59,290 nt of DNA from a virus. Below are positions 1-59,290 of the stretch, in pieces. Under the pieces are notes generated by a model. It searched no databases and was not told the origin of the DNA. It worked only from the letters and a program-made list of their open reading frames with translations. The translations under genes and the position numbers were made by a program. Location of the stretch: the IMG/VR virus record IMGVR_UViG_3300031963_000163, positions 1-59,290 of that record; one strand, given 5' to 3'. The first letter of the stretch is position 1, and every line of letters starts with the position of its first letter.

Positions 1-31
1 TCCCCTGACTTTTTGTCTTTTCCAAAAAAAG

Positions 32-70
32 TTATCCCCAAACCTCGTGTGGAAAACTTTTTTATCCACA
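32..70. other. DnaA-box-like cluster
   Basis: A perfect TTATCCACA lies at 62-70, with one-mismatch relatives TTATCCCCA at 32-40 and, on the other strand, TTTTCCACA at 48-56. Two more perfect copies lie near 1.1 kb. This is the consensus bacterial DnaA box. An origin or DnaA-responsive control region is an inference from clustering only. Confidence 0.35.
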
Positions 71-146
71 CAGACATATCGTCAGGTGGATATCTTGTGT
101 AAGGGACCCTTTATTTTTATATGTTCCCTAACTATGTTTTAACGTA

Positions 147-413
147 ATGGACAAACTGTCGTATGATATAACACTGATTACCCCCGAGCGATGTTCAGTA
201 GAAGTGCTCTTCAAGGTGGGGAACCTGACTGAAAGTTTAGGGATATTATATTTCGAGAAGGCTAAAAGAGGGTACGTAAGAAAACCCATAGGTCTAAACG
301 CATGGGCATGCGTAGATGCCAAGGTGGAAGGACTCTATACAAAAGACGAGTCCATCACCCCAGCTCAGATTATTCAAGAGTGTAGAAAGAGAATTACAGC
401 GTCGGGGTTATAA
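147..413 (+). CDS. Hypothetical protein, 88 aa
   Basis: An ATG ORF of 88 residues with mixed polar and hydrophobic content and no membrane segment, signal peptide or family I recognise. The middle has a GILYFEKAKRGYVRKPIG stretch that could be a beta hairpin, and the C-terminus looks helical (AQIIQECRKRI). The gene is less AT-rich than the tagged genes after 1.3 kb. It ends convergently against the small gene on the opposite strand, overlapping it by a few bases. It has no N-terminal tag. Function unknown. Confidence 0.55.
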   Translation: MDKLSYDITLITPERCSVEVLFKVGNLTESLGILYFEKAKRGYVRKPIGLNAWACVDAKVEGLYTKDESITPAQIIQECRKRITASGL

Positions 414-542
414 CTTCTCCTTAATGATTCTTTTCAGGTCATCAACGTTATTAATGTTCTCATCACGGAACAGGTCTTTCAACCACTGAATTCCCCAAAG
501 GACCACGTACCCAACAATCACAGCTTTAATGAACTTTTTCAT
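408..542 (-). CDS. Small single-pass membrane protein, 44 aa
   Basis: The reverse strand encodes a 44-residue protein starting MKKFIKAVIVGYVVLWGIQW, a clear N-terminal hydrophobic segment of about 16 residues followed by a charged tail ending IIKEKL. The ATG is the only sensible start. It overlaps the end of the gene at 147-413 tail to tail. Such peptides are common among early phage membrane proteins, but nothing here shows its role. Being short, it could be fortuitous. Confidence 0.45.
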   Translation of the reverse strand: MKKFIKAVIVGYVVLWGIQWLKDLFRDENINNVDDLKRIIKEKL

Positions 543-574
543 ATTATGTTATTTTAATTAACAAAGGTCGTTAC

Positions 575-581
575 TATTTAT
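575..581 (+). promoter_or_regulatory. TATTTAT box
   Basis: Candidate phage promoter box; it ends 22 bases before the ATG at 604, a looser spacing than usual here. Confidence 0.3.
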
Positions 582-603
582 CAATTAAACAAATTTATTT
601 TCA

Positions 604-1086
604 ATGCCCGTAGCCCCAAACATTCAGGTGACCCAAAAAGAAGTGGAGGATTCTTATGAGTTCAAACTCATAAAGAAAATCCTTAAGCGTGAGTACCCAT
701 GGATTGTCGACATATTGGTCCCCTCGGATGAGGATATAAATAACTACGGACTAATCTTTCTTCCCATAGTCATCGACCCCTTTCTATTACAACAAATGGA
801 GGGGTGGCCATTTAACTACTACATGAGAGTGTATTTCAGTGGTTATCTAAAAGCCGAAGGACCATACTCATATAGAACATCTTATCTCACAACCGTATAT
901 GATGTCCCACGTGATGAGACAACCCCAATACAGGACGACATAGAAAATACAATGAAAGCCATCTCTATGTCCCCCGCCATTCCACAGGACCTTAAGCTAA
1001 ACAAAGATAGAACCTTTGTGGTCGGGGAGTATGTCCTTAAGAGTATGGATGTCCCTGAAGATGCAGTCTTCTCGAAAAGTACATAG
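604..1086 (+). CDS. Hypothetical protein, 160 aa
   Basis: A 160-residue ORF starting MPVAPNIQVTQKEVE. The first half reads as a helix-rich basic region (FKLIKKILKREYPWIVDI), and the remainder is aromatic-rich with probable strands (FNYYMRVYFSGYLKA). There is no signal peptide, membrane segment or known motif. Like its neighbour at 147-413 it is less AT-rich than the downstream genes. Its stop codon lies inside the first copy of a 16-base repeat (1083-1098). I do not recognise the family. Confidence 0.6.
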   Translation: MPVAPNIQVTQKEVEDSYEFKLIKKILKREYPWIVDILVPSDEDINNYGLIFLPIVIDPFLLQQMEGWPFNYYMRVYFSGYLKAEGPYSYRTSYLTTVYDVPRDETTPIQDDIENTMKAISMSPAIPQDLKLNKDRTFVVGEYVLKSMDVPEDAVFSKST

Positions 1087-1098
1087 GACAAAACGTCA
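1083..1098 (+). repeat. 16-bp direct repeat, copy 1
   Basis: ATAGGACAAAACGTCA; the identical sequence recurs at 1226-1241. The two copies bracket the DnaA-box and C-run region. Confidence 0.7.
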
Positions 1099-1119
1099 TA
1101 ATTAAATAACCAAATTTAT

Positions 1120-1128
1120 TTATCCACA
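1120..1128 (+). other. DnaA-box-like TTATCCACA
   Basis: Perfect 9-base match to the consensus bacterial DnaA box. Confidence 0.4.
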
Positions 1129-1148
1129 GGGGAGGTGGGGATAACTAT

Positions 1149-1157
1149 TTATCCACA
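1149..1157 (+). other. DnaA-box-like TTATCCACA
   Basis: Second perfect copy, 29 bases from the previous one and in the same orientation; just upstream of the C-run cluster. Confidence 0.4.
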
Positions 1158-1160
1158 TAA

Positions 1161-1220
1161 CCCCCCTCTGGCATGGGAGTATACCCCCCTATAGGGGCCC
1201 CCTCCCCCCCGTATCCCCCC
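1161..1220 (-). other. Potential G-quadruplex (C-run cluster)
   Basis: Five C-runs of 6, 6, 5, 7 and 6 bases (1161-1166, 1184-1189, 1198-1202, 1204-1210, 1215-1220) lie within 60 bases. The opposite strand therefore has five G-runs, enough for a stable quadruplex. This is striking in an otherwise AT-rich genome. Function unknown; origin, replication pause or transcriptional control are possible. Confidence 0.5.
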
Positions 1221-1225
1221 TTACT

Positions 1226-1241
1226 ATAGGACAAAACGTCA
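1226..1241 (+). repeat. 16-bp direct repeat, copy 2
   Basis: ATAGGACAAAACGTCA, identical to 1083-1098; followed closely by a run of seven G on this strand. Confidence 0.7.
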
Positions 1242-1309
1242 GTTTGGGGGGGATAATACCTTGAGTAACGCAAAAAAAATTTTTGGGAAAAAATTGTCCT
1301 TTTTTGGGG

Positions 1310-1316
1310 TATTTAT
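1310..1316 (+). promoter_or_regulatory. TATTTAT box (late-type)
   Basis: Ends 15 bases before the ATG at 1332; preceded by a T-rich TTTTTTGGGG stretch. Confidence 0.55.
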
Positions 1317-1331
1317 TGAAAACATTTAAAC

Positions 1332-1718
1332 ATGGCAAAGATTATAAAATTAAGAGAATCTGATTTGAATAGAATCGTTAAAAAGGTTATTAAAGAACAA
1401 AACCAAATTGAGATTGACCCAAAGGATTTGGAAATGCCTGATGATGAAAATTTAAGAAAGCTTTTCACAGGTGAAGTGGAGATGTCTGATGAAATGAAAG
1501 AAAAGACTAAGGAATTTAGAAAACATATGAAAGCCTGTATCAAGGAAAAGAACTTGTATAAGATGGAAGGGTTTTTGGATAACTTGGAAAATAAAAAAAC
1601 GAATGTTATGAATACCCTATTGGCTAACATTGTTGATAAAGGATTGGGGGGAAAGACTCTCTTCCAAGAATTCAATGAACTTAGTGATTGTGTGAATTCA
1701 AAAAGGGATAAGAGATAA
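1332..1718 (+). CDS. Tagged protein, 128 aa (putative virion cargo)
   Basis: The N-terminus carries the window's common tag: a KIIKLRESDL core, then the basic amphipathic stretch NRIVKKVIKEQ. The IKE before Q (about residue 22) matches the I/L-x-E site of T4-type prohead proteases, so cleavage there is a plausible maturation step. The remaining ~105 residues are acidic then basic, helical and Lys-rich (EKTKEFRKHMKACIKEKN), with no recognised domain. The tag of the gene at 3483 is nearly identical. It has its own upstream box and a terminator after it. Packaging is inferred. Confidence 0.8.
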   Translation: MAKIIKLRESDLNRIVKKVIKEQNQIEIDPKDLEMPDDENLRKLFTGEVEMSDEMKEKTKEFRKHMKACIKEKNLYKMEGFLDNLENKKTNVMNTLLANIVDKGLGGKTLFQEFNELSDCVNSKRDKR

Positions 1719-1742
1719 TAAAACAATATTCTATAAACAAGA

Positions 1743-1770
1743 CCCTCTTCAGAAATGAAGGGGGTTTTTT
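1743..1770 (+). terminator. Rho-independent terminator
   Basis: Nine-base-pair stem CCCTCTTCA/TGAAGGGGG with a GAAA loop, followed by a T-run. Confidence 0.8.
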
Positions 1771-1797
1771 CATTTAAAAATTTTTGGAAAATTTTGG

Positions 1798-1804
1798 TAT
1801 TTAT
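1798..1804 (+). promoter_or_regulatory. TATTTAT box (late-type)
   Basis: Ends 13 bases before the ATG at 1818. The upstream TTTTTGGAAAATTTTGG is also present before the box at 2399. Confidence 0.55.
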
Positions 1805-1817
1805 TGGAAAGATTTTT

Positions 1818-2321
1818 ATGAATAGAAGTTATAGTAAAATAAGACACATTCAAGAAGCGAACATCAGATTGGAAAAAAGATTGTTGAAGGAAGATGAATC
1901 TCAAATTATCGACACGATTAATACTGAGCTCTCAACGGTTGGTGAAGAACCTGTATCATCTGAGGATGTACATTTCGCATTAAATGATTGTCCTATTGAA
2001 ACTCCTCCTAACGCTGAAGACAAGGACAAAACAATTCTTCAGAAAATTAAAGCGGAGATTGATAAGATAACTTCAGTTAAGGAAGTAAAAGGTTTTATTC
2101 AAAAGATTAAATCTATTTTCAAAAATAAAACTCAAAGAGAACAAATGGAAATTGTTACTCTTGGTTCAATGGCAATTCCTGTTGTTTTCATTCAAGTGTT
2201 TGCAGGTATTATCATTTTAATGTTGGTTGTTAAATTAATCAAATTAATTGGAGGTGGAGTAAGAACGAGTCCTGAATGTAGAAGAGCGTCGAGAAGAATG
2301 AGAAGATTCGGTCCTCTCTAA
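1818..2321 (+). CDS. Tagged membrane protein, 167 aa
   Basis: I place the start at the ATG at 1818, after the TATTTAT box, rather than at an upstream in-frame ATG. The N-terminus SKIRHIQEANIRLEKRLLKE is a variant tag with two I/L-x-E sites (IQE before A, LKE before D). A helical, Lys-rich middle (residues ~70-120) leads to a strong hydrophobic segment near residues 130-155 (VVFIQVFAGIIILMLVVKLI). The tail is very basic (RRASRRMRRFGPL). One or two membrane passes are likely. A packaged membrane-interacting protein is an inference. Confidence 0.75.
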   Translation: MNRSYSKIRHIQEANIRLEKRLLKEDESQIIDTINTELSTVGEEPVSSEDVHFALNDCPIETPPNAEDKDKTILQKIKAEIDKITSVKEVKGFIQKIKSIFKNKTQREQMEIVTLGSMAIPVVFIQVFAGIIILMLVVKLIKLIGGGVRTSPECRRASRRMRRFGPL

Positions 2322-2343
2322 AAATATATTTTCTAACACAAGA

Positions 2344-2371
2344 CCCTCTTCAATTCAGAAGGGGGTTTTTT
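2344..2371 (+). terminator. Rho-independent terminator
   Basis: Stem CCCTCTTC/AGAAGGGGG-like pairing with a short AT loop and six T; near copy of the terminator at 1743. Confidence 0.8.
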
Positions 2372-2398
2372 GATTTAAAAATTTCTGGAAAATTTTGG

Positions 2399-2405
2399 TA
2401 TTTAT
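2399..2405 (+). promoter_or_regulatory. TATTTAT box, short spacing
   Basis: Ends only 5 bases before the ATG at 2411, predicting a nearly leaderless transcript. Confidence 0.55.
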
Positions 2406-2410
2406 TGAAT

Positions 2411-3133
2411 ATGAAAATCATCATTACCGAAAGACAATTGAAAACCTTGAAAGAGCAAACTAAGGTTTCACCTACATTTACAAACGTATCGGCAACCAAT
2501 GCTCAAGCAATGAAAAATTTTGCTAACCAAGTGGCATCTAAAGGTACGACTCCAACCAATCAACCAACAACTAAGCCAGTTCAAAAAACAACCACAAGTG
2601 GTAGTACATCAACTAACCTGAATTTGAAAGGTAAGACTTTATCTCCAAAAGCAGCTCCTCCAAAATATGGTATCAATAGTCCTGAGTTTATCCACCAATG
2701 GAATGGTATATACTCTATTGGTGCAAATTTTGTTCCATTGATTGGTCCCTTTGTATCTTCGGGAATTAGTCTTTATGATGCAAAACTTCATTATGATGAG
2801 GGAGACAAAATTTCTGCGGGGGTCATGACTGCATTTGCATTATTACCATATGTTGGTTCAATTGCTTCAAAAATACCTGGAGTAAAACAACTTGGTCAAA
2901 AAGGTATGGCAGCATTGGCTTCTAAAATTGCAAAAGGAACTCCAATTACTGATGTTGCTGAGTTAGGTGTTATGAGAGCAATCGATACAAATAGTGGTCT
3001 CATTCAGAAAGCTCTGAAGTACGTAGGTGACGACGTTGCGAAGTTAGGACAAACAGCTGTTGATGTGGCTAACAACGAAGTATCTCAAGCCAAAACAATT
3101 GAATATATTAAAAAAGTGGCGGCAGCTGCTTAA
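2411..3133 (+). CDS. Tagged membrane-active protein, 240 aa
   Basis: The tag is short: KIIITERQLKTLKEQ, ending LKE before Q. Residues ~20-85 form a Thr/Ser/Gln/Pro-rich linker. Residues ~95-160 contain two hydrophobic glycine-rich helices around an NFVPLIGPFVSSGISLYDAK motif and AFALLPYVGSIASKI, separated by a YDEGDK turn. The same hydrophobic-hairpin plan (VPLIGP or LPVVGP, then SLYDA or NLYNA) recurs in the tagged protein at 13991. The fold resembles helical hairpins of pore-forming or pretoxin domains. My reading is a packaged protein that acts in the host membrane; no exact family is recognised. It is followed closely by the gene at 3138. Confidence 0.75.
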   Translation: MKIIITERQLKTLKEQTKVSPTFTNVSATNAQAMKNFANQVASKGTTPTNQPTTKPVQKTTTSGSTSTNLNLKGKTLSPKAAPPKYGINSPEFIHQWNGIYSIGANFVPLIGPFVSSGISLYDAKLHYDEGDKISAGVMTAFALLPYVGSIASKIPGVKQLGQKGMAALASKIAKGTPITDVAELGVMRAIDTNSGLIQKALKYVGDDVAKLGQTAVDVANNEVSQAKTIEYIKKVAAAA

Positions 3134-3137
3134 CAAC

Positions 3138-3455
3138 ATGGAATACATCATCACTGAGAGTAGACTAATAAAAATAATTGATAAGTATATCACTGATACG
3201 GTGGGGGAACTACATGTTGTTGATTCAACCAATGTGAATGCAAGAGAAGGTGACTTTGAAATTATCGATGATAAGGAAGACCTTGTCTTTGAATTTGTGG
3301 ACCACCACTTGGGAATTAAACAACAACTGTACTTAACTGTTAAAAATTATTTGAACCTGAATGATTCTGAAACTGAGGGAATATTCCAAAGATGGTTTGA
3401 ATATAAATTTCCCGACGAACTTATCCTCAATGCATATTGTTCGATATACTACTAA
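3138..3455 (+). CDS. Tagged small protein, WF-domain paralogue, 105 aa
   Basis: The ATG at 3138, four bases after the previous stop, gives the tag-like start EYIITESRLIKIIDKYI. The rest is acidic with a C-terminal helix carrying FQRWFEYKFPDEL. Proteins at 5099, 19878 and 20254 share this plan: tag or tag-like start, acidic middle, and a C-terminal motif with W-F and N-F. I treat the four as paralogues. There is no clear I/L-x-E-Q end to the tag, so cleavage is less certain. Function unknown. Confidence 0.7.
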   Translation: MEYIITESRLIKIIDKYITDTVGELHVVDSTNVNAREGDFEIIDDKEDLVFEFVDHHLGIKQQLYLTVKNYLNLNDSETEGIFQRWFEYKFPDELILNAYCSIYY

Positions 3456-3460
3456 CGAGA

Positions 3461-3467
3461 TATTTAT
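3461..3467 (+). promoter_or_regulatory. TATTTAT box (late-type)
   Basis: Ends 15 bases before the ATG at 3483. Confidence 0.55.
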
Positions 3468-3482
3468 TATAAAAACAAATTT

Positions 3483-4097
3483 ATGGCAAAGATTATAAGA
3501 CTAACTGAATCAGATTTGAACAGAATCGTGAGAAAAGTTATTAAAGAACAACGTTCAAGTGTTAATGAGGTTGTTCCCTTAGCTGCGGCCGCAGTTGCAG
3601 GTGCTGGTGCACTTGGTACTTTGGCGTACAATTGGTGGAGGAATAATTATAATAGTCTTCCAAGTGAGCAAGTTAAAGAATTCGTTAATATTTGTAATAA
3701 ATCGAATGTTCAACCAACAGTACAAAGTAATCAAATTGCAGATAAACTAAAAGATGCAATTGAATATCAAACCTTATGGATTTTTGGGGGAACAGATGAG
3801 GCGGGAATTGAAACTGCTCTGAAATCACTACCAACGTTTGATGAGTTTTGTAAAGTTGTTAAATCATATTCAAATTCTTATGGAAGTTTCTTTGACGATT
3901 TGGATAATGATGTATCATCTTCCGAAATGGAAAAATTCATGAGACCTTTGAGAGATTTGTTGATGAAACAAAATCAATCATCACCAAAATCTCAACCAAC
4001 AGGAGGTGCAGTTGCTGCAGGAATTAAATCTGCAGTACAAAAAGCTCAACCAACAGGTGGGGCACCAAAACCTACTCCGAAAACACCTGTAAGATAA
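3483..4097 (+). CDS. Tagged membrane protein, 204 aa
   Basis: The tag KIIRLTESDLNRIVRKVIKE before Q is nearly identical to the one at 1332. It is followed by an Ala/Gly-rich hydrophobic segment (VVPLAAAAVAGAGALGTLAY, about residues 29-48) ending in NWWRNN, a likely membrane helix. The middle is soluble and acidic. The C-terminus contains two QPTGGA-containing repeats and a Pro/Lys-rich tail. If the tag is removed, the hydrophobic segment would sit close to the new N-terminus, as in an ejected membrane protein. No family recognised. Confidence 0.75.
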   Translation: MAKIIRLTESDLNRIVRKVIKEQRSSVNEVVPLAAAAVAGAGALGTLAYNWWRNNYNSLPSEQVKEFVNICNKSNVQPTVQSNQIADKLKDAIEYQTLWIFGGTDEAGIETALKSLPTFDEFCKVVKSYSNSYGSFFDDLDNDVSSSEMEKFMRPLRDLLMKQNQSSPKSQPTGGAVAAGIKSAVQKAQPTGGAPKPTPKTPVR

Positions 4098-4120
4098 TTC
4101 TATCAAAACAATATTAAGAA

Positions 4121-4147
4121 CCCCACCACTTATAGGTGGGGTTTTTT
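4121..4147 (+). terminator. Rho-independent terminator
   Basis: Stem CCCCACC/GGTGGGG with an AT-rich loop and six T after the gene at 3483. The ~190 bases from here to 4334 hold no gene I can support. Confidence 0.85.
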
Positions 4148-4286
4148 ATTTGTGGGAAATTGTAATTATATTTCTTATTTCACATAATGGTGGAGTGAAC
4201 TCATATCCATTATCAAAGTTTTAGAAATATATTTCCAAAACACGACCCCCCTTTTTAAAAAGCTCCCCTATAGTCAAAAAAAAATT

Positions 4287-4319
4287 TTTGGAAAATTTTA
4301 TGGAAATTATCTATCTTTG
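4287..4319 (+). promoter_or_regulatory. Host-type promoter (TTTG-N21-TATCTTTG)
   Basis: TTTG at 4287-4290 and TATCTTTG at 4312-4319 match the Bacteroidota primary-sigma consensus. It lies 14 bases before the first ATG of a run of five small untagged genes, suggesting early expression by host polymerase. Confidence 0.7.
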
Positions 4320-4333
4320 TGAAAAGTAGTAGT

Positions 4334-4432
4334 ATGGATTTTTCAATTATAATTTTCTTTGGTGTAACTCTTCTCATATTTGGGGGGACAATACTTCATG
4401 AGTATTTGTTTGATAAAAAAGATGGGGAGTAA
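4334..4432 (+). CDS. Small membrane protein, 32 aa
   Basis: An ATG 14 bases after a host-type promoter opens a 32-residue peptide: MDFSIIIFFGVTLLIFGGTI and a short charged tail. It is almost entirely one hydrophobic helix. Its stop overlaps the next start (TAATG), which supports translation as the first gene of the 4334-5071 operon. Role unknown. Confidence 0.6.
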   Translation: MDFSIIIFFGVTLLIFGGTILHEYLFDKKDGE

Positions 4433-4638
4433 TGGAATTTCCAAAGAAAATGTATCCCCATCTTTATGAACTTGAGAAAATGGAATTTGAAACACAACAA
4501 GATAGTTGGTTGTTTCGAAGGGATTATAAGCATGAACTATGGAAGGAGTATCGAGATAGACTCGACTTTATTGAACATAGAGTTATTGAACTTGGGGGGA
4601 ATAATGGAGTACATAAAATAGAGGAATATGGACAGTGA
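4432..4638 (+). CDS. Hypothetical protein, 68 aa
   Basis: A 68-residue charged, aromatic-rich helical protein (LYELEKMEFETQQDSWLFRR) with no membrane segment, translationally coupled to the peptide before it by a TAATG overlap. It contains a run of Arg, Asp and Glu typical of small soluble phage regulators or modifiers, but no family is recognised. The next gene starts inside its 3-prime end. Confidence 0.6.
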   Translation: MEFPKKMYPHLYELEKMEFETQQDSWLFRRDYKHELWKEYRDRLDFIEHRVIELGGNNGVHKIEEYGQ

Positions 4639-4729
4639 AATTTTTTTTAATTTAATAGGTGTGGCGTGTTTGGTTGTCGTCATGGGAATTGTGTATATCA
4701 TATGGAAAATGAAAACGAACGACAAATGA
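4628..4729 (+). CDS. Small membrane protein, 33 aa
   Basis: The ATG at 4628, overlapping the previous gene, gives a peptide starting MDSEIFFNLIGVACLVVVMG and continuing IVYIIWKMKTNDK: one membrane helix with a basic tail, so the C-terminus is probably cytoplasmic. It ends in an ATGA overlap with the next gene. It is the second tiny membrane protein in this operon. Confidence 0.55.
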   Translation: MDSEIFFNLIGVACLVVVMGIVYIIWKMKTNDK

Positions 4730-4923
4730 CCGTAGAAGAATTACTCGCAAAAAAACTCTCCAACGAAATTGACGTTCAAGTTTTAACCGAAGTATTAAGA
4801 ACAGCAAATGTCTCTGAAGAAGAGATTCAAGTTAATATTGAAAAACTAATTGATTCACAGGACACTGAATTTGAAAGACAGTTTATGGGAGGAACAAAAC
4901 AAATACATGGAACCGAAAATTGA
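4726..4923 (+). CDS. Hypothetical acidic helical protein, 65 aa
   Basis: I choose the ATG at 4726, in an ATGA overlap, over upstream in-frame ATGs that would run through the preceding peptide gene. The protein is acidic and helical. Its core (VLTEVLRTANVSEEEIQVNI) closely resembles part of the next gene product (RRLLEAANVPQDEIEEIMD), so the two look like a tandem duplication. No known domain. Confidence 0.6.
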   Translation: MTVEELLAKKLSNEIDVQVLTEVLRTANVSEEEIQVNIEKLIDSQDTEFERQFMGGTKQIHGTEN

Positions 4924-5071
4924 TATTGAAATTATAAGAAGACTTCTTGAAGCTGCAAATGTCCCCCAAGATGAGATTGAGGAGATTATGGACCGTGAGT
5001 ATAAAAAACACGAGAGTATTAGGTATAGAGCCAAACAACTTATTACGAATAGTCATGCCCACAAGTTTTAG
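4907..5071 (+). CDS. Hypothetical protein, tandem paralogue, 54 aa
   Basis: The ATG at 4907 overlaps the end of the preceding gene by 17 bases in another frame. The N-terminal half (IEIIRRLLEAANVPQDEI) is the paralogue of the upstream protein. The C-terminal half is basic (RYRAKQLITNSHAHKF). Last gene of the host-promoter operon. Function unknown. Confidence 0.55.
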   Translation: MEPKIDIEIIRRLLEAANVPQDEIEEIMDREYKKHESIRYRAKQLITNSHAHKF

Positions 5072-5086
5072 AAGTGGGGGTCACGG

Positions 5087-5093
5087 TATTTAT
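5087..5093 (+). promoter_or_regulatory. TATTTAT box, short spacing
   Basis: Ends 5 bases before the ATG at 5099. Confidence 0.55.
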
Positions 5094-5098
5094 AATTA

Positions 5099-5428
5099 AT
5101 GAAATATCTTATATCTGAGTCTCGTCTTAGTGATTTCATTTATGAATATCTAACTAATGAATATCACCCCGATTATAATTGGGGACCTGAGCTTCATGAC
5201 TTTTATAGAAAGGACATTGCAAAACACGGGTTTTATGATTTTGAGATTAATGATAGAAGAGCGTATGCTTATCGTGGGCAAGGTAGAGAACAGTTATTAG
5301 TTAGAACATGGGTTTCAGAAAAACTTAATAGTCTCTTTGGTGATGCATGGAAACCTGTATTTGTTAAATGGTTTGAAAACAATTCAGGATTACCTGTTAG
5401 GGAACTATTTGAGTGGGATATGGATTAG
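5099..5428 (+). CDS. Tagged small protein, WF-domain paralogue, 109 aa
   Basis: Tag-like start KYLISESRLSDFIYEYL, then an aromatic and acidic body and a C-terminal motif FGDAWKPVFVKWFENNSGLP. That motif matches FGDKWKEPFRKWFIRNF in the 19878 protein and is related to those of the 3138 and 20254 proteins. The conserved pattern is F-G-D-x-W, then K-W-F-x-x-N. No I/L-x-E-Q cleavage end is visible in the tag. Own TATTTAT box with short spacing. Function unknown; four copies in one window suggest a family under diversification. Confidence 0.7.
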   Translation: MKYLISESRLSDFIYEYLTNEYHPDYNWGPELHDFYRKDIAKHGFYDFEINDRRAYAYRGQGREQLLVRTWVSEKLNSLFGDAWKPVFVKWFENNSGLPVRELFEWDMD

Positions 5429-5469
5429 GAGATTTTATTCTTCTTTTTGGTCTGTATTCGCAAACCGAA

Positions 5470-5484
5470 ACCGACTCCGTCGGT
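5470..5484. other. GC-rich hairpin
   Basis: ACCGAC-TCC-GTCGGT, perfect six-base-pair stem in a GC-rich island (5465-5550) inside an AT-rich genome. Confidence 0.5.
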
Positions 5485-5519
5485 ATTTTCCCCCGAAATC
5501 CTCCGACCGCCGTCCCCGA

Positions 5520-5532
5520 CCGACTTCGTCGG
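5520..5532. other. GC-rich hairpin
   Basis: CCGAC-TTC-GTCGG; same stem as the hairpin at 5470. No ORF with phage-like composition crosses this island. Confidence 0.5.
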
Positions 5533-5555
5533 ACCGAATATCCCCCGTCGTAGAA

Positions 5556-5575
5556 ACCATCTCAGAAAAAGGGGT
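5556..5575 (+). repeat. 20-bp dispersed repeat, copy 1
   Basis: ACCATCTCAGAAAAAGGGGT; further copies at 5856-5875 (one mismatch) and 6926-6945 (identical). Lies just before the TATTTAT box of the gene at 5593. Confidence 0.8.
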
Positions 5576-5580
5576 CGTGA

Positions 5581-5587
5581 TATTTAT
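5581..5587 (+). promoter_or_regulatory. TATTTAT box, short spacing
   Basis: Ends 5 bases before the ATG at 5593. Confidence 0.5.
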
Positions 5588-5592
5588 TGGTG

Positions 5593-5856
5593 ATGAATGT
5601 AATTGTTACTGAACCACAACTTTCTGTTTTTTTGAGAAGAAGGGTTTCCCCTGAGGAACTTGAAGAGATGGTGAATCATACAAAAAAACAAATCGATGGT
5701 GGTGAAAAAGTTGGTTATGCCGTTAGAGAATCTATACGGTCGTTTTTGGACAAAACTCTTCCCGAAACCCACGATGTTGCAGAGTATTGGAATTATTATC
5801 ATATGTTGGAAAAACCACTTGTTGCTTATATCAAGTTTCAGCTAGGTTTCAGGTGA
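5593..5856 (+). CDS. Tagged small protein, 87 aa
   Basis: The ATG at 5593 is preferred over an upstream TTG because it starts the tag-like sequence NVIVTEPQLSVFLRRR. The rest is a helical, charged protein (PEELEEMVNHTKKQIDGGEK) with an aromatic C-terminus. No I/L-x-E-Q end is seen. It lies between two copies of the 20-bp repeat. Function unknown. Confidence 0.65.
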   Translation: MNVIVTEPQLSVFLRRRVSPEELEEMVNHTKKQIDGGEKVGYAVRESIRSFLDKTLPETHDVAEYWNYYHMLEKPLVAYIKFQLGFR

Positions 5857-5875
5857 CCATCTCAGATAAAGGGGT
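5856..5875 (+). repeat. 20-bp dispersed repeat, copy 2
   Basis: ACCATCTCAGATAAAGGGGT, one mismatch from the copies at 5556 and 6926. It starts at the stop codon of the gene at 5593 and lies 5-prime of the glycosyltransferase gene. Confidence 0.8.
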
Positions 5876-5917
5876 AAGTCTATTTCATTTTATTTTTTGT
5901 TTTCATATTATTGGACT

Positions 5918-6853
5918 ATGAAAAACATTTTTATAATCGGCACTTTTCCTAATAAGGATTATAAACTTACTTTGTTGGAATCTTGTATCGATTCTGTGAA
6001 ATCAATGGGATATGATATTTTGGTGGTTTCTCATCTTCCATTAAAAGAAAGTATTTTGAATAAGATAGATTATTTTTTATACGACAAGGAAAATAAATTG
6101 ATTGATAATGAACTCTCACCTCCTTGGTTTTTTTTCACAGATATTTTTTCCGTTAAGTGCATATCAATAAAAGGTCATGCACTAGCAGTCTCAAAAAACA
6201 TTATGAACGGAATAAATTTTGCAAAATCTTTGGGTTATAATTTTTTTTTCTATTGTGAATCAGATTGTATATTTTCTGAAAACGACATTGTAAAAATGGA
6301 AATTCTGAAAAATGAAATGTTTTGGAATCATAAAAAAGCTATTTTTTTCTCAACCACTTTGGAGGAAAGAAGAATATTTGAAACCATTTTTTTTGGGGGA
6401 GAAGTAGATTATTTTCATGAAAATATTTTTTTCCCGTTGGACCAATCGGATTTAGAGGGAACCACGATTTCGTTAGAAAGATTTATGTATAAAAAATACA
6501 ATCATTTAATTGATAACTTTTTAATAACCGAGGGACACTCTAAAGATTATTTTTCGGATAGTAAAATAAACATAGATTTCACTAAATTTATGGTTGAGGT
6601 TTTTTTATCCAATAGATACCCGTACCTTCATTTATTTATTAGAAACCTCAAAGAAAACCCATCATCAATGTTTGTACAAATAAATGATGACCCAATAAAA
6701 GAATTTACACCAGGTTATTGGTCAATAATGGAAATCAAAAACATACCAAACTTAAATGTAAAAGTAGAATTGGATGGTGAAGTATTTATAAAAAACTTCA
6801 ATTTTGAAGACCGACTATCATTTTCAAAAAAAGGGTTCATCAGTTTTAATTAA
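5918..6853 (+). CDS. Putative glycosyltransferase (GT-A-like), 311 aa
   Basis: I start at the ATG at 5918 (KNIFIIGTFP). The fold pattern is GT-A-like: an N-terminal beta strand and nucleotide-binding loop (IIGTFPNKD), then LVVSH, then an acidic motif FYCESDCIFSEND near residues 107-119 that could supply the metal-binding Asp. The body is very AT-rich, with long T-runs unlike its neighbours, and copies of a 20-bp repeat flank the gene. That suggests acquisition as a cassette. Likely roles are modification of phage or host surface glycans or of phage DNA; the substrate is unknown. No tag. Confidence 0.6.
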   Translation: MKNIFIIGTFPNKDYKLTLLESCIDSVKSMGYDILVVSHLPLKESILNKIDYFLYDKENKLIDNELSPPWFFFTDIFSVKCISIKGHALAVSKNIMNGINFAKSLGYNFFFYCESDCIFSENDIVKMEILKNEMFWNHKKAIFFSTTLEERRIFETIFFGGEVDYFHENIFFPLDQSDLEGTTISLERFMYKKYNHLIDNFLITEGHSKDYFSDSKINIDFTKFMVEVFLSNRYPYLHLFIRNLKENPSSMFVQINDDPIKEFTPGYWSIMEIKNIPNLNVKVELDGEVFIKNFNFEDRLSFSKKGFISFN

Positions 6854-6925
6854 AGATTATAAACGATATTTGAAATATGAAAGAGTCTTTGTTACTTATG
6901 TGAGGTACAAGTTGGGTCTAACTTG

Positions 6926-6945
6926 ACCATCTCAGAAAAAGGGGT
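6926..6945 (+). repeat. 20-bp dispersed repeat, copy 3
   Basis: Identical to the copy at 5556. The octamer GGGTCTAAC occurs both before and after it (around 6914 and 6942). Confidence 0.8.
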
Positions 6946-6954
6946 CTAACCTAA

Positions 6955-6961
6955 TATTTAT
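6955..6961 (+). promoter_or_regulatory. TATTTAT box (late-type)
   Basis: Ends 16 bases before the ATG at 6978. Confidence 0.55.
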
Positions 6962-6977
6962 TTTAAATTGAAATTAC

Positions 6978-7337
6978 ATGAAAAGAATTATAAAGTTGAC
7001 CGAATCTGATTTGAAAAGATTGGTTAAAAAAATAGTTAAAGAGCAAGATGAACTTGGGTTGGATGAACCACACTATCAGTTTGATAAAGAGGTAGGGTTA
7101 GTTCTATTGGTGGGAGCCAGTTCAAGACAAGTTAAAAAAGTATTGAGAAACTTGCCAACTACTTTAACATATTTGTCGTTAAGAGATTGTGACTTTGCTG
7201 ACTTTGACGGTATTGATTTATGTTCTTTCGGTACATTAAGGAACGTGAATCTAATAGGTACTGAAAATAATTTGGAAGAACAAGGATATGAATGTTTGGA
7301 CAAATGGGATGAAAGAGGTCAATATGGTACATTGTAA
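6978..7337 (+). CDS. Tagged LRR-like protein, 119 aa
   Basis: The tag RIIKLTESDLKRLVKKIVKE before Q is one of the clearest in the window, although VKE has Val rather than Ile or Leu before x-E. After it, residues ~50-95 show two leucine-rich-repeat-like strands (TTLTYLSLRDCDF and GTLRNVNLIGTENN). That suggests a minimal LRR fold for protein binding. Own upstream box and a terminator after it. I infer a packaged binding protein, perhaps neutralising a host factor on entry. Confidence 0.7.
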   Translation: MKRIIKLTESDLKRLVKKIVKEQDELGLDEPHYQFDKEVGLVLLVGASSRQVKKVLRNLPTTLTYLSLRDCDFADFDGIDLCSFGTLRNVNLIGTENNLEEQGYECLDKWDERGQYGTL

Positions 7338-7358
7338 TTGAAAAAAGATTTTAAATAT

Positions 7359-7384
7359 AACCCCTCCTTAGTGAGGGGTTTTTT
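7359..7384 (+). terminator. Rho-independent terminator
   Basis: Stem AACCCCTC/GAGGGGTT followed by T-rich sequence. Confidence 0.85.
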
Positions 7385-7429
7385 ATTTGATTTGTAATTT
7401 TGTTTGTCTATACTTTCAAAAAAAGGTAT

Positions 7430-8020
7430 ATGGCAGAATATTCAGCAAAATGGAAAAAATCCTTTGAGAAAAAATTCTCAAAAGCTTTATCTCAAATTAG
7501 AGAACTCGAACAAGAGTATAAGGAAATGGTTGAGACCAATCCTGACGAGTGGGACCTAAATTATCTTTATGTTGATAATGGAACGCTCGAATATGATAGT
7601 CCTTCTGATTTGACCATTTATCATTATGATGGTGCTGAAGAAGGTTCAAAAGAATATGTTGAAATTGGTGTTAGTGGTTCCAAAGCATCAAGTTATGCAT
7701 TCAAATTTTATTCTCTACAAGAACTAATTGATTTTAGAAACAAATTGATTGAATCAATTGATAAGTTTGGTAGAGTTCCTGAAGAAACCAAAAATGTTAT
7801 TTCTGACGACTGTGAGGACGAGGAAGGTTGGGAAGATAATGAGGAGACCGAGTACACAATTCAAGCTTCAAGAACTTGTGTTCAATCATGGACACATACA
7901 GTGATGGCAAGGTCTTCATGTGAAGCTTATAGAAAAGTTCAAGAGGACCCCGATGGTTCAACCCACGATGAGAACGATGACCTTGACCAATATGGTGAGA
8001 TTGATTATGAAATTATTTAA
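7430..8020 (+). CDS. Hypothetical acidic protein, 196 aa
   Basis: The ATG at 7430 opens MAEYSAKWKKSFEKKFSKAL, a basic helix, followed by a coiled-coil-like stretch (LSQIRELEQEYKEMVE). Residues ~115-160 are strongly acidic (SDDCEDEEGWEDNEETE). The C-terminus (SWTHTVMARSSCEAYRKVQE) resembles a small alpha-beta domain, but I cannot name it. No tag and no TATTTAT box close upstream. A terminator follows. Confidence 0.65.
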   Translation: MAEYSAKWKKSFEKKFSKALSQIRELEQEYKEMVETNPDEWDLNYLYVDNGTLEYDSPSDLTIYHYDGAEEGSKEYVEIGVSGSKASSYAFKFYSLQELIDFRNKLIESIDKFGRVPEETKNVISDDCEDEEGWEDNEETEYTIQASRTCVQSWTHTVMARSSCEAYRKVQEDPDGSTHDENDDLDQYGEIDYEII

Positions 8021-8040
8021 ATCCCTATGAATAACATTAA

Positions 8041-8062
8041 CCCTCCACTCGGAGGGTTTTTT
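8041..8062 (+). terminator. Rho-independent terminator
   Basis: CCCTCC-ACTC-GGAGGG then six T. Confidence 0.85.
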
Positions 8063-8073
8063 GTTACCTGTTG

Positions 8074-8080
8074 TATTTAT
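8074..8080 (+). promoter_or_regulatory. TATTTAT box (late-type)
   Basis: Ends 15 bases before the ATG at 8096. Confidence 0.55.
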
Positions 8081-8095
8081 TGAAAAAGAACTACT

Positions 8096-8383
8096 ATGCC
8101 AAAAATTGTTAAATTGAACGAGTCTGACCTACAAAAATTGGTTAAGAGGATTATAAAAGAGGATGACGAGCGTAGAATCGGTTATGGTACCGAACAAATA
8201 CGTAATTTACAAAAAGATTTAGCTGGCGACGAAGATGTTAGACTAAGTGATTATTCTGGTGACTTGAGAGGTGAAGTGATGAAGAAAAAAGATTATCTTA
8301 TCTCATGGTTAAGAGATATCATTCAAGACGAAGATTGGAATAGACTCGGAGATGTTATCTTGTATATAAAACACAGAATGTAA
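8096..8383 (+). CDS. Tagged small protein, 95 aa
   Basis: Tag KIVKLNESDLQKLVKRIIKE before D, giving an IKE site near residue 22. The rest is charged and helical (TEQIRNLQKDLAGDEDVRL and LISWLRDIIQDEDW). It is followed closely by the tagged zinc-peptidase-like gene at 8394, probably in one transcript. No family recognised; the tag makes packaging likely. Confidence 0.75.
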   Translation: MPKIVKLNESDLQKLVKRIIKEDDERRIGYGTEQIRNLQKDLAGDEDVRLSDYSGDLRGEVMKKKDYLISWLRDIIQDEDWNRLGDVILYIKHRM

Positions 8384-8393
8384 TTTATTATTA

Positions 8394-9338
8394 ATGAGAT
8401 ACATTATTTCCGAAAGACAATATCGATTATTAATCGAACAGGAGTCTTCAGACAATTGGTTATATAATTGGTTTAGAGATGTTCCTGAAGAGAAGATTAG
8501 AAACACATTTGCGTTTTTTAGTCCAAATTCTTTCGATAATTTTTTTAATGCACCTCAAAATATTAAAAACAGAATTCCTCGACCTAACTATTATACTAAG
8601 ATTGAAATTCTTGATTTGTTATCAAAAAAACCAAAGATTAATAATGTAGATAAAAATACATTTGATTTCATTAATGGTGATACCAATACAGGGGCATTAT
8701 ATATTGGAAGTGAATTTGCTGAAAAATTTCAGGAATATACTACCTTCATAGATGATATGGAAAAAGAATTATCAAAATATGAAAAAACACCTGAAATTTC
8801 TAGTAGGTTAAAAGAACTTAAGTCAACAAGAAAAAGAATTGAGCATATGGCAAAATATGCTGGTTCAATTTTAATTCCAAGTGATATTAATTCGAGAATC
8901 AAAGGTTGGGGTATGAGTGAAAAAGATATTATTAGACATGAGGAAATGCATGGTTTATATGATATAACTCAAAACGTGGCAGGTAATATAATCAGAAGCC
9001 TTTGTAAAAGTTCAAAATGTAACAAAGAAGAATTAAAGTCAGTAACAAAAAATACTGAGGTATACTCATATTTGATGACCATAAGAAGTAAGTTTAATAT
9101 GTCCCCGACTGATGTTGTAAAATCTGCTAAAGTTCTTAGAGGTCCTAAGGATAGTGAAATTATTTTGGTGGTTGATAGAAATGGTAAGTCACTAACTTTG
9201 AAAGATTATCTACCGAATAATAGTGCTGTCTTGAAAGCTATGGAATGTTGTACAGGGGACATAGGAAATTCAATCAAAGTTTTACATAATACATTAGCAA
9301 TGAATGATGAACCAGCAAATGATAGTTTAATGGCATAA
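8394..9338 (+). CDS. Tagged zinc-metallopeptidase-like protein, 314 aa
   Basis: Tag RYIISERQYRLLIEQ, with LIE before Q (about residue 15). A helical region (residues ~110-150) precedes DIIRHEEMHGLYD, in which HEEMH (residues 182-186) is a canonical HExxH zinc motif placed in a helix. The third ligand is not obvious. No signal peptide is present, so if active it would act inside the virion or in the infected cell. Two other HExxH proteins with tag-like starts occur in the window (20689 and 49535). No exact peptidase family is assigned. Activity is inferred from the motif alone. Confidence 0.65.
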   Translation: MRYIISERQYRLLIEQESSDNWLYNWFRDVPEEKIRNTFAFFSPNSFDNFFNAPQNIKNRIPRPNYYTKIEILDLLSKKPKINNVDKNTFDFINGDTNTGALYIGSEFAEKFQEYTTFIDDMEKELSKYEKTPEISSRLKELKSTRKRIEHMAKYAGSILIPSDINSRIKGWGMSEKDIIRHEEMHGLYDITQNVAGNIIRSLCKSSKCNKEELKSVTKNTEVYSYLMTIRSKFNMSPTDVVKSAKVLRGPKDSEIILVVDRNGKSLTLKDYLPNNSAVLKAMECCTGDIGNSIKVLHNTLAMNDEPANDSLMA

Positions 9339-9339
9339 T

Positions 9340-9717
9340 ATGAGAGAGCAAACAATAACATATCCTACAGTTAAACATTATCAGATAGCAAATTCTAAAT
9401 TGGACGAAGTTGCCAAATATATCAATAAACCATTAACAAAATACGTCAACCAAAGTAACATCAAAGATATCTACCCTATGGTAGACCATATTGATGTTTA
9501 TGAACTTGAGGATATTGGTTATTTTATTTTACGAATTTATGTGAATGACCCCGAGATGGATGAAGATAATCTGTATGATAAGGAGTTAGACCCTCATTAC
9601 TTGGTTGATTATCACTTCAAAAAGTTTTTACCTTATGTTGGTATAGAATCAAAGAAAAAAACAGGTTTTGCGGTAGTGAGACCTGATGGTAAGGTCATTA
9701 ATAAATGGATGAACTAA
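9340..9717 (+). CDS. Hypothetical protein, 125 aa
   Basis: Starts one base after the preceding stop, so it is probably cotranslated with the peptidase-like gene. It is an acidic alpha-beta protein with PMVDHIDVYELEDIGYFILR and a C-terminal VVRPDGKVINKWM strand-turn-strand. It has no tag, signal peptide or recognised motif. Being in the same transcript as tagged proteins, it may be an immunity, chaperone or partner protein for the peptidase-like product; that is speculation. Confidence 0.6.
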   Translation: MREQTITYPTVKHYQIANSKLDEVAKYINKPLTKYVNQSNIKDIYPMVDHIDVYELEDIGYFILRIYVNDPEMDEDNLYDKELDPHYLVDYHFKKFLPYVGIESKKKTGFAVVRPDGKVINKWMN

Positions 9718-9719
9718 AC

Positions 9720-9726
9720 TATTTAT
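9720..9726 (+). promoter_or_regulatory. TATTTAT box
   Basis: Ends 8 bases before the ATG at 9735, between the two common spacing classes. Confidence 0.45.
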
Positions 9727-9734
9727 AAAAAAAT

Positions 9735-9986
9735 ATGAAAAAGGTTATAAAACTTACAGAAGCCGATTTAACCAAAATAATCGATAAGGTGGTTAAGGAG
9801 CAAAAGTCAGAAAAAAAAGACGAGGAAGTTTCTTGGTTATGGAAAGTCAAAAAGAAATTGAAAGGAATTTCTGACGAGCAGTTAGACTACAACATGAGAA
9901 ACGACTTACCTTGGGATTGGAAGGGTACTAAAGAAGGATATTTTGAAAAGATGGAACCAAGAAAAAGACATTCAGGTTCTAATTAA
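9735..9986 (+). CDS. Tagged small protein, 83 aa
   Basis: Tag KVIKLTEADLTKIIDKVVKE before Q. The remaining ~60 residues are Lys- and Trp-rich (VSWLWKVKKKLKGI and LPWDWKGT). Such a small basic, tryptophan-rich product could bind nucleic acid or membrane, but no family is recognised. The tag is longer than a third of the protein, so cleavage would leave a short basic peptide. Confidence 0.7.
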   Translation: MKKVIKLTEADLTKIIDKVVKEQKSEKKDEEVSWLWKVKKKLKGISDEQLDYNMRNDLPWDWKGTKEGYFEKMEPRKRHSGSN

Positions 9987-9988
9987 CA

Positions 9989-9995
9989 TATTTAT
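9989..9995 (+). promoter_or_regulatory. TATTTAT box (late-type)
   Basis: Ends 14 bases before the ATG at 10010. Confidence 0.55.
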
Positions 9996-10009
9996 ATTAA
10001 AGTCAATTT

Positions 10010-10648
10010 ATGAAACATTTATTAAATAACATGTCGGAGCAAGAAAAAAATGCTATCCGTGAACAACATACAGGTGGAATGCAACTTTCAAATCAAAAGT
10101 TCCGTAAACTTGTTAAATCAAAACTCGGTGATGTTAAAACAATAGTAAAAGAATCTAGAACTATTTCTGAACAGAGAGAATCAAAAGATTCTGCAGACAT
10201 CAATCAAATTATGGATTTAGGGTATAGATTCATGATGGACCGTAATCCTGATGGTCCAAAAAATAAAATGGGATTTGAAGCCGCTCTCGATGATTTAAAA
10301 TGGATTTTCAAAACAACAATTAGTAATATCGAAGGTCAGCGTAGAGGAATTGGAGGTATTGAAGAAACAAAAGAAGAGACTAAAGAAGGTTTCTTTGATG
10401 ATATCTTTGGTAAACCTGACGTTGATAGAGCGACAAGAGATAGTATGAGAGCTACAGGTGCATCTGGAAGAGGTAGAAGAGATTCAGATTATGGTAGAGC
10501 ACCAAAAAGAGAAGATGAGTATGTTATATTCAAAGGACAACAATTTAGTCCAGATGATATTGAATATGCGTCTTACGATGATTTGGGAGACTTACCAAGA
10601 ATTGAAGATGGAAAATTAATTGTTACAAATCCTGCTTGGGAATTATAA
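10010..10648 (+). CDS. Tagged protein (second tag class), 212 aa
   Basis: The N-terminus HLLNNMSEQEKNAIREQHTG belongs to a second tag type, (M/I)-S/T-E-x-E-K-x-x-I, also seen at 11737, 24826, 26981 and 54218. Several I/L-x-E or similar sites follow (IRE before Q, ISE before Q near residue 54). The first 55 residues therefore look like a long propeptide with repeated sites. The remainder is soluble, with a Gly/Arg-rich central segment and an acidic C-terminus. No enzyme motif is visible. It could be a scaffold-like or internal head protein. Confidence 0.7.
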   Translation: MKHLLNNMSEQEKNAIREQHTGGMQLSNQKFRKLVKSKLGDVKTIVKESRTISEQRESKDSADINQIMDLGYRFMMDRNPDGPKNKMGFEAALDDLKWIFKTTISNIEGQRRGIGGIEETKEETKEGFFDDIFGKPDVDRATRDSMRATGASGRGRRDSDYGRAPKREDEYVIFKGQQFSPDDIEYASYDDLGDLPRIEDGKLIVTNPAWEL

Positions 10649-10672
10649 AAATTATTTCTAAATAATATCAAA

Positions 10673-10697
10673 CCCCATCTTAAAGATGGGGTTTTTT
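10673..10697 (+). terminator. Rho-independent terminator
   Basis: CCCCATCT-TAA-AGATGGGG followed by six T. Confidence 0.9.
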
Positions 10698-10736
10698 ATT
10701 TATATTTCACGAAATAAAAAAAGATATTTTTCAACC

Positions 10737-10743
10737 TATTTAT
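10737..10743 (+). promoter_or_regulatory. TATTTAT box, short spacing
   Basis: Ends 4 bases before the ATG at 10748. Confidence 0.5.
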
Positions 10744-10747
10744 ATAC

Positions 10748-11077
10748 ATGGATAGAGATTTCGTAATATCAATTATAAAATTTATGAATCAGATGGGTAT
10801 GAAAACATCCGTTGATATTACGAGGTCTTATATGAATCCTAACGGGAGAAAAAGTGTTTGTGTTGAAGTGATAGTTGAACATAAAAGAAAAAAAGAATAT
10901 GACTCTTATCATTGTTATGAATTAAGAAATGATAAGATTGTTTATTCTGAAGGTAATGAAGTCATGGCCGTTGAAGAGGGACTTTTAGCCTACCTCGGAA
11001 ATAATAGGGACGTAGAAAATTATTTGGAAGGTCTTGCTAGATATGAAGCAAAGAAATTTTTTGAAAAATCGTTTTAA
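10748..11077 (+). CDS. Hypothetical protein, 109 aa
   Basis: A 109-residue alpha-beta protein: N-terminal helix (DFVISIIKFMNQMG), strands (VCVEVIVEHKRKKEYDSY), and a C-terminal helical tail (ENYLEGLARYEAKKFFEKSF). No tag, although it has a short-spacing TATTTAT box. It lies directly upstream of, and probably in one transcript with, the tagged M23 peptidase-like gene. Function unknown. Confidence 0.65.
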   Translation: MDRDFVISIIKFMNQMGMKTSVDITRSYMNPNGRKSVCVEVIVEHKRKKEYDSYHCYELRNDKIVYSEGNEVMAVEEGLLAYLGNNRDVENYLEGLARYEAKKFFEKSF

Positions 11078-11080
11078 ATT

Positions 11081-11716
11081 ATGAAATACATTCTAAAAGA
11101 GTCACAGTTACTCAGATTGATTAAATTTGGATTAAAAGAAGCACCAAGTGCCTCAGATAAAATATTGGGTGATAATAATGTTAAAATACCAAGAGATGGA
11201 GCTCACGCTGGTCAATCAGGTTGGCAGAGTAATAACGCTTGGGATATCAAAGCCGATATAGGAGACCCTGTTTATGCAGTTGCACCAGGTACAGTAATTA
11301 CCTATAATGACTATGGTCCAAAAGTTATCAAAAAAAATGGTAAGAAATTATTTGGGTTAGGTTTCACAGTAAAAAGTGATGGAGACCTTCCTGATGTATA
11401 TTATACCCACCTGAAAGATGGTCAAGTTAAGAAGGGTGATAAAGTTGAATGTGGTCAACTTTTAGGGTTCATAATGGATTTCCCAGGAAGTTCTTATGAC
11501 CATTTACATATCGGAGTAGAAAAAGGACATAACATCAGAGAATTTATAAATGATGATGGCACTTTGAAATGTGGAGGTTCGATGGATTTGAATAAAATTA
11601 AAATAGGTAACATAGAACCTTCAGATGATGAAGATATGGGTGGAGAGGAAGGAGGAGATAACTCAGGAAAAACTAATGCTGGTGGAGGATACGGCTCGAT
11701 AGTTAAATTTAGATAA
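11081..11716 (+). CDS. Tagged M23-type peptidase-like protein, 211 aa
   Basis: The N-terminus KYILKESQLLRLIKFGLKE before A is a tag with an LKE site at residue 20. A lysostaphin-like M23 domain follows (~50-150): NNAWDIKADIGDPVYAVAPG, then YTHLKDG and YDHLHIGVE. The H-x-H pair is at 141 and 143 and Asp at 55. The usual first histidine position (residue 51) is Asn, so zinc binding may be altered or supplied by a nearby His (residue 42). M23 enzymes cut peptidoglycan cross-links. A packaged wall enzyme helping DNA entry is the natural reading. The C-terminal tail is Gly/acidic. Confidence 0.8.
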   Translation: MKYILKESQLLRLIKFGLKEAPSASDKILGDNNVKIPRDGAHAGQSGWQSNNAWDIKADIGDPVYAVAPGTVITYNDYGPKVIKKNGKKLFGLGFTVKSDGDLPDVYYTHLKDGQVKKGDKVECGQLLGFIMDFPGSSYDHLHIGVEKGHNIREFINDDGTLKCGGSMDLNKIKIGNIEPSDDEDMGGEEGGDNSGKTNAGGGYGSIVKFR

Positions 11717-11724
11717 GATAAAGG

Positions 11725-11731
11725 TATTTAT
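11725..11731 (+). promoter_or_regulatory. TATTTAT box, short spacing
   Basis: Ends 5 bases before the ATG at 11737. Confidence 0.55.
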
Positions 11732-11736
11732 AACGT

Positions 11737-13251
11737 ATGAGAAATTCAATGATTATATCTGAATCTGAAAGAAGTAGAATTTTATCTATGCACGAATCTT
11801 TTGTGCCTAAGAGATATAGAGAAAAAAAGGATTCGTCATCAATACCAAATCTTATCAATCAATTTATAGATGAACTTAATTTTCAAAAGCAGGTTCATCT
11901 TCATAGTTTATCTATGATTGAAAGTCACAAGAGAGCTGATTATATCAAAAAGTACCAAAACAAATACGTCGTAGGGCTTTTTTCTCATAACCAAGTGATT
12001 TCGGAAACCTATCTTGGTAATTTCAAAAATGTTATCACAGAATCTGAAGTAAGTTACTCAGACCAACTCGACAAATTTAATAATTTCTTAGTTAAGTCTC
12101 TTCTATTTGATAACGGTATAATAACTGAACAGTGGTGGAATCCACAAGAATATATCGGTAATGTTGTAAGTACTGTTAGTGATGCTGCGTCAAGTGCATA
12201 TAATAGTGCGGCACAAACTGTAGGTGCTGCATGGGATAAAACAAAGCAAGTTGCAGGACAAGCTTGGGACGCAACAAAACAAGCAGGTGCATATGTTGCA
12301 AATCAATTAGCAAGTGCGGTTGATTATATTAAAAAAAATGGTCTCGGTGTCGTTTTTGAAAATCTAAGAAAAGCCTTGATGAGTATGGTGGGAACAGCCA
12401 TACAAGTTGCGTTATCATTCACAGGTGTAGGTGCAATTGCAAACGAAGTTGCTTGGGGTATAATGGCTCTTTATGACGCTTATCAATACTTTGTGAACAG
12501 TGCACCAGGGTCCTTAGCCAATCTAATAATTGACTTAATTTGTTTGTTAACCGCAGGAACATTAGGTAAAGCTCTGGGAAAATTGGTAGGTACTGTAGGA
12601 ACGAGTATAACTGGTGTGTTACAAAAATTTATGGCAACTGGAGTAGGTCAGGCAATCAAACCTGTTTTAGGTGTGATAAGTGGAGGTGCGTCAAAATTAT
12701 CTTCATGGCTCGGAACAGCTGCGAAATTTATGGCAGATAAAATGGGAATCACATGGGTTGCTGGTTTATTAGGAAAGGTGGTAACTTTCTTCAAAGATAT
12801 GGCGGCACAGTTAGCCGCTCTTATCGCAGCACCAGTTGCTAAAGTATTGGTTAGAGCTGGAGTACCTTTAACATCCAAATTTGAAGCCGCAGTCTTTACT
12901 CAACTTGCCCAAAAATCAGAAGAGGAAATTGCTAAAGCAGTTGGAAACGGAATTACTAAAGCCGAAATTAAATTAGCTGAAAAATATGCTAACGAGTACC
13001 TCAGAGAAAAACCAACCGCAGAAGCCTTGGGATTTTTAGACCAAAAAATGGGGACTAAGATGGGAGACGCTTACGCACTTTATTTGAATTCGACAAAACT
13101 TGCAAGTCATACTAACAAACTTGCGTCAGGTGCTTATAATGTTGTTGATTACTCAGTGGACGCTGCAAGGGGAGATTATAACCCCCTTGAAAAAGCTAAT
13201 AAGTTAGCACAAAGAACTGTAAACGCGTCACAAAGGTTAGCAGGACAATAA
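11737..13251 (+). CDS. Large tagged membrane-active protein, 504 aa
   Basis: Second-class tag NSMIISESERSRILSMHESF, then a ~120-residue soluble segment containing further tag-like ITESE and IITEQ (ITE before Q at about residue 130). Residues ~145-190 are Ala-rich repeats (AWDKTKQVAGQAWDATKQAG) typical of amphipathic membrane-binding helices. Residues ~210-380 hold several hydrophobic glycine/alanine-rich segments. The rest is helical and polar. This resembles ejection or pore proteins more than an enzyme; no catalytic motif is seen. It is the largest tagged protein here. I infer a virion protein that forms or lines a channel during DNA delivery. Confidence 0.75.
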   Translation: MRNSMIISESERSRILSMHESFVPKRYREKKDSSSIPNLINQFIDELNFQKQVHLHSLSMIESHKRADYIKKYQNKYVVGLFSHNQVISETYLGNFKNVITESEVSYSDQLDKFNNFLVKSLLFDNGIITEQWWNPQEYIGNVVSTVSDAASSAYNSAAQTVGAAWDKTKQVAGQAWDATKQAGAYVANQLASAVDYIKKNGLGVVFENLRKALMSMVGTAIQVALSFTGVGAIANEVAWGIMALYDAYQYFVNSAPGSLANLIIDLICLLTAGTLGKALGKLVGTVGTSITGVLQKFMATGVGQAIKPVLGVISGGASKLSSWLGTAAKFMADKMGITWVAGLLGKVVTFFKDMAAQLAALIAAPVAKVLVRAGVPLTSKFEAAVFTQLAQKSEEEIAKAVGNGITKAEIKLAEKYANEYLREKPTAEALGFLDQKMGTKMGDAYALYLNSTKLASHTNKLASGAYNVVDYSVDAARGDYNPLEKANKLAQRTVNASQRLAGQ

Positions 13252-13274
13252 TTTCCCTGTTCCAATTTTTTTTA

Positions 13275-13281
13275 TATTTAT
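13275..13281 (+). promoter_or_regulatory. TATTTAT box, short spacing
   Basis: Ends 4 bases before the ATG at 13286. Confidence 0.5.
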
Positions 13282-13285
13282 AGTC

Positions 13286-13684
13286 ATGAGTTGGAGTGCT
13301 GACTATAATCCCGATAACATAATTAATGACTATACCAAACCTTTGAGTAAGGTTTGGGATAATCTCATGCCCCTTTCATATCCACATGTTCTCGAATTCA
13401 AAACAAACAAAGTTTTTGAAGTTTTAGTAAAAAGAAAAATGGGACCATACTCTATGAATGAGAACTTTATTGATTATGATTGTGATGTTATTATAGATAA
13501 AACCCCTTTGGTGGAAAATGGGTGGGATGGTGGTCCGATTAACAAAGAAATGGTGGATAAATGTTATGGCGAACTCTATTTTAATAATTTGAGAGCGAAA
13601 ATGGTTGAGTTAGCTCAATATGCTGGACTCAAGTTTAGTACATTTGATGCTGGTGGAACACTAAATGCAAAAACCAACGGCTAA
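13286..13684 (+). CDS. Hypothetical protein, 132 aa
   Basis: An untagged 132-residue protein with aromatic and acidic content (VWDNLMPLSYPHVLEFKTNK, then VLVKRKMGPYSMNENFIDYD), predicted alpha-beta. No signal or membrane segment. It is followed after two bases by the gene at 13687 and lies between two large tagged membrane-active proteins, possibly as an accessory. Function unknown. Confidence 0.65.
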   Translation: MSWSADYNPDNIINDYTKPLSKVWDNLMPLSYPHVLEFKTNKVFEVLVKRKMGPYSMNENFIDYDCDVIIDKTPLVENGWDGGPINKEMVDKCYGELYFNNLRAKMVELAQYAGLKFSTFDAGGTLNAKTNG

Positions 13685-13686
13685 TC

Positions 13687-13977
13687 ATGAACACTTTTGA
13701 CGATTTATTGAAGAATAGGGAGAAAATTTCTAAAGCAGTCCAAGACGCCACTGAAGGAGAAATTATAGATTTCGATTTTATGATTGACCATTTAACCATG
13801 GGAGGAAGACCTTCAATTGTAACAATAATGTTATCAGTTCCTGCAAAAGTGAAAAGAAAGTATGATTTCGATATGGACTCACTTTTAGATAAACACACAG
13901 AAACAATTCGACAGATTATTTCAGTTTTTGGATTTCCCGAATTATTTTCAAGAAGTATTCGATACATGGTTCTTTAG
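13687..13977 (+). CDS. Hypothetical protein, 96 aa
   Basis: A 96-residue protein with a helical N-terminus (FDDLLKNREKISKAVQDATE) and strands in the middle (RPSIVTIMLSVPAKVKRKYD). It ends just before the next TATTTAT box. Partner of the preceding gene by position. No recognisable family and no tag. Confidence 0.6.
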   Translation: MNTFDDLLKNREKISKAVQDATEGEIIDFDFMIDHLTMGGRPSIVTIMLSVPAKVKRKYDFDMDSLLDKHTETIRQIISVFGFPELFSRSIRYMVL

Positions 13978-13978
13978 G

Positions 13979-13985
13979 TATTTAT
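13979..13985 (+). promoter_or_regulatory. TATTTAT box, short spacing
   Basis: Ends 5 bases before the ATG at 13991. Confidence 0.55.
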
Positions 13986-13990
13986 ATTTT

Positions 13991-15172
13991 ATGAAAGTTC
14001 TAATCACAGAATCACAGTTATTAAGGGTAAGGAAAAGAATGTTATCAGAACAGGGACAAATAGACCCAGTTGGACGTTTCCTTAATATGACTTTGCCAGG
14101 TGATTGGAAATCAGAAGAAAAAAATTATTCGGCATTTAACGAACCTATGGGAAGAAATGATAGAAGTACCCAAGGTAAATACAGAAACCCTCTACCTCCA
14201 CAAACAAACAAATATTATTATAACGGAAGACAGTGGGAGGTCAAATCACTTGCGAATGTGGATAATTGGAGAGATGTCCCACGAGGATATTACCCTCCTG
14301 ATTATCCAAAAGCGTTGGAATGGGAGAAAGAAAATCAAAAAAAACAACAAACACAAAAAAAACCATCTGGGATGTACCCTGAGGGTGGTTATAAATATTC
14401 TATGCCACTTATCAATCCGTATTTTTCACCTGAATACCCTTTAGGTCTTTCTCAAGAACAGAAGAAAACCCTTGAGGGGGCTTTGGCATATAAAGAATCC
14501 GAAGCGAAAATGAAAACGAACGCAGTAACAAGAGGTAGACAACAAATGAAAGGTGCTGCAAAATCCGACACAATTGCTCAAATGACGGACAAACAAGCTC
14601 AGGAAGCTAAAATGCAGGTAACGAGACAAATAGGAGATGAAATATTAAAAATTAAAGATGCTTTCGGGTGGTATCTTGCTGCTCAACCACCTGAAGAAGA
14701 AGGTTTTGATTGGATTGGTTTCGGATTGCTTGTAGCCTCTATACTCCCTGTTGTTGGTCCTGTTGCTCGTGTTGTGAACATTGGTTATAATCTATATAAT
14801 GCAATCAATCAATATGAAAAAGGTCAATATGCACAAGCAGGGTTGAGTGTACTTTTTGCGGTTTTACCTTCAGCTTCATCACGATTGAAAGGCATTAATG
14901 TATATAGTGTGATAGCTAAGGGTGGAGATGAAGCCGTTGAACTTGAAAAAGTATTAGCACAAAATGCAGATAAATGGTTTAATGGTGTTGTAACCAAACT
15001 GGGTCAGGCCACTGAGTCAAATTTACCAGTTGCCATTTCAAAATATGGAGGTAAGCAAGCACTAGAGACGGTAATTGAAAGAGGGCTTGGTAAATTTACC
15101 GAAGATTTGAATGCAAAAGGTTTGGCGAAATATATTGCTAAAACTACGGACTTACAATACAACGACAGATAG
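13991..15172 (+). CDS. Tagged membrane-active protein, 393 aa
   Basis: I start at 13991, where the tag KVLITESQLLRVRKRMLSEQ begins (LSE before Q). Residues ~30-150 are Pro/Tyr/Gln-rich and probably extended. A hydrophobic hairpin follows (residues ~245-300): GFGLLVASILPVVGPVARVV and a segment with NLYNAINQYEKGQYAQAG and FAVLPSAS. This is the same plan as the 2411 protein, so the two look like paralogues with different N-terminal regions. The C-terminus is helical. Inferred role: packaged membrane-inserting or DNA-ejection protein. Confidence 0.75.
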   Translation: MKVLITESQLLRVRKRMLSEQGQIDPVGRFLNMTLPGDWKSEEKNYSAFNEPMGRNDRSTQGKYRNPLPPQTNKYYYNGRQWEVKSLANVDNWRDVPRGYYPPDYPKALEWEKENQKKQQTQKKPSGMYPEGGYKYSMPLINPYFSPEYPLGLSQEQKKTLEGALAYKESEAKMKTNAVTRGRQQMKGAAKSDTIAQMTDKQAQEAKMQVTRQIGDEILKIKDAFGWYLAAQPPEEEGFDWIGFGLLVASILPVVGPVARVVNIGYNLYNAINQYEKGQYAQAGLSVLFAVLPSASSRLKGINVYSVIAKGGDEAVELEKVLAQNADKWFNGVVTKLGQATESNLPVAISKYGGKQALETVIERGLGKFTEDLNAKGLAKYIAKTTDLQYNDR

Positions 15173-15174
15173 AT

Positions 15175-15468
15175 ATGAATTCAATACCATTGTGGTTAAA
15201 AAGAAGAATAGGAGAAAATAATCTCAAAACATTTGTTGACCAATCAATTCAACAACAGCCCACACCTTGTTCAGATTTTAGTGATGAATTTGAATATGCG
15301 GATAATATAATTTCTTGGGCTTGTGACGACTTTTTGACTGTAGATGAAAACTTATCGTTGGGTGAAGATTACGACGAAATTTATAGTTTCATTTACGATT
15401 ATATTAAAGAATTATTTGGGTTTGAACTATTGGAACTTTATAGGGACACCTGTGGAGAAGAAGATTAA
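15175..15468 (+). CDS. Hypothetical acidic protein, 97 aa
   Basis: A short acidic protein (about a quarter Asp and Glu) starting two bases after the upstream stop, so probably translated with the membrane-active protein. NSIPLWLKRRIGENN leads into EYADNIISWACDDFLTVDEN. It has no tag. A chaperone-like partner that keeps the basic or hydrophobic neighbour soluble is possible but unproven. Confidence 0.6.
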   Translation: MNSIPLWLKRRIGENNLKTFVDQSIQQQPTPCSDFSDEFEYADNIISWACDDFLTVDENLSLGEDYDEIYSFIYDYIKELFGFELLELYRDTCGEED

Positions 15469-15477
15469 ATTTCTTCA

Positions 15478-15484
15478 TATTTAT
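15478..15484 (+). promoter_or_regulatory. TATTTAT box, short spacing
   Basis: Ends 5 bases before the ATG at 15490. Confidence 0.5.
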
Positions 15485-15489
15485 TCTAT

Positions 15490-16356
15490 ATGGCGTCCAA
15501 GATATTTTTAAAAGAATCAGAATTAATTTCAGTAATTAAGAACATTGTAGAACAAGCAAAACTTGAGTATGATGAACTTGATTATATGGCTGCCTTCGTC
15601 CACATCTACATGGATTGGATTAGAAAAAACACTCCTGAAAAATTTTGGTCGTATCCTTTTGGATTTTTGATAAAAAAATATTCTAAACCATTCCTCCAAG
15701 ACATGACTGGTAGTGATTATCGTAATATGGATGATTACAATAATTATGAAATAAGTAAGTGGGACATTGATAGAATTGTAAAAACTATTGTAAGTAGAGG
15801 TGGTTATCAATTACCCAGCTTATATTCTGAAGAAAAATTCACAGAAAAATACAAAAGAGTACTTCCTGAAATAATTGAACAACTTGAATTGCCCGACTAC
15901 GCTTCTGTAAGATTTGAGGAGAATGACCCGAAATTTGTAAAGGTATTTATTGATGTTCCATTTGCAACAATGCTGATGTCCCCAAACACAAATTCTATTA
16001 GTACACATAATATTCAAAGAAAGATAGAAAGTTTTTTACAAAATTTTTTAGGATTGGAATTAGGTAATCCTGCCCACGGAGAATTAAATATAGATGTAAA
16101 GGAACCAAAACTTGTTGGTTTAGAGTCGTGGGTTAAAGACGTTTTGAACAAAGTGATTAAAAAAGAAATTCGTTCTTTCCCTGAAGCAAGAGATTTAAAA
16201 AGCATAAGGTTCGAACCAAGTACAAAAGGTGCTCATATGAAATTCGTTTTTAAGGGTTATCCATCATATCAAAATAGACAACTTCTTAAAGATAAGGTCA
16301 AAGGATATTTTTCGAAAATGGGATTACCTGATAATAAAATATCAATAGAAATTTAA
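15490..16356 (+). CDS. Tagged protein, 288 aa
   Basis: Tag KIFLKESELISVIKNIVEQ, ending IVE before Q (about residue 21). The next ~100 residues are aromatic-rich and helical. The C-terminal half shows two similar blocks (VRFEENDPKFVKVFIDVPF and IRFEPSTKGAHMKFVFKGYP) that could be a duplicated alpha-beta unit. No catalytic motif is apparent. It precedes a very basic small peptide gene and another tagged gene in one probable transcript. Confidence 0.7.
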   Translation: MASKIFLKESELISVIKNIVEQAKLEYDELDYMAAFVHIYMDWIRKNTPEKFWSYPFGFLIKKYSKPFLQDMTGSDYRNMDDYNNYEISKWDIDRIVKTIVSRGGYQLPSLYSEEKFTEKYKRVLPEIIEQLELPDYASVRFEENDPKFVKVFIDVPFATMLMSPNTNSISTHNIQRKIESFLQNFLGLELGNPAHGELNIDVKEPKLVGLESWVKDVLNKVIKKEIRSFPEARDLKSIRFEPSTKGAHMKFVFKGYPSYQNRQLLKDKVKGYFSKMGLPDNKISIEI

Positions 16357-16357
16357 A

Positions 16358-16468
16358 ATGGCTAAGAAATCAAAAAAACCAAGACCGATGAGAAGTAGGA
16401 AATCGGGAATAAAAACGGCAAAAAGAATTGCCGAAAATCATCTCGTTCTAAAAAAATACCAACTATGA
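16358..16468 (+). CDS. Small very basic protein, 36 aa
   Basis: A 36-residue ORF, too short for automatic calling, starting MAKKSKKPRPMRSRKSGIKT. It has about 13 Lys or Arg residues and ends in an ATGA overlap with the tagged gene at 16465, which supports real translation. DNA-condensing or nucleic-acid-binding peptides have this composition. No tag. Compare the basic protein at 26810-26941. Confidence 0.6.
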   Translation: MAKKSKKPRPMRSRKSGIKTAKRIAENHLVLKKYQL

Positions 16469-16887
16469 GATATACAATCAAAGAATCTCAATACAAGAGA
16501 TTAATCAAACTAATTTCTGAACAAGAAGAAGAAGCCACAACAGCTCAAACAAGTGGTGCAACCATAACTAAAGCGGCATCTTATGGGGACATTTCGAAAG
16601 TTGCTGGAAGTGAGACAGACCAAGTTGCAGCTGCAACCGCAGGACAAGTAGGTCAAACAGTGGAATTATTTACCGACAAAGAATTGAGAAATAGGTATGC
16701 ATCATACCGATTCAAATCTATGACTAACAATGGTGGTAAACTTGATGTTGCTTTGAAGGGGAATGTTGATTTCAATTTGACTGCAAATTGCAGTACTTTA
16801 CCAACTGACGGTGCTTTCTTGAAGGGAAACGTAAAATATTATTCAAAGGTTTTGTCGGACATGGCAACAGAAAAATGTAAAGGATAA
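16465..16887 (+). CDS. Tagged protein, 140 aa
   Basis: Tag RYTIKESQYKRLIKLISEQ, ending ISE before Q (residue 19). Then comes a Thr/Ala/Gln-rich stretch (residues ~20-60) and a beta-rich C-terminal region with two Cys (DFNLTANCSTLP and TEKCKG). Translationally coupled to the basic peptide before it. No enzymatic motif; unknown function. Confidence 0.7.
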   Translation: MRYTIKESQYKRLIKLISEQEEEATTAQTSGATITKAASYGDISKVAGSETDQVAAATAGQVGQTVELFTDKELRNRYASYRFKSMTNNGGKLDVALKGNVDFNLTANCSTLPTDGAFLKGNVKYYSKVLSDMATEKCKG

Positions 16888-16900
16888 ATGTAAATTGGAT

Positions 16901-17917
16901 ATGGGATTGATTGATTCATTAAAAAAATATAGGTTCATCTTTGAACAAGACGAGAAAGTCATTGAACCTCGTATTGTAAAGTTATTCCGTTTTCTAAATG
17001 AAGAGAAAAAAACCAAAAAAACACGTGCACAACTTTTGGACTTAATCAAAAGTCTAACGGACTATATGAATTTACCTAAAGGTCATGAGTTATATCTTCT
17101 CGAATTATATCTTTTGAATTATAGAAAAGACGGTGATTATAGTTCGATAACAAAAGAAAACTTTGTTGACCCAAGGGAAATGAAAGGGAAAACAACTCCT
17201 AATACTCAAGCCGATTTATATACAGTTGCTCAACTACCATTCAAAGGTTCAAACTTAGAGGGATACTGGTCGAAAGATGCCAAAGGGGTTCCATATTATG
17301 TTGTAAAATCATACAGATGGTATCCAATTTACATTTTTAAAAACGATAGATGGTATGAGATATTTGAACACTACTCATCTTCTACAGGTCGTCAAATGAG
17401 AAATTCAAACCCTGTTGAGTGGAGTGATGTTTTGGATGATAGAGTTTATATTGTAACAAGAAAAGAGATGGAAATGTTAGAAATGGGTGCAACTCACGAA
17501 GACATTATCAAACACAAAAGAAAATCTTTAAAATCAAAAGAACAAGAATTACAAAACAAGAGACTTGCAACCCTTACTCAGAGTAGATACACTTGGGGAG
17601 AGCCGCAAGATGACCAACAAGGGTTTAAAGCGAAATACAGAATTAACTCCATAGATGATACAGGAGACAAAGTTATTATAAATGTTGATGTTGTAGACGT
17701 TCTTAAGTTAGACACGATGACTTATAAAGGAGTAAAAACACCTGAAAATTATCTGAAAGGAGAAATGGAAGGTGTAACTAAAGAAAGAGTTGAAAAGTCT
17801 ATAACAAAAAAACTAAAAGGTGATTTTAGAGAATTTATCGGACCGAGATACAGATACCATGAGCCCCTACCCGAAAAATCGGTAATTGAATTCAATTTTA
17901 ATCACTTGAGAAAATAA
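16901..17917 (+). CDS. Tagged-type protein, 338 aa
   Basis: The ATG at 16901 is preferred over a TTG six bases upstream. The N-terminus GLIDSLKKYRFIFEQDEK is a divergent tag with IFE before Q. The rest is a soluble alpha-beta protein: helical to ~residue 75, then aromatic strands (YWSKDAKGVPYYVVKSYRWY and YPIYIFKNDRWYEIFEHYSS), a Lys-rich coiled region (~210-230) and beta-rich C-terminal ~100 residues. Probably structural or cargo. No known domain recognised. Confidence 0.65.
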   Translation: MGLIDSLKKYRFIFEQDEKVIEPRIVKLFRFLNEEKKTKKTRAQLLDLIKSLTDYMNLPKGHELYLLELYLLNYRKDGDYSSITKENFVDPREMKGKTTPNTQADLYTVAQLPFKGSNLEGYWSKDAKGVPYYVVKSYRWYPIYIFKNDRWYEIFEHYSSSTGRQMRNSNPVEWSDVLDDRVYIVTRKEMEMLEMGATHEDIIKHKRKSLKSKEQELQNKRLATLTQSRYTWGEPQDDQQGFKAKYRINSIDDTGDKVIINVDVVDVLKLDTMTYKGVKTPENYLKGEMEGVTKERVEKSITKKLKGDFREFIGPRYRYHEPLPEKSVIEFNFNHLRK

Positions 17918-17943
17918 AAATTTATTTTTAAATTGGATTTTAT

Positions 17944-18279
17944 ATGAATCCATTATTTGAAAAATTTTTCTCTGTTGGGGGCATAAAAATTGGACCCACA
18001 ATCATATCTCCGTTTCACGTTGATGGTAACATTTTAGGTTCCATCCAAATCTACTCCACTAAAAAGGATTTCTTTTTGGAAAAAAAGATGACTGGAGTTG
18101 TTATAAGAGAATTCAATAACACTATAACACAAGAGTTATATTCTGCATTACAATATCTCTCCATAGATAAAGTCAAATTTGATTATTTTATGAATCAACT
18201 TTTTATAGTTGAATGGGAAAGTGCCCCAAATCCAAAACCAGATGTTGATGTTTTGAAAAAAAGAGCATATATTTTTTAA
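17944..18279 (+). CDS. Hypothetical protein, 111 aa
   Basis: An untagged 111-residue alpha-beta protein (IKIGPTIISPFHVDGNILGS, then helices) ending MNQLFIVEWESAPNPKPDVD. It lies four bases before the cyclophilin gene, likely cotranscribed. No family recognised. Confidence 0.6.
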   Translation: MNPLFEKFFSVGGIKIGPTIISPFHVDGNILGSIQIYSTKKDFFLEKKMTGVVIREFNNTITQELYSALQYLSIDKVKFDYFMNQLFIVEWESAPNPKPDVDVLKKRAYIF

Positions 18280-18282
18280 ATT

Positions 18283-18714
18283 ATGACTAAAGTAAAAATT
18301 TCAACAGACAAAGGTGATATGATTGCGGACTTATATGATGACGCAACACCAGTAACAGTAAAAAACTTTATAGAGTTAATCGAAAAGAAATTCTATGATG
18401 GATTAAACTTTCACAGGGTTATTCCTGGATTCGTAATTCAAGGGGGATGCCCTCTCGGTACGGGAACGGGTGGACCTGGGTATCAAATCCCATGTGAAGT
18501 AGATAAACCAAATCAATTCCATGATAGAGGAGTTTTATCAATGGCACACGCAGGGAGAAATACTGGTGGTTCTCAATTTTTTATCTGCCACAACCGACAA
18601 AATACACAACATTTAGATAGAAACCACACCTGTTTTGGAAAAGTGATGGAAGGTGTCGACATTATTGATAGTATTCAAGCTGGAGACAAAATAAATTCAA
18701 TCACCATAATTTAA
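18283..18714 (+). CDS. Peptidyl-prolyl cis-trans isomerase, cyclophilin type
   Basis: A 143-residue single-domain cyclophilin. Signature FHRVIPGFVIQGG contains the catalytic Arg (R45), followed by GSQFFI near residue 96 and HTCFGKVMEGVDIID. The length matches bacterial cytoplasmic cyclophilins (PpiB type); no signal peptide. It catalyses Xaa-Pro isomerisation during protein folding. In a phage it could assist folding of Pro-rich fibre or structural proteins, or target a host protein; that is inference. Phage cyclophilins are uncommon. It sits within late-looking tagged genes rather than in an early block. Confidence 0.92.
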   Translation: MTKVKISTDKGDMIADLYDDATPVTVKNFIELIEKKFYDGLNFHRVIPGFVIQGGCPLGTGTGGPGYQIPCEVDKPNQFHDRGVLSMAHAGRNTGGSQFFICHNRQNTQHLDRNHTCFGKVMEGVDIIDSIQAGDKINSITII

Positions 18715-18719
18715 TAAAA

Positions 18720-19130
18720 ATGAAAAAATTACTTTTAACTCTCACTTTGATAGTATCTTGTTTGATATTATCAGCACAGACCTACTACAAAGCAACTCTA
18801 ACTGAGATGTACACTTACGACAACGTCAACAAATCGTGGGAGTTATATCAAAAAAATTCTGATGTTAACATCACTGTAGTCGTTGAACCTCAATTCATAA
18901 GTTTTCAAGCTAAAAAACCATCGATGTTTAAAGTTTATGAAAATAGTAAAGAAGAGATGAATACCAAAAGTCTTTCAGGTTATAGGTACACCGCGAAGGA
19001 TTTAAGAGAGGACCAAATGGTAAAGATTGATGTTCTTACACATAAGGAATCAAGAACAGCGGTAATTTCAATTATTAATGTTTCTGAAGGGTATAACTTA
19101 AGATATTTTTTGACCGAAGTATTGGAATAA
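18720..19130 (+). CDS. Exported protein, 136 aa
   Basis: Classical signal peptide: MKKLLLTLTLIVSCLILSAQ with predicted cleavage near SAQ, giving a periplasmic or outer-membrane mature protein of ~115 residues. The mature part is beta-rich. A Cys at residue 14 lies inside the hydrophobic core and is a poor lipobox. It follows the cyclophilin by five bases and has a terminator after it. No family recognised. Confidence 0.7.
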   Translation: MKKLLLTLTLIVSCLILSAQTYYKATLTEMYTYDNVNKSWELYQKNSDVNITVVVEPQFISFQAKKPSMFKVYENSKEEMNTKSLSGYRYTAKDLREDQMVKIDVLTHKESRTAVISIINVSEGYNLRYFLTEVLE

Positions 19131-19135
19131 AAAAA

Positions 19136-19158
19136 ACCCTCTAAAAAGAGGGTTTTTT
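19136..19158 (+). terminator. Rho-independent terminator
   Basis: ACCCTCT-AAAA-AGAGGGT with T-run after the exported-protein gene. Confidence 0.85.
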
Positions 19159-19162
19159 GTTG

Positions 19163-19169
19163 TATTTAT
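19163..19169 (+). promoter_or_regulatory. TATTTAT box, short spacing
   Basis: Ends 4 bases before the ATG at 19174. Confidence 0.5.
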
Positions 19170-19173
19170 TTGT

Positions 19174-19878
19174 ATGGGAAAAAAATATAAAATATTAATT
19201 TCAGAGGTAGAATTCACTGATTTGTTAGTCAGAAATGTTTTTGGTGGTCAAGGTAAAGATGTTATCGGAGACATACTGAAAGATATGAAAGTAGATAAAG
19301 GAGATTCCAAAGACAATTCGGAAACAGAGACTAAATCTTCATCAAATACTGCTGGTGAATTTCCTCAATTAGATATGAATAATCCTGAAGATTACAAGGC
19401 TTATGAAAAAATTGCCAATGATTTTATTTCTTCAAGGTCGTCAAATCTTTTGGGTATAACAGGCTCAATGTTAGCTGACGCAGCTAAAAACTCACAAAAC
19501 AAGTTTGGAAAATATGTTCCTGTTGAATTATCACTTGGACAACTTGCAGCTGAAGGAGGATTTTCAAAAGACCCTACGTCAAGACCAATCAGAACTAAAA
19601 ACCCGTATAATGTTGGGAACACTGATTCGGGAGCAAATGTTCAACACAATTCAGTACAAAGTGGAATTCAAACTTATTATGATTTGATTGCTAAAAATTA
19701 TTTGGTTGGGGACAAAACAGCATCTGATTTGTTAGATAATTTCGTAAACAAAAACGGAAATAGGTACGCCTCAGGAAAAAAGTATGAACAAATGGTATCC
19801 CAAATTGCATCACAAGTTAAAAGTATGGGACAACCGATTATTGCATCAATCAAGAAACCAGATTCCAACGTAGCGTAA
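19174..19878 (+). CDS. Tagged glucosaminidase/transglycosylase-like protein, 234 aa
   Basis: The start KYKILISEVEFTDLLVRNVF is a divergent tag without a clear I/L-x-E-Q end. Residues ~75-225 resemble bacterial glucosaminidase or lytic-transglycosylase domains: PVELSLGQLAAEGGFSKDP with a likely catalytic Glu in AAEGGFS, then NPYNVGNTDSG, and HNSVQSGIQTYYDLIAKNYL. These enzymes cleave the glycan strands of peptidoglycan. With the M23-like protein at 11081 this would give two tagged wall-degrading activities. The start of the WF-family gene at 19878 overlaps the end of this one. Confidence 0.65.
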   Translation: MGKKYKILISEVEFTDLLVRNVFGGQGKDVIGDILKDMKVDKGDSKDNSETETKSSSNTAGEFPQLDMNNPEDYKAYEKIANDFISSRSSNLLGITGSMLADAAKNSQNKFGKYVPVELSLGQLAAEGGFSKDPTSRPIRTKNPYNVGNTDSGANVQHNSVQSGIQTYYDLIAKNYLVGDKTASDLLDNFVNKNGNRYASGKKYEQMVSQIASQVKSMGQPIIASIKKPDSNVA

Positions 19879-20249
19879 TGAAGTACATAATTTCTGAATC
19901 CAAATTAGAAAAGACAATAACCAATTATTTGGATGTGCTTTTTGATGTGGATAATATTCACTACACTGTACCCTATGAATATGATGACGAGACAGGTGAA
20001 GAGGGTGATGATTTAACGAGGATGGAGTTTTACATTGGGGATTATGAAAACGATGATACTTGTTTTAGATGGTATGATTGTGAATATTTCAATCCCGATA
20101 GTCATGCAAGAGATATTTGTCCTACGGTAACAGTAGAGTACAAATATGAAAATATTTTGAACGGATATTTCGGTGATAAATGGAAGGAACCATTTAGAAA
20201 ATGGTTTATCCGCAATTTTGATGAACAAGTCAAAACCGTCGACAACTAA
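19878..20249 (+). CDS. Tagged small protein, WF-domain paralogue, 123 aa
   Basis: The ATG overlaps the previous stop (TAATG). Tag-like KYIISESKLEKTITNYL, then a very acidic region (YDDETGEEGDDLTRMEFYIG) and the C-terminal signature FGDKWKEPFRKWFIRNFDE. It is the closest relative of the 5099 protein in this window. Coupled to a wall-enzyme-like gene, so it might be its partner. Function unknown. Confidence 0.7.
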   Translation: MKYIISESKLEKTITNYLDVLFDVDNIHYTVPYEYDDETGEEGDDLTRMEFYIGDYENDDTCFRWYDCEYFNPDSHARDICPTVTVEYKYENILNGYFGDKWKEPFRKWFIRNFDEQVKTVDN

Positions 20250-20253
20250 AAAT

Positions 20254-20703
20254 ATGCCTATAATTCATCCAAATTTGAAAAAGTTTGTTTTCAATAAGCT
20301 GGCTGAAGACATTGCCGAGAAACAAATTTTTACTAACGAAAGTGATTTTTGGATTATCGAAGAAGATACTCGTGAATGGTTTTTAAAAGCCACTTCTAAT
20401 GGGGAATTACATTATAATCAAACATTTTTCAAACCCTATAAAAGCTTATTTTCATTAGAATCAAAAGAATTATCTAATTTAATTGGTGAGTGGTTTGAAA
20501 AAAACTTTGACTTACCTTTAAGAACAATTCATAGAAGGGGAGGCTCACAGGAATATTATATTTCTGACTTTTTGAAAAAGAAAAAAGGACTTTTAGAGTT
20601 CAACAACAGATACGGATTCACTTACGGATTTACTAAAAAGTATCTTAATTTGAAAAATGGAAAGGGTAAAGTTTTTGTTCAAGATTACTTACTTATCAAC
20701 TAA
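20254..20703 (+). CDS. WF-family related protein, 149 aa
   Basis: The ATG at 20254, five bases after the upstream stop, starts MPIIHPNLKKFVFNKLAEDI, which aligns loosely with the tag region of the paralogues but lacks the ISES core. It contains NLIGEWFEKNFDLPLRTIH, the WF signature. The tail (residues ~110-149) is extra and basic. It runs convergently into the opposite-strand gene ending at 20689. Confidence 0.65.
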   Translation: MPIIHPNLKKFVFNKLAEDIAEKQIFTNESDFWIIEEDTREWFLKATSNGELHYNQTFFKPYKSLFSLESKELSNLIGEWFEKNFDLPLRTIHRRGGSQEYYISDFLKKKKGLLEFNNRYGFTYGFTKKYLNLKNGKGKVFVQDYLLIN

Positions 20704-21741
20704 AGAATATACTTTAGAAATTTTTCTAATCATTTCATCCGCAACATATTTGAATTGTTTTTCATAATATTTGTAAAAATCTTCAGGTTTCTTGAACCTT
20801 GTTACCTTTTTTATGAAATTAGTAAACATGACTTGTTGTTCTCCTTGGAATCCTATGAGTTCGTCTAAAATTGACTGTTTTAACATATCACTATAGTTAG
20901 AAATTGTAGTGTTAACAATGTAATTGTACGTCGCTTCTAACACTCTTCTAACTTTGGTTTTGTCCCTCATCGTAGTTGGGTCCAGACCAAGTTTTTTTAA
21001 GAATTTATCTACCTGTTTTGGTTTGGAGAGAATTTCTTGAGTAAACTGTTCAAAATTGAAATTCTGTATTCTTTTAAAATTTTGATAAGTTGTGTGATTT
21101 GTTAAGAAATTTAAAAAATCTTTTTGTGAAATTTTGTTGGCTTTAATCGCACTTAAGACTTCACTTGGTCTTACTAAATTTTCATTAGCGGAAGTGAAGT
21201 AGATATCATGAATAAATCTATCAACAGCGTCAATTCCTATACCCGAACCAACGGCACCTTGATAAATTGCTCTAGTTTCCATACTATCATATTCTTTCTT
21301 ATGATGGTCGTAAGCGTGTTTCAATTCATGACTGAAATTTTCTATTATTTCATTCTTGTTCTTTTCAAAAAAAGAAGGTAATTCACTGTAATCCCAACCT
21401 TTTGGAACGAGAATCAGAACGAGGATGTTGATTGTCTTACTTTTGATTGTCTGAAGTTTGAAATCAGGAGTTTTCTTCGATTGAGTTTGTACACTCATGG
21501 ACATCAATTCAGGTTCGGTAATTTTTTTGTGAGGCTCCACACCAAGTTTTACCCTCACTGTTGAAAATGGATAGTCGGCAATCTGAAACTGTCCTCTAAA
21601 ATCTTTTTGGGCACCTACACCTGGTTCCAAATCCTCTTCTTTGAGGTTTTTAACCCAATTGAATACTTTCTTGTATATTTTTTCGGATGTCTCGTGAATG
21701 TTTGCGGGTACACCAACAGCTTCTATTATATTTTTCTTCAT
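20689..21741 (-). CDS. Zinc-metallopeptidase-like protein, 350 aa
   Basis: N-terminus MKKNIIEAVGVPANIHE: the IIE before A looks like an early prohead-protease site, a minimal tag. HELKHAYDHH (zinc motif HELKH, residues 138-142) lies in a helix after a strand (INILVLILVP). Residues ~165-190 include EN and SE positions that could give a third ligand, not assignable by eye. The C-terminal half is helical and Lys-rich. No signal peptide. Second of three HExxH proteins with tag-like starts. Activity inferred. Confidence 0.65.
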   Translation of the reverse strand: MKKNIIEAVGVPANIHETSEKIYKKVFNWVKNLKEEDLEPGVGAQKDFRGQFQIADYPFSTVRVKLGVEPHKKITEPELMSMSVQTQSKKTPDFKLQTIKSKTINILVLILVPKGWDYSELPSFFEKNKNEIIENFSHELKHAYDHHKKEYDSMETRAIYQGAVGSGIGIDAVDRFIHDIYFTSANENLVRPSEVLSAIKANKISQKDFLNFLTNHTTYQNFKRIQNFNFEQFTQEILSKPKQVDKFLKKLGLDPTTMRDKTKVRRVLEATYNYIVNTTISNYSDMLKQSILDELIGFQGEQQVMFTNFIKKVTRFKKPEDFYKYYEKQFKYVADEMIRKISKVYSLVDK

Positions 21742-21752
21742 ATTACTGTTTT

Positions 21753-21759
21753 ATAAATA
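21753..21759 (-). promoter_or_regulatory. TATTTAT box
   Basis: On the reverse strand, 11 bases upstream of the ATG at 21741. Confidence 0.45.
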
Positions 21760-21779
21760 CCTAAATAAAAAGAATAAAG

Positions 21780-22103
21780 TTAGACCGCAAAACTTTCACC
21801 ACATCCACAGGTTCGACTAGCATTAGGATTGATAAATTCAAAACCTTTACCATTCAAACCATCAGAAAACTGAAGTTCTGTTCCGAATAGATAAAGAAGG
21901 GATTTGTTGTCTACTAATATTTTAACACCCTTATCTTCTGAGAGTGTATCGGTTGGATTTTGGTCTGAATCAAATGATAAATCGTAGGACAAACCACTAC
22001 ATCCACCTCCTTTCACGGCAACACGTAAGTATGGAGTTTTGTACCCACTCTCTTCAATTAAAGATTTGACTTTTTCTGCTGCTGTTTCGGAAACTGTAAT
22101 CAT
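21780..22103 (-). CDS. A-type iron-sulfur carrier (IscA/SufA/ErpA/HesB family), 107 aa
   Basis: Full-length A-type carrier with the three conserved cysteines: GGGCSGLSYDL (C35) and TCGCGESF (C99, C101). These proteins bind iron or a 2Fe-2S or 4Fe-4S cluster and pass it to apoproteins. Which of IscA, SufA or ErpA it matches cannot be told from sequence alone. Phages of several groups carry HesB-like genes. It lies two bases upstream of, and is transcribed after, the exported-protein gene ending at 22106. Possible clients are Fe-S enzymes of phage DNA metabolism; this is inference. Confidence 0.92.
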   Translation of the reverse strand: MITVSETAAEKVKSLIEESGYKTPYLRVAVKGGGCSGLSYDLSFDSDQNPTDTLSEDKGVKILVDNKSLLYLFGTELQFSDGLNGKGFEFINPNASRTCGCGESFAV

Positions 22104-22105
22104 TT

Positions 22106-22921
22106 TTAGAAATTTAGACCAACACCTAACTGTCCGTAATTTATAACTGGGTCGTAGTCTGCCTTCAAAGTGAAGTTTTTCAAATCTTTAAGTGCACCAA
22201 ACTTAAACGTAACAAACCTTTGTTGAGATTTTGGGAAAGTTATTTCACCAATGTCGTCTTTTCCTCTCCATAATATTTTCTCATTTGCAAATCCAACCAT
22301 AGCATGTAAACCAAATCTCTTTATTCTTTTTCCTGCACCGAAATAAAAACTGTTTTCTTTCACCAAGTCAGAAATTAAGGGGAAATCAACTTGGTTTATG
22401 GTTCCATAAGGAAAAAATGTAGAACGGTCTCTTTTATATGTTGTATTGAAATCAAAAACGAAATAACCTTTATTTCCAATTGTGAAAAAAGCACCCATTT
22501 GATTGTTCGTTGTGTGATGTAAACCGAAACTCACTATCGGTCTCTTACCCCTGATAGTGTCTGTCTTCCCATTATTATAGTAGTACACTCTTGCTGGTTG
22601 TCTATAACCCCAATCATTCAAATACCAAGTCGGTAAATAACTGTTCCATCCGAATTGTGGTCCTCCGAACATTCCCCATCTATTCCATCCCATATCAAAC
22701 CATGGGTCTCTAACGATGACTGTATTATTAGTTCTTGGTTTATTGAATTCTTTTGGTTCAGAATTTCTCCAAGTACTAACAGAGGGAGTGTTTGTGGTTA
22801 CTCTCGGTGAAGATGATGAATTAGAGCTTGGATTTGATGTTGGTGGGTTTGTCCTCCATGTTGAAGTTTGTGAAAAACTCAACACAGGTATTAAAACGAT
22901 TAGTAAAAATATATTTTTCAT
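22106..22921 (-). CDS. Exported beta-barrel-like protein, 271 aa
   Basis: Signal peptide MKNIFLLIVLIPVLSFSQ with cleavage after SFSQ, typical of Bacteroidota exported proteins. Residues ~20-60 are a Ser/Asn/Thr/Pro-rich linker. Residues ~75-100 are Trp/Tyr/Gly-rich. Then come alternating strands consistent with an outer-membrane barrel, ending in the aromatic VINYGQLGVGLNF. A terminal Phe after an alternating strand is the outer-membrane barrel signature. A phage-encoded host-surface protein; superinfection exclusion or envelope change is possible. First gene of a two-gene reverse-strand unit with the Fe-S carrier. Confidence 0.65.
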   Translation of the reverse strand: MKNIFLLIVLIPVLSFSQTSTWRTNPPTSNPSSNSSSSPRVTTNTPSVSTWRNSEPKEFNKPRTNNTVIVRDPWFDMGWNRWGMFGGPQFGWNSYLPTWYLNDWGYRQPARVYYYNNGKTDTIRGKRPIVSFGLHHTTNNQMGAFFTIGNKGYFVFDFNTTYKRDRSTFFPYGTINQVDFPLISDLVKENSFYFGAGKRIKRFGLHAMVGFANEKILWRGKDDIGEITFPKSQQRFVTFKFGALKDLKNFTLKADYDPVINYGQLGVGLNF

Positions 22922-22925
22922 ACCA

Positions 22926-22932
22926 ATAAATA
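22926..22932 (-). promoter_or_regulatory. TATTTAT box, short spacing
   Basis: Reverse strand; ends 4 bases before the ATG at 22921. Divergent from the box at 22953. Confidence 0.55.
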
Positions 22933-22952
22933 TTTCTTAAGAAAAATTAGAC

Positions 22953-22959
22953 TATTTAT
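22953..22959 (+). promoter_or_regulatory. TATTTAT box (late-type)
   Basis: Ends 16 bases before the ATG at 22976. Confidence 0.55.
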
Positions 22960-22975
22960 TAAGAAAATCAAAACT

Positions 22976-23341
22976 ATGGCAACTCTTAACATTAGAAATG
23001 AATCAAACAAATTCATAAAACTTTTGAACGACTCTTATGTTCATAAACCATCAGGTGTAACTGAAGATGTAACCGTACAATTACTCGATGTTACTGAAGA
23101 CAAAATTTTCAATGTCTATTCTGATGAAAGTTGTGGCGCTTTTTTGGGTCTTTTCAAAGTTATATTCAGAGTAAATGATGGTGTTTATTTAAATTTAGAA
23201 AATATCGGTGGAAATAAACTGAAGGGAGACCACAGTTTCGGTTCTGGTATTGAAGTATCTGCAAATTCTGAAGATAAATTACTGGATTGGGCTTCTTTAA
23301 ACTCGTCTACAGTCATTAATGTGACTTTATCTAACGTTTAA
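22976..23341 (+). CDS. Hypothetical beta-rich protein, 121 aa
   Basis: A 121-residue beta-rich protein (LNIRNESNKFIKLLNDSYVH and strands around VIFRVNDGVYLNLENIGG). The pattern of short alternating strands suggests a small beta-sandwich, such as a decoration or tail-associated protein. No tag or signal. The gene lies five bases upstream of the tagged gene at 23347. Function unknown. Confidence 0.65.
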   Translation: MATLNIRNESNKFIKLLNDSYVHKPSGVTEDVTVQLLDVTEDKIFNVYSDESCGAFLGLFKVIFRVNDGVYLNLENIGGNKLKGDHSFGSGIEVSANSEDKLLDWASLNSSTVINVTLSNV

Positions 23342-23346
23342 ATTTT

Positions 23347-23631
23347 GTGAGAACAATTCTAATTACTGAAAAGCAATATCGAAGGTTATTAGAAACAGGT
23401 TCTAACAGTGCGGCTATGGATTTGGACATTTATGTTCAACCTGTCCATTACGACACAAGTGCTGGTAATGAAAATTTGGAAGATTCTTTGGATGAAATCA
23501 TGAATAAGTTGAAAGAACTAAATTATCTATTCAAGGTAGGAAAAAAAATCAAACAAGACACCAAAAATAAAATATTCTCCGTTGTGGATGAATTAAATTC
23601 AATCTACAACACAACCAAAGAAGGAACATAA
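23347..23631 (+). CDS. Tagged small protein with GTG start, 94 aa
   Basis: A GTG at 23347 gives the tag RTILITEKQYRRLLETGSNS; no in-frame ATG lies nearby at the right place, and the tag core fixes the reading. LLE before T could be the cleavage site. The rest is a short acidic helix-rich protein (ENLEDSLDEIMNKLKELNYL). The terminator hairpin after it begins within the last codons. Unknown function. Confidence 0.7.
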   Translation: MRTILITEKQYRRLLETGSNSAAMDLDIYVQPVHYDTSAGNENLEDSLDEIMNKLKELNYLFKVGKKIKQDTKNKIFSVVDELNSIYNTTKEGT

Positions 23632-23654
23632 TTTACATTTTGTTCCTTTTTTTT
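23621..23654 (+). terminator. Rho-independent terminator
   Basis: AAGGAACA and TGTTCCTT pair around a 12-base AT loop; T-run follows. Confidence 0.75.
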
Positions 23655-23674
23655 ATTTTTTCAAAAACATCATC

Positions 23675-23869
23675 ATGCAAAGACTTACAAACGAACAAAA
23701 AGCCGAACTATATAACAGATATCTCTACCAATATCAAAAGGTTCAGGAAGAAATCAGACAAATTAAAGCGAAAAACTTTGAGGTATCAGAAAAAGACCAA
23801 AAAGAAATTGATAGATTAGAAATAATTGCAAAACAAATCTTCAATGAAACTTCGAAACTTTATTTATAG
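23675..23869 (+). CDS. Small coiled-coil protein, 64 aa
   Basis: Starts MQRLTNEQKAELYNRYLYQY; the whole protein is a charged helix with heptad-like spacing (KVQEEIRQIKAKNFEVSEKD), so a short coiled coil. No tag. Its 3-prime end overlaps the next gene by 26 bases. Role unknown. Confidence 0.6.
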   Translation: MQRLTNEQKAELYNRYLYQYQKVQEEIRQIKAKNFEVSEKDQKEIDRLEIIAKQIFNETSKLYL

Positions 23870-24095
23870 GATTAGAATTACTCTTTTTGAATTATTTTTG
23901 AAATTCAGGAGTTTATTTGTCCAAACTCCAACAAGAAAACTATCTTGGACTGTTGATGATTTCAAAACCGCAAAAAAATGGTCAAAATCTCGTAAGCATC
24001 CCTACTTGAAATTCAAAACACTTTGGGATTTTTGTGAAGACAGGTATGATTCTGTTTACACAATCCAAAATGTTAATAATTTCATTAAAATATGA
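23844..24095 (+). CDS. Small basic protein, 83 aa
   Basis: The ATG at 23844 is inside the end of the preceding gene. The N-terminus MKLRNFIYRIRITLFELFLK is amphipathic and basic-hydrophobic, possibly membrane-associated. The rest is Lys/Trp-rich (WTVDDFKTAKKWSKSRKHPY). It overlaps the sulfotransferase start in ATGA, so it is probably translated with it and could support it. Confidence 0.55.
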   Translation: MKLRNFIYRIRITLFELFLKFRSLFVQTPTRKLSWTVDDFKTAKKWSKSRKHPYLKFKTLWDFCEDRYDSVYTIQNVNNFIKI

Positions 24096-24793
24096 ACATT
24101 TCTTTAGAAAACAGAGTAATTTGGCTTGCACCTGAAAGGACTGGTAGTTCAATTACTAAAAAAATCTTTGAAAATTATAATTTCTTCTCAGTAACTAAGA
24201 AGAATGACTACAAATTGTTGGATTTTAGACAAACAGTCCATTCTCACGAAAATAAGTTGTCTGAACAATACTCAAACTTCAATATAATCACAAATATTAG
24301 AAATCCTTATGATAGAGTTTTCGCATGTTATCAAAAATTCTATTTAGAAAAACCTATTTTGAGAAATATCAAGGATTTCAAAGAAAAATTTTCAATTTGG
24401 GTTGCTGAAAATTTTTGGTCGTTAGGTTTTTACGTTTTTTTAAGTCCACGTTACGACGACGTTAATAATTTTTTTCAAAAATGGACATTCGAAAAGCAAG
24501 ACGTTGATTATTTTATCAAAATGGAAAATTTAAAAGAAGATTTGATAAAACTTCCTTTTATTTCCAAAGAAGAAGGTGAAATAGAACGAATTAATGATTT
24601 ATTAAAGGACAATTCCTTCAAAAACGAAAGGTACCATTCATTCCAAGATGCTTATGATGTTAAAAGCGCAAAATTAGTCTACGAATTTTTCAAACCTTGT
24701 TTTTACAAGTTTGACTATGACCCGTTTTCATTTACTAAAGAATTATTATCAGACGGGGATAAAATTTCGTTTATACACAATACGTTTGATTAA
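24092..24793 (+). CDS. Putative sulfotransferase, 233 aa
   Basis: WLAPERTGSSITKKIF (residues 11-26) matches the 5-prime phosphosulfate-binding loop of PAPS-dependent sulfotransferases. ITNIRNPYDRVFACYQKF (about 66-83) matches the 3-prime phosphate motif with conserved Arg and the following Ser-equivalent region. The length fits small Sulfotransfer_2 type enzymes. It would transfer sulfate from PAPS to a sugar or other acceptor; the acceptor is unknown. With the glycosyltransferases at 5918 and 55401 it suggests surface-glycan modification. Start by ATGA overlap. Confidence 0.75.
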   Translation: MNISLENRVIWLAPERTGSSITKKIFENYNFFSVTKKNDYKLLDFRQTVHSHENKLSEQYSNFNIITNIRNPYDRVFACYQKFYLEKPILRNIKDFKEKFSIWVAENFWSLGFYVFLSPRYDDVNNFFQKWTFEKQDVDYFIKMENLKEDLIKLPFISKEEGEIERINDLLKDNSFKNERYHSFQDAYDVKSAKLVYEFFKPCFYKFDYDPFSFTKELLSDGDKISFIHNTFD

Positions 24794-24814
24794 AAAATTT
24801 TGTAAATATCGCAG

Positions 24815-24821
24815 TATTTAT
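24815..24821 (+). promoter_or_regulatory. TATTTAT box, short spacing
   Basis: Ends 4 bases before the ATG at 24826. Confidence 0.55.
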
Positions 24822-24825
24822 AGAC

Positions 24826-25323
24826 ATGGGTAATAGATTTATTATAACTGAGGACGAAAAACAGAGAATCAGAAAAATATATCAGGTCAACGAAGCTGAA
24901 AAATCAGAGGACAGAAAATTCTGCCACGCAGGAAATACTAAATCGTTAGAAGAAATTGTTGGTGACGACGAAGATGATGATTACATTGAGGGTGTTAGAC
25001 TAAGAAAGAATGGTATCAGAGGTTTAGTTGATAAACTTGAGCTTTTAAAGACTTTAAGATTACACCCGAAGGTTTCTGATGGTGGTGAGCATTTAGCTTA
25101 TGAAATCATGAACCACATCAAGTCTTTCAAACCTTACAATTATTTTGACGAAACAAAAAAAGAGTGTTCTAAGGCCATGGATAAAATCATAGAACTTTAC
25201 AAGGAAAATGAACATGGTGAAGAATTAGTTAAAGACATCGAAAAAGTTTATGCGATGCAACACGTTTCACCAAGAGCTAAGGAATTTCTAAAACACGGTA
25301 TAGGAATGATTAAAGGGCAGTAA
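24826..25323 (+). CDS. Tagged protein (second tag class), 165 aa
   Basis: N-terminus NRFIITEDEKQRIRKIYQVN matches the second tag class (I-T-E-x-E-K-x-x-I). The body is acidic (EEIVGDDEDDDYIEG) then helical (residues ~70-165), with three Cys. No enzymatic motif. A terminator-like palindrome follows. Function unknown. Confidence 0.7.
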   Translation: MGNRFIITEDEKQRIRKIYQVNEAEKSEDRKFCHAGNTKSLEEIVGDDEDDDYIEGVRLRKNGIRGLVDKLELLKTLRLHPKVSDGGEHLAYEIMNHIKSFKPYNYFDETKKECSKAMDKIIELYKENEHGEELVKDIEKVYAMQHVSPRAKEFLKHGIGMIKGQ

Positions 25324-25355
25324 TTGTCTTTTTTAAAATAATTTTTTAATATTAT

Positions 25356-25381
25356 AATGTCCCAATTGGGACATTTTTTTT
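25356..25381 (+). terminator. Terminator hairpin
   Basis: AATGTCCC-AATT-GGGACATT, perfect 8-bp stem and T-run, immediately before the ATG at 25382. Confidence 0.85.
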
Positions 25382-25768
25382 ATGTCCACACAATCCCACA
25401 TAGATAAGGTTAATTTACAACCAATGAGTATTCCATATCCTACTCATGTGGGTGCACCTAAGATTGAACCTACCGATTTGACGGCATTTAAAAAACAGGG
25501 GATAATCAAAGTGGATAGGGTTATCAAGAGACGATACCAAGAGCTCGTTAAAGATGCAGAAACCCTCCAAAATTCAATTCTTTTACAGCAAGAGGTCTAC
25601 GAGTCAAGATACAAATTTGAACCGATTATAGGGGAGATATATCACTTATATGAAGACGATGATGGTGGACGAACACTTTCTATAATTGGACCCAAAGAAT
25701 GGAATAAAAAATACTTATACTCAGTCGTTTTAAATTCTGATATGACGTGGACAAAATTAAACGAATAA
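25382..25768 (+). CDS. DUF2452-like protein, 128 aa
   Basis: The sequence IPYPTHVGAPKIEPTDLTAF and the later FEPIIGEIYHLYEDDDGGRT with IIGPKEWNKKY match my recollection of DUF2452 proteins, common in Bacteroidota and their phages. The function is not known. The middle is a helix-rich basic section (VIKRRYQELVKDAETLQN). No promoter box upstream, only the hairpin at 25356. The start of the gene at 25747 overlaps its end. Confidence 0.6.
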   Translation: MSTQSHIDKVNLQPMSIPYPTHVGAPKIEPTDLTAFKKQGIIKVDRVIKRRYQELVKDAETLQNSILLQQEVYESRYKFEPIIGEIYHLYEDDDGGRTLSIIGPKEWNKKYLYSVVLNSDMTWTKLNE

Positions 25769-26016
25769 AGAGATTGGTGGAATCCTCATTTGAACTTTCT
25801 TATGGGGATAGTTTAAAAATCAGAGAGGTGATTGTACTGCCAACACAGAAATATGACCAAAATAGTGACCAATGGTTACCCGATTCTCACACAATTTTTT
25901 TGTCCATCGAAAACAAATCGGGTTCTCCTTACTTGGAGTCAAATTTTACAATTAACGAAGTTACTAATCTTTTGGAAAGTCTTTTGAATTTAGAGTGTTG
26001 TGTCGATTTCGTTTGA
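25747..26016 (+). CDS. Hypothetical protein with GTG start, 89 aa
   Basis: A GTG at 25747, inside the end of the preceding gene, starts DKIKRIKRLVESSFELSYGD. The start sequence is basic and amphipathic. The protein then shows strands (IREVIVLPTQKYD and HTIFLSIENKSG). It resembles the plan of the protein at 45914 (basic N-terminal helix, a strand with VVLP or IVLP, later VFIEV or LSIEN), so the two may be related. Function unknown. Confidence 0.55.
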   Translation: MDKIKRIKRLVESSFELSYGDSLKIREVIVLPTQKYDQNSDQWLPDSHTIFLSIENKSGSPYLESNFTINEVTNLLESLLNLECCVDFV

Positions 26017-26026
26017 AATCGCCTAG

Positions 26027-26048
26027 AACTAGTATTACTAGTTTTTTT
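26027..26048 (+). terminator. Terminator hairpin
   Basis: AACTAGT-ATT-ACTAGTT with following T-run. A further palindrome (ATTATTATTCT-ATA-AGAATAATAAT) lies 30 bases on. Confidence 0.65.
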
Positions 26049-26147
26049 ATTTTTTATAACTTTTATTATTATTCTATAAGAATAATAATTATTTCCCTCG
26101 GCCCAGAAATTCTTTTAAGAAAAAAAATTCTTTTCTTGACTTTTTTG

Positions 26148-26154
26148 TATTTAT
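26148..26154 (+). promoter_or_regulatory. TATTTAT box
   Basis: 26 bases upstream of the ATG at 26181; long spacing. Confidence 0.35.
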
Positions 26155-26180
26155 AAAAGTATAAAAAATAACTCCCTTTT

Positions 26181-26489
26181 ATGACGAATGATTCAGTTTG
26201 GACGGTTCTTATTACCGTGATTACAGTTTTAGGTTCCGCAAGTGCGTGGAGATTCTATGAAAAAAGAGCAATGAGAAAAGAAAGAGATGAAGAATTTATT
26301 CGCCATGACTGTAGAGACAGAATTGCGAAATTAGAAGCTTTATTACAAGAAAGCTCTAGAGAAAAAGATGATATGAGAAGTACCATCCTCTTACTAACAG
26401 AAAAGGTTTCTGCACTTACTGTTAAAGTAGAGTTTTTACAAAAAGAAAATAGCGAGTTAATAGATGAAATGAGAAAAAGAGCTCTCTAA
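26181..26489 (+). CDS. Membrane-anchored coiled-coil protein, 102 aa
   Basis: N-terminal membrane helix (VWTVLITVITVLGSASAW) and then a long charged coiled coil to the end (residues ~40-100, RIAKLEALLQESSREKDD and LTEKVSALTVKVEFLQ). That architecture matches phage inner-membrane spanins (Rz type) and some holin-associated proteins. No lipoprotein partner is visible next to it. It could equally be a host-membrane interaction protein. The 3-prime end abuts the opposite-strand gene. Confidence 0.65.
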   Translation: MTNDSVWTVLITVITVLGSASAWRFYEKRAMRKERDEEFIRHDCRDRIAKLEALLQESSREKDDMRSTILLLTEKVSALTVKVEFLQKENSELIDEMRKRAL

Positions 26490-26773
26490 ACATCCCATCT
26501 CACATAAGTTTTAATAGATTGGTCAGGAAAAAAATAGACAACTGCGTCTTGAATCAATACATCTGCCAATTTCCTGTCCATCACTTGTTCGGTAATTGTG
26601 TTCCCCAAAATTATTATTGCTTCGAATAAGATTGATTTTCTAGCTTGAGACTCAGCCATATTGTGGATTTTTATTTTTGTACCAACACCATACATTTCCT
26701 CCACAGCGTCTTTTTGATAATCATTGATGTATGATTCTATTAGGCGAAAAAGTCTTCTTTTCTTATCTAACAT
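26486..26773 (-). CDS. Hypothetical protein, 95 aa
   Basis: Reverse-strand ORF, convergent with the spanin-like gene (4-base overlap). N-terminus MLDKKRRLFRLIESYINDYQ is a basic amphipathic helix that only loosely resembles the tag (LIESY). It contains ITEQV in the middle and an aromatic C-terminus. No known domain. Confidence 0.55.
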   Translation of the reverse strand: MLDKKRRLFRLIESYINDYQKDAVEEMYGVGTKIKIHNMAESQARKSILFEAIIILGNTITEQVMDRKLADVLIQDAVVYFFPDQSIKTYVRWDV

Positions 26774-26809
26774 GATAAAAATTATAACTAATTTATGAGA
26801 GAACTGAAG

Positions 26810-26941
26810 TTAACGTCCTTGTCCTCTATAAGCTTTTGGTCTTGGATTGTGTTTGTTATAAGATTTCTTTGCAACTCCTCCTTTTCTTTTACCGAAGGAA
26901 ATTTTTCTTGATACACTTGCACCACCTTTTGCTTTTGCCAT
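26810..26941 (-). CDS. Small basic protein, 43 aa
   Basis: A 43-residue ORF with many Lys, Arg and Gly: MAKAKGGASVSRKISFGKRK, ending NPRPKAYRGQGR. Proteins of this look recur in large phages in my memory, but I cannot name a family. Probably nucleic-acid binding. It lies just downstream (reverse-strand sense upstream) of the gene at 26486. Confidence 0.6.
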   Translation of the reverse strand: MAKAKGGASVSRKISFGKRKGGVAKKSYNKHNPRPKAYRGQGR

Positions 26942-26969
26942 AGTTAGATTTTTCAAATAAATAGAACTA

Positions 26970-26976
26970 TATTTAT
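26970..26976 (+). promoter_or_regulatory. TATTTAT box, short spacing
   Basis: Ends 4 bases before the ATG at 26981; it overlaps an ATG at 26975, so the later ATG is preferred. Confidence 0.5.
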
Positions 26977-26980
26977 GAAT

Positions 26981-27277
26981 ATGCGTATCACAGAGGAAGA
27001 AAGAAAAGATATTTTATCGAAATATGTTGAGGACACCTCAGATGAGTTATTAACTTATCTCAAAAGACATTTTCCCACTCACGAAATTAACTTTGATTGG
27101 ATGAAACAACCTGCAAAATTTATTCAAATTGAAGATAAGACTAGACCTTTGTTGAATAACAAGAAGTACCTTGTTGGTAAAATATTTCAGATTATTGAAG
27201 ACGAATGGGTTTCTTTAGGAGAACAAAAAATCAGAAGAACAATAAAAAAATATCTCGACGGAGTTTCTAATTCTTAA
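26981..27277 (+). CDS. Tagged small protein (second tag class), 98 aa
   Basis: Start MRITEEERKDILSKYVEDTS matches the second tag class. The start at 26981 fits the usual 4-base spacing. The remainder is soluble and basic, with an aromatic segment (FDWMKQPAKFIQIEDKTR). It ends convergently with the secreted nuclease gene. Function unknown. Confidence 0.65.
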   Translation: MRITEEERKDILSKYVEDTSDELLTYLKRHFPTHEINFDWMKQPAKFIQIEDKTRPLLNNKKYLVGKIFQIIEDEWVSLGEQKIRRTIKKYLDGVSNS

Positions 27278-27905
27278 ATTTTAGACCCGTCATTTTTTCA
27301 ATCTCAGAAATCTCGACTTTGTTGTTTTGAAACCCATCAGGTTTTGAAGTGTTGTTTTCAAATAGGAATGATTTCCAAATATTTTCTTTCTTGATGTAAA
27401 TTACTTTCCAACAATATTTTGGTACAGATACAGAACCAATCTTTTTGATTTCACCAATATTACCACACCACACACGAATTGAATCACTTTTCTTGGCTTC
27501 CTCTCTAACGAAAGTTTCCAAAGACTTCCAATCACCAGCATTCAAACTATGATATTGTGCTGCCATGTTTGAAAAATAAAAACACTCATCCTGAACCTGT
27601 TGAGTTTGGCATAAGTTATCTGCCGCTGGCATCATATGTCCTCTGTCGAAACCACTTCCCACATAATCTTTTGATAAATCAGTATATTGAAATAGTTTTG
27701 GGTCAGGCTTGAAGTTGTCTTTTCTTTTCAACGGAGTTGGACAGGTAACCATATTTTTTGTAACCCACCATTCAACCACCAAAGGATACTTTTTAGATTT
27801 TGAGAAAACCGTACTGTAATTTGTATGTTTAATTCTAACAGTGTCTTGTGAATATGAGATAACTGAACTCAGACAAAAAAGGGTTACTATTAATAATTTT
27901 TTCAT
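27267..27905 (-). CDS. Exported DNA/RNA non-specific endonuclease (NucA-like), 212 aa
   Basis: The ATG at 27905 gives the signal peptide KKLLIVTLFCLSSVISYSQ, so the mature enzyme is exported. GFDRGHMMPAADN is the DRGH motif of the NucA/Serratia nuclease (beta-beta-alpha-metal) family, in which the His is the general base. QVQDECFYFSNMAAQ supplies the following Asn region expected to bind the metal. Such enzymes degrade DNA and RNA without sequence preference. Periplasmic location could destroy DNA of competing phages entering the cell, or nucleic acids outside; that is inference. Confidence 0.85.
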   Translation of the reverse strand: MKKLLIVTLFCLSSVISYSQDTVRIKHTNYSTVFSKSKKYPLVVEWWVTKNMVTCPTPLKRKDNFKPDPKLFQYTDLSKDYVGSGFDRGHMMPAADNLCQTQQVQDECFYFSNMAAQYHSLNAGDWKSLETFVREEAKKSDSIRVWCGNIGEIKKIGSVSVPKYCWKVIYIKKENIWKSFLFENNTSKPDGFQNNKVEISEIEKMTGLKFKN

Positions 27906-27909
27906 AAAA

Positions 27910-27916
27910 ATAAATA
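27910..27916 (-). promoter_or_regulatory. TATTTAT box, short spacing
   Basis: Reverse strand; 4 bases before the ATG at 27905. Confidence 0.55.
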
Positions 27917-27926
27917 TCAAAAAAAA

Positions 27927-27958
27927 TTTGACGGAATAAAAATTAGTTATTAGTTTTG
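27927..27958 (+). promoter_or_regulatory. Host-type promoter (TTTG-N20-TAGTTTTG)
   Basis: TTTG at 27927-27930 and TAGTTTTG at 27951-27958, exactly 20 bases apart. First of three such promoters within 300 bases. No ORF follows, so a small RNA of roughly 27965 to 28060 is possible; it contains a GAAC-A7-GTTC hairpin. Confidence 0.6.
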
Positions 27959-28025
27959 TATTCAGTTCGGAACTTACAGGCGATGAAAGATACTCGGTCT
28001 TCGAACAAAAAAAGTTCTTACAAAA

Positions 28026-28057
28026 TTTGATAGTCTGAACAAGATAACATATCTTTG
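28026..28057 (+). promoter_or_regulatory. Host-type promoter of the tRNA gene (TTTG-N20-TATCTTTG)
   Basis: TTTG at 28026-28029 and TATCTTTG at 28050-28057. The tRNA 5-prime end is 11 bases downstream, so transcription starts essentially at the tRNA. Confidence 0.75.
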
Positions 28058-28067
28058 TAAGACAATT

Positions 28068-28155
28068 GGTTGAGGTAGCTCAGTAACTCTTCGGGGTTTA
28101 TGGTAGAGCAGCGGGTGAACACCGTGTGCCAGTGGTTCGACTCCACTCCCAACCA
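28068..28155 (+). tRNA. Unusual tRNA-Phe-like gene (anticodon GAA)
   Basis: The acceptor stem GGTTGAGG pairs with CCCAACC if the A at 28073 is bulged. The T arm is perfect (AGTGG-TTCGACT-CCACT). The anticodon loop GTGAACA has U33 and anticodon GAA at 28117-28119, but its stem is only four pairs (GCGG/CCGT). The D arm (GCTC/GAGC) holds an inserted hairpin, AACTC-TTCG-GGGTT, in its loop. CCA is not encoded: the 3-prime end is A then CGA. The length is 88 nt. This is a tRNA-Phe gene or a tRNA-derived decoy or pseudo-tRNA; aminoacylation is uncertain. Confidence 0.6.
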
Positions 28156-28193
28156 CGAAATTTTCAGATTTTTATCTGAATTTTTTGAAAAGA

Positions 28194-28225
28194 TTTGGAA
28201 GGCATTAAAATCTTTCTTATCTTTG
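28194..28225 (+). promoter_or_regulatory. Host-type promoter (TTTG-N20-TATCTTTG)
   Basis: TTTG at 28194-28197 and TATCTTTG at 28218-28225. It drives the noncoding segment up to the terminator at 28512. Confidence 0.7.
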
Positions 28226-28231
28226 TAAAAC

Positions 28232-28540
28232 AAATGGACAGCGGAATGGTTTTCTTGTGGTGGTTCCCCATACTCACCCGACCTATTTTCTTCTCCGCTC
28301 TATAAATTAGAAAATTGAAGGTCAATCAAAACACGGGAGGTTTACGTGGAAAGGTCAATCCAGTTTTATCCTCAATAAACTAACAACTACGTCTTTTTCT
28401 TGAATGTTTTGAGACATGTGTACAAAACAGGAGTTGTCCACTCCCACGGGTTTATCGGTCTTTCGCCCTTAGTTCAAAAAAATTAGACCAAAATTATCTC
28501 GACGGAGATTCGGGGAAGCGACGGCTTCCCCTTTTTTTTT
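28232..28540 (+). ncRNA. Noncoding RNA of about 300 nt
   Basis: Bounded by a host-type promoter (28194-28225) and a strong terminator (28512-28540), with no ORF of coding character inside. Visible pairings: AGCGGA (about 28240) with TCCGCT (about 28294), and ATCTC-GACG-GAGAT at 28496-28509 just before the terminator, itself GGGGAAGC-GACG-GCTTCCCC. I see no match to tmRNA, RNase P or 6S motifs. Expressed early by host polymerase if real. Function unknown. Confidence 0.5.
28512..28540 (+). terminator. Strong rho-independent terminator
   Basis: Eight-base-pair stem GGGGAAGC/GCTTCCCC with GACG loop and nine T. Confidence 0.92.
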
Positions 28541-28552
28541 ATATACCCATTC

Positions 28553-28559
28553 TATTTAT
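28553..28559 (+). promoter_or_regulatory. TATTTAT box, short spacing
   Basis: Ends 4 bases before the ATG at 28564. Confidence 0.5.
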
Positions 28560-28563
28560 AGTT

Positions 28564-29130
28564 ATGGCGTGTAACTACTACGAAATTACCAATTATAACA
28601 GCGTTGAAGAGGGGTATTATAGATGGACTGGATGTACGGGAGGTATAATCAGTGTTTCTCCTTTAAATCCATTGGATAGAGCATATGTTTGTGCCGAAAA
28701 TTTGATACAGGAAGAATATAGTTCACCTTTGACTATTGAAATTATTGGACCGTGTCCTTCGGCAACACCAACAGCAACACTCACCCCTTCAGTTACTCCG
28801 ACGCTTACTCCGACACCAACAGTTCATACTCCAACACCAACACCAACATACACTCCTACCCCGACTCTAACTCCAACCCCACTTTATGTAAGATGTTTAA
28901 TAACTGGTGGTTGGTATCAAGATGTGTGTAATTCTGTAAACTTTGGAACCCCTTGTAATGTTGTGATTTATTCTTATAAACCATTTCATTTATTAAGAAA
29001 GGGTGACCAAGTTTTTGGAAATAAAGAATTAACAATTCCCCCTGTAGGTGCAAAATTTACAATTACTGATGGAGCAACCTTTATTCAAGTTACTGGAACC
29101 CTTGTGATAAATTGGGGTCAGTGTGGATAA
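28564..29130 (+). CDS. Thr-Pro-repeat fibre-like protein, 188 aa
   Basis: An N-terminal Cys-rich, aromatic segment ([20 protein letters not shown], then WTGCTGG) is followed by a Thr-Pro repeat region (residues ~75-110, with [17 protein letters not shown]). A C-terminal beta-rich domain with several Cys follows ([20 protein letters not shown]). It resembles extended linkers or baseplate/fibre parts. No signal peptide or tag. With the two following lectin-type proteins it forms a structural cluster. Confidence 0.6.
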
Positions 29131-29140
29131 AAAAACTTGA

Positions 29141-29147
29141 TATTTAT
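29141..29147 (+). promoter_or_regulatory. TATTTAT box
   Basis: Ends 11 bases before the ATG at 29159. Confidence 0.45.
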
Positions 29148-29158
29148 AAATAAAAAAA

Positions 29159-30205
29159 ATGGCAACAACAAGACCTTTCGCCTATAACACAGGCTCAACA
29201 ATATCTGCAACAACACAAATAGGAGATTTAGCAATCGGAACAAATGACTTACCAGTATCTGAAGGATATGGTGGTGTGATTTGGAAAAATGGCGCTGATG
29301 AAGAGCTTGGTTATGTTATAGCCTACCCGAACTTCGCGGGTACACAACCATTACCCGTTTCAGGAACAGGATTCGTTCAATTTTGGAGGTCTGAGGATTT
29401 GACCGAAGGTACATTCATAAGTTTAGCTGAATATATTGCAAATTTTTCTCAAACTTTTGCAACAGGAAATGATGCTAAAACATGGTTAGAGTCAAACGGT
29501 TATTGGACTTCATTTGGGATTGGTTGTGGTGCTGCATCCAAACTGATGGAGTTAGATTCTACAACAGGAATCACAAGTAACATTTGGGCGGATATCTCAG
29601 GTAATGGAAGAAACGCCACATTATATAACGATTATGCGTTAGCGACATTTAATGGAAATCAAGTTGTTGCCTTGAGTGGAACAACTTCATTTGTAATACC
29701 AATATCTGGTTTCGGTAATGATATGGATACATGCGGACTAACATATGAGATATGGGCTTATCCAACTAAAACACAGAACGGTACTTTGATTGCAGAATGG
29801 AGTGGATTCCCACCAACAGGATGGAATGATGCTCAACTCGCATTTGTTGGAGGAAAAATAAATGGTGGTGTTTTCCCTGATAATTTCTCACCTAACCCAT
29901 ATATTCAAGGACCAAATTTTTCAGTCAACACATGGTATTATATTGTACTAACATACGACCCTATTAGTGGAAATCTCAAGTTGTATGTAAATGGTTCATT
30001 AATTTCAACAACGAACGGAGTTAAAGCCAATCCTCCATCAACAACTTTAACATTAGGAAGACCTGATACTGCAAATTCATATTTGGGAGGTGCAAACGGT
30101 TATTTTAGAGGTTACATTGGACAATGGAGAGTTTGGAATGGTGCAATTAGTCAAACTCAAGTAACTAATTTCTTTAATTCTAGAAAATCTTTGTACGGTA
30201 TATAA
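29159..30205 (+). CDS. Fibre/adhesin-like protein with lectin-type C-terminal domain, 348 aa
   Basis: Residues ~1-105 (TRPFAYNTGSTISATTQIGD, then GTGFVQFWRSEDLTEGTFIS) are shared with the next gene product and probably attach the protein to the virion. Residues ~150-345 form a concanavalin-like/LamG-type domain: FVIPISGFGNDMDTC, LTYEIWAYPTK, WYYIVLTYDPISGNLKLYVN and GYIGQWRVWNGAISQTQV. LamG-like domains bind carbohydrates or proteins. I infer a receptor-binding or virion-surface protein. It has its own box at 29141. Confidence 0.8.
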   Translation: MATTRPFAYNTGSTISATTQIGDLAIGTNDLPVSEGYGGVIWKNGADEELGYVIAYPNFAGTQPLPVSGTGFVQFWRSEDLTEGTFISLAEYIANFSQTFATGNDAKTWLESNGYWTSFGIGCGAASKLMELDSTTGITSNIWADISGNGRNATLYNDYALATFNGNQVVALSGTTSFVIPISGFGNDMDTCGLTYEIWAYPTKTQNGTLIAEWSGFPPTGWNDAQLAFVGGKINGGVFPDNFSPNPYIQGPNFSVNTWYYIVLTYDPISGNLKLYVNGSLISTTNGVKANPPSTTLTLGRPDTANSYLGGANGYFRGYIGQWRVWNGAISQTQVTNFFNSRKSLYGI

Positions 30206-30222
30206 TTTTAATTTACTGAGGG

Positions 30223-30229
30223 TATTTAT
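30223..30229 (+). promoter_or_regulatory. TATTTAT box
   Basis: About 32-35 bases before the start of the next fibre-like gene. Confidence 0.35.
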
Positions 30230-30264
30230 TGAGAGTAAATCAAAATTACCAAGAACATACAATG

Positions 30265-31074
30265 ATGGCAACTTTTAGACCTTTCGCATATAACACGGGT
30301 TCCACCGTTTCAGCAACAACACAAGTCGGTGATTTAGCAATTGGAACAAATGAATTACCTGTATCAGAAGGATATGGTGGACTTATATGGAAAAATGGTC
30401 CAAATGAAGATTTGGGTTACGTAATTGGATATCCTCAATCAGGAGGAACTCAGCCATTACCTGCATCAGGTACAGGATTTGTACAATTTTGGAGAAGTAA
30501 AGTTCCTGGAGATGATAATTCATTCATTCAATTATCCGAATATATTTCAAGAAAATATTCTACACCACAAACATTTTCATCGGCAACTGATGCAAGTGTA
30601 TGGTTAACAAATAATGGATTTTGGAATTCATATGTTGTGTCTCTTACAGGATACTCATTCAATTTAGTTGCAACACCATATACCTTCCCATCAGCGGGTA
30701 ATTCGATTATGAATAATACTGGAGGGGTATCATCAGGTAGTACAGATATAAATGTTTTGGCAACAGGAGGAAGAGGATTCTATTTCAATTCTTTTGATAA
30801 TGATGGAATTGATAGGACAAGCTATTATTCTGGATTCACAGGACAAAGTGTAACAATAACATTCAATCAAACAGGAAATACCGCAATATATTCAGGTGAT
30901 ACAAATTCTTTCAAATATTGGGAATCGTCACCAACAGATAATGGATTTGTCTTTGGTGCTGGTATAGGTGCTCCACCTACGAATATTCCTTCAGGAACTG
31001 CAATACTTATACAATCCGCATCAACTCCGTATAACATTGGATTCCCAGTTTACGTAAGCTTGGTGGTTAATTAA
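30265..31074 (+). CDS. Fibre-like paralogue with different C-terminal domain, 269 aa
   Basis: The ATG at 30265 aligns with the start of the preceding gene (an ATG at 30262 is also possible). The first ~110 residues are closely similar to that protein (TFRPFAYNTGSTVSATTQVG). The C-terminal ~150 residues are unrelated: a Gly/Ser/Thr/Asn-rich beta region (TDINVLATGGRGFYF). This looks like gene duplication with domain swapping of the variable end, typical of phage receptor-binding loci. Confidence 0.75.
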   Translation: MATFRPFAYNTGSTVSATTQVGDLAIGTNELPVSEGYGGLIWKNGPNEDLGYVIGYPQSGGTQPLPASGTGFVQFWRSKVPGDDNSFIQLSEYISRKYSTPQTFSSATDASVWLTNNGFWNSYVVSLTGYSFNLVATPYTFPSAGNSIMNNTGGVSSGSTDINVLATGGRGFYFNSFDNDGIDRTSYYSGFTGQSVTITFNQTGNTAIYSGDTNSFKYWESSPTDNGFVFGAGIGAPPTNIPSGTAILIQSASTPYNIGFPVYVSLVVN

Positions 31075-31099
31075 AATGTAATTCTTAAAATTTTTGAAA

Positions 31100-31106
31100 T
31101 ATTTAT
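31100..31106 (+). promoter_or_regulatory. TATTTAT box
   Basis: 23 bases before the ATG at 31130. The leader holds a TTGGTAA-GTAAA-TTACCAA hairpin. Confidence 0.4.
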
Positions 31107-31129
31107 TGGTAAGTAAATTACCAAATACT

Positions 31130-31381
31130 ATGAAAAAATTTTTCTCACAGTTGTTTAACGACAACAACGCAATCAATGAAAAAAGTGTCGTTGGATTTTT
31201 AGCATTTGTTATGATGACTGGGTTCGCAATTGCGGACATCGTTACAGGTTCTTTAGGAAAAGACCTTGTAATTAACGAATTCATCTTTAATGCATTCCTA
31301 TGGTTGGTTCTTGGTTCTTTTGGAATCGGGTCAATCGACAAATGGATTAACAAAGGAAAGTCTGACGTTACTGAAGAGTAA
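31130..31381 (+). CDS. Holin-like two-helix membrane protein, 83 aa
   Basis: The ATG at 31130 starts MKKFFSQLFNDNNAINEKSV, then two membrane helices (VVGFLAFVMMTGFAIADIV and FIFNAFLWLVLGSFGIGSI) joined by a short polar loop, and a charged tail. Length, two helices and charged ends fit small phage holins. It is not beside the endolysin (36403), so the holin assignment is a suggestion only. A hairpin in the leader may regulate it. A terminator follows. Confidence 0.55.
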   Translation: MKKFFSQLFNDNNAINEKSVVGFLAFVMMTGFAIADIVTGSLGKDLVINEFIFNAFLWLVLGSFGIGSIDKWINKGKSDVTEE

Positions 31382-31389
31382 ACTAACTA

Positions 31390-31414
31390 ATCCCCTCCAA
31401 AAGAGGGGATTTTT
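31390..31414 (+). terminator. Rho-independent terminator
   Basis: ATCCCCTC-CAAAA-GAGGGGAT and T-run. Confidence 0.85.
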
Positions 31415-31426
31415 ATTTTATTTTGG

Positions 31427-31433
31427 TATTTAT
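31427..31433 (+). promoter_or_regulatory. TATTTAT box, short spacing
   Basis: Ends 5 bases before the ATG at 31439. Confidence 0.55.
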
Positions 31434-31438
31434 TACTG

Positions 31439-32599
31439 ATGAAAAGTTCTATTCGAAAATTTTTACAGGAGCAAGAGGAAAAATACGACACATATGAAAT
31501 GCTAAGGAATTATCAGGGACCTGATATAACCTTGCAGGACATTGGTCGTAAACTAAGAGTTTTCGGAAAAATTACAAAGGCGGAATATAATAAGGCGGTA
31601 TCACAATTTAAAAAGGAATACTACGCAACATCAATTTTGGATTCTATAAGAACCAACCAAAAAATTCATGATTTGATTAAGGATTTAGGTACAAAAACAT
31701 ACAACGACCTAATCAGGAGTAGCAAAAGAATCATGCTAAACAACAACAAAAACATCAAAGTTGGTCAACCTGAAAGGAGTTGGATTCTGCAAAACGTTAG
31801 AGACTTAGTGTTCTTCAAAAATAACATTGAAGACACAGGAAAAAAATTTGATTTTCCAGATAGAGAGTACAAATCTACAATCACGAATGAATGTAATAAG
31901 TTGATTAGACAATTAGGTGCTAGAGATTTTTTTGGATTTATAGAAAAAGACGACTGGTCAATACTCAATAGAATTAATACCAACTATACAAATTGGATAA
32001 AGTTAATTGCAAAGAGCGACGTAGAAGGGGAGTTAGAAGGGCGAACAGTTACAGAAAAAGTAAAAAACTACTTCAAAGAAAAACCTATTGAAACTATAGT
32101 TGATTTATCTGGTTATGGCCCACAGCAAAGGGATTTGATAAAACTAAAAGTCCCTGAATTGAGCTTAGCCGACAGAGATGTTCTCTCTTTACTAATAAGT
32201 GCGGATGATTCAGAATCCGATTACGATTATAGAAGAATGTTGGAAAGAATTAAAAAGACTACAGAAAAAGGTGAATCCGCTGAAAGGGACTTCATTAGTG
32301 ATTTGTTGTATAACGGTATTCCAAGAGAAAATATTAGAATTTTTTCTTCATATGGAAACCTTGTTGATATCACATTCCAATGTGATTTGATGGTCAAATT
32401 TGAAGACAAATGGGTACCAATCCAAATAAAGAGTTCACAAGCCAAATACTCAAAATTATTATCTTATGATATCGGTGGCATCTTAGTCTATCCCGCAGAG
32501 AAAAAAAGAGACTGTGGAAATTGGGTCTACGATACAGGGAAAGGTTTACCAAAATCTTTTGATGAAGATTTTCTTGGTTTGAATTGTGAAACTGAGTAA
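31439..32599 (+). CDS. Tagged nuclease-like protein, 386 aa
   Basis: N-terminus MKSSIRKFLQEQEEK has LQE before Q at residues 9-12: a short tag. Residues ~20-270 are helical with no recognised fold. Residues ~278-352 show a PD-(D/E)XK-like arrangement: SAERDF (E282), GNLVDITFQCDLMV (D310/D316), then PIQIKSSQ with Q329-I-K331 in place of the usual E-x-K, and a strand GGILVYP. I suggest a packaged endonuclease delivered with the genome. The family is uncertain and the Q variant should be noted. An early host-DNA attack role is inference. Confidence 0.55.
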   Translation: MKSSIRKFLQEQEEKYDTYEMLRNYQGPDITLQDIGRKLRVFGKITKAEYNKAVSQFKKEYYATSILDSIRTNQKIHDLIKDLGTKTYNDLIRSSKRIMLNNNKNIKVGQPERSWILQNVRDLVFFKNNIEDTGKKFDFPDREYKSTITNECNKLIRQLGARDFFGFIEKDDWSILNRINTNYTNWIKLIAKSDVEGELEGRTVTEKVKNYFKEKPIETIVDLSGYGPQQRDLIKLKVPELSLADRDVLSLLISADDSESDYDYRRMLERIKKTTEKGESAERDFISDLLYNGIPRENIRIFSSYGNLVDITFQCDLMVKFEDKWVPIQIKSSQAKYSKLLSYDIGGILVYPAEKKRDCGNWVYDTGKGLPKSFDEDFLGLNCETE

Positions 32600-32604
32600 T
32601 TTTG
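32597..32604 (+). promoter_or_regulatory. Possible host-type -7 element (TAATTTTG)
   Basis: Ends 4 bases before the ATG at 32609; a TTG lies 20 bases upstream of it. It overlaps the end of the nuclease-like gene. Confidence 0.35.
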
Positions 32605-32608
32605 TACT

Positions 32609-32827
32609 ATGCCTTTCGAGAAAAAACCTGAGCCCAAACCCACAAAATACGAATACGTATTTGAAGACGACGAGTGTATCTCGATTTGGAAATATAACTC
32701 CAAAATTACGACAAACGGTCCTGTCGAGGTAGAATATAAATATAAAAGGGGTTACGTTCATCCTGGTTCCAAGAAAAAAACCTTAGGGGAACTTGCAAAA
32801 GAGGCTAAGAAGAAAGTTTCTGATTAA
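32609..32827 (+). CDS. Small charged protein, 72 aa
   Basis: Starts MPFEKKPEPKPTKYEYVFED, followed by beta-like strands (CISIWKYNSKITTNGPVEVE) and a basic C-terminal helix. Untagged. It converges on the opposite-strand gene that ends at 32805 (23-base overlap). Unknown function. Confidence 0.6.
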   Translation: MPFEKKPEPKPTKYEYVFEDDECISIWKYNSKITTNGPVEVEYKYKRGYVHPGSKKKTLGELAKEAKKKVSD

Positions 32828-33422
32828 TCAAATTCCTGAGTTTCAATAGAGTATCTCTATCTAAGTTGTCCAACAAATCCTTAGTGTTTTCCACAACTAA
32901 TTTATCTAAAATTGGTACTTTGTTTTCGTTTAGTTCATTTACGTAAGTTATATCAAAATTGTCTGGCTCAAAGTTGTCTGATTCATGCTCTAAATAATGT
33001 CCTTCATAGTAGTCAAAATTACCCTCGTTGTAACTGTATCTTAGCGAATCTTTCACCCAATCCTTATAATAAGATTTCCAAGTGGTTTTATATTTTTCGG
33101 TCAAAGTCGCTGAGCCCCAAATTTCGTAGTAAGCAGTATATTTTTTCTTTTTTGGAATTGAAAGTGCTTCTATTGCTTCTGAGCTTGTTAGTTCATTGTG
33201 TATTGAACTAAGTATTATCTTGAGATTTTCCAAAATGAATGCGGCAATAAATTCCATGTCGTCTTCATCGAATTTTTCTCCAATCCAAGCCCCGCTAGTA
33301 TTTAATTTTTTCATATTATCATGTTCATAGTCCCAAGGATTTCTATATTCGAATTCATCTTCAATGAGTTGTTTTGATAATACAAGTAAAACTTTTAATG
33401 GTTGATTAGATAGCACGCTCAT
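32805..33422 (-). CDS. Hypothetical protein, 205 aa
   Basis: Starts MSVLSNQPLKVLLVLSKQLI; a helical, acidic and aromatic-rich protein (YKTTWKSYYKDWVKDSLRYS). No tag, no signal and no known motif. It has its own short-spacing TATTTAT box. It ends convergently with the gene at 32609. Confidence 0.65.
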   Translation of the reverse strand: MSVLSNQPLKVLLVLSKQLIEDEFEYRNPWDYEHDNMKKLNTSGAWIGEKFDEDDMEFIAAFILENLKIILSSIHNELTSSEAIEALSIPKKKKYTAYYEIWGSATLTEKYKTTWKSYYKDWVKDSLRYSYNEGNFDYYEGHYLEHESDNFEPDNFDITYVNELNENKVPILDKLVVENTKDLLDNLDRDTLLKLRNLINQKLSS

Positions 33423-33426
33423 GTTT

Positions 33427-33433
33427 ATAAATA
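33427..33433 (-). promoter_or_regulatory. TATTTAT box, short spacing
   Basis: Reverse strand; 4 bases before the ATG at 33422. Confidence 0.55.
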
Positions 33434-33441
33434 CAAAAAAA

Positions 33442-33465
33442 GGTGAGAATTAACTCACCTTTTTT
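33442..33465. terminator. Bidirectional terminator
   Basis: GGTGAG-AATTAA-CTCACC with A-run before and T-run after; ends the reverse-strand operon coming from 35989. Confidence 0.75.
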
Positions 33466-33790
33466 AATCATTCAGTTTTTGCTCGAAGGATTTGAGTACT
33501 CCAATTATGTTATCTCTACCAACAGGGTTAGCTGAGTGAACATTATAAGTCGGAATTGGAATCCCATTTGTCCAACAGTAGTTACACAACCATTTTGCAC
33601 AATCGTAACCCGTTTTGATATCTTCACCCAAATCATGGTCAAATGATATTTCATCAGGAAGACCATTTTCTTCAATGTGTTTAACGAATTCCTCGTAATT
33701 TCTTACAATAGTCCAACCCTTAGTCTTTGGATTTCTTACGTCGTCCAAGTACAACTTCGGCAATTGGATTATTTTTTTGTTCTCTTTCAT
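33464..33790 (-). CDS. Cyclic-phosphate-processing receiver-domain (cPPR)-like protein, 108 aa
   Basis: From the ATG at 33790: KENKKIIQLPKLYLDDVRNP, then ISFDHDLGEDIKTGYDCAKW and IPIPTYNVHSANPVGRDNI. The L-D-D-x-R, D-H-D-L-G and N-x-H-S-A-N-P motifs match the cPPR family, a receiver-like fold thought to act on cyclic phosphates of nucleotides or RNA ends. It is in a reverse-strand operon with a phosphoesterase (34440). It overlaps the gene at 33720 by 71 bases in another frame. Confidence 0.7.
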   Translation of the reverse strand: MKENKKIIQLPKLYLDDVRNPKTKGWTIVRNYEEFVKHIEENGLPDEISFDHDLGEDIKTGYDCAKWLCNYCWTNGIPIPTYNVHSANPVGRDNIIGVLKSFEQKLND

Positions 33791-33971
33791 AATCTTTTTC
33801 TCCAACAACTTGATAGGCTTCAAGTAGAGCCCACTGTGCTGAATTTATTAATTTTTTTACTTTCTTAATTCTTTTGGTTATCGGATGACCCACCAAATGA
33901 GATTCAATCATACATGTTTGTACGTGTAATCTATCCATTAATTCTAAATAATGTCCATCATTAATCTTCAT
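33720..33971 (-). CDS. Hypothetical helical protein, 83 aa
   Basis: From the ATG at 33971: KINDGHYLELMDRLHVQTCM, continuing as a basic helix region to GRRKKSKD. It starts inside the end of the upstream gene and its end overlaps the cPPR gene by 71 bases. Both reading frames are plausible; this long overlap is unusual for the window. Four-helix-bundle look; family unknown. Confidence 0.55.
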   Translation of the reverse strand: MKINDGHYLELMDRLHVQTCMIESHLVGHPITKRIKKVKKLINSAQWALLEAYQVVGEKDYEREQKNNPIAEVVLGRRKKSKD

Positions 33972-34443
33972 TTTCAGTAATTTTTGCAATTATTGAATCG
34001 TTATGTTCTATAATCATGGTATGAATACTACCCGTACCAAAATTTAATTCAGAATCTGTAATTTCAGAATCCCAATAAAGGTCAATAGGACTGAATTCTG
34101 ACTCTTCTTCTTCAGTCAAGGGTTCGTCCCACTCAACATTAGTTACGTCAACATCGCCGTCCGTAGAGGTCTCTATAGACAAATCAGGGAAGTCAAGGTC
34201 TTGCATTTCAGTTAAGTCTTTGGATTCTAAAAGTTCGATTAGTTCGGAGACGTTAAATTGTTCACAAACTAAGTTAGCTCCTCTCCAAGTAGTTTCGGAA
34301 TCACAAGAAAACTGTTTATCGAATTTGGAACCATTGTGGTAACAAATTTCGAGTAGCGACTTTCTATAAAGGTCAATGCTGACTTTTACGTAATCATCAG
34401 GATTCAACTTTTTGAGTTCTGAAATTACAGATTCATTTTTCAT
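33961..34443 (-). CDS. Hypothetical acidic protein, 160 aa
   Basis: Strongly acidic C-terminal half (SIETSTDGDVDVTNVEWDEP); N-terminal half alpha-beta (LNPDDYVKVSIDLYRKSLLE). It starts in the ATGA overlap with the phosphoesterase gene, so the two are cotranslated. No recognised domain. A regulator or inhibitor partner is conceivable. Confidence 0.6.
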   Translation of the reverse strand: MKNESVISELKKLNPDDYVKVSIDLYRKSLLEICYHNGSKFDKQFSCDSETTWRGANLVCEQFNVSELIELLESKDLTEMQDLDFPDLSIETSTDGDVDVTNVEWDEPLTEEEESEFSPIDLYWDSEITDSELNFGTGSIHTMIIEHNDSIIAKITENED

Positions 34444-35123
34444 GGGTAATCAATTTGTTTTGTTTCGGTATCAAATAAAATGGTTATAGGTTTGTTTTCA
34501 TGTGTGTATCTCTCACCTAAGACTGATGCGTTGATGAATTCTACCCCATTAAAACTTTTCTGACCGTAAGCACAGTGTATGTGACCACATACGTGTATTT
34601 TGGGTTGGATATCCATAATTCTTTGAAACAAATCCTCACAACCTACTCTTTGACCATTTGGAACCCAATCCAACATTCCATGTGCTGGTCCATGAGTTAT
34701 CAAAATATCAGTGTTACCAGGAATCATTGCCCACTTCTCTGCGAGTTTTTCTCCTCTTGGTAGATTGAATGCCCAATTGAAAAATTCAGGTTGCCAAGGA
34801 CTACCGTAAAACTTTACACCATCGATTTCGATACCATTATCGAAAAGGTAATGAACTCCTTTTTCTTTATATTCAGGGGCAATATCACTCACCAACTCAA
34901 AACCCCAATCGTGGTTACCAGCAATGAAGATTTTGTGAGTGTAGTCAACATTAGAAAACCAATCCAAGAAACTTTTGATTTCCCCTGTTTTACCCATCAT
35001 ACTGATATCACCCGCGTGTACAAGAACATCACCACTACCTAAAATGTTATTATAGGCCTTGGAGGTCAAATACTCGTGTTTGTTATGAGTATCACTAATG
35101 AATGTTATTTTTATCGTCTTCAT
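34440..35123 (-). CDS. Calcineurin-like metallophosphoesterase, 227 aa
   Basis: All metallophosphoesterase motifs are present: ISDTHNKHEYL (D11, H13), HAGDISMMG, FIAGNHDWGFE, ILITHGPAHGM and HVCGHIHCAYG. The whole protein is one domain, similar to the single-domain MPPED/YfcE-type group. It hydrolyses phosphoesters with a two-metal centre. The substrate (cyclic nucleotide, phosphoprotein or 2-prime,3-prime-cyclic phosphate) cannot be told. Its operon also carries the cPPR-like protein, so RNA end-processing is a testable idea. Confidence 0.9.
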   Translation of the reverse strand: MKTIKITFISDTHNKHEYLTSKAYNNILGSGDVLVHAGDISMMGKTGEIKSFLDWFSNVDYTHKIFIAGNHDWGFELVSDIAPEYKEKGVHYLFDNGIEIDGVKFYGSPWQPEFFNWAFNLPRGEKLAEKWAMIPGNTDILITHGPAHGMLDWVPNGQRVGCEDLFQRIMDIQPKIHVCGHIHCAYGQKSFNGVEFINASVLGERYTHENKPITILFDTETKQIDYP

Positions 35124-35253
35124 CTTTATCCCAATTTAGAAAATCATCTCCTTTATAGTCAGGGTGATTTTTGTGCATGTTATCAATTCCTTGAACCCAA
35201 AGGTAGGATATAATTGCGACAACTATGAACATTACTAAAAAAACTATCCACAT
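35095..35253 (-). CDS. Small membrane protein, 52 aa
   Basis: From the ATG at 35253: MWIVFLVMFIVVAIISYLWV, one membrane helix, then an acidic tail (GDDFLNWDKDEDDKNN). It overlaps the phosphoesterase start by 29 bases. An upstream in-frame ATG would add nine residues that look unnatural. Probably cotranslated with the phosphoesterase gene. Confidence 0.6.
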   Translation of the reverse strand: MWIVFLVMFIVVAIISYLWVQGIDNMHKNHPDYKGDDFLNWDKDEDDKNNIH

Positions 35254-35267
35254 ATTTTTTAAATTTT

Positions 35268-35870
35268 TTAATCCCACCAATTTTTTATACCTGAACCATC
35301 AAACCAATTTTCCCAATGAGAATGCTCCCATTTTTCTTCGTCGGATAGTTTATCGTAAATTTTTATGAATTCTTGATGGTCTTGTCCTTTGAGAATTGAC
35401 CATAATTCATCCCATTCCTTCTTTTCGAGCTCAGTTGATAAATCGAAAACCTTTCTGTTATGTTCTTTTTCTTCAGGAGTATCTTCTATGTCGTCGAACC
35501 AACCACCACTATTTTTCAACTCACCCAATTCCTTTTCCGCTAATGAAATATAATTTGATTCATCCAAATTTCTTATAATTTCAATAACTCTTTTCATTTT
35601 AGCAACTTTCTTCATCCTTGATACTTCTACCTCGTTACCATGAAATTCAAGTGTGTTAGCACTTTTTTCCAATGAACGTGCAAGAAGACTTAAATTGAAA
35701 GTATAGTCCCATGACCTAAATCTCCAAAGTTCTTTTCTGAAATACCAAAGGTTTTCCAAGAACATAGGTATTTTATAACGAAAAACTTCGTAAGTTTTGT
35801 ACCACCAAGTTTGGTGTCTTGCCAACCTTTTGAGTGATTTCCAAAAACTATCTGCAAATGTTACTTTCAT
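35268..35870 (-). CDS. Hypothetical phage protein, 200 aa
   Basis: Starts MKVTFADSFWKSLKRLARHQ; Trp-, Tyr-, Lys- and Arg-rich throughout, with helices (KELWRFRSWDYTFNLSLLAR) and an acidic middle. It resembles a recurrent phage ORF whose function I cannot name. Start in ATGA overlap with the gene at 35867. Untagged, in an operon driven by a host-type promoter. Confidence 0.65.
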   Translation of the reverse strand: MKVTFADSFWKSLKRLARHQTWWYKTYEVFRYKIPMFLENLWYFRKELWRFRSWDYTFNLSLLARSLEKSANTLEFHGNEVEVSRMKKVAKMKRVIEIIRNLDESNYISLAEKELGELKNSGGWFDDIEDTPEEKEHNRKVFDLSTELEKKEWDELWSILKGQDHQEFIKIYDKLSDEEKWEHSHWENWFDGSGIKNWWD

Positions 35871-35989
35871 CTTGAATTTTTTATAATTTCCATAATTTCT
35901 CTTGTTAGAGAACCTGCTGTCTTCGTACCATCATTTGACCATTTTATGATGGCGTTTTCAATTTGTTGATATAATAATAGAGATTCCAT
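35867..35989 (-). CDS. Small protein, 40 aa
   Basis: Peptide starting MESLLLYQQIENAIIKWSND and ending EIIKNSR. The ATG lies only 4 bases after a host-type -7 element, so the transcript would be almost leaderless. It is translationally coupled to the next gene (ATGA). First gene of the operon to 33464. Function unknown. Confidence 0.55.
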   Translation of the reverse strand: MESLLLYQQIENAIIKWSNDGTKTAGSLTREIMEIIKNSR

Positions 35990-35993
35990 AATG

Positions 35994-36024
35994 CAAATGT
36001 AATAAAAAAATAAGACCCGACAAA
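35994..36024 (-). promoter_or_regulatory. Host-type promoter (TTTG-N19-TACATTTG), leaderless
   Basis: On the reverse strand TTTG at 36024-36021 and TACATTTG at 36001-35994. The -33 TTTG lies in the loop of the terminator hairpin at 36013-36040. Confidence 0.65.
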
Positions 36025-36040
36025 TTAATTTGACGGGTCT
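36013..36040 (-). terminator. Terminator hairpin
   Basis: AGACCCG/CGGGTCT stem with a T-run on the reverse strand (the A-run at 36004-36010). It ends the 36129-36353 transcript just before the next promoter. Confidence 0.7.
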
Positions 36041-36128
36041 TTTGGAAAAGGGATATATGAGAACACTCTGAAGAGTGATGTAGAGATAAATATATCAAAA
36101 AAATAAAAAAAATCTTTATTTGATACGT

Positions 36129-36353
36129 CTAAGGACAAAAAAAGTTAGCTTCTTTGTTTTTATATATCGACCAAAAAACCCCTTTTAATTGAGATTTTTC
36201 TTTACACCTAGGTTCACAACTATGCTTGAGGTCCCAAAGTAAAAAACATTTGAGAGCCACATCGAGTTGGTCTTTGGTTTTTACCGAGTTAACAATTTTG
36301 ATAACCCAATTGAGTTCTGTATTTACCGTTGTTTCTTTCACTTCGAGTTCCAT
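36129..36353 (-). CDS. Small hypothetical protein, 74 aa
   Basis: From the ATG at 36353, close downstream of a perfect host-type promoter: MELEVKETTVNTELNWVIKI. Four Cys in the C-terminal half (ALKCFLLWDLKHSCEPRCKE and FFCP) could bind zinc. Untagged. A terminator lies after it. Function unknown; the promoter implies early expression. Confidence 0.6.
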   Translation of the reverse strand: MELEVKETTVNTELNWVIKIVNSVKTKDQLDVALKCFLLWDLKHSCEPRCKEKSQLKGVFWSIYKNKEANFFCP

Positions 36354-36368
36354 AGTTATAATTTTGGT

Positions 36369-36400
36369 CAAAGATACCAAACAAAGGTAAAATAACCAAA
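36369..36400 (-). promoter_or_regulatory. Host-type promoter (TTTG-N20-TATCTTTG)
   Basis: Reverse strand: TTTG at 36400-36397, TATCTTTG at 36376-36369; start codon at 36353. Confidence 0.7.
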
Positions 36401-36402
36401 AA

Positions 36403-37245
36403 CTAAGATAATAATTTATAATATTCTTTAAAATGCTTTAATCTATCAGGAAGACCGATAGTACCTCCGTTAACACATTTTGTTACAGATGTAACTGTTG
36501 CATCAGACGCATCCACACATCTTTTCAAACAGTTTTTACTGAAAAACCAAGCTGCGGATAATAAAGGATATTTTGTTGCTACCAAATCAGGGTTTGAAAC
36601 CACATCCTCATTAATTGCCTTACCAAATGCGGTATAGTTGTCTTTACCTGTTAATTGAATATAACCTCTACCTCTGAATTTAAATCCTTCACCTGTAGAT
36701 TCAGGACCATTACCCATTCTACCACCGTAAACTCTACTTGCAATCTTTTGTGGATTTCTTTGATATGATTCAGCTAAACCAGCTTCTTTAAAATATTTTC
36801 CGAAGATTCCTTTCAAACCACTAGCAGAATAATTTAGATTCTCGTTAACCACTTTGAATCCACCACTTTCATGTCCACATTGTGCCAAAAAGTGTGCCAA
36901 TTTTAAAGGAGTATCAATACCAAACTTTGAAGCGGTATCAGGAATTTGAGAAATAACATTATCAGGAATGTGACCTTTTAAATTTTCTAATTTGAGGGTT
37001 CCACTTGATACTACAGGTTGTGATACCTGAGTAACCTTTGCTGGTTCGGTAATTAGAACCGCCTGACCCATGATTTTTTGCCAAGTCTGTTCACCAACTA
37101 TTCCATCAGGTGTTAACCCATTTTTTAATTGAAAAGATTTAATTGCTTCCTCGGTTCCTTTACCAAAAATACCATCAGAACCTAAACCTAACTTTGATTG
37201 GAGTTTTTTTACGTCTTCTCCTCTAGACCCAACTTTTAGTAGCAT
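36403..37245 (-). CDS. Endolysin: peptidoglycan-binding domain plus GH19 glycosidase, 280 aa
   Basis: Residues 1-60 are a PG_binding_1 domain (GSRGEDVKKLQSKLGLGSDG, then FGKGTEEAIKSFQLKNGLTP). A linker leads to a GH19 chitinase/lysozyme-type domain (~88-280): FLAQCGHESGGF with likely catalytic E126, GFKFRGRGYIQLTGKDNY as the hallmark segment, and a C-terminal NGGTIGLPDRLKHF. Enzymes of this layout cleave peptidoglycan glycan strands for host lysis. No signal peptide, so release would need a holin. The TATTTAT box at 37263 points to late expression. Confidence 0.92.
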   Translation of the reverse strand: MLLKVGSRGEDVKKLQSKLGLGSDGIFGKGTEEAIKSFQLKNGLTPDGIVGEQTWQKIMGQAVLITEPAKVTQVSQPVVSSGTLKLENLKGHIPDNVISQIPDTASKFGIDTPLKLAHFLAQCGHESGGFKVVNENLNYSASGLKGIFGKYFKEAGLAESYQRNPQKIASRVYGGRMGNGPESTGEGFKFRGRGYIQLTGKDNYTAFGKAINEDVVSNPDLVATKYPLLSAAWFFSKNCLKRCVDASDATVTSVTKCVNGGTIGLPDRLKHFKEYYKLLS

Positions 37246-37262
37246 AGTAATTTACGTTTAAT

Positions 37263-37269
37263 ATAAATA
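37263..37269 (-). promoter_or_regulatory. TATTTAT box (late-type)
   Basis: Reverse strand; 17 bases before the endolysin ATG at 37245. Confidence 0.55.
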
Positions 37270-37273
37270 CTTT

Positions 37274-38713
37274 CTACTGTGAAGAATGGGACAGGTTAAC
37301 ATCACCCAAAACACAATATTTGATGTTTTGAGTTAGACTTGTTGTAACAAAATTGAGTGTAAATGATGTTACAGGACTAATAGTTCCAAAATTATTTTTA
37401 TTAATCAAATCGTAATTTGAAGATGTAAACCAAAGTACTTCTGTAATTGGCATAAACCCTGTTATGTGTGAGGCGATTAAGTAAGCATCCCCAAAATCTA
37501 AAGTCCCGTTTTTATTTACATCAGATGCTTTCCATTGTTTTGTACCCGTTAGAATCAAACCTGTTGGTGTTACAGGTGGTGTAGAAATGTTTTTTGTTTC
37601 GTCAAAAACAAGATTGAAATCTTGAGATGTAACACCAATAACGGGGAACGACGGAACTAACTTGTATGTTGAGTTTTGAAAAGGAACACTGAAGGTGAAA
37701 AATCCACTTGATGTTACGGTCTTGGTTTCGATAAAGTTGTCCACACCATTAACAACTCTAAATAAAGAAATTGATGGATATGATGATAATGTTGGAACTG
37801 ATATTGTTCCTGAAATTGACCCTAAAGATACTTGGTTAGTTACGTTAGCACTATAAAAATCAGTGAATGTTTGTTGTTCAGGGTTTGTCCATGTACCAAA
37901 CTCTATTACATAGGGATTAGACCAATTTACGTTACCTGGTAAGTCGTTCCAACAACTACCACCACCCCATTTCGTAACGGCAAAATCTTCATCACCTGAA
38001 TTGTTTGGTTCACCATTACACCAGTTATTATATTGGCCTGCAATATTTCCTGCAGTTTGACCGTTTTGGGTTTTAATCAATGTACCATTTTCAGGACCAG
38101 CATCTACTCTCCAAAAACCTTCTTGAGCTCTATCCGTAAGTGCAAACCAAATATTACTTTGTGGTACATTTGATATAATAAATGCTTCCTCGTTGGCTGA
38201 AGTTATTGTTACAAGATATCCTGTTTGTCCTTTGAATGTTTGTGCAACTGAAAGTGCTTTTGCATTATCATATGTTGCTGTTGTAGATATTGGCCTATAG
38301 AAGTGGCCATTTATTGGATTATAGTAATATCCTACGGGGTTTACTGTTGCAGATACGGATATCTGAACATTACCCAGTGTTCCACCTGTATTAACCTTCA
38401 GAGAGGCTAAAGCGTTATTGATATTTGCCATGGTACCAGTAAATGCTATACGAGTAATGTTATTCCACGTATTATACCCTGTCGCAAAGGAAAGTCCTGA
38501 GGTTGTTGTGAGACTAAAAGTAGTACCAGCGGGAGGATTAACAAATCCAACCGACGCCAGTAATGTTGTTGATGAGTTGAATCCGTTTAATACAAACCCA
38601 CTTCCGTCCTGATTTGATGTATTAAATTGATATATCCTTGATGGTGGAGAAGTTATACTTTGTCCAAACAAAAATAACGGAAAAAAAAATAATATTAGTA
38701 TTAGATACCTCAT
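37274..38713 (-). CDS. Exported C-type lectin plus dockerin-like protein, 479 aa
   Basis: Signal peptide RYLILILFFFPLFLFGQS. Residues ~20-120 are beta-rich. Residues ~125-275 form a C-type lectin-like domain: ANEEAFIISNVPQSNIWFA, then QYNNWCNGEPNNSGDEDFAV and GGGSCWNDLPG. Residues ~285-380 are beta-rich (a carboxypeptidase-regulatory-like fold is possible). The C-terminus has a dockerin-like Ca-binding repeat (ASDVNKNGTLDFGDAYLIAS) and a final LGDVNLSHSSQ. Such modules mediate adhesion and protein docking. It is the last gene of the reverse-strand export operon, overlapping the gene before it by 4 bases. Confidence 0.75.
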   Translation of the reverse strand: MRYLILILFFFPLFLFGQSITSPPSRIYQFNTSNQDGSGFVLNGFNSSTTLLASVGFVNPPAGTTFSLTTTSGLSFATGYNTWNNITRIAFTGTMANINNALASLKVNTGGTLGNVQISVSATVNPVGYYYNPINGHFYRPISTTATYDNAKALSVAQTFKGQTGYLVTITSANEEAFIISNVPQSNIWFALTDRAQEGFWRVDAGPENGTLIKTQNGQTAGNIAGQYNNWCNGEPNNSGDEDFAVTKWGGGSCWNDLPGNVNWSNPYVIEFGTWTNPEQQTFTDFYSANVTNQVSLGSISGTISVPTLSSYPSISLFRVVNGVDNFIETKTVTSSGFFTFSVPFQNSTYKLVPSFPVIGVTSQDFNLVFDETKNISTPPVTPTGLILTGTKQWKASDVNKNGTLDFGDAYLIASHITGFMPITEVLWFTSSNYDLINKNNFGTISPVTSFTLNFVTTSLTQNIKYCVLGDVNLSHSSQ

Positions 38714-40086
38714 AAATTAATTTTACTACCGATTAAGAAAAACGAAAGAATTGGAAAATCAGGATTGGTACTCAAATTCGCCTTATAGTTCACGTTTACC
38801 TTAAATCTTCTTGTTAATTGATAATCAAAACCCGAACCTAAAAATCCGCTAAATGTTCTATCACCTACGGTTACTTTATCAAAAGATGAGTAAACAAGAG
38901 GAGTAGAAATTATATAAATTTCGGGAGATATTGTTAATTTTTTTCCTGACCTGAATGGTTTTGTATAAAAAGCGGTTATTGATGGACTTATGAATAGATT
39001 TTTTTCGTCGGTAACTTTTGTAATCATGCCGCTTAAGTTCATTCCTGTAATACCCCACTTCCCTGCGTTTAGGATTGCACTGTAACCCACAAATCCCATG
39101 TAATTTCCGTAGCTATATAATGCAGTGGCATTGATATTATGAACCCATTTCAGTTTACCGTTGTTACTGAAGTGAATCTTGGTATAACGTCCATTCAGTG
39201 CAAATTGTTTTAGATTGAACCAAATCATAGATGTTACACCCCAACTTGCAGTCCCCGTCATTGAAGTTTGAGACATTCCGACGTTGATAATTCCCGTAAA
39301 TGATTTATCTAGATTCTGTGCACTTGTTAAATCTGAAGATACAACCACAGGATTATTCCTTGTTGACTTTGAATTACCCCCCTTTTCATTTCTGGCGTCA
39401 ACGTTCATTTGTGTTGTTGTTGCTACTTCAGAAGTTTCAGAGTTTTTATCTTTTGAATCAGATGAATTATTTGTTTGTTGAGAGTTTTGAAACCCTGTTT
39501 GATTAGATGAAGATGAGCTACTGACGCCGCCACCGACAGGATTATTATTGTTTTGAGAACTTTGAGAATTGTTTTGATTGCCTCCACCAGGTCCGTTAGT
39601 AGTCCCACCGCTCCCAACACTACCACTATTAGAAGTGGAACCGCCATTAGGATTATTACGATTTCCATTTTTTAATTTATTTTTTGAGTTATCTGAAGAT
39701 TTTGAGTTCTCTATAACCAAATTTCCTGCAGTTTCTGAAGCAATTGCACCTGCAATACTCGAAACCACATTACCTATTACTTGAGCCGTTATTTGATTTC
39801 TGATAACAGTTGTTGATTGAACAGAACAAGGAGAAATTTTTCTGTAATCAGAATATAACTGATTAATCCAATTGGCAAATTCACCACTAGCTACATCTGC
39901 AGCGGTGAATGTTCTTGATTGACCATAAAAATATATTACAGTACCCCCTTGAATAGGTATTGTAAATGTGGTTACAGATTTTGTGCAAGGGTCAACAAAA
40001 GATGTGGTCATAGTTTGACCATCAACTTTCAAGCTGAGAAATAAGATAAAGAATATACTTAAAAAAGTTCTTAATCTTTTGCACAT
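38710..40086 (-). CDS. Exported outer-membrane protein with low-complexity region, 458 aa
   Basis: Signal peptide in RLRTFLSIFFILFLSLKVDG with cleavage near GQT. A soluble ~120-residue region is followed by a Ser/Asn/Gly/Gln-rich low-complexity tract (residues ~130-240). The C-terminal ~200 residues alternate strands consistent with an outer-membrane barrel (GYSAILNAGKWGITGMNLSG and FDYQLTRRFKVNVNYKANLS) and end in FFLIGSKINL. In curli-like systems a CsgG channel works with accessory outer-membrane proteins; this could be its partner. Overlaps neighbours by 1-4 bases. Confidence 0.6.
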   Translation of the reverse strand: MCKRLRTFLSIFFILFLSLKVDGQTMTTSFVDPCTKSVTTFTIPIQGGTVIYFYGQSRTFTAADVASGEFANWINQLYSDYRKISPCSVQSTTVIRNQITAQVIGNVVSSIAGAIASETAGNLVIENSKSSDNSKNKLKNGNRNNPNGGSTSNSGSVGSGGTTNGPGGGNQNNSQSSQNNNNPVGGGVSSSSSSNQTGFQNSQQTNNSSDSKDKNSETSEVATTTQMNVDARNEKGGNSKSTRNNPVVVSSDLTSAQNLDKSFTGIINVGMSQTSMTGTASWGVTSMIWFNLKQFALNGRYTKIHFSNNGKLKWVHNINATALYSYGNYMGFVGYSAILNAGKWGITGMNLSGMITKVTDEKNLFISPSITAFYTKPFRSGKKLTISPEIYIISTPLVYSSFDKVTVGDRTFSGFLGSGFDYQLTRRFKVNVNYKANLSTNPDFPILSFFLIGSKINL

Positions 40087-40838
40087 TATCTCGGGAATTT
40101 ACCCTTTTTAATTAATCTAACGAGTATTCTACCACAAGCAATATCAAGTGCTTTCTTTGTAGTTATACCGATAGTTGATTGATTGAATTTAACATCACTT
40201 AAATTATCATCATTAAGTAATGTTAATTCTCTTACTGTTTTCGCTTCACCTAAACCTGATGCTGCCACAATTTCACCTGTCTCAGCATCTGTGAACCTTA
40301 CTTGAAGTCCAAGTCTTGTATTAACTGTGTTTTTAACACCATCTTTGAGATTAACAGTCTCATCCTCTGATACTGAAAAATCATACACCTCAATTGTAAC
40401 AAAATAGTGAGCAAGTCTAATCTTACCTCTACCATCAAGTTTGTCTTGTGATATTCCTGCTTGAGATGCTTGGAATTGTTTAACCATTCTGTTTTTAATC
40501 TCGGTTTTGTCCTCAGTAAACGTGAATCTATTGAGCTCAGAAAGATATTCTAACACAATGTTAGCAACACCAAGACCAACTTTTTTCTCTTTAAGTTCAG
40601 GATATTGTTCGTAAACCTCATCACTTATACCAATTGTTAAAATTTGAATTGGGATTTGAGGTCCATCGTAATCCATAAGAGAATCAATGTTTATTTTGGT
40701 TTCAAAACTTGCTTTGTAAGATTCTGTTTTTGTTGTACCAACAGTTTGAGCAGTTACCCTTACCGCAAATAGAAACAACAAAGTGAACCATAAAATTGTA
40801 ATGATGATTCCTTTTTGTGTTGTAGATAATTTGTTCAT
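40086..40838 (-). CDS. CsgG/HfaB-family-like secretion protein, 250 aa
   Basis: An N-terminal hydrophobic signal (GIIITILWFTLLFLFAVRVT, cut near TAQ) leads to a CsgG-like body. It has GLGVANIVLEYLSELNRFTF followed by a region matching the family (YFVTIEVYDFSVSEDETVNL, then RLGLQVRFTDAETGEIVAAS) and a final helix ITTKKALDIACGRILVRLIK. CsgG forms the outer-membrane export channel for curli; homologues occur in some phages. No lipobox Cys follows the signal peptide, unlike canonical CsgG. The assignment rests on pattern recall; a profile search would decide it. Confidence 0.6.
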   Translation of the reverse strand: MNKLSTTQKGIIITILWFTLLFLFAVRVTAQTVGTTKTESYKASFETKINIDSLMDYDGPQIPIQILTIGISDEVYEQYPELKEKKVGLGVANIVLEYLSELNRFTFTEDKTEIKNRMVKQFQASQAGISQDKLDGRGKIRLAHYFVTIEVYDFSVSEDETVNLKDGVKNTVNTRLGLQVRFTDAETGEIVAASGLGEAKTVRELTLLNDDNLSDVKFNQSTIGITTKKALDIACGRILVRLIKKGKFPR

Positions 40839-40839
40839 A

Positions 40840-41376
40840 TTAGTCTTGTTTTATTAAACCACATTTAAGACATTCTTCTTCACCATCACCATCTTTATCA
40901 CCCCATACATGTTCACATTGACGATGTTCAAAATACATGTCGATTATACCATCACCATCTTCATCTATCCCATCCATTACACCATCACCATCTTCATCGA
41001 TTTCTACACCGACTTGGGGGATGACTTGGGGGGTGACTTGGGGGGTAATTGATTGTTGCTGAGGTGATTGAACACTACCATCTTGGGTATTAGAAAACGA
41101 TACACCATCTTCTTCGTCCATTTTCTGAACCAACATTTTGTCTTTGTCGGTGTCGCTGAACCAATAGTCGATAATTTTACCATAAGACCCAATAAACGCT
41201 CCTAGTAAAAGGAGTAATAATTCTTTCCATTCACCACTAATTGCGCTTTGTTCAAAGATGGCCATAAAAATGGCACCCATTATAACAACAAATCCACCCA
41301 AAACTAAGAAGGTAATCCACCACCTTCTTTTCATCATGGAGTTTAATAACTCTTTAAATCCTGTGTTTGGTTGCAT
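40840..41376 (-). CDS. Membrane protein with Ca-binding repeats and zinc-ribbon-like tail, 178 aa
   Basis: Two membrane segments (WWITFLVLGGFVVIMGAIF and KELLLLLLGAFIGSYG) are followed by a Gln/Pro/Val-rich stretch and two D-x-D-G-D-G-type loops (EIDEDGDGVMDGIDEDGDGI), like thrombospondin-3 or dockerin Ca-binding loops. The tail (CEHVWGDKDGDGEEECLKCG) has Cys-His pairs that could bind zinc. It sits between the CsgG-like and small coat-like genes, so it may anchor the apparatus in the inner membrane. Confidence 0.6.
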   Translation of the reverse strand: MQPNTGFKELLNSMMKRRWWITFLVLGGFVVIMGAIFMAIFEQSAISGEWKELLLLLLGAFIGSYGKIIDYWFSDTDKDKMLVQKMDEEDGVSFSNTQDGSVQSPQQQSITPQVTPQVIPQVGVEIDEDGDGVMDGIDEDGDGIIDMYFEHRQCEHVWGDKDGDGEEECLKCGLIKQD

Positions 41377-41379
41377 AAA

Positions 41380-41703
41380 TTACCATTTTGGTTCCTCTTG
41401 GAAAGGTTTCTCTTTCTTCACAGGTTCTGCTGGTTTTGCTACTGGTTTTTCTACAACACGTTCAATGACTTTTGTTGTACCACCTGCAGGTGCTGCCTGT
41501 TGTTGTTGAGAGTTGTTTATGACGATTGTCGGTTGAGGTTGTGCTTGTACTGGTTCTGCGGCCTTTTCATCGTGACCACCAAACAATAGTGTACTTAACC
41601 ATACACCACCTCCAGCTACTACGGTACCCAAAGTACCTACGATTGTTTTTTTGAGACCTGACCATGTTCCGTCATTTGTCTCTTGAATTTGTTCTTCAGA
41701 CAT
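41380..41703 (-). CDS. Membrane-linked Pro/Gln/Lys-rich protein, 107 aa
   Basis: MSEEQIQETNDGTWSGLKKT precedes one membrane segment (residues ~18-42, VGTLGTVVAGGGVWLSTLLF) and a long extended Pro/Gln/Ala/Lys-rich tail (KPVAKPAEPVKKEKPFQEEP). Extended tails of this kind span the periplasm in TonB or other trans-envelope proteins. Close spacing to both neighbours supports one operon. Function unknown. Confidence 0.6.
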   Translation of the reverse strand: MSEEQIQETNDGTWSGLKKTIVGTLGTVVAGGGVWLSTLLFGGHDEKAAEPVQAQPQPTIVINNSQQQQAAPAGGTTKVIERVVEKPVAKPAEPVKKEKPFQEEPKW

Positions 41704-41707
41704 TTTT

Positions 41708-43615
41708 TTAAATTTTTATAAATTGTTTAGTTGTTTTATTACGGGAATCAAAAACTACTAATTGGTATAATCCACCAGGGAGACCTCTAACATCGAGTCT
41801 TTTGATAATTTTCGAGTCGAAATCTTGTGGTTGAATTTTACCCAAATTAATAACTTCCTTACCGCCCATATCATAAATAGATGCATATAATACAGTTTGT
41901 TTTGGTAAACCAATTTCCATGTTGATAATCCCTTCAGTCGGGTTAGGGAACAATTTGATTGTTATTTGTTCATTTGGTGATGGTGTAACAACCATCATGG
42001 CTCTGTAGGTCAAGACTGTAACGTCTGAGGCTAAACTAATATTGAAATGTTCTCCCATGGAATTTGATGCATCCATAAGTTTTCTTACATACACTGATGT
42101 GGAAATATCCTCGCTTGGATTAATGGCTGTGAATTTTAAATTAAACGGGGTCACCGCTCCAATCAGTGCCCCCGTTTTTTGATTGTTCATTCCTCCGAAT
42201 CGAACAACACCTTTTTGGGGGTCGTGGTTTACATACTGTAACCACGGCCCACCCAAATTGGATTGTATTCCTTCGAATTTAACTTTATTGATATCATAGG
42301 ACATCTCAAACTGTAAACCTGTATTTTGGAGACCATTTGTCTGTAATCTAAATGGAACATTGAGAGGTTGACCTACAACATATTGGTTTGGTATTTCTAT
42401 GTTCATGTTACCGATAAAATTGTATGCTAAAACCTCACTACCTTGTCCATCAAATACAGGAGATGAGTGTGTTCTGTCGACATCCCCAAGTATAAAATAC
42501 TTTAAGTCTAATGTTAGGTTTTCAGTACCAACAGAATCCGTTACGATTATACCTCTGTTAGATTTGGATGCCCAAGTTGACCAAGTTGTGTTAGATAAAA
42601 CTAAACTGTCGTATTCTTCTTTTTTGAATACGTTGATTAATTTAGTTAAATCGATTGGTTTTAAACCTGAAACTGATGCGTAGATACCATAAGGGTCACC
42701 ACCATCTAATGTACCTGTAAGGTTAATATCACCTATTAGATATGATAATGGGTGTTTTAAGTACTGACGACCATATCCTAAGTTAACATCAGTTGATGTA
42801 AACTCATTGAACGATTTTACCGCATCGGTTATTGTAACAGCTCTGTCTCTCAGAGATGCCAAACTATCTTGAGGGAATTTTAACTCGATTTTGTATCTTG
42901 TATTTTCCTCAATGTTAGTTAGTGTATAAAGACCTGTTGATGCGTTTGGTACAGTTGATGAAACTAACTGATTTGTATTAAAGTCGTAACAATTAATCGT
43001 TGGTAATAAACCACTAGAAGTTACTGAGTTAGGTAAGAAAACTTTACCTGAAATGGTAAGGTTCCCTAATAACTTCACTGCCATTTTTTTATACGACAGA
43101 TTAGCAACGTTATCGCCAATTGACGTACCATCTTGTTTTATCATCCTTACCCAGTTAACGGTAATGGAATCTGAATCGTAGTTTGGACCTACGTTGTTAA
43201 TTTTGTACTTGTTGTGAATAACATAACCATTGGAACTAACAGCAGCACCGTTAGATAGAATCAAATAGTTTCTACCAATTGTCCAGTCTGTGTTTGCTAC
43301 GTAGTTATAATTCCCATTGGAGTAAGAATCATATTTGTAGTCGTTCCAAGTTTTGTAATCTACAACAGGTGTGTTGCCGTTCACTGCAACATCTACCGTG
43401 GTTGAAAGATGGGTAAATAGGGTTTTCTTAAATTGCCAGTCGACTTGGAAACCGCGGATGTCTACACCTGGTGCTGGTTTGTAATACCACGCAACATCTA
43501 ACGTATCCCCCCTTCTGACTGTTGCAAGTTGTTGAAAGTGACCTATTTCTGGGGTTTGTGCAAAACTACTAATACCACATATTAGTAGAAGCAACCCCAA
43601 AAGGGTTTTTTTCAT
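41708..43615 (-). CDS. Exported multidomain protein with cohesin-like domain and T9SS sorting domain, 635 aa
   Basis: Signal peptide KKTLLGLLLLICGISSFAQ. Residues ~20-185 form a beta-sandwich. Residues ~190-260 are a regulatory-like beta domain (TISGKVFLPNSV and STGLYTLTNIEENTRYKIEL). Residues ~295-390 contain dockerin-like loops (LIGDINLTGTLDGGDPYGIY). Residues ~405-530 are cohesin-like (YVVGQPLNVPFRLQTNGLQN and LQFEMSYDINKVKFEGI). Residues ~555-635 match a type A T9SS C-terminal sorting domain (LFPNPTEGIINMEI, IYDMGGKEVINLG, LPGGLYQLVVF). It is predicted to be exported and surface-attached through the host T9SS. Confidence 0.75.
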   Translation of the reverse strand: MKKTLLGLLLLICGISSFAQTPEIGHFQQLATVRRGDTLDVAWYYKPAPGVDIRGFQVDWQFKKTLFTHLSTTVDVAVNGNTPVVDYKTWNDYKYDSYSNGNYNYVANTDWTIGRNYLILSNGAAVSSNGYVIHNKYKINNVGPNYDSDSITVNWVRMIKQDGTSIGDNVANLSYKKMAVKLLGNLTISGKVFLPNSVTSSGLLPTINCYDFNTNQLVSSTVPNASTGLYTLTNIEENTRYKIELKFPQDSLASLRDRAVTITDAVKSFNEFTSTDVNLGYGRQYLKHPLSYLIGDINLTGTLDGGDPYGIYASVSGLKPIDLTKLINVFKKEEYDSLVLSNTTWSTWASKSNRGIIVTDSVGTENLTLDLKYFILGDVDRTHSSPVFDGQGSEVLAYNFIGNMNIEIPNQYVVGQPLNVPFRLQTNGLQNTGLQFEMSYDINKVKFEGIQSNLGGPWLQYVNHDPQKGVVRFGGMNNQKTGALIGAVTPFNLKFTAINPSEDISTSVYVRKLMDASNSMGEHFNISLASDVTVLTYRAMMVVTPSPNEQITIKLFPNPTEGIINMEIGLPKQTVLYASIYDMGGKEVINLGKIQPQDFDSKIIKRLDVRGLPGGLYQLVVFDSRNKTTKQFIKI

Positions 43616-43616
43616 T

Positions 43617-44114
43617 TTACTTGAAAAGGTTTTGGATTAATGCCTCTGAGGACTTTTTTATTACATTCGAAACGGATTGTTGATTGATTGTGCCTGCTTC
43701 AGAAATAATAATTGTGGACATGGAAATCTCGGACGATTTCCCTGTGGATAGATATTCCTTGATTTTTTTACCAGATGGAGAATAAAGTGTTCCTCTCATT
43801 CTAAGGATTGTTTCGCTATTGTCTTTGTGAAAAACAGAAACACCCGTATTGGTTTGCAGGATGTCGAAATATATAAGTTCAACTTTTAGTGAGTAGTCGG
43901 AATTGTTAAGTGAATCTGCAAGTGTGTAATCCATTTCTTGTAGACTCTCTAATATTATGTTTTTTACCCCAAAAGTAAGATTTCGATTCTTAACCATTGG
44001 ACCAATTTGAATCTTGTTCTCAATTGGATGAATATAAATCCTTTTTGGGTCTTGTTTTTCACTATATGAAACAAAACATAATAAGGTCAGTATGAATGAT
44101 AGTAATATCTTCAT
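43617..44114 (-). CDS. Exported protein resembling the CsgG N-terminal region, 165 aa
   Basis: Signal peptide KILLSFILTLLCFVSYSE. The mature sequence (RIYIHPIENKIQIGPMVKNR, then FGVKNIILESLQEMDYTLAD and SLKVELIYFDILQTNTG) follows the strand-helix order of the CsgG-like protein at 40086 but is shorter. It is the first gene of the six- or seven-gene export operon, with a TATTTAT box upstream on the divergent strand. Confidence 0.55.
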   Translation of the reverse strand: MKILLSFILTLLCFVSYSEKQDPKRIYIHPIENKIQIGPMVKNRNLTFGVKNIILESLQEMDYTLADSLNNSDYSLKVELIYFDILQTNTGVSVFHKDNSETILRMRGTLYSPSGKKIKEYLSTGKSSEISMSTIIISEAGTINQQSVSNVIKKSSEALIQNLFK

Positions 44115-44135
44115 TTATAAAGTATCTTGGTATCT

Positions 44136-44142
44136 ATAAATA
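44136..44142 (-). promoter_or_regulatory. TATTTAT box
   Basis: Reverse strand; 21 bases before the ATG at 44114. It faces away from the box at 44164, so the two operons share a divergent promoter region. Confidence 0.45.
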
Positions 44143-44163
44143 CAGATTTTTACATTAAATTAG

Positions 44164-44170
44164 TATTTAT
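44164..44170 (+). promoter_or_regulatory. TATTTAT box (late-type)
   Basis: Ends 16 bases before the ATG at 44187. Confidence 0.55.
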
Positions 44171-44186
44171 TAATAAAGAATTTTGG

Positions 44187-45293
44187 ATGTCTATATTAAA
44201 TGAAATAGGAAGGATACGTGCGGTTATGGGTTTCCTAACAGAACAAGAGGAAATCGGAGGTCAAAAAATGAACGTAAACCTTAAAAGTTTTGTTGAAACT
44301 TTGCAGTTTCTAAAACTTCACAGTAATAAGATTGATAAAATCTTAATGGACATATCTGATTATTCAAACAATCAGATTATAGACTTCGACATGATGAATA
44401 GAGGTCTAAGAAAGACTCTTCTGAAAAAAGGAGATAAGAAAAAAAATGTTGAAGAATATTTGGGAAAAATAATTACATCCTTAAAATATAGAGAAAGGTC
44501 AGGTTATGGTACTGAACCAGAAAGTGAAGACTATGAGTTTGAAATCGAGGAACCATCAATTGTACCAAAGAAAGTTTTCAGAAAAGAACTTTACGAATTA
44601 CAAGTAGAACTACTTAAACTCCAAGAGTGGTTGAAAAAAACCAACAAAACAGTAATCATCGTTTTTGAGGGTAGAGATTCAGCAGGTAAAGGGTCAACAA
44701 TCAAAAAATTCATCGAAAATTTGAATCCGAGGTATTACAATGTAATTGCCTTAGGGGTACCCACACCTGAAGATAGAAAAGATTGGTGGGGTAGATATCG
44801 TAAACAAATAAGACCTGGAATGATTAACCTTTTTGATAGAAGTTGGTACAATAGAGGTCTTATTGAACCTGTGATGGGTTATGGCTCACCCGAAGAGTAC
44901 GAAGACTTTATGGAAAACGTTGAGGATTTTGAAAGTGATTTGGTAAAAGAGGGTGACTATCTTTTTAAGTTGTGGTTTTCCATAGACAAAGACACACAAG
45001 CAAGAAGATTCAAAATGAGACAACAATCCCCGTTAAAATATTGGAAATATTCACCAAACGATTCCAAAATGCAGGATTTATGGGACAGATTCACTGAGTT
45101 CAAAGAAAAATTATTCGATAAAACATCTACACTTAATCACCCATGGGTTATTATTGATGCTGAGGATAAAAGAGTATCAGGTTTAAATGCGATTAGATAC
45201 GTACTTCAGAATATTCCTTATGAAGGTAAAAATGAAGCCGTTCTTGATAAAGAATACCCTGAGGTATTAACAGTACTCAAACCAAATTTATAA
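44187..45293 (+). CDS. Tagged polyphosphate kinase 2 family protein, 368 aa
   Basis: The ATG at 44187, after the TATTTAT box, begins SILNEIGRIRAVMGFLTEQ: a tag variant ending LTE before Q (residues 17-20). A ~110-residue helical linker precedes the PPK2 domain (~130-368). Walker A GRDSAGKGS (residues 162-170), DRSWYNRG (217-224) and the lid segment FKMRQQSPLKYWKYSPNDSK are intact. PPK2 enzymes use polyphosphate to phosphorylate nucleoside mono- or diphosphates. A PPK2 with a capsid-type tag would be packaged and could supply nucleotides or energy on entry, or break host polyphosphate; this is inference. Confidence 0.85.
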   Translation: MSILNEIGRIRAVMGFLTEQEEIGGQKMNVNLKSFVETLQFLKLHSNKIDKILMDISDYSNNQIIDFDMMNRGLRKTLLKKGDKKKNVEEYLGKIITSLKYRERSGYGTEPESEDYEFEIEEPSIVPKKVFRKELYELQVELLKLQEWLKKTNKTVIIVFEGRDSAGKGSTIKKFIENLNPRYYNVIALGVPTPEDRKDWWGRYRKQIRPGMINLFDRSWYNRGLIEPVMGYGSPEEYEDFMENVEDFESDLVKEGDYLFKLWFSIDKDTQARRFKMRQQSPLKYWKYSPNDSKMQDLWDRFTEFKEKLFDKTSTLNHPWVIIDAEDKRVSGLNAIRYVLQNIPYEGKNEAVLDKEYPEVLTVLKPNL

Positions 45294-45296
45294 TAT

Positions 45297-45914
45297 ATGA
45301 GAAATTTAAAACAAATTATTAAAGAGGCTTTAGAAAAACAATTAAATCAAACTTTGATTCTTATAGATAAAGTAGAGATTTCAGAGGCTTTAAAATATCA
45401 TATAGATAACGAGTTATCATTGACTGATAATGTGTTTAGAGTGTACTCAAAGGGTTATTTTGGCTTGGTTAATGAAGTAAGAAATCTTTGGGAACAAGGT
45501 AAAATAAAATTGAATGAAGAGGATACTTTAATGGTTGAATCTGACTTAGGTAAAAGAGTTAAAATTGGAGAGGAAATTGTTTACTTAGACGCCCCATTTG
45601 AATTGGATGATGAAGAAGTTTTGGAAGAAGCAAAACACAGAGGTAAAAATGTTAAATTAGGTAAACCATTCAGAACACCTGGTGGACCAAAGAAGTTTGC
45701 AGTATATGTTAAATCAAAAGGGGGTGGTGTTAAAAAGGTTACTTTTGGTGACCCGAAATTGAAAGTTAGAAACAGAAATAAAGGGGCTGCAAAATCTTTC
45801 AGAGCAAGACACAGATGTGACCAAAAGAAAGACAGAACAACTGCAGGATATTGGTCTTGTAATGTCGGAAGATATGCCAAGCAGTTGGGATTATCATCCT
45901 CAAACTCTTGGTAA
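45297..45914 (+). CDS. DUF5872-like phage protein, 205 aa
   Basis: N-terminus RNLKQIIKEALEKQ contains IKE before A, a tag-like site. Residues ~110-205 match my recollection of the conserved basic domain (DUF5872) found in T4-like phages: FAVYVKSKGGGVKKVTFGDP, then KSFRARHRCDQKKDRTTAGY and a final Trp-Ser-Cys. Function is not established; proposals include a head or scaffold component. It is likely transcribed with PPK2, three bases before it. Confidence 0.7.
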   Translation: MRNLKQIIKEALEKQLNQTLILIDKVEISEALKYHIDNELSLTDNVFRVYSKGYFGLVNEVRNLWEQGKIKLNEEDTLMVESDLGKRVKIGEEIVYLDAPFELDDEEVLEEAKHRGKNVKLGKPFRTPGGPKKFAVYVKSKGGGVKKVTFGDPKLKVRNRNKGAAKSFRARHRCDQKKDRTTAGYWSCNVGRYAKQLGLSSSNSW

Positions 45915-46231
45915 TGGAAATCAAGAAGGGTATGGAATTCGATAGAATCAAAGAATTTCTCCAAGATTACTTAGATACAGTTGTTTTACCAGCGTCGAAT
46001 AGTGAACGTAGTGAACCCCTTTCTATGAATGTAAAAAGTATTCTCAAGGGTAGCTATCAACCACCGATTATTCATGTTTTTATAGAAGTTGAACCGCATT
46101 GGACCCCGAGAATGTCTTTAAGTGGAATTGAAAGAGACATAAGTAATTTCTTTCAAATTTTTTCAATAAATTTTAGGGTAAAAATACATTGGAATAAATC
46201 ACCCAATCTCAAAGGAGTTATGGAACTATGA
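45914..46231 (+). CDS. Hypothetical protein, 105 aa
   Basis: The ATG at 45914 overlaps the previous stop (TAATG). Starts MEIKKGMEFDRIKEFLQDYL; a basic amphipathic helix then strands (PIIHVFIEVEPHWTP). The plan is like the protein at 25747. It ends in an ATGA overlap with the next gene. Function unknown. Confidence 0.6.
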   Translation: MEIKKGMEFDRIKEFLQDYLDTVVLPASNSERSEPLSMNVKSILKGSYQPPIIHVFIEVEPHWTPRMSLSGIERDISNFFQIFSINFRVKIHWNKSPNLKGVMEL

Positions 46232-46497
46232 ACTACCCATTTCAACAAGAAATAATAGATAACAAACTTAGAAGAGTTTTTACTCCTGACGTTGAGTCCG
46301 AGGAGTTAAAATGGCATCAAGACTTGAAGGACAGAAAAGTAACTGTAATTGAAGGAGGTGGTTGGGAATTTCAAATGGAAGATTCATTGCCAAGCAAATT
46401 AGAAGATGCGAGACAACTTTATATTCCGAAATTTGTTTGGCATAGAGTTATAAAAGGAAAAGGGACATTAGTTGTCGAAATTGAAGAGTTAACATGA
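46228..46497 (+). CDS. Cupin-like small protein, 89 aa
   Basis: Starts NYPFQQEIIDNKLRRVFT. The sequence has the beta pattern of a small cupin-like phage protein: TVIEGGGWEFQMEDSLPSKL, then QLYIPKFVWHRVIKGKGTLV. There are two His (HQD and WHRV), of which the second sits in a typical cupin position. Similar proteins are widespread in phages; function unknown. ATGA overlap at both ends. Confidence 0.6.
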   Translation: MNYPFQQEIIDNKLRRVFTPDVESEELKWHQDLKDRKVTVIEGGGWEFQMEDSLPSKLEDARQLYIPKFVWHRVIKGKGTLVVEIEELT

Positions 46498-47066
46498 TTT
46501 TAAATTCTGATTTTATACCACATGAAAATTTTCACAAAGGTTTCTGGTTGAAAACAGAAAAGTGCCCGTGGTTTTTCTTTTATGAATCACCGAGAGATTT
46601 TAAGTTACCAAACAACAAAAATTTCTACAATACTTTAGATGAAGATTTGAAAGATATTGTTATTAGCCTTCATTCAAAAAAAATCCCAACGACCCCATCT
46701 TGCTCAGGTCATATCAAAAATGACGACCATTATGAAAAGATATTCAAAACGTTAGCCCACACAAAAAATAAAATTAGAAAGGATGGAATCGAGTTAATTA
46801 ATCCTGAGACAGATAGAAGATTCTTTTATAAAAATCAGAATTATAAACTCCCCTACACAAAAGATGACTTTTTAAAAAAGCTTAGAAAATACCAAACAAA
46901 AGGTGTTTTGGGTATGGTGGACGAAGGAAATATTTACGAAAAACTCAAAGGTAAAGTACCTGTTAAAAAAAACGACGGTGTAACATTAATATTAACTGAA
47001 GGAAAAACCCCAAAGGAAATAACAAGAAAGTGGAAGGAAATTGAGAAAATTTTGAAAGACGTTTAA
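46494..47066 (+). CDS. Hypothetical protein, 190 aa
   Basis: Starts MILNSDFIPHENFHKGFWLK; includes a TPSCSGHIKNDDHYEK segment and a Lys-rich C-terminal region (ITRKWKEIEKILKDV). The TPSCSGH block recurs in phage ORFs in my recollection, with no function known to me. Untagged. It converges on the reverse-strand gene at 47063 by a 4-base overlap. Confidence 0.6.
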   Translation: MILNSDFIPHENFHKGFWLKTEKCPWFFFYESPRDFKLPNNKNFYNTLDEDLKDIVISLHSKKIPTTPSCSGHIKNDDHYEKIFKTLAHTKNKIRKDGIELINPETDRRFFYKNQNYKLPYTKDDFLKKLRKYQTKGVLGMVDEGNIYEKLKGKVPVKKNDGVTLILTEGKTPKEITRKWKEIEKILKDV

Positions 47067-47830
47067 ATTAAATCTTTCAAATCAAATTTCTCAACAAATT
47101 TAGGGAAGGCTTCTTTATAAGATTTCTGTGTCTCGTCAGAAATTTTGTTTGTGAACTGCCAATTCCAATAGAAGTTATCATTCGGTCTAAATCCATAATA
47201 TGTATGTACTCTTTTCTGAGTATCTACGACATCGATACCTTTCCAGTTTTGTCCTACACATATAAATCCACTTTGAATGTCTTTGATAATATTAGACTCA
47301 CCCAAAGTTGTGTGTCTATTTTCTAACCATGTAAGTCTTTCAATCAATTTCTGATAAAACATGTTTGCTTGACCCCATCTCACAGATGAGAAAAATATAA
47401 CAGCATCAGATTCCAAAAGTTCCTTTGATATTTTCCAAAGTTCGTCGTCTTTGTTGTTTAGACTAGCCCAACATCTGTGTTCCCCTGATGGGTTTTTTGT
47501 TTTGTCCTTTAGCATGGCTTTTTTAAGTCCACAAGAATTACCCTCGGCTCTTGATACATTTCCCTCACATGGATAAATCTTTAGTTCTGGCACATCAATC
47601 AAAACAGACTTGTCTCCAAGGTACTCGTCAATGACCATCGCCAAAATTGTAGACTTTGGGATGTCCATTTTACCCAAATCCCAATTGTATCTGTTCGAAC
47701 AAGGTAAAAGTAGAACTTTGTCTAACTTTTCAAGTTCTTCGATAGTTTTCTTCAGTGCTTTCAAATTACCTGAAGAACCATTTTTCTCAGATACATTGTA
47801 TTTGTCTAATATTTCGTTGAGTGTCCTCAT
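47063..47830 (-). CDS. Flavodoxin-fold NAD(P)H/FMN reductase-like protein, 255 aa
   Basis: Residues ~35-230 resemble NADPH-dependent FMN reductases: KVLLLPCSNRYNWDLGKMD as the phosphate-loop region, LESDAVIFFSSVRWGQANMF, then FYQKLIERLTWLENRHTTLG, and FICVGQNWKGIDVVDTQ. The motif order fits flavodoxin-like quinone or FMN reductases. The substrate is unknown; it could drive redox defence or ribonucleotide reduction. There is no tag end, although MRTLNEILDKYNVSE is faintly tag-like. Confidence 0.6.
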   Translation of the reverse strand: MRTLNEILDKYNVSEKNGSSGNLKALKKTIEELEKLDKVLLLPCSNRYNWDLGKMDIPKSTILAMVIDEYLGDKSVLIDVPELKIYPCEGNVSRAEGNSCGLKKAMLKDKTKNPSGEHRCWASLNNKDDELWKISKELLESDAVIFFSSVRWGQANMFYQKLIERLTWLENRHTTLGESNIIKDIQSGFICVGQNWKGIDVVDTQKRVHTYYGFRPNDNFYWNWQFTNKISDETQKSYKEAFPKFVEKFDLKDLI

Positions 47831-47836
47831 ATTATG

Positions 47837-47843
47837 ATAAATA
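47837..47843 (-). promoter_or_regulatory. TATTTAT box, short spacing
   Basis: Reverse strand; 6 bases before the ATG at 47830. Confidence 0.5.
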
Positions 47844-47857
47844 CCTAACTATTGTAA

Positions 47858-47883
47858 TTAAAAACCCACCAAATAGGTGGGTT
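47858..47883 (-). terminator. Terminator hairpin
   Basis: AACCCACC-TATTT-GGTGGGTT on the reverse strand, with T-run. Ends transcription from 48890. Confidence 0.8.
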
Positions 47884-47888
47884 CAATA

Positions 47889-48890
47889 TTATCCTCTAAT
47901 AGGGATTACAGGGATTTCAGGTTGCTCGAATATAGGTACGGCAGTCATGGTCCTATATCTTTGTGCGGCATCTCTTAAAGTTTGATTGGGTTCTTCCATT
48001 GGTTCTAAAACATCGCCACCCGCTAATTCTGCTAATTGTGGAAGTTCTGCAACTAATATCTCTTTTTTCTCATATGCGTCTATACATTCTTTATGTACCA
48101 AATCCTGAATTTCATCTGAAGAAAGGTTTTTGTTTGTGAATTCAGATGAAAATATTTTTCTTATGTTTTGGAACATATAGTCATCAATTTCCAAATCCAA
48201 ATAATCTACACGATTATCCGCTGCATTCCAAAAACTCATTTCTCTATCGGGTAAACTTCTGTAACCAGCAAATTTATATCCTGTTTTTTTGTTGATGAAA
48301 TAACAAAGAATCCCACCTCTCCAATATCTTTCGAAATAATTTTTTTCAGCCTGATACGTGGTACACCATCTTGTACCTGCTCCATATTTCACTGAAGCTT
48401 GGAATGTTAAAGGTCTAACTGCCACCCACACATCGTCCTCGTATTCTTTAATAACCTGACCCTCAAGTTCTTTGGTAAGTTCTTTCATCGATGCTAAAGT
48501 AATTGCACCTCTAATTTCATCGATGGTTGAATAAGAAGTAACATCATTATTTTCAATTTGATTCCTATCCATAAAATACATGAACTCTTTGATTGTAGAA
48601 AAAATTTCGCTAGGGAAATATTCCATAATCATATTGTAAACGTACAACTCGTTATCAGTCAGATTTATAATAGAAATACCTCTGTTTATAAGACTAGATT
48701 CATATCTTAGTTTTACATCACTGTAAACTTCCCCGACAGAGTTATTTTTCAAATTCAATCTTTTTGCGATTAGTTTACATAAAAGTGGGGTATATTTGTA
48801 AGTTTTCGATGTGTCCAAATTTACAATTATGTCTAATATAGACACATTCAATTCAGGATATTGTTTTTTCATTTCATCAATTCGAGACAT
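47889..48890 (-). CDS. Hypothetical protein, 333 aa
   Basis: Starts MSRIDEMKKQYPELNVSILD. Residues ~155-215 hold WVAVRPLTFQASVKYGAGTR, then RWCTTYQAEKNYFERYWRGG and LCYFINKKTGYKFAGYRSLP, a motif I recall as recurrent in large phages with no known function. The C-terminus is Pro-rich (IFEQPEIPVIPIRG). Untagged. It is transcribed after the tRNA-Ser gene on the same strand. Function unknown. Confidence 0.6.
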   Translation of the reverse strand: MSRIDEMKKQYPELNVSILDIIVNLDTSKTYKYTPLLCKLIAKRLNLKNNSVGEVYSDVKLRYESSLINRGISIINLTDNELYVYNMIMEYFPSEIFSTIKEFMYFMDRNQIENNDVTSYSTIDEIRGAITLASMKELTKELEGQVIKEYEDDVWVAVRPLTFQASVKYGAGTRWCTTYQAEKNYFERYWRGGILCYFINKKTGYKFAGYRSLPDREMSFWNAADNRVDYLDLEIDDYMFQNIRKIFSSEFTNKNLSSDEIQDLVHKECIDAYEKKEILVAELPQLAELAGGDVLEPMEEPNQTLRDAAQRYRTMTAVPIFEQPEIPVIPIRG

Positions 48891-48935
48891 AACTTTTTTT
48901 TTTAAAACATAGTTTAAATTGAATTTTTAGTCAAA

Positions 48936-48965
48936 TAAAAAAAGGTGGATTAGTTATCCACCTTT
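48936..48965 (-). terminator. Terminator of the tRNA-Ser gene
   Basis: Perfect ten-base-pair stem AAAGGTGGAT/ATCCACCTTT with TAGTT loop and T-run on the reverse strand. Confidence 0.9.
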
Positions 48966-48967
48966 TG

Positions 48968-49054
48968 CGGAGGCTCAGGGATTCGAACCCCAGTTACAGT
49001 TTCCCGTAATTCAGTTTTCAAGACTGACGCATTCAACCGCTCTGCCAAACCTCC
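48968..49054 (-). tRNA. tRNA-Ser (anticodon TGA)
   Basis: Acceptor GGAGGTT/AGCCTCC, discriminator G, U8, D arm GCAGAGCGG, anticodon stem TCAGT/ACTGA with loop CTTGAAA (anticodon TGA at 49020-49018), a long variable arm, and T arm TGGGG-TTCGAAT-CCCTG. It decodes UCA. CCA is not encoded. A TATTTAT box lies 15 bases upstream at 49070-49076, so this tRNA may be transcribed late. Normal in all arms, unlike the tRNA-Phe-like gene at 28068. Confidence 0.92.
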
Positions 49055-49061
49055 GAATTTA

Positions 49062-49093
49062 TTTGTTCAATAAATACAAATCTATTAACTTTG
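49062..49093 (+). promoter_or_regulatory. Host-type promoter (TTTG-N20-TAACTTTG), leaderless
   Basis: TTTG at 49062-49065 and TAACTTTG at 49086-49093; the ATG at 49098 is 4 bases further on. Confidence 0.6.
49070..49076 (-). promoter_or_regulatory. TATTTAT box of tRNA-Ser
   Basis: Reverse strand; 15 bases upstream of the tRNA 5-prime end. Confidence 0.5.
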
Positions 49094-49097
49094 TTCT

Positions 49098-49532
49098 ATG
49101 AAAACAACTCTAACGACAATATTCTTAATAATTTGTTTGAAATCTTTCAGTCAAACAAGTGATGTAATGTGGGTTCCTGACCAAAAAACCATGGTTGTTA
49201 CTTACAATAGTGATATAAACGGGGTAGGATTTTACCTCGGTGGATATCTACTCACATCTTTTCCTACTCCCTACATTTACACCACACCAATGAGTAGATT
49301 TAACAGAATGGGATTATCCATAACTAATCATAGAATATCTTTGATGGCGGGTGGTTTCGTTGAATCTTTCAGAGATAGTATCTCCGTTAAACCAGACATT
49401 TGGGTTAAAATTTACCCACTTAGAATTCTAACAAAAACTGAAAAAGGTTTAGATTTTACTTTTGGTGTAAATTACATGGAAGGATTTAGATACGGAGTTG
49501 GTTTATCAATCCCATTCAGAGGTATTTATTAA
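49098..49532 (+). CDS. Exported protein, 144 aa
   Basis: Signal peptide KTTLTTIFLIICLKSFSQ, cut after SFSQ. The mature ~125 residues are beta-rich with aromatic alternation (FYLGGYLLTSFPTPYIYTTP, then YMEGFRYGVGLSIPFRGIY), consistent with a small outer-membrane barrel or periplasmic beta protein. The final aromatic Tyr fits a barrel end. Likely early because of the host-type promoter, and possibly a superinfection-related surface protein. Confidence 0.65.
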   Translation: MKTTLTTIFLIICLKSFSQTSDVMWVPDQKTMVVTYNSDINGVGFYLGGYLLTSFPTPYIYTTPMSRFNRMGLSITNHRISLMAGGFVESFRDSISVKPDIWVKIYPLRILTKTEKGLDFTFGVNYMEGFRYGVGLSIPFRGIY

Positions 49533-49534
49533 TA

Positions 49535-50119
49535 ATGAAGAAACTAATATTAGAGGATAAATTGGATAATGTTGTAAGAACAATCGTTAGAGATATTATA
49601 ACGATTGTTAAAAAGGAAAAAGACGGTGAGTACGGTCTTCCTGAAGATTTATACGAAGACCAAATGGAATATGAATTTCCCCAATTGGGCAATTCTTTTT
49701 CAATTTTTTTAGAGATTTCCTCTGACGAATCAGTTGATGGATTCGATGTAGATGCAGAATACTACAATGATGATGATGTAATTTATGTGGAAATTATAAC
49801 TAACCCAAGTTATGGTCAAGAAATATTACAACCCTTGGTTGGTGAGTTAAATGAAGTAATTAGACACGAATTGGAACACATAAAACAACATCAAAAAGGT
49901 TATAAGTTTCCGAGTCGAGAACCTAAAAGTCCTGAAAAATATTACACACAACACCATGAATTGGAGGCTCAAAGAGCTGGTTTCAAAAGGAGGTCAAAAG
50001 GTGAAAGGGTTGATTATGAAACATTGGTTAGAAGATGGTTCGACGAAAACATACATAAACACAGAATGAATAAAGACCAAGCCGAAAGAGTAATTCAAAA
50101 AATACTCAGTGAAAAATGA
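49535..50119 (+). CDS. Tagged zinc-metallopeptidase-like protein, 194 aa
   Basis: N-terminus KKLILEDKLDNVVRTIVRDI is a degenerate tag (ILED in place of ITES). Central acidic strands (DGFDVDAEYYNDDDVIYVEI) lead to LNEVIRHELEHIKQHQKGYK, where HELEH (residues 111-115) is an HExxH motif in a helix. Near residues 140-150 TQHHELEAQRAGF is rich in His and Glu and may give the third ligand. No signal peptide. Third such protein in the window. Activity inferred. Confidence 0.65.
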   Translation: MKKLILEDKLDNVVRTIVRDIITIVKKEKDGEYGLPEDLYEDQMEYEFPQLGNSFSIFLEISSDESVDGFDVDAEYYNDDDVIYVEIITNPSYGQEILQPLVGELNEVIRHELEHIKQHQKGYKFPSREPKSPEKYYTQHHELEAQRAGFKRRSKGERVDYETLVRRWFDENIHKHRMNKDQAERVIQKILSEK

Positions 50120-50871
50120 ATGAATTACAAGGGATATTAAAATTTCTACAAAAGTATTTCAAGGACCCAATTGAATTTGAGGGAATTATATTTCAATACT
50201 TTGATATTGAGATTGAAGAAGGGTTCGCCGATGCTTTCAGATTCAACGTAAACGTTATTCTTCCTAAAGAAAATCAATCTTACATAGCTCAAGTGTTGGA
50301 TAGTTTAATTCAAGACCAAATTTACGAAGCCTACAAATTTATCGGAAAAACGTATTCGTATACTATCGTTATGGATGTTAACGATAAAGAGCTATTCAAC
50401 AATACTTTTACATTTATTAATAAAGAATCACTAAGTGAAATTATCAAAAAATGTAACGATGAATTCGGAAGGATTGGCATAACAGTTTTCGAGGGTGAAA
50501 AGACTTTGGATATGAGTTGTAGATTAAGTTGGGATAAAGTTCCTTATGATGGAATTCATGAAAACGTAAATTTTTATATGAAAATGGAACTTTCCGACTT
50601 CGAATTAGATAAAACACCCGTAATACCAAATCCTGAAAAACTAAATGATGTGGCTGGAACTCTTTGGAGTCTTTTAGTTGATAGAGATTGGTTTCTTCCT
50701 AAAATGGAAGACTATATATATGAAGTAATTTCACCTGAAACAAAAATTGATAAAGTTGAGGACGTATATGCTCAAGTTTTTATCAGAGTGAATAGACTAA
50801 ATGGGATTAGAGTTAAACAAGAAGAAAGATACGGCAAGATTCAACCCGATTTTTTTATAACAGCCTCTTAA
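50116..50871 (+). CDS. Hypothetical protein, 251 aa
   Basis: Starts in ATGA overlap with the peptidase-like gene: NELQGILKFLQKYFKDPIEF. It is a soluble alpha-beta protein with repeated acidic strands (FDIEIEEGFADAFRFNVNVI and KTYSYTIVMDVNDKELF). Coupling to the peptidase-like gene could mean an inhibitor or substrate-binding partner. Converges on the opposite-strand gene at 50855. No family recognised. Confidence 0.6.
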   Translation: MNELQGILKFLQKYFKDPIEFEGIIFQYFDIEIEEGFADAFRFNVNVILPKENQSYIAQVLDSLIQDQIYEAYKFIGKTYSYTIVMDVNDKELFNNTFTFINKESLSEIIKKCNDEFGRIGITVFEGEKTLDMSCRLSWDKVPYDGIHENVNFYMKMELSDFELDKTPVIPNPEKLNDVAGTLWSLLVDRDWFLPKMEDYIYEVISPETKIDKVEDVYAQVFIRVNRLNGIRVKQEERYGKIQPDFFITAS

Positions 50872-51478
50872 TTAGTTTTTTGAACAAAGAAATTAAAATC
50901 TCTTTGGATAATAAAACAGCACCTGATGCTATTAGTCTCTCAGCTATCAAGACCGCGGACTCTGTGATATTCGTTGCCCCATATGCAATATCTTGAATAT
51001 CTCCAATTATTGGAATCAAAAATGCGTATGAAACAATTTCCAAAACCTGACTTGTTATAACTTTGGTTGAATTTAAAAATTTTGTGAAAGAGTCTTTGAG
51101 TTGGTAGGCTTTCAATAAAGCAACATCAAATGCTTCTTCCAAACCATTTTCTTTGATTGTGTTCATGACTTTAATAAACCCTCTCTTACCTTCAAAAAAT
51201 ATTAAAAAGGCGATACCCGACAACACAAGATATCTTTCACTTTCATTCAATTGAAAATCACCTGATTTCAAAAATTCGTTCAAAGGCATCACCAATCCTG
51301 CAATTGAGGTACCCCAAGTTAAAAACATCTTAAGGTTGATGTCGTACGTTTTCAAAACTCTACCAACCATGTTATTGGTAAACGACTTCATTTTTTTCAA
51401 TGAACTAGAAAGATTATCATCATTTCTTTGTTCATTCAATATTAATTGAAACTGTGATTGACTTATGATAAATTCCAT
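50855..51478 (-). CDS. Tagged membrane protein, 207 aa
   Basis: Tag EFIISQSQFQLILNEQ, ending LNE before Q (about residue 16). A basic helix follows, then hydrophobic segments (FLTWGTSIAGLVMPLNEFLK, VLSGIAFLIFFEGKRGFI and VSYAFLIPIIGDIQDIA) and a C-terminal amphipathic region. Likely membrane-inserting. It fits the class of tagged membrane-active proteins at 2411, 11737 and 13991. Own short-spacing box upstream. Confidence 0.7.
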   Translation of the reverse strand: MEFIISQSQFQLILNEQRNDDNLSSSLKKMKSFTNNMVGRVLKTYDINLKMFLTWGTSIAGLVMPLNEFLKSGDFQLNESERYLVLSGIAFLIFFEGKRGFIKVMNTIKENGLEEAFDVALLKAYQLKDSFTKFLNSTKVITSQVLEIVSYAFLIPIIGDIQDIAYGATNITESAVLIAERLIASGAVLLSKEILISLFKKLIKRLL

Positions 51479-51484
51479 ACGATT

Positions 51485-51491
51485 ATAAATA
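51485..51491 (-). promoter_or_regulatory. TATTTAT box, short spacing
   Basis: Reverse strand; 6 bases before the ATG at 51478. The next forward box is at 51501. Confidence 0.5.
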
Positions 51492-51500
51492 CTCCAGTTA

Positions 51501-51507
51501 TATTTAT
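51501..51507 (+). promoter_or_regulatory. TATTTAT box, short spacing
   Basis: Ends 4 bases before the ATG at 51512. Confidence 0.55.
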
Positions 51508-51511
51508 TAGT

Positions 51512-52135
51512 ATGAAAGGTCCGCTTAATCCTGATTTAAAAGTTGGAGATGTAGTAATGTTACTACACATGGAAAAAGAAACTGCGGTTCCGCCAGGAAC
51601 TATTGGTGTTGTTACTAATATAACGAGAGACCCTTTTGAGTCTCCTGACGAAAAGATTATTTCAGTGAAATGGGAAAATGGAAGTACGTTGAGTATGATT
51701 ACATCAACAGATGCTTGGAAAAAAATAAAGTCTGAAGAAAATATCCAAGAACAACGTGATAGTGCTTGGGATTATATGACTCAAAATGCGGATGTTTTTG
51801 AAAATTTCGATTGGAGATGGTTAGAACAATTTCTATATAAAGTGAGAGACAGTGGTATAATCAACATGTATGCGGCATATCCGTTACTTTATTCGGGAAG
51901 CGAACACATAGACCGTTATTACGGTGAAGGTAGAGAAGATGAAGAGGAATTCCAAGCGGTTTTAGAAGATGCTGACGAGTCAAAAAACAAAATTATCCAA
52001 GGTGTTATAAAATATATGGAAAAAAATAACAAAGACCTTGATAACATGGACCAAGTCAACAGATACGCACAACATTTTGCTCAAAGAATATTGGGTCTAT
52101 ATATTGCTTTATCCTCGTTAGGTGGAAGAAATTAA
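51512..52135 (+). CDS. Hypothetical protein, 207 aa
   Basis: The ATG at 51512, after the box, starts KGPLNPDLKVGDVVMLLHME. The first ~60 residues look like a small beta domain (VPPGTIGVVTNITRDPFESP) of the SH3-like or KOW type that binds proteins or nucleic acid. SEENIQEQ (IQE before Q, residues ~70-77) is a possible internal processing site. The remainder is helical. It converges on thyA. Family uncertain. Confidence 0.6.
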   Translation: MKGPLNPDLKVGDVVMLLHMEKETAVPPGTIGVVTNITRDPFESPDEKIISVKWENGSTLSMITSTDAWKKIKSEENIQEQRDSAWDYMTQNADVFENFDWRWLEQFLYKVRDSGIINMYAAYPLLYSGSEHIDRYYGEGREDEEEFQAVLEDADESKNKIIQGVIKYMEKNNKDLDNMDQVNRYAQHFAQRILGLYIALSSLGGRN

Positions 52136-53229
52136 TTACTCAAAGGTGCCTTGATAGAAGGGTGGGAGGTGTAGTTCATTAACTGGATATCATCAACACC
52201 GATTTTTTCCCAATCAACAATATAACCATCTCTGAACTTAAAATCGAAATTTAATTTTACGTTCGGAAGTTCGAAAGATTTTCTTTCGATTTGTTCCCTT
52301 GCTTGGTCAATATGATTAAGATACAAATGAGTGTCCCCCAAATTACCAATTAACTCGTCGGGAACCATATTGGTTAATTTGCCGAGCAAAGTAAGTAGTA
52401 ATCCATAGGATGCAATATTGAAAGGCAAACCTAAAAACGTATCAACAGACCTCTGATTCCACATTAAAGATATTGCTCTTGTAGGTGTCTTGCAGTAGTA
52501 CTCATTATCAAAATCAGGAATTATTGTTTCATCGTATTCCATCCCCGTTTCGTAATTTTTGGAAAACCACAAACTATATCTTTCCCTGTATGTAAGTTCT
52601 CTTGTATATATTTGAAACCCGTAATGGCATGGAGGTAATACCATTTCATCTAATTCACCAACATTCCAAGCATTAACCATAAGCCTTCTTGAATCAGGTT
52701 CTGTTCTTAACATGTGAACTAATCTTTGAATTTGGTCGAACCACAATGAGCCCATTTCACCTTTAGAAGTGGTCATCCAACCTTGCCATTGTCTCCATTG
52801 TTTACCGTATATAGGACCTAATTCACCATATTCTTTGGCAAATTTCTTATCAGTTTTGATTTTATCTATGAACTCATCTACAGATTTGAGGTTGAAATGA
52901 GGATGACCCGACATCGCTGAATTTAGTTCAAACTCACGTTTAGTAATGTTCAAATAATTTTTATAAGCATCACCATTCCAAATGTTACAACCATTATCAA
53001 CCAAATACTTGATGTTAGTATCACCACGTAAAAACCAAAGTAATTCAGTTACCATAGTTTTCCATGCCATTTTTTTTGTTGTGAGTAAGGGAAACCCCTC
53101 TCTCATGTTATGACGAATTTGATAACCAAAGATTGATTTGGTTCCCGTACCTGTTCTATCTTTTTTTTCTACCCCATCACGAAGGATGTGGAGTAGTAGG
53201 TCTTGATATTTTTTGTCTATAGTATTCAT
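52132..53229 (-). CDS. thyA: Thymidylate synthase
   Basis: 365 residues. The N-terminal RTGTGTKSIFGYQIRHNMRE, GPIYGKQWRQWQGW and VLPPCHYGFQIYTR (active-site C201) are diagnostic. RRLMVNAWNVGEL and MWNQRSVDTFLGLPFNIASY are also conserved. ThyA converts dUMP to dTMP with methylenetetrahydrofolate. Longer than the usual ~264-316: extra segments lie near residues 85-130 and 212-250. A frequent phage gene that supplies dTMP for replication. It is last in a reverse-strand unit with small genes up to 54016, overlapping the Smr-like start by 4 bases. Confidence 0.95.
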   Translation of the reverse strand: MNTIDKKYQDLLLHILRDGVEKKDRTGTGTKSIFGYQIRHNMREGFPLLTTKKMAWKTMVTELLWFLRGDTNIKYLVDNGCNIWNGDAYKNYLNITKREFELNSAMSGHPHFNLKSVDEFIDKIKTDKKFAKEYGELGPIYGKQWRQWQGWMTTSKGEMGSLWFDQIQRLVHMLRTEPDSRRLMVNAWNVGELDEMVLPPCHYGFQIYTRELTYRERYSLWFSKNYETGMEYDETIIPDFDNEYYCKTPTRAISLMWNQRSVDTFLGLPFNIASYGLLLTLLGKLTNMVPDELIGNLGDTHLYLNHIDQAREQIERKSFELPNVKLNFDFKFRDGYIVDWEKIGVDDIQLMNYTSHPSIKAPLSN

Positions 53230-53438
53230 GATAAAACTATTATTTCACCAGGGTTGTGAGCTGGTATGTCGTAGGTAAATTTATGTTTATTAAGAATGTT
53301 TACAGTTAAATTTCTCATTCTAAGTGAGTCTCCTGTGATAATTCTAACAGGTAATTCAGTAGAGTGTAAGAGAACAAAATTTTCTACCTTGTCTCTTACA
53401 TCTCTATGAAATATACCGTGTAAATCTAATTCTTTCAT
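53226..53438 (-). CDS. Small Smr-like domain protein, 70 aa
   Basis: From the ATG at 53438 (ATGA overlap): KELDLHGIFHRDVRDKVENF, then VRIITGDSLRMRNLTVNILN. The L-D-L-H-G start and the later G-D-S-L/R-M-R motif match the Smr (small MutS-related) domain, usually a nicking or RNA-cleaving nuclease; usual length is ~80-90. Probably a truncated or minimal version. Role in phage unknown. Confidence 0.6.
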   Translation of the reverse strand: MKELDLHGIFHRDVRDKVENFVLLHSTELPVRIITGDSLRMRNLTVNILNKHKFTYDIPAHNPGEIIVLS

Positions 53439-53599
53439 TTTACCCATTCTTGAAAAGCTAGTTCGTAAGCGGAAACTCGGTCTAAGTTTGGAGACTCCTC
53501 TAAAATTTGTTTAGCTGTATCTATGACTTCTTTTCTCAAATCATACTTACTGGCTTCATGTAAAATTTCATCAATTATCTCTTCGCTAGTGATACTCAT
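53435..53599 (-). CDS. Small acidic helical protein, 54 aa
   Basis: Reverse-strand peptide starting MSITSEEIIDEILHEASKYD and ending AFQEWVK. It overlaps the Smr-like start (ATGA), which supports translation. Acidic and helical. No known family. Part of the thyA operon. Confidence 0.6.
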   Translation of the reverse strand: MSITSEEIIDEILHEASKYDLRKEVIDTAKQILEESPNLDRVSAYELAFQEWVK

Positions 53600-53601
53600 T
53601 T

Positions 53602-53799
53602 TTAATTTTTCTGATTTTGAAATTCTTCAATTAGATAATTTATGTTATCGGACAGATGGTCGTTTTTTTTCAACCATTCCAAAACGTCATCTACACCCAA
53701 CTTGTAGGATTGATACATGCAACTCTTGATAGCACTTTCACTTAAGAAAGAACTATGAGGTATTGTGTTTTCAAATATTTCAGTGAGTCTGATGTCCAT
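53602..53799 (-). CDS. Small hypothetical protein, 65 aa
   Basis: MDIRLTEIFENTIPHSSFLS, then KSCMYQSYKLGVDDVLEWLK: helical, one Cys, neutral to acidic. It precedes the 54-aa gene by two bases in the same operon. No recognised motif. Confidence 0.55.
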   Translation of the reverse strand: MDIRLTEIFENTIPHSSFLSESAIKSCMYQSYKLGVDDVLEWLKKNDHLSDNINYLIEEFQNQKN

Positions 53800-53800
53800 A

Positions 53801-54016
53801 TTATTTTGTTATTACCATGTTTGTGTTTGAAATTGGTAGACGAAGGACAGGATATTTTTTTTCAAATTCATCACTTTGGATTACCTCATAAAATCCTTCA
53901 CAAACCTTCACGGTCGGAATGCTAGACATTTCCATTAAAATTTTTTGATTTTCAGAGGTGTAGTTCTCGTAAACTTTGATTGATTTTGTAGTTGTGTTGA
54001 AAATAAGTGTTTGCAT
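53801..54016 (-). CDS. Small hypothetical protein, 71 aa
   Basis: Starts MQTLIFNTTTKSIKVYENYT, continuing as beta-rich (IPTVKVCEGFYEVIQ, then VLRLPISNTNMVITK). First gene of the reverse-strand thyA operon. Upstream on that strand is TATATTTG (54044-54037), a host-type -7 element. Function unknown. Confidence 0.6.
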   Translation of the reverse strand: MQTLIFNTTTKSIKVYENYTSENQKILMEMSSIPTVKVCEGFYEVIQSDEFEKKYPVLRLPISNTNMVITK

Positions 54017-54036
54017 GATTTAATTTGTTTAGAATA

Positions 54037-54044
54037 CAAATATA
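54037..54044 (-). promoter_or_regulatory. Host-type -7 element (TATATTTG)
   Basis: Reverse strand, 20 bases upstream of the ATG at 54016; its -33 partner is not clear. Confidence 0.45.
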
Positions 54045-54063
54045 CAAAAAAATGGCATAAAAA

Positions 54064-54138
54064 AAACAGGTCAGTTTTATTGGGCGATAAGTAAATTACC
54101 AAGATACTTTATCAATAGAATTAAACTGAACCTGTCTA
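54064..54138 (-). other. Structured element followed by U-tract (possible sRNA or attenuator)
   Basis: On the reverse strand an outer stem (54066-54079 with 54122-54135, 12 pairs plus bulges) encloses an inner GATAAGT/ACTTTATC stem, and a run of eight T follows at 54063-54056. A second perfect hairpin ACATTGTC-CAA-GACAATGT lies at 54150-54168. The whole 54017-54217 gap is otherwise gene-free. Confidence 0.4.
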
Positions 54139-54194
54139 CAGAATATTAAACATTGTCCAAGACAATGTAAAATAGAAAAATGGAAATTATTTGG

Positions 54195-54201
54195 TATTTA
54201 T
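54195..54201 (+). promoter_or_regulatory. TATTTAT box (late-type)
   Basis: Ends 16 bases before the ATG at 54218. Confidence 0.55.
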
Positions 54202-54217
54202 AAGAAACAATTCTTTT

Positions 54218-55387
54218 ATGAACGCATACTTTGCTGCAAGTAGAATGAGTCAAGATGAGAAGAATGATATCTTGGCAAAACACAGAACACTATACGATGG
54301 ATACAGAACGATGCAATCCTCGGTATCTAACGAACAACCATTATATGTACAAGACTTTGCAAAAGACAAAGTTGGTGCAGTAGTAAACAACAAAGGTGTT
54401 GTAAAACCTTATACCAACATGGGAATAAACGAACAAGTTCAGAAAGAGGTTTGTGACGAATGCGGAGCGATGCAAATGAGTGAAGGTGAATGTATGGAGT
54501 GTGGGTGGAAAGGTGAGATTGGTGCAATGGAAGAGGCAAAAGAACTTATGTGTTCTGAATGTGGTGGAGCAATGAACGAAGGTGAGTGTTCCGAGTGTGG
54601 TTACAAAATGGAAGAATTGGATGAAACAGGACATTTAGATGATATCTATAATGTTGAAGATTTGGGTGACGCAGAATTTGATTATGTTCAAGGAGGAGGT
54701 AACAAATACGGTACATTTGAAAAAATGCATCACATGAAAGGAATAAAAAGAGAACAAGTAGAAGATGATTATGTCGACAATTTTGAAGACCCAGACAACG
54801 AAGATGACGAAGTTGTGGGAACAGATGACTTGGAAATTGATTCAAGTGAAATGTATGAACAAGGGTATACTGGCGGTGGAAACGCTCCTGATATGGACAT
54901 CAGTAATGTTGAACCAGCCTACGATTTTGTTAGTAATGGACCCATGGATGTCTACCCTGAAGGAGAAATGGAAGAACAAGATTGTTTAGATTGTGACGAT
55001 GAAACTGCGTACGAGACAATGGAGTCAGCTTGGTCTGATGAGTTAGAAGAGACCGATATTTCAGGAGTACAAGGAATTTATGGTGATATGGAACCAGCAT
55101 TTGATTTTGATTCAAAAGGACCAGGAAGTGCTGGACCTTACCAAACATCAAGTTGGGGAGGTTCATCTAACGATGATACCGCTGAAGACGATGTTTATTG
55201 GCAAAAAGATTTGGCACCAAATGAATTAGACTTGGATTTAGAAAAATTCAACCCTGAGGATTCTACGTGGGAAGAAATTAAAGCCCATACAGGTAATTGG
55301 GACGAAATTGATGAAGATTTGAAAGAGTCTTTCGAAAAACAAAAAAATAAGATAACAGAAATGATGATTAGAATGAAAGTTCTTTAA
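54218..55387 (+). CDS. Tagged acidic protein with two CxxC zinc-ribbon-like motifs, 389 aa
   Basis: The ATG at 54218 begins NAYFAASRMSQDEKNDILAK, the second tag class. Residues ~75-140 carry CDECGAMQMSEGECMECG and CSECGGAMNEGECSECG, two Cys4 units likely to bind zinc. The body from ~145 is very acidic (Glu/Asp rich) with repeats of the type NVEPAYDF or MEPAFDF. The C-terminus is helical and basic. A zinc-binding acidic protein suits a DNA mimic or scaffold-like internal protein. No known family. Confidence 0.7.
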   Translation: MNAYFAASRMSQDEKNDILAKHRTLYDGYRTMQSSVSNEQPLYVQDFAKDKVGAVVNNKGVVKPYTNMGINEQVQKEVCDECGAMQMSEGECMECGWKGEIGAMEEAKELMCSECGGAMNEGECSECGYKMEELDETGHLDDIYNVEDLGDAEFDYVQGGGNKYGTFEKMHHMKGIKREQVEDDYVDNFEDPDNEDDEVVGTDDLEIDSSEMYEQGYTGGGNAPDMDISNVEPAYDFVSNGPMDVYPEGEMEEQDCLDCDDETAYETMESAWSDELEETDISGVQGIYGDMEPAFDFDSKGPGSAGPYQTSSWGGSSNDDTAEDDVYWQKDLAPNELDLDLEKFNPEDSTWEEIKAHTGNWDEIDEDLKESFEKQKNKITEMMIRMKVL

Positions 55388-55391
55388 TAAC

Positions 55392-55417
55392 AAAAACCCC
55401 TCATAAAGAGGGGTTTT
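55392..55417. terminator. Bidirectional terminator
   Basis: AACCCCTC-ATAAA-GAGGGGTT with A-run and T-run on either side, between convergent genes. Confidence 0.85.
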
Positions 55418-56354
55418 TTATTTCATGATACTTTAATTTTTTCACTTGTTCATCAATAAATATTTCTATATCATCCTCGTCTTTGCAGTCGAAAATCGAG
55501 ATAATCCTTTTAATTTCGTTTATTTTATAAACATTGTTAAAAGATTGTGTATCAGAACCATACAAATTATATTCAGGTACAAATATTTTTAAAAAATTTT
55601 CAGATTTATTCAAATCAATTTTTGTTTCTTCAGGAAACTTATTTGTAGATTTTATTTCAAAACGGTAATCCGACGCACAATCTTTCATTGGAGTATCAAT
55701 GAAAAAAACAAATTTTCTTTTTTCTCTTTTATAATGGTATTCAACTAAATTTTTTGATACAGGACACTCATAGAATTTTGATTGAATATCATTTGTTTTT
55801 TTATAGTTTAAAATTTTAAAACCGTTTCGTATATGGGTGTCTTGGTTTCTTTTACTCTTTTTGATTTGCATAACACCAGAAAAAAAATTTTTTTTATTTT
55901 TCAGGATATGACTAAAATTTACTAAGACAGGCCCAACTTCAGGATATTTTCTTTTTCTTTCCGAATCGTATTCGTAGACATCATTCAATAAGACGGTAAC
56001 TTCTTTGGAATTTAATTGTTCCTCAGTTAGTGATTCAATGTCTGGAATTTCATTATCGTAAGATATAAAAACATAGTCTTCAAAGGTTTTATAAAGTTTT
56101 TCTAACGTGGATTGTATTGAAATTGAAATAAATTTATTGTTTTCGAGCGAATCGATATAGTTTTTGTGTAGTGTAAAGGTTTTGATTTTGTGGTCAATCA
56201 CACCATAAAATTCTTTCAATTTTTCTAAACTTTCTTGGTCACCGAAAATTAAAAAATAATCAACGATTTCATATAACTTTTTGAACCTTATCTCAAAAAC
56301 GTCAACATCATCTCCAATCAAGACCACGTCAAAAATCAATTTTTTTCCAATCAT
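55401..56354 (-). CDS. Putative glycosyltransferase, GT17-like, 317 aa
   Basis: The ATG at 56354 starts IGKKLIFDVVLIGDDVDVFE; the next segment (EIRFKKLYEIVDYFLIFGDQ) resembles GT17-family N-terminal sequence (L-x-E-x-R-x-x-x-L-x-x-V-D). A later DYVFISYDNEIPD would match the acidic donor-binding motif. GT17 members transfer N-acetylglucosamine; here the substrate is unknown. An AT-rich gene like the glycosyltransferase at 5918. No tag. Confidence 0.55.
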   Translation of the reverse strand: MIGKKLIFDVVLIGDDVDVFEIRFKKLYEIVDYFLIFGDQESLEKLKEFYGVIDHKIKTFTLHKNYIDSLENNKFISISIQSTLEKLYKTFEDYVFISYDNEIPDIESLTEEQLNSKEVTVLLNDVYEYDSERKRKYPEVGPVLVNFSHILKNKKNFFSGVMQIKKSKRNQDTHIRNGFKILNYKKTNDIQSKFYECPVSKNLVEYHYKREKRKFVFFIDTPMKDCASDYRFEIKSTNKFPEETKIDLNKSENFLKIFVPEYNLYGSDTQSFNNVYKINEIKRIISIFDCKDEDDIEIFIDEQVKKLKYHEIKNPSL

Positions 56355-56407
56355 ACTATTGAAAATATATGAAAAGCGGGTTAAACTTAAAGTAATAAAA
56401 TTACAAC

Positions 56408-57007
56408 ATGGCATCTAACAACAAATTTGTTTCGAATCAAAGAAATAACGTCAATCATTTCAATTACTATTATTTCACTAATGTTTTTACAGACCAAGAA
56501 ATTGAAAATATTATTGAAGTTGGGGAATCTCAACCAAAAATTAAAGCTACTACTGTAGGTGAAGATATCGGTCAAAGTGTGTCTGAATACAGAGTAAGTG
56601 ATATTGCTTGGTTGTCTAATAACCAAAAAACAAGTTGGCTTTACGATAGAATTGCTGATTTGGCAATAAAGGCAAATAATGAAATGTGGAATTTTGATAT
56701 TTGGGATTTCCAAGATGATTTACAATATACATCATATTACGGTAACGGAGGTCATTATGATTGGCACGCTGATTTAGGTGTAGGTATCTCAAATAGAAAA
56801 CTATCCATAGTCTTACAACTTTCAAATGCAGATGAGTACGAGGGAGGTGAACTACAAATGAATACAGGTGGAAGCATCATCAATGTCCCCAAAGAAAAAG
56901 GCTTAATTTGTTTTTTCCCTTCGTTTCTTTTACACAGAGTTACGCCACTATCATCAGGATTAAGAAGGTCATTAGTTACTTGGTTGTGTGGTGCTAATTT
57001 GAGATGA
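56408..57007 (+). CDS. 2-oxoglutarate/Fe(II) oxygenase (PKHD-type hydroxylase), 199 aa
   Basis: YYGNGGHYDWHADLG holds the HxD iron ligands (H120, D122) and FPSFLLHRVTPLSSGLRRSL the distal His (H176) and the Arg that binds 2-oxoglutarate. The length and the double-stranded beta-helix pattern fit PKHD-type phage oxygenases. Usual reaction: hydroxylation of a protein, or nucleic-acid oxidation. The target here is unknown. It lies beside a second oxygenase-type gene on the opposite strand. Confidence 0.88.
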   Translation: MASNNKFVSNQRNNVNHFNYYYFTNVFTDQEIENIIEVGESQPKIKATTVGEDIGQSVSEYRVSDIAWLSNNQKTSWLYDRIADLAIKANNEMWNFDIWDFQDDLQYTSYYGNGGHYDWHADLGVGISNRKLSIVLQLSNADEYEGGELQMNTGGSIINVPKEKGLICFFPSFLLHRVTPLSSGLRRSLVTWLCGANLR

Positions 57008-57423
57008 TACGACACGAATACATATCAGTTCAAGATTATAGGAGAGTTGGTCTAGCCAATGAATATTGGTTGTGGCATTTTACTGCATCTAAACCATTAC
57101 CAGCACAACAAATTCAGTCACTTATGGGACCAACGGATGAAATAGGATTTCATCCTTTTAGATACATTGTAGACCAAATGTCTATTCCTGTTTTTGAAAG
57201 TGAATCTTCTAAATCTTACGACTTCTTGTTATCATTAGACCCACATATTACAGCGAATAAGCTCTATCAAAGAGACCATTTTTTTACTTTGGTATTGGGA
57301 TTCAATTACATGAGATTAGTCACCTCAACATTTCATCCAAATAAATGTTATTGTGCAGAAGGAATTATAAGCGTAGTTGCAGACCTTAATCCGAATTTAC
57401 TTAAAGATTTCAAATTTGATTAA
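57004..57423 (+). CDS. Hypothetical protein, 139 aa
   Basis: Starts MIRHEYISVQDYRRVGLANE in ATGA overlap with the oxygenase gene, so cotranslated. An aromatic and His-rich alpha-beta protein (FHPFRYIVDQMSIPVFESES and KLYQRDHFFTLVLGFNYMRL). Possibly a partner of the oxygenase. No family recognised. It converges on the DUF6445-like gene. Confidence 0.6.
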   Translation: MIRHEYISVQDYRRVGLANEYWLWHFTASKPLPAQQIQSLMGPTDEIGFHPFRYIVDQMSIPVFESESSKSYDFLLSLDPHITANKLYQRDHFFTLVLGFNYMRLVTSTFHPNKCYCAEGIISVVADLNPNLLKDFKFD

Positions 57424-58016
57424 CGTTCAGTATTGAAGAAAAATACCTGAAATAATCTTCCATCGTACATATCCCTTCCGAAATAATCCAAGGATACGTG
57501 ATAGTTGTCTGCTCTATACATGATAAGACGATTAAAAACATTTCCAACTCTATCGACTAATTCCCATTTTGTATAATCTCTACAATCAATACCAGGAGGT
57601 GCAGACTCTTTGTAGCCTGGTTCATTTTCTCTTTTATAATCGTAGTGCATCCACCCTGTTGCTTTATGTCGAAAAATACCCGTTCCCGAACTAAGAGGAG
57701 CGTCGGGTGTTAGGTAACAAACCGCGGCCCAATCAGTTGTGGAGTCAGCGTGAATCCATGACCTGTCTTCTGCTACCGTATATTGAAAAGAACCAGTATA
57801 ATTGTTTTCAGGGTCGTCACTACCCCAATAGGTAATTTCTCCAGCAAATGGATAAAGAATATCTCTTAATTTCTTTTTAAGTCCGTCATTTAAAAATGAC
57901 CTTGTTCTTTGACCTGGATAATTTCCTCTAACTTTAAATTCTTGTTTGAGTGCGAATTCTCTAACATCCATTGGGTTTGCGTAGAAATCGTCAATTGTAA
58001 GTGAATTAAATCTCAT
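57420..58016 (-). CDS. DUF6445-like putative oxygenase, 198 aa
   Basis: RFNSLTIDDFYANPMDVREF and FKVRGNYPGQRTRSFLNDGL match my recollection of DUF6445, a family in marine phages and bacteria thought to be 2-oxoglutarate/Fe(II)-type. WIHADSTTDWAAVCYLTPDA supplies HxD (H, D) and the C-terminal YHVSLDYFGRDMYDGRLFQV the distal His. If active it would be a hydroxylase. Substrate unknown. TATTTAT box 27 bases upstream. Confidence 0.7.
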   Translation of the reverse strand: MRFNSLTIDDFYANPMDVREFALKQEFKVRGNYPGQRTRSFLNDGLKKKLRDILYPFAGEITYWGSDDPENNYTGSFQYTVAEDRSWIHADSTTDWAAVCYLTPDAPLSSGTGIFRHKATGWMHYDYKRENEPGYKESAPPGIDCRDYTKWELVDRVGNVFNRLIMYRADNYHVSLDYFGRDMYDGRLFQVFFFNTER

Positions 58017-58129
58017 AAAATTTGTCTTTAGTAAAAAGTAACCATAAATACACAGAAAAAAAATGGTAAAAGAAAAATTTTGAAATGACTTTTACCTTAC
58101 TTTATAATATTTGTTATATAAAATTGCTT

Positions 58130-58429
58130 ATGGAAATTAAAGAAATTGTGTCCTACTTCATGAACAGTGATAGCAACATCATGGAGGTTTCTTTTAGGAC
58201 AATTGAGGACAACGATGAGGTTATTAGAGTAGACCAAATAGATTATTCAATAGTTGAAGAATACGGGTTTGATTTAGTCACAGAATCTTTAGATTTTTTT
58301 GACGAGGATGAAGATGATTCATTCGTTGACGAAGACAAAGTTGAATTGGATGAGGATGAATTGATAACATTCTTAAATGAATATTATACAATTCACCCTA
58401 ACTCTTTACCAAGTGCGGAATTTTATTAA
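58130..58429 (+). CDS. Small acidic protein, 99 aa
   Basis: The ATG at 58130 is preferred over an upstream one because it opens MEIKEIVSYFMNSDSNIMEV. The middle (FDEDEDDSFVDEDKVELDED) is extremely acidic. Such DNA-mimic-like proteins can inhibit nucleases or restriction enzymes. No tag. It converges on the lipoprotein gene at 58426. Confidence 0.6.
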   Translation: MEIKEIVSYFMNSDSNIMEVSFRTIEDNDEVIRVDQIDYSIVEEYGFDLVTESLDFFDEDEDDSFVDEDKVELDEDELITFLNEYYTIHPNSLPSAEFY

Positions 58430-58968
58430 GGTCCAACTCTATTAAGAGAAAGAATTAACCTGTAGTGCGGACCATCTTTACCGTAGGGTGCAAAATCTAA
58501 ACCTGAAAGTTGAAGAGTTTCTAACAAGTCACTATCAACTTGGAACGTAATTCTTGCGTAAGAATTTCTATCTTTTGGTTTGTAGTCAAATTGAATTTTT
58601 CCTGTAGTATATGCATCAAAACTATATGGAACCCTCCAAAACATAATTTCGTTTGGTGACTCACCATACTCCCATCTATCCCTTTGACCATTTTGTTGTC
58701 TATTGAACCAAATCATTCTTATGGTTGAGTAATCAAAATGCAGATAGAAATTATCTACTTTGATTGAATCAAATGGGTCAGGAAGGTATGGAGTCATAAA
58801 AGTAGAACCTGAAAGGAAGGTTGTATCTTTTGTGGTTGCCTGTGATGTTTGAATCAGAGTAACTTTGGAAACAACATACTTTCCACTCAAAGTCAGGTCA
58901 CTGACTTCAGTAACATATTTTTCACATGATATGAGAAATGGGAGTAAGAAAATAATATATTTTTTCAT
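58426..58968 (-). CDS. Putative lipoprotein, 180 aa
   Basis: From the ATG at 58968: MKKYIIFLLPFLISCEKYVT, a lipoprotein signal with Cys in L-I-S-C, followed by a beta-rich body (VSDLTLSGKYVVSKVTLIQT). Predicted to be exported and anchored by lipid. A host-type TACCTTTG lies at 58981-58974, so expression could be early. Envelope modification or exclusion is possible. No known family. Confidence 0.65.
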   Translation of the reverse strand: MKKYIIFLLPFLISCEKYVTEVSDLTLSGKYVVSKVTLIQTSQATTKDTTFLSGSTFMTPYLPDPFDSIKVDNFYLHFDYSTIRMIWFNRQQNGQRDRWEYGESPNEIMFWRVPYSFDAYTTGKIQFDYKPKDRNSYARITFQVDSDLLETLQLSGLDFAPYGKDGPHYRLILSLNRVGP

Positions 58969-58973
58969 AATCC

Positions 58974-58981
58974 CAAAGGTA
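58974..58981 (-). promoter_or_regulatory. Possible host-type -7 element (TACCTTTG)
   Basis: Reverse strand, 5 bases upstream of the lipoprotein ATG; its -33 partner is weak. Confidence 0.35.
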
Positions 58982-59004
58982 TGAAATTTTACCAAACCAA
59001 AAAA

Positions 59005-59011
59005 TATTTAT
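59005..59011 (+). promoter_or_regulatory. TATTTAT box, short spacing
   Basis: Ends 4 bases before the ATG at 59016. Confidence 0.5.
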
Positions 59012-59015
59012 TTAT

Positions 59016-59264
59016 ATGATTTTAGACGTAGATATTTTAATAACACTATTCGAAAAGTACTCGGATAAGAAAACATCAAGTGAAATTGGAGAACAAGAAG
59101 CGGCAGCTGCACCTTCAGGAGGTTCTACAGGGGGTGGTAAAGTACCACCAAAATGGGCCGATATTCACGGTGGACCTAAAAGAGGGAAAGCCAACATGTT
59201 AAGTAAAGGTGGCGAAAAATGGGAAACAGGTATGAATAGAGGCGTCGCAAATCAAATTTGGTAA
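59016..59264 (+). CDS. Tagged small protein, 82 aa
   Basis: Starts ILDVDILITLFEKYSDKKTS; IGE before Q near residue 25 is a candidate cleavage site after a less typical tag. The rest is Ala/Gly/Ser- and Lys-rich (GGPKRGKANMLSKGGEKWET). Basic and unstructured, like internal head proteins. It ends 26 bases before the window edge. No known family. Confidence 0.6.
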   Translation: MILDVDILITLFEKYSDKKTSSEIGEQEAAAAPSGGSTGGGKVPPKWADIHGGPKRGKANMLSKGGEKWETGMNRGVANQIW

Positions 59265-59290
59265 AATCAATATATTTATAACAAAAAACA

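Follow-up and report, generated by a model that had tools for sequence, protein, structure and literature searches.

A conserved locus of T4-like jumbo phages, with clustered short boxes and C-tracts, as a candidate replication origin or initiation-control region

The origins of uncultured jumbo phages have rarely been located. In bacteria the DnaA box needs a C at position 6, and the 9-mer TTATCCACA matches the box of E. coli. The phage T4 origin oriE has 12-nt iterons with the small gene repEA alongside, and RepEB has been implicated in the activity of this origin; at oriE, oriF, and oriG the transcribed strand switches nearby, and R-loops prime replication at oriF and oriG, as described in the available portion of a T4 review (PMC3016281). 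The same portion presents the T4 origins as having no common motif and the role of the oriE iterons as undefined (PMC3016281). In mitochondria, the G-tract of CSB II, the primer element of the heavy-strand origin, reads G6AG7 or G6AG8 in humans (PMC8780183), and in the parts available of two papers it is proposed to make transcripts terminate and primers form, within a model that is unsettled (PMC11346463, PMC8780183). A small literature search, which is no proof of absence, did not find a paper on an origin such as the one considered here.

The window that we analyzed is a stretch of 59,290 bases, record IMGVR_UViG_3300031963_000163, and represents a fragment from a T4-like jumbo-phage lineage with related contigs of 309-326 kb. 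Positions 1-8000, compared as DNA with annotated phages, gave 0 matches, and tRNA was the sole RNA family matched at Rfam gathering thresholds by the window and the related loci L007 and L010. Apart from the window, 33 contigs carry a confirmed relative of ORF1, a small gene of the locus described below. The locus nearest to that of the window is L007, carried by the 111-kb contig G001, and the remoter relatives lie on contigs of up to 326 kb. In the 321-kb contig G003, we scanned 63 large proteins against Pfam (out of 233 ORFs of at least 150 aa) and 32 of these ORFs against PHROGs. Single proteins matched Portal_T4, Gp23, Terminase_6N, and DNA_pol_B in Pfam, and the PHROG matches included a clamp loader and the phage's own DNA polymerase (family B by Pfam). 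Its T4-type head proteins, family-B polymerase, and clamp loader mark G003 as a T4-like phage that encodes its own replisome. The Pfam scan of the G003 proteins also detected an outer-membrane beta-barrel domain and a Por secretion-system sorting domain, which hint at the host, and these T4-like jumbo phages therefore probably infect Bacteroidota. The G003 contig is probably near complete, because it has its start and end sequence in common with G002 and shows a terminal overlap of 200 bases that lies in a collagen-like repeat. ARAGORN called 24 tRNA genes and a tmRNA in G003; the tmRNA (tag AEEATVVA) and 23 of the tRNA genes lie in a 15-kb stretch (125442-140972), and one further tRNA gene lies at 161 kb.

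The window's first 1.3 kb belong to a conserved locus and make up its right-hand portion, the contig starting inside the left noncoding arm. From left to right the locus consists of a G-rich tract, GGGATTATCCC, boxes with a palindrome, ORF1, ORF2, boxes, and C-tracts; on the left the palindrome is followed by the AT-rich CTTTATTTTTATATGTTCC and then by ORF1, and on the right the C-tracts are followed by a second palindrome, GGGGGGATAAT, and an A/T block. Relatives extend about 500-700 bp further to the left, with ACGATAT/TATCGT repeats, a G-rich tract, and GGGATTATCCCC (L007 and L010); the extension of these two loci also carries GGGGATTATCCCC, and a G-rich block in which about 54 bases are identical between them.

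The preliminary description of this DNA had listed three perfect copies of TTATCCACA, at 62, 1120, and 1149, and near matches at 32 and 48, and we found all five as reported. In the part of the left arm that the window contains (1-146, + strand; alignable with 19 other loci), the near matches are TTATCCCCA at 32-40 (+) and TTTTCCACA at 48-56 (-), and TTATCCACA occupies 62-70 (+). These boxes are followed by the imperfect palindrome GACATATCGTC at 73-83, which reads TGACATAGTGTCA or TGACATAGCGTCA in relatives, and by CTTTATTTTTATATGTTCC at 109-127 (+), directly before ORF1, which is conserved in the alignment of the loci and could possibly be a promoter or an unwinding element. ORF1 (88 aa, 147-413) and ORF2 (160 aa, 604-1086) are both encoded on the + strand. 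The first copy of a 16-bp repeat, ATAGGACAAAACGTCA, lies at 1083-1098 (+), followed by TTATCCACA at 1120-1128 (+), a box TTATCCCCA at 1136-1144 (-) that was absent from the preliminary description, TTATCCACA at 1149-1157 (+), and the C-tracts at 1161-1220, which are G-tracts on the - strand. The second copy of ATAGGACAAAACGTCA, at 1226-1241 (+), repeats the first exactly, as had been claimed; it is the conserved palindrome (TGTCAGAATGTCA in relatives) and is inverted relative to the left-arm TGACATTnTGACA. Around it, the conserved series GTATCCCCCC ... GACAAAACGTC ... GGGGGGGATAAT at 1211-1257 has arms able to pair. The single-strand fold of 1158-1262 does not surpass those of shuffles, 74 of 200 of which folded equally well, and a right-arm hairpin was dropped for this reason; a left-arm hairpin (CTGTAG/CTACAG in L075 and L099) was dropped because other lineages are without it, as judged by eye on the alignment. 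The right edge of the locus is the conserved leader of the next gene, AAAAAAATTTTTGGG, at 1263-1331 (+). The shifts in composition and gene content that had been noticed near 1.3 kb are also real, with GC skew passing from -0.09 to +0.19 and tandem small-gene cassettes beginning at 1332.

The boxes are concentrated at the locus. Exact TTATCCACA occurs 6 times in the 59,290 bases, where 0.97 would be expected, and 0 of 100 shuffles reach 6. Using TTWTCCMCA, a post hoc motif that was widened once the data had been seen, 6 of the 10 sites in the window fall inside 1,126 bp (32-1157), where the remainder of the contig would predict 0.077 (Poisson P 2.8e-10). The locus likewise holds 7 of 13 sites in G001, 7 of 17 in G003, 8 of 23 in G009, and 7 of 18 in G010. 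Clustering is thus beyond chance in these four records and the window, with clusters that span 1.1-1.8 kb and Poisson P values of 1e-10 to 1e-14 for the post hoc motif. G008 and G011 have no TTWTCCMCA cluster at the locus; there it is TTATYAACA that clusters, with 4 of 50 sites (P 8e-5) and 3 of 9 sites (P 5e-4), respectively.

The five C-tracts previously assigned to 1161-1220 lie at 1161-1166, 1184-1189, 1198-1202, 1204-1210, and 1215-1220. The strong G-quadruplex potential predicted for them was borne out, since 1182-1230 has the top G4Hunter score of the window (-2.84; four regions reach 1.5) and 1198-1220 alone in the window fits the strict four-tract pattern. In G001 and G003, as in the window, the strongest G4Hunter site lies in the right arm. 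Strict four-tract patterns occur in the right arm of the window, L048, L056, and L061 and in the left arm of G001 (1/1) and G003 (1/2), and L057 and L060 contain none. We surveyed the C-tract element in 29 sequences, the window and 28 of the 33 ORF1 loci, having left out L070-L074, whose contigs are identical to that of L069 across the locus. Every one of the 21 sequences that extend far enough has the element (20 by pattern and L098 by eye), a count that includes the near-duplicates L077/L078/L079, L084/L085/L087, L090-L092, L095-L097, and L093/L100; the remaining 8 of the 29 contigs end before it. A G-tract block of the form GxAGy was found in the window (G7AG5), L048 (C7TC6, i.e. G6AG7), and L056 (G7AG7), and is interrupted by other bases in L057/L060, L061, and L098. 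L059 and L060, otherwise very similar contigs, differ in the length of a C-tract (14 C at ~3123-3137 and 7 C at ~7389-7395, respectively), which we attribute to slippage, natural or from sequencing. At 41011-41046, in a coding region, three 12-bp repeats of GACTTGGGGGGT make up the window's second-strongest G4Hunter site.

Noncoding parts of the locus are well conserved. The window is identical to L007 at 140/146 aligned bases of the left arm, 55/56 of the right box part, 90/99 of the C-tract part, and 68/69 of the leader, compared with 228/267 in ORF1 and 326/483 (67.5%) in ORF2, so that the noncoding arms, at 91-99%, stand above ORF2. The comparison with L010, the next relative, runs counter to this: the C-tract part is identical at 91/101 bases (90.1%), but the left arm, at 97/146 (66.4%), is less conserved than ORF1 at 212/267 (79.4%). 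Across the 19 loci and the window in which the left arm can be aligned, GGGATTATCC is nearly invariant where contained, and both arms were found in the lineages whose contigs reach them.

The two arms also resemble each other. Both contain the palindrome TGACA-N3-TGWCA and ATTATCCC, and the left arm read forwards shares with the right arm read backwards ATTATCCC and TGACATT-TGACA and, in the window and L007, also GTTATCCCCA-CCT-GTGGA-AA. In 12 of 15 lineages, no more than 7 of 200 shuffles attain the local alignment score of the inverted comparison, and the similarity fails in L069, L081, and L084. Direct similarity outscores inverted similarity in 4 of the 15 lineages (L069, L084, L088, and L097) and equals it in 2. 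In 12 of the 15 lineages, then, the arms are partly inverted copies of each other. G-tracts lie on the + strand in the left arm and on the - strand in the right arm, so that the G-rich strand faces inwards from both sides. The palindrome pattern derived from these loci matches 6 times in G003, with 4 matches falling in the locus and 1 of the 4 within ORF1; it matches once in G001 and twice in the window.

ORF1 and ORF2 have 22 and 14 invariant columns, respectively, across 8 lineages each. AlphaFold2 modeled ORF1 as four strands followed by a helix (mean pLDDT 75) and gave ORF2 a mean pLDDT of 86. Neither protein matched annotated phages, or PHROGs at E <= 0.01; weak matches to unnamed PHROG families had E values of 0.02-0.1 for the two proteins, and of 0.02-0.05 for ORF1. 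Fold searches at E <= 0.001 returned no match for ORF1 in PDB or for ORF2 in PDB and BFVD, and a second structural comparison gave best Z scores of 6.8 (ORF1) and 5.2 (ORF2), a range that the tool deems common. A likeness of ORF1 to the T5 PC4-like protein 4bg7 (Z 3.9, rank 32) was considered, and we draw nothing from it. Bacterial genomes contained 56 stretches that fit the ORF1 patterns, 0 of which were confirmed. It is their position that suggests ORF1 and ORF2 as possible initiators, and ORF1 may be an initiator or an ssDNA-binding factor. Three relatives have a minus-strand ORF with an HEYTH motif, a possible metallopeptidase, between ORF1 and ORF2 (L010 5473-5889, L048 5343-5954, and L056 420-947), and the window is without it. 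The ORF of L010 weakly matched SprT-like and DUF6782 models, below the curated cut-offs.

The preliminary description had proposed a candidate replication origin. This is still the best reading, and it is strengthened because the locus is conserved across the lineages in which it was found and because boxes cluster there in each contig tested; the identity of the boxes as DnaA boxes and the skew inflection are the parts that did not hold. Our tentative proposal, to which we give somewhat less than an even chance, is that T4-like jumbo phages use this locus as a replication origin or initiation-control region, with a phage-encoded initiator.

The main rival to this proposal, which we consider unlikely while granting it a real chance, is a transcription-control region without a role in replication initiation, in which the boxes and palindromes serve as operators for phage regulators that control ORF1, ORF2, and the long rightward gene block. 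Consistent with this, the locus of G003 heads a block of 42 called genes in the same direction (192353-217940), in several lineages a box adjoins the AT-rich element that precedes ORF1, and palindromes would suit dimeric regulators. However, boxes and C-tracts are also present beyond ORF2, operators need no repeated G-tracts on opposite strands, and each downstream cassette has its own leader, like that at 1776-1810, without boxes.

The tandem small genes of these cassettes (window 1332 to ~7340) have in common an N-terminal peptide of the form M.KIIxLTESDLxRxVxxVIxEQ, with IxE/LxE at its end, and peptides of the same type occur at L007 5719, L010 6786/7980/8606/9119, L048 6750, and L061 7268. 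The shared peptide resembles the capsid-targeting peptides cut by the T4-type prohead protease, and the genes may encode internal proteins of the head that the phage ejects into its host. An intergenic unit repeated at 1739-1810 and 2340-2410 comprises a terminator-like hairpin, AAGACCCTCTTC..GAAGGGGGTTTT, and the leader AAAAATTTTTGGAAAATTTTGGTATTTATTG.

It is distinctly unlikely that the locus is an origin at which host DnaA acts through true DnaA boxes. Perfect E. coli-type TTATCCACA is present in the window and in most lineages compared, and there are box clusters in five records, but the box sequence is not kept across relatives: at homologous places the boxes read TTATCAACA, TTATTAACA, or TTATGAACA, without the C at position 6, in L057/L060, L081, and L090-L094, and G008 and G011 cluster TTATYAACA instead. 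Two loci, L093 and L099, mix box forms within one arm. We had first read L057/L060 as a concerted switch of all boxes, and dropped this because of these mixtures, for which 'drift' is the safer word. The rule common to the boxes is nearer to TTATNNACA. Pfam DnaA models had 0 matches in G000, G001 (both fragments), and G003, and control models matched in 10 and 13 of 14 genomes. The loss of the position-6 C in homologous boxes and the failure to find DnaA in these three phage records both weaken the earlier identification of the sites as DnaA boxes, which is probably wrong. Host DnaA could possibly bind where TTATCCACA stands, but this is not the conserved rule. No T4-type phage is known to use DnaA. 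The available portion of the T4 review mentions DnaA 0 times (PMC3016281).

The preliminary description had itself named the lack of a skew inflection as counting against an origin, and in part this applies. The cumulative GC skew of the window has its minimum at 1224, and the genes to the right lie on the + strand for ~19 kb; the minimum is therefore explained by gene orientation. In G003 the raw cumulative skew has no inflection at the locus, and strand-corrected third-position skew does not favor the site, with residuals of 661.3 for the best pair (54/292 kb), 683.8 for the best pair that includes the site, and 685.5 for a constant. A skew would presumably not have to appear in T4-type phages, given their several origins and their recombination-driven replication.

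We consider it very unlikely that the locus is a packaging, recombination, or genome-end site and not an origin. There is a large excess of contigs that end close by, 11 of the 34 that carry ORF1 ending less than 1 kb from it against 1.12 expected. However, these ends are scattered from ORF1 to the C-tracts, contigs of near-identical lineages run through (L077/L078 versus L079; L093 versus L100), and the 321-kb contigs continue across the locus, with their ends in the collagen-like repeat. Because the ends scatter and near-identical lineages run through, assembly breaks are likelier than a genome end; they probably occurred at shared or C-rich sequence, and a physical genome end at the locus was rejected on account of the lineages that run through. 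It is scarcely credible that the locus is a decoy, titrating host DnaA so that replication of the host stops, since the TTATCCACA clusters of several lineages would fit it but the G-tracts, palindromes, conserved genes, and drifted boxes would be left unexplained.

If the locus is an origin with a phage-encoded initiator, a phage protein, perhaps ORF1 or ORF2, would bind the boxes and open AT-rich DNA. Transcripts entering from each side would form R-loops on the G-rich strands, the R-loops would prime the phage's own family-B polymerase, and forks would leave in both directions. The plan that we favor is that of T4 oriE with its rep genes, perhaps combined with G-tract priming as in the mitochondrial CSB II model. 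In its most specific form, the proposal is a bidirectional origin made of two inward-facing inverted arms with CSB II-like G-tract blocks, where transcripts from outside would yield R-loops or hybrid quadruplexes and from these primers, and where ORF1 and/or ORF2 would open the DNA at drifting TTATNNACA boxes. We regard this combination as quite unlikely to be right as a whole; if true, T4-like phages would have a new design of origin that converged with that of mitochondria. The interest of the locus lies in the depth of its conservation and in its testability. The site, which has drifting boxes and two candidate factors alongside, is conserved across lineages; it makes a concrete, testable candidate origin and could be used to find out whether replication of the phages is primed at G-tracts.

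Compared with known systems, the locus is like bacterial oriC in having clustered TTATCCACA near AT-rich DNA, and unlike it in that the boxes drift to non-DnaA forms, DnaA was not found in three records, and a skew inflection is lacking. With mitochondrial CSB II it shares the GxAGy pattern, L048 having exactly the human G6AG7 given in the available part of the source (PMC8780183), a match that may be coincidence. This is a likeness of sequence between unrelated genomes and, if meaningful, would surely be convergent. From T4 oriE the locus differs by its G-tracts and by ORF1 and ORF2, which have no PHROG match to a named phage family. As at T4 oriE, in so far as the available portion of the review describes it (PMC3016281), we find in a T4-like phage repeated short sites beside small conserved genes, near a switch of the transcribed strand.
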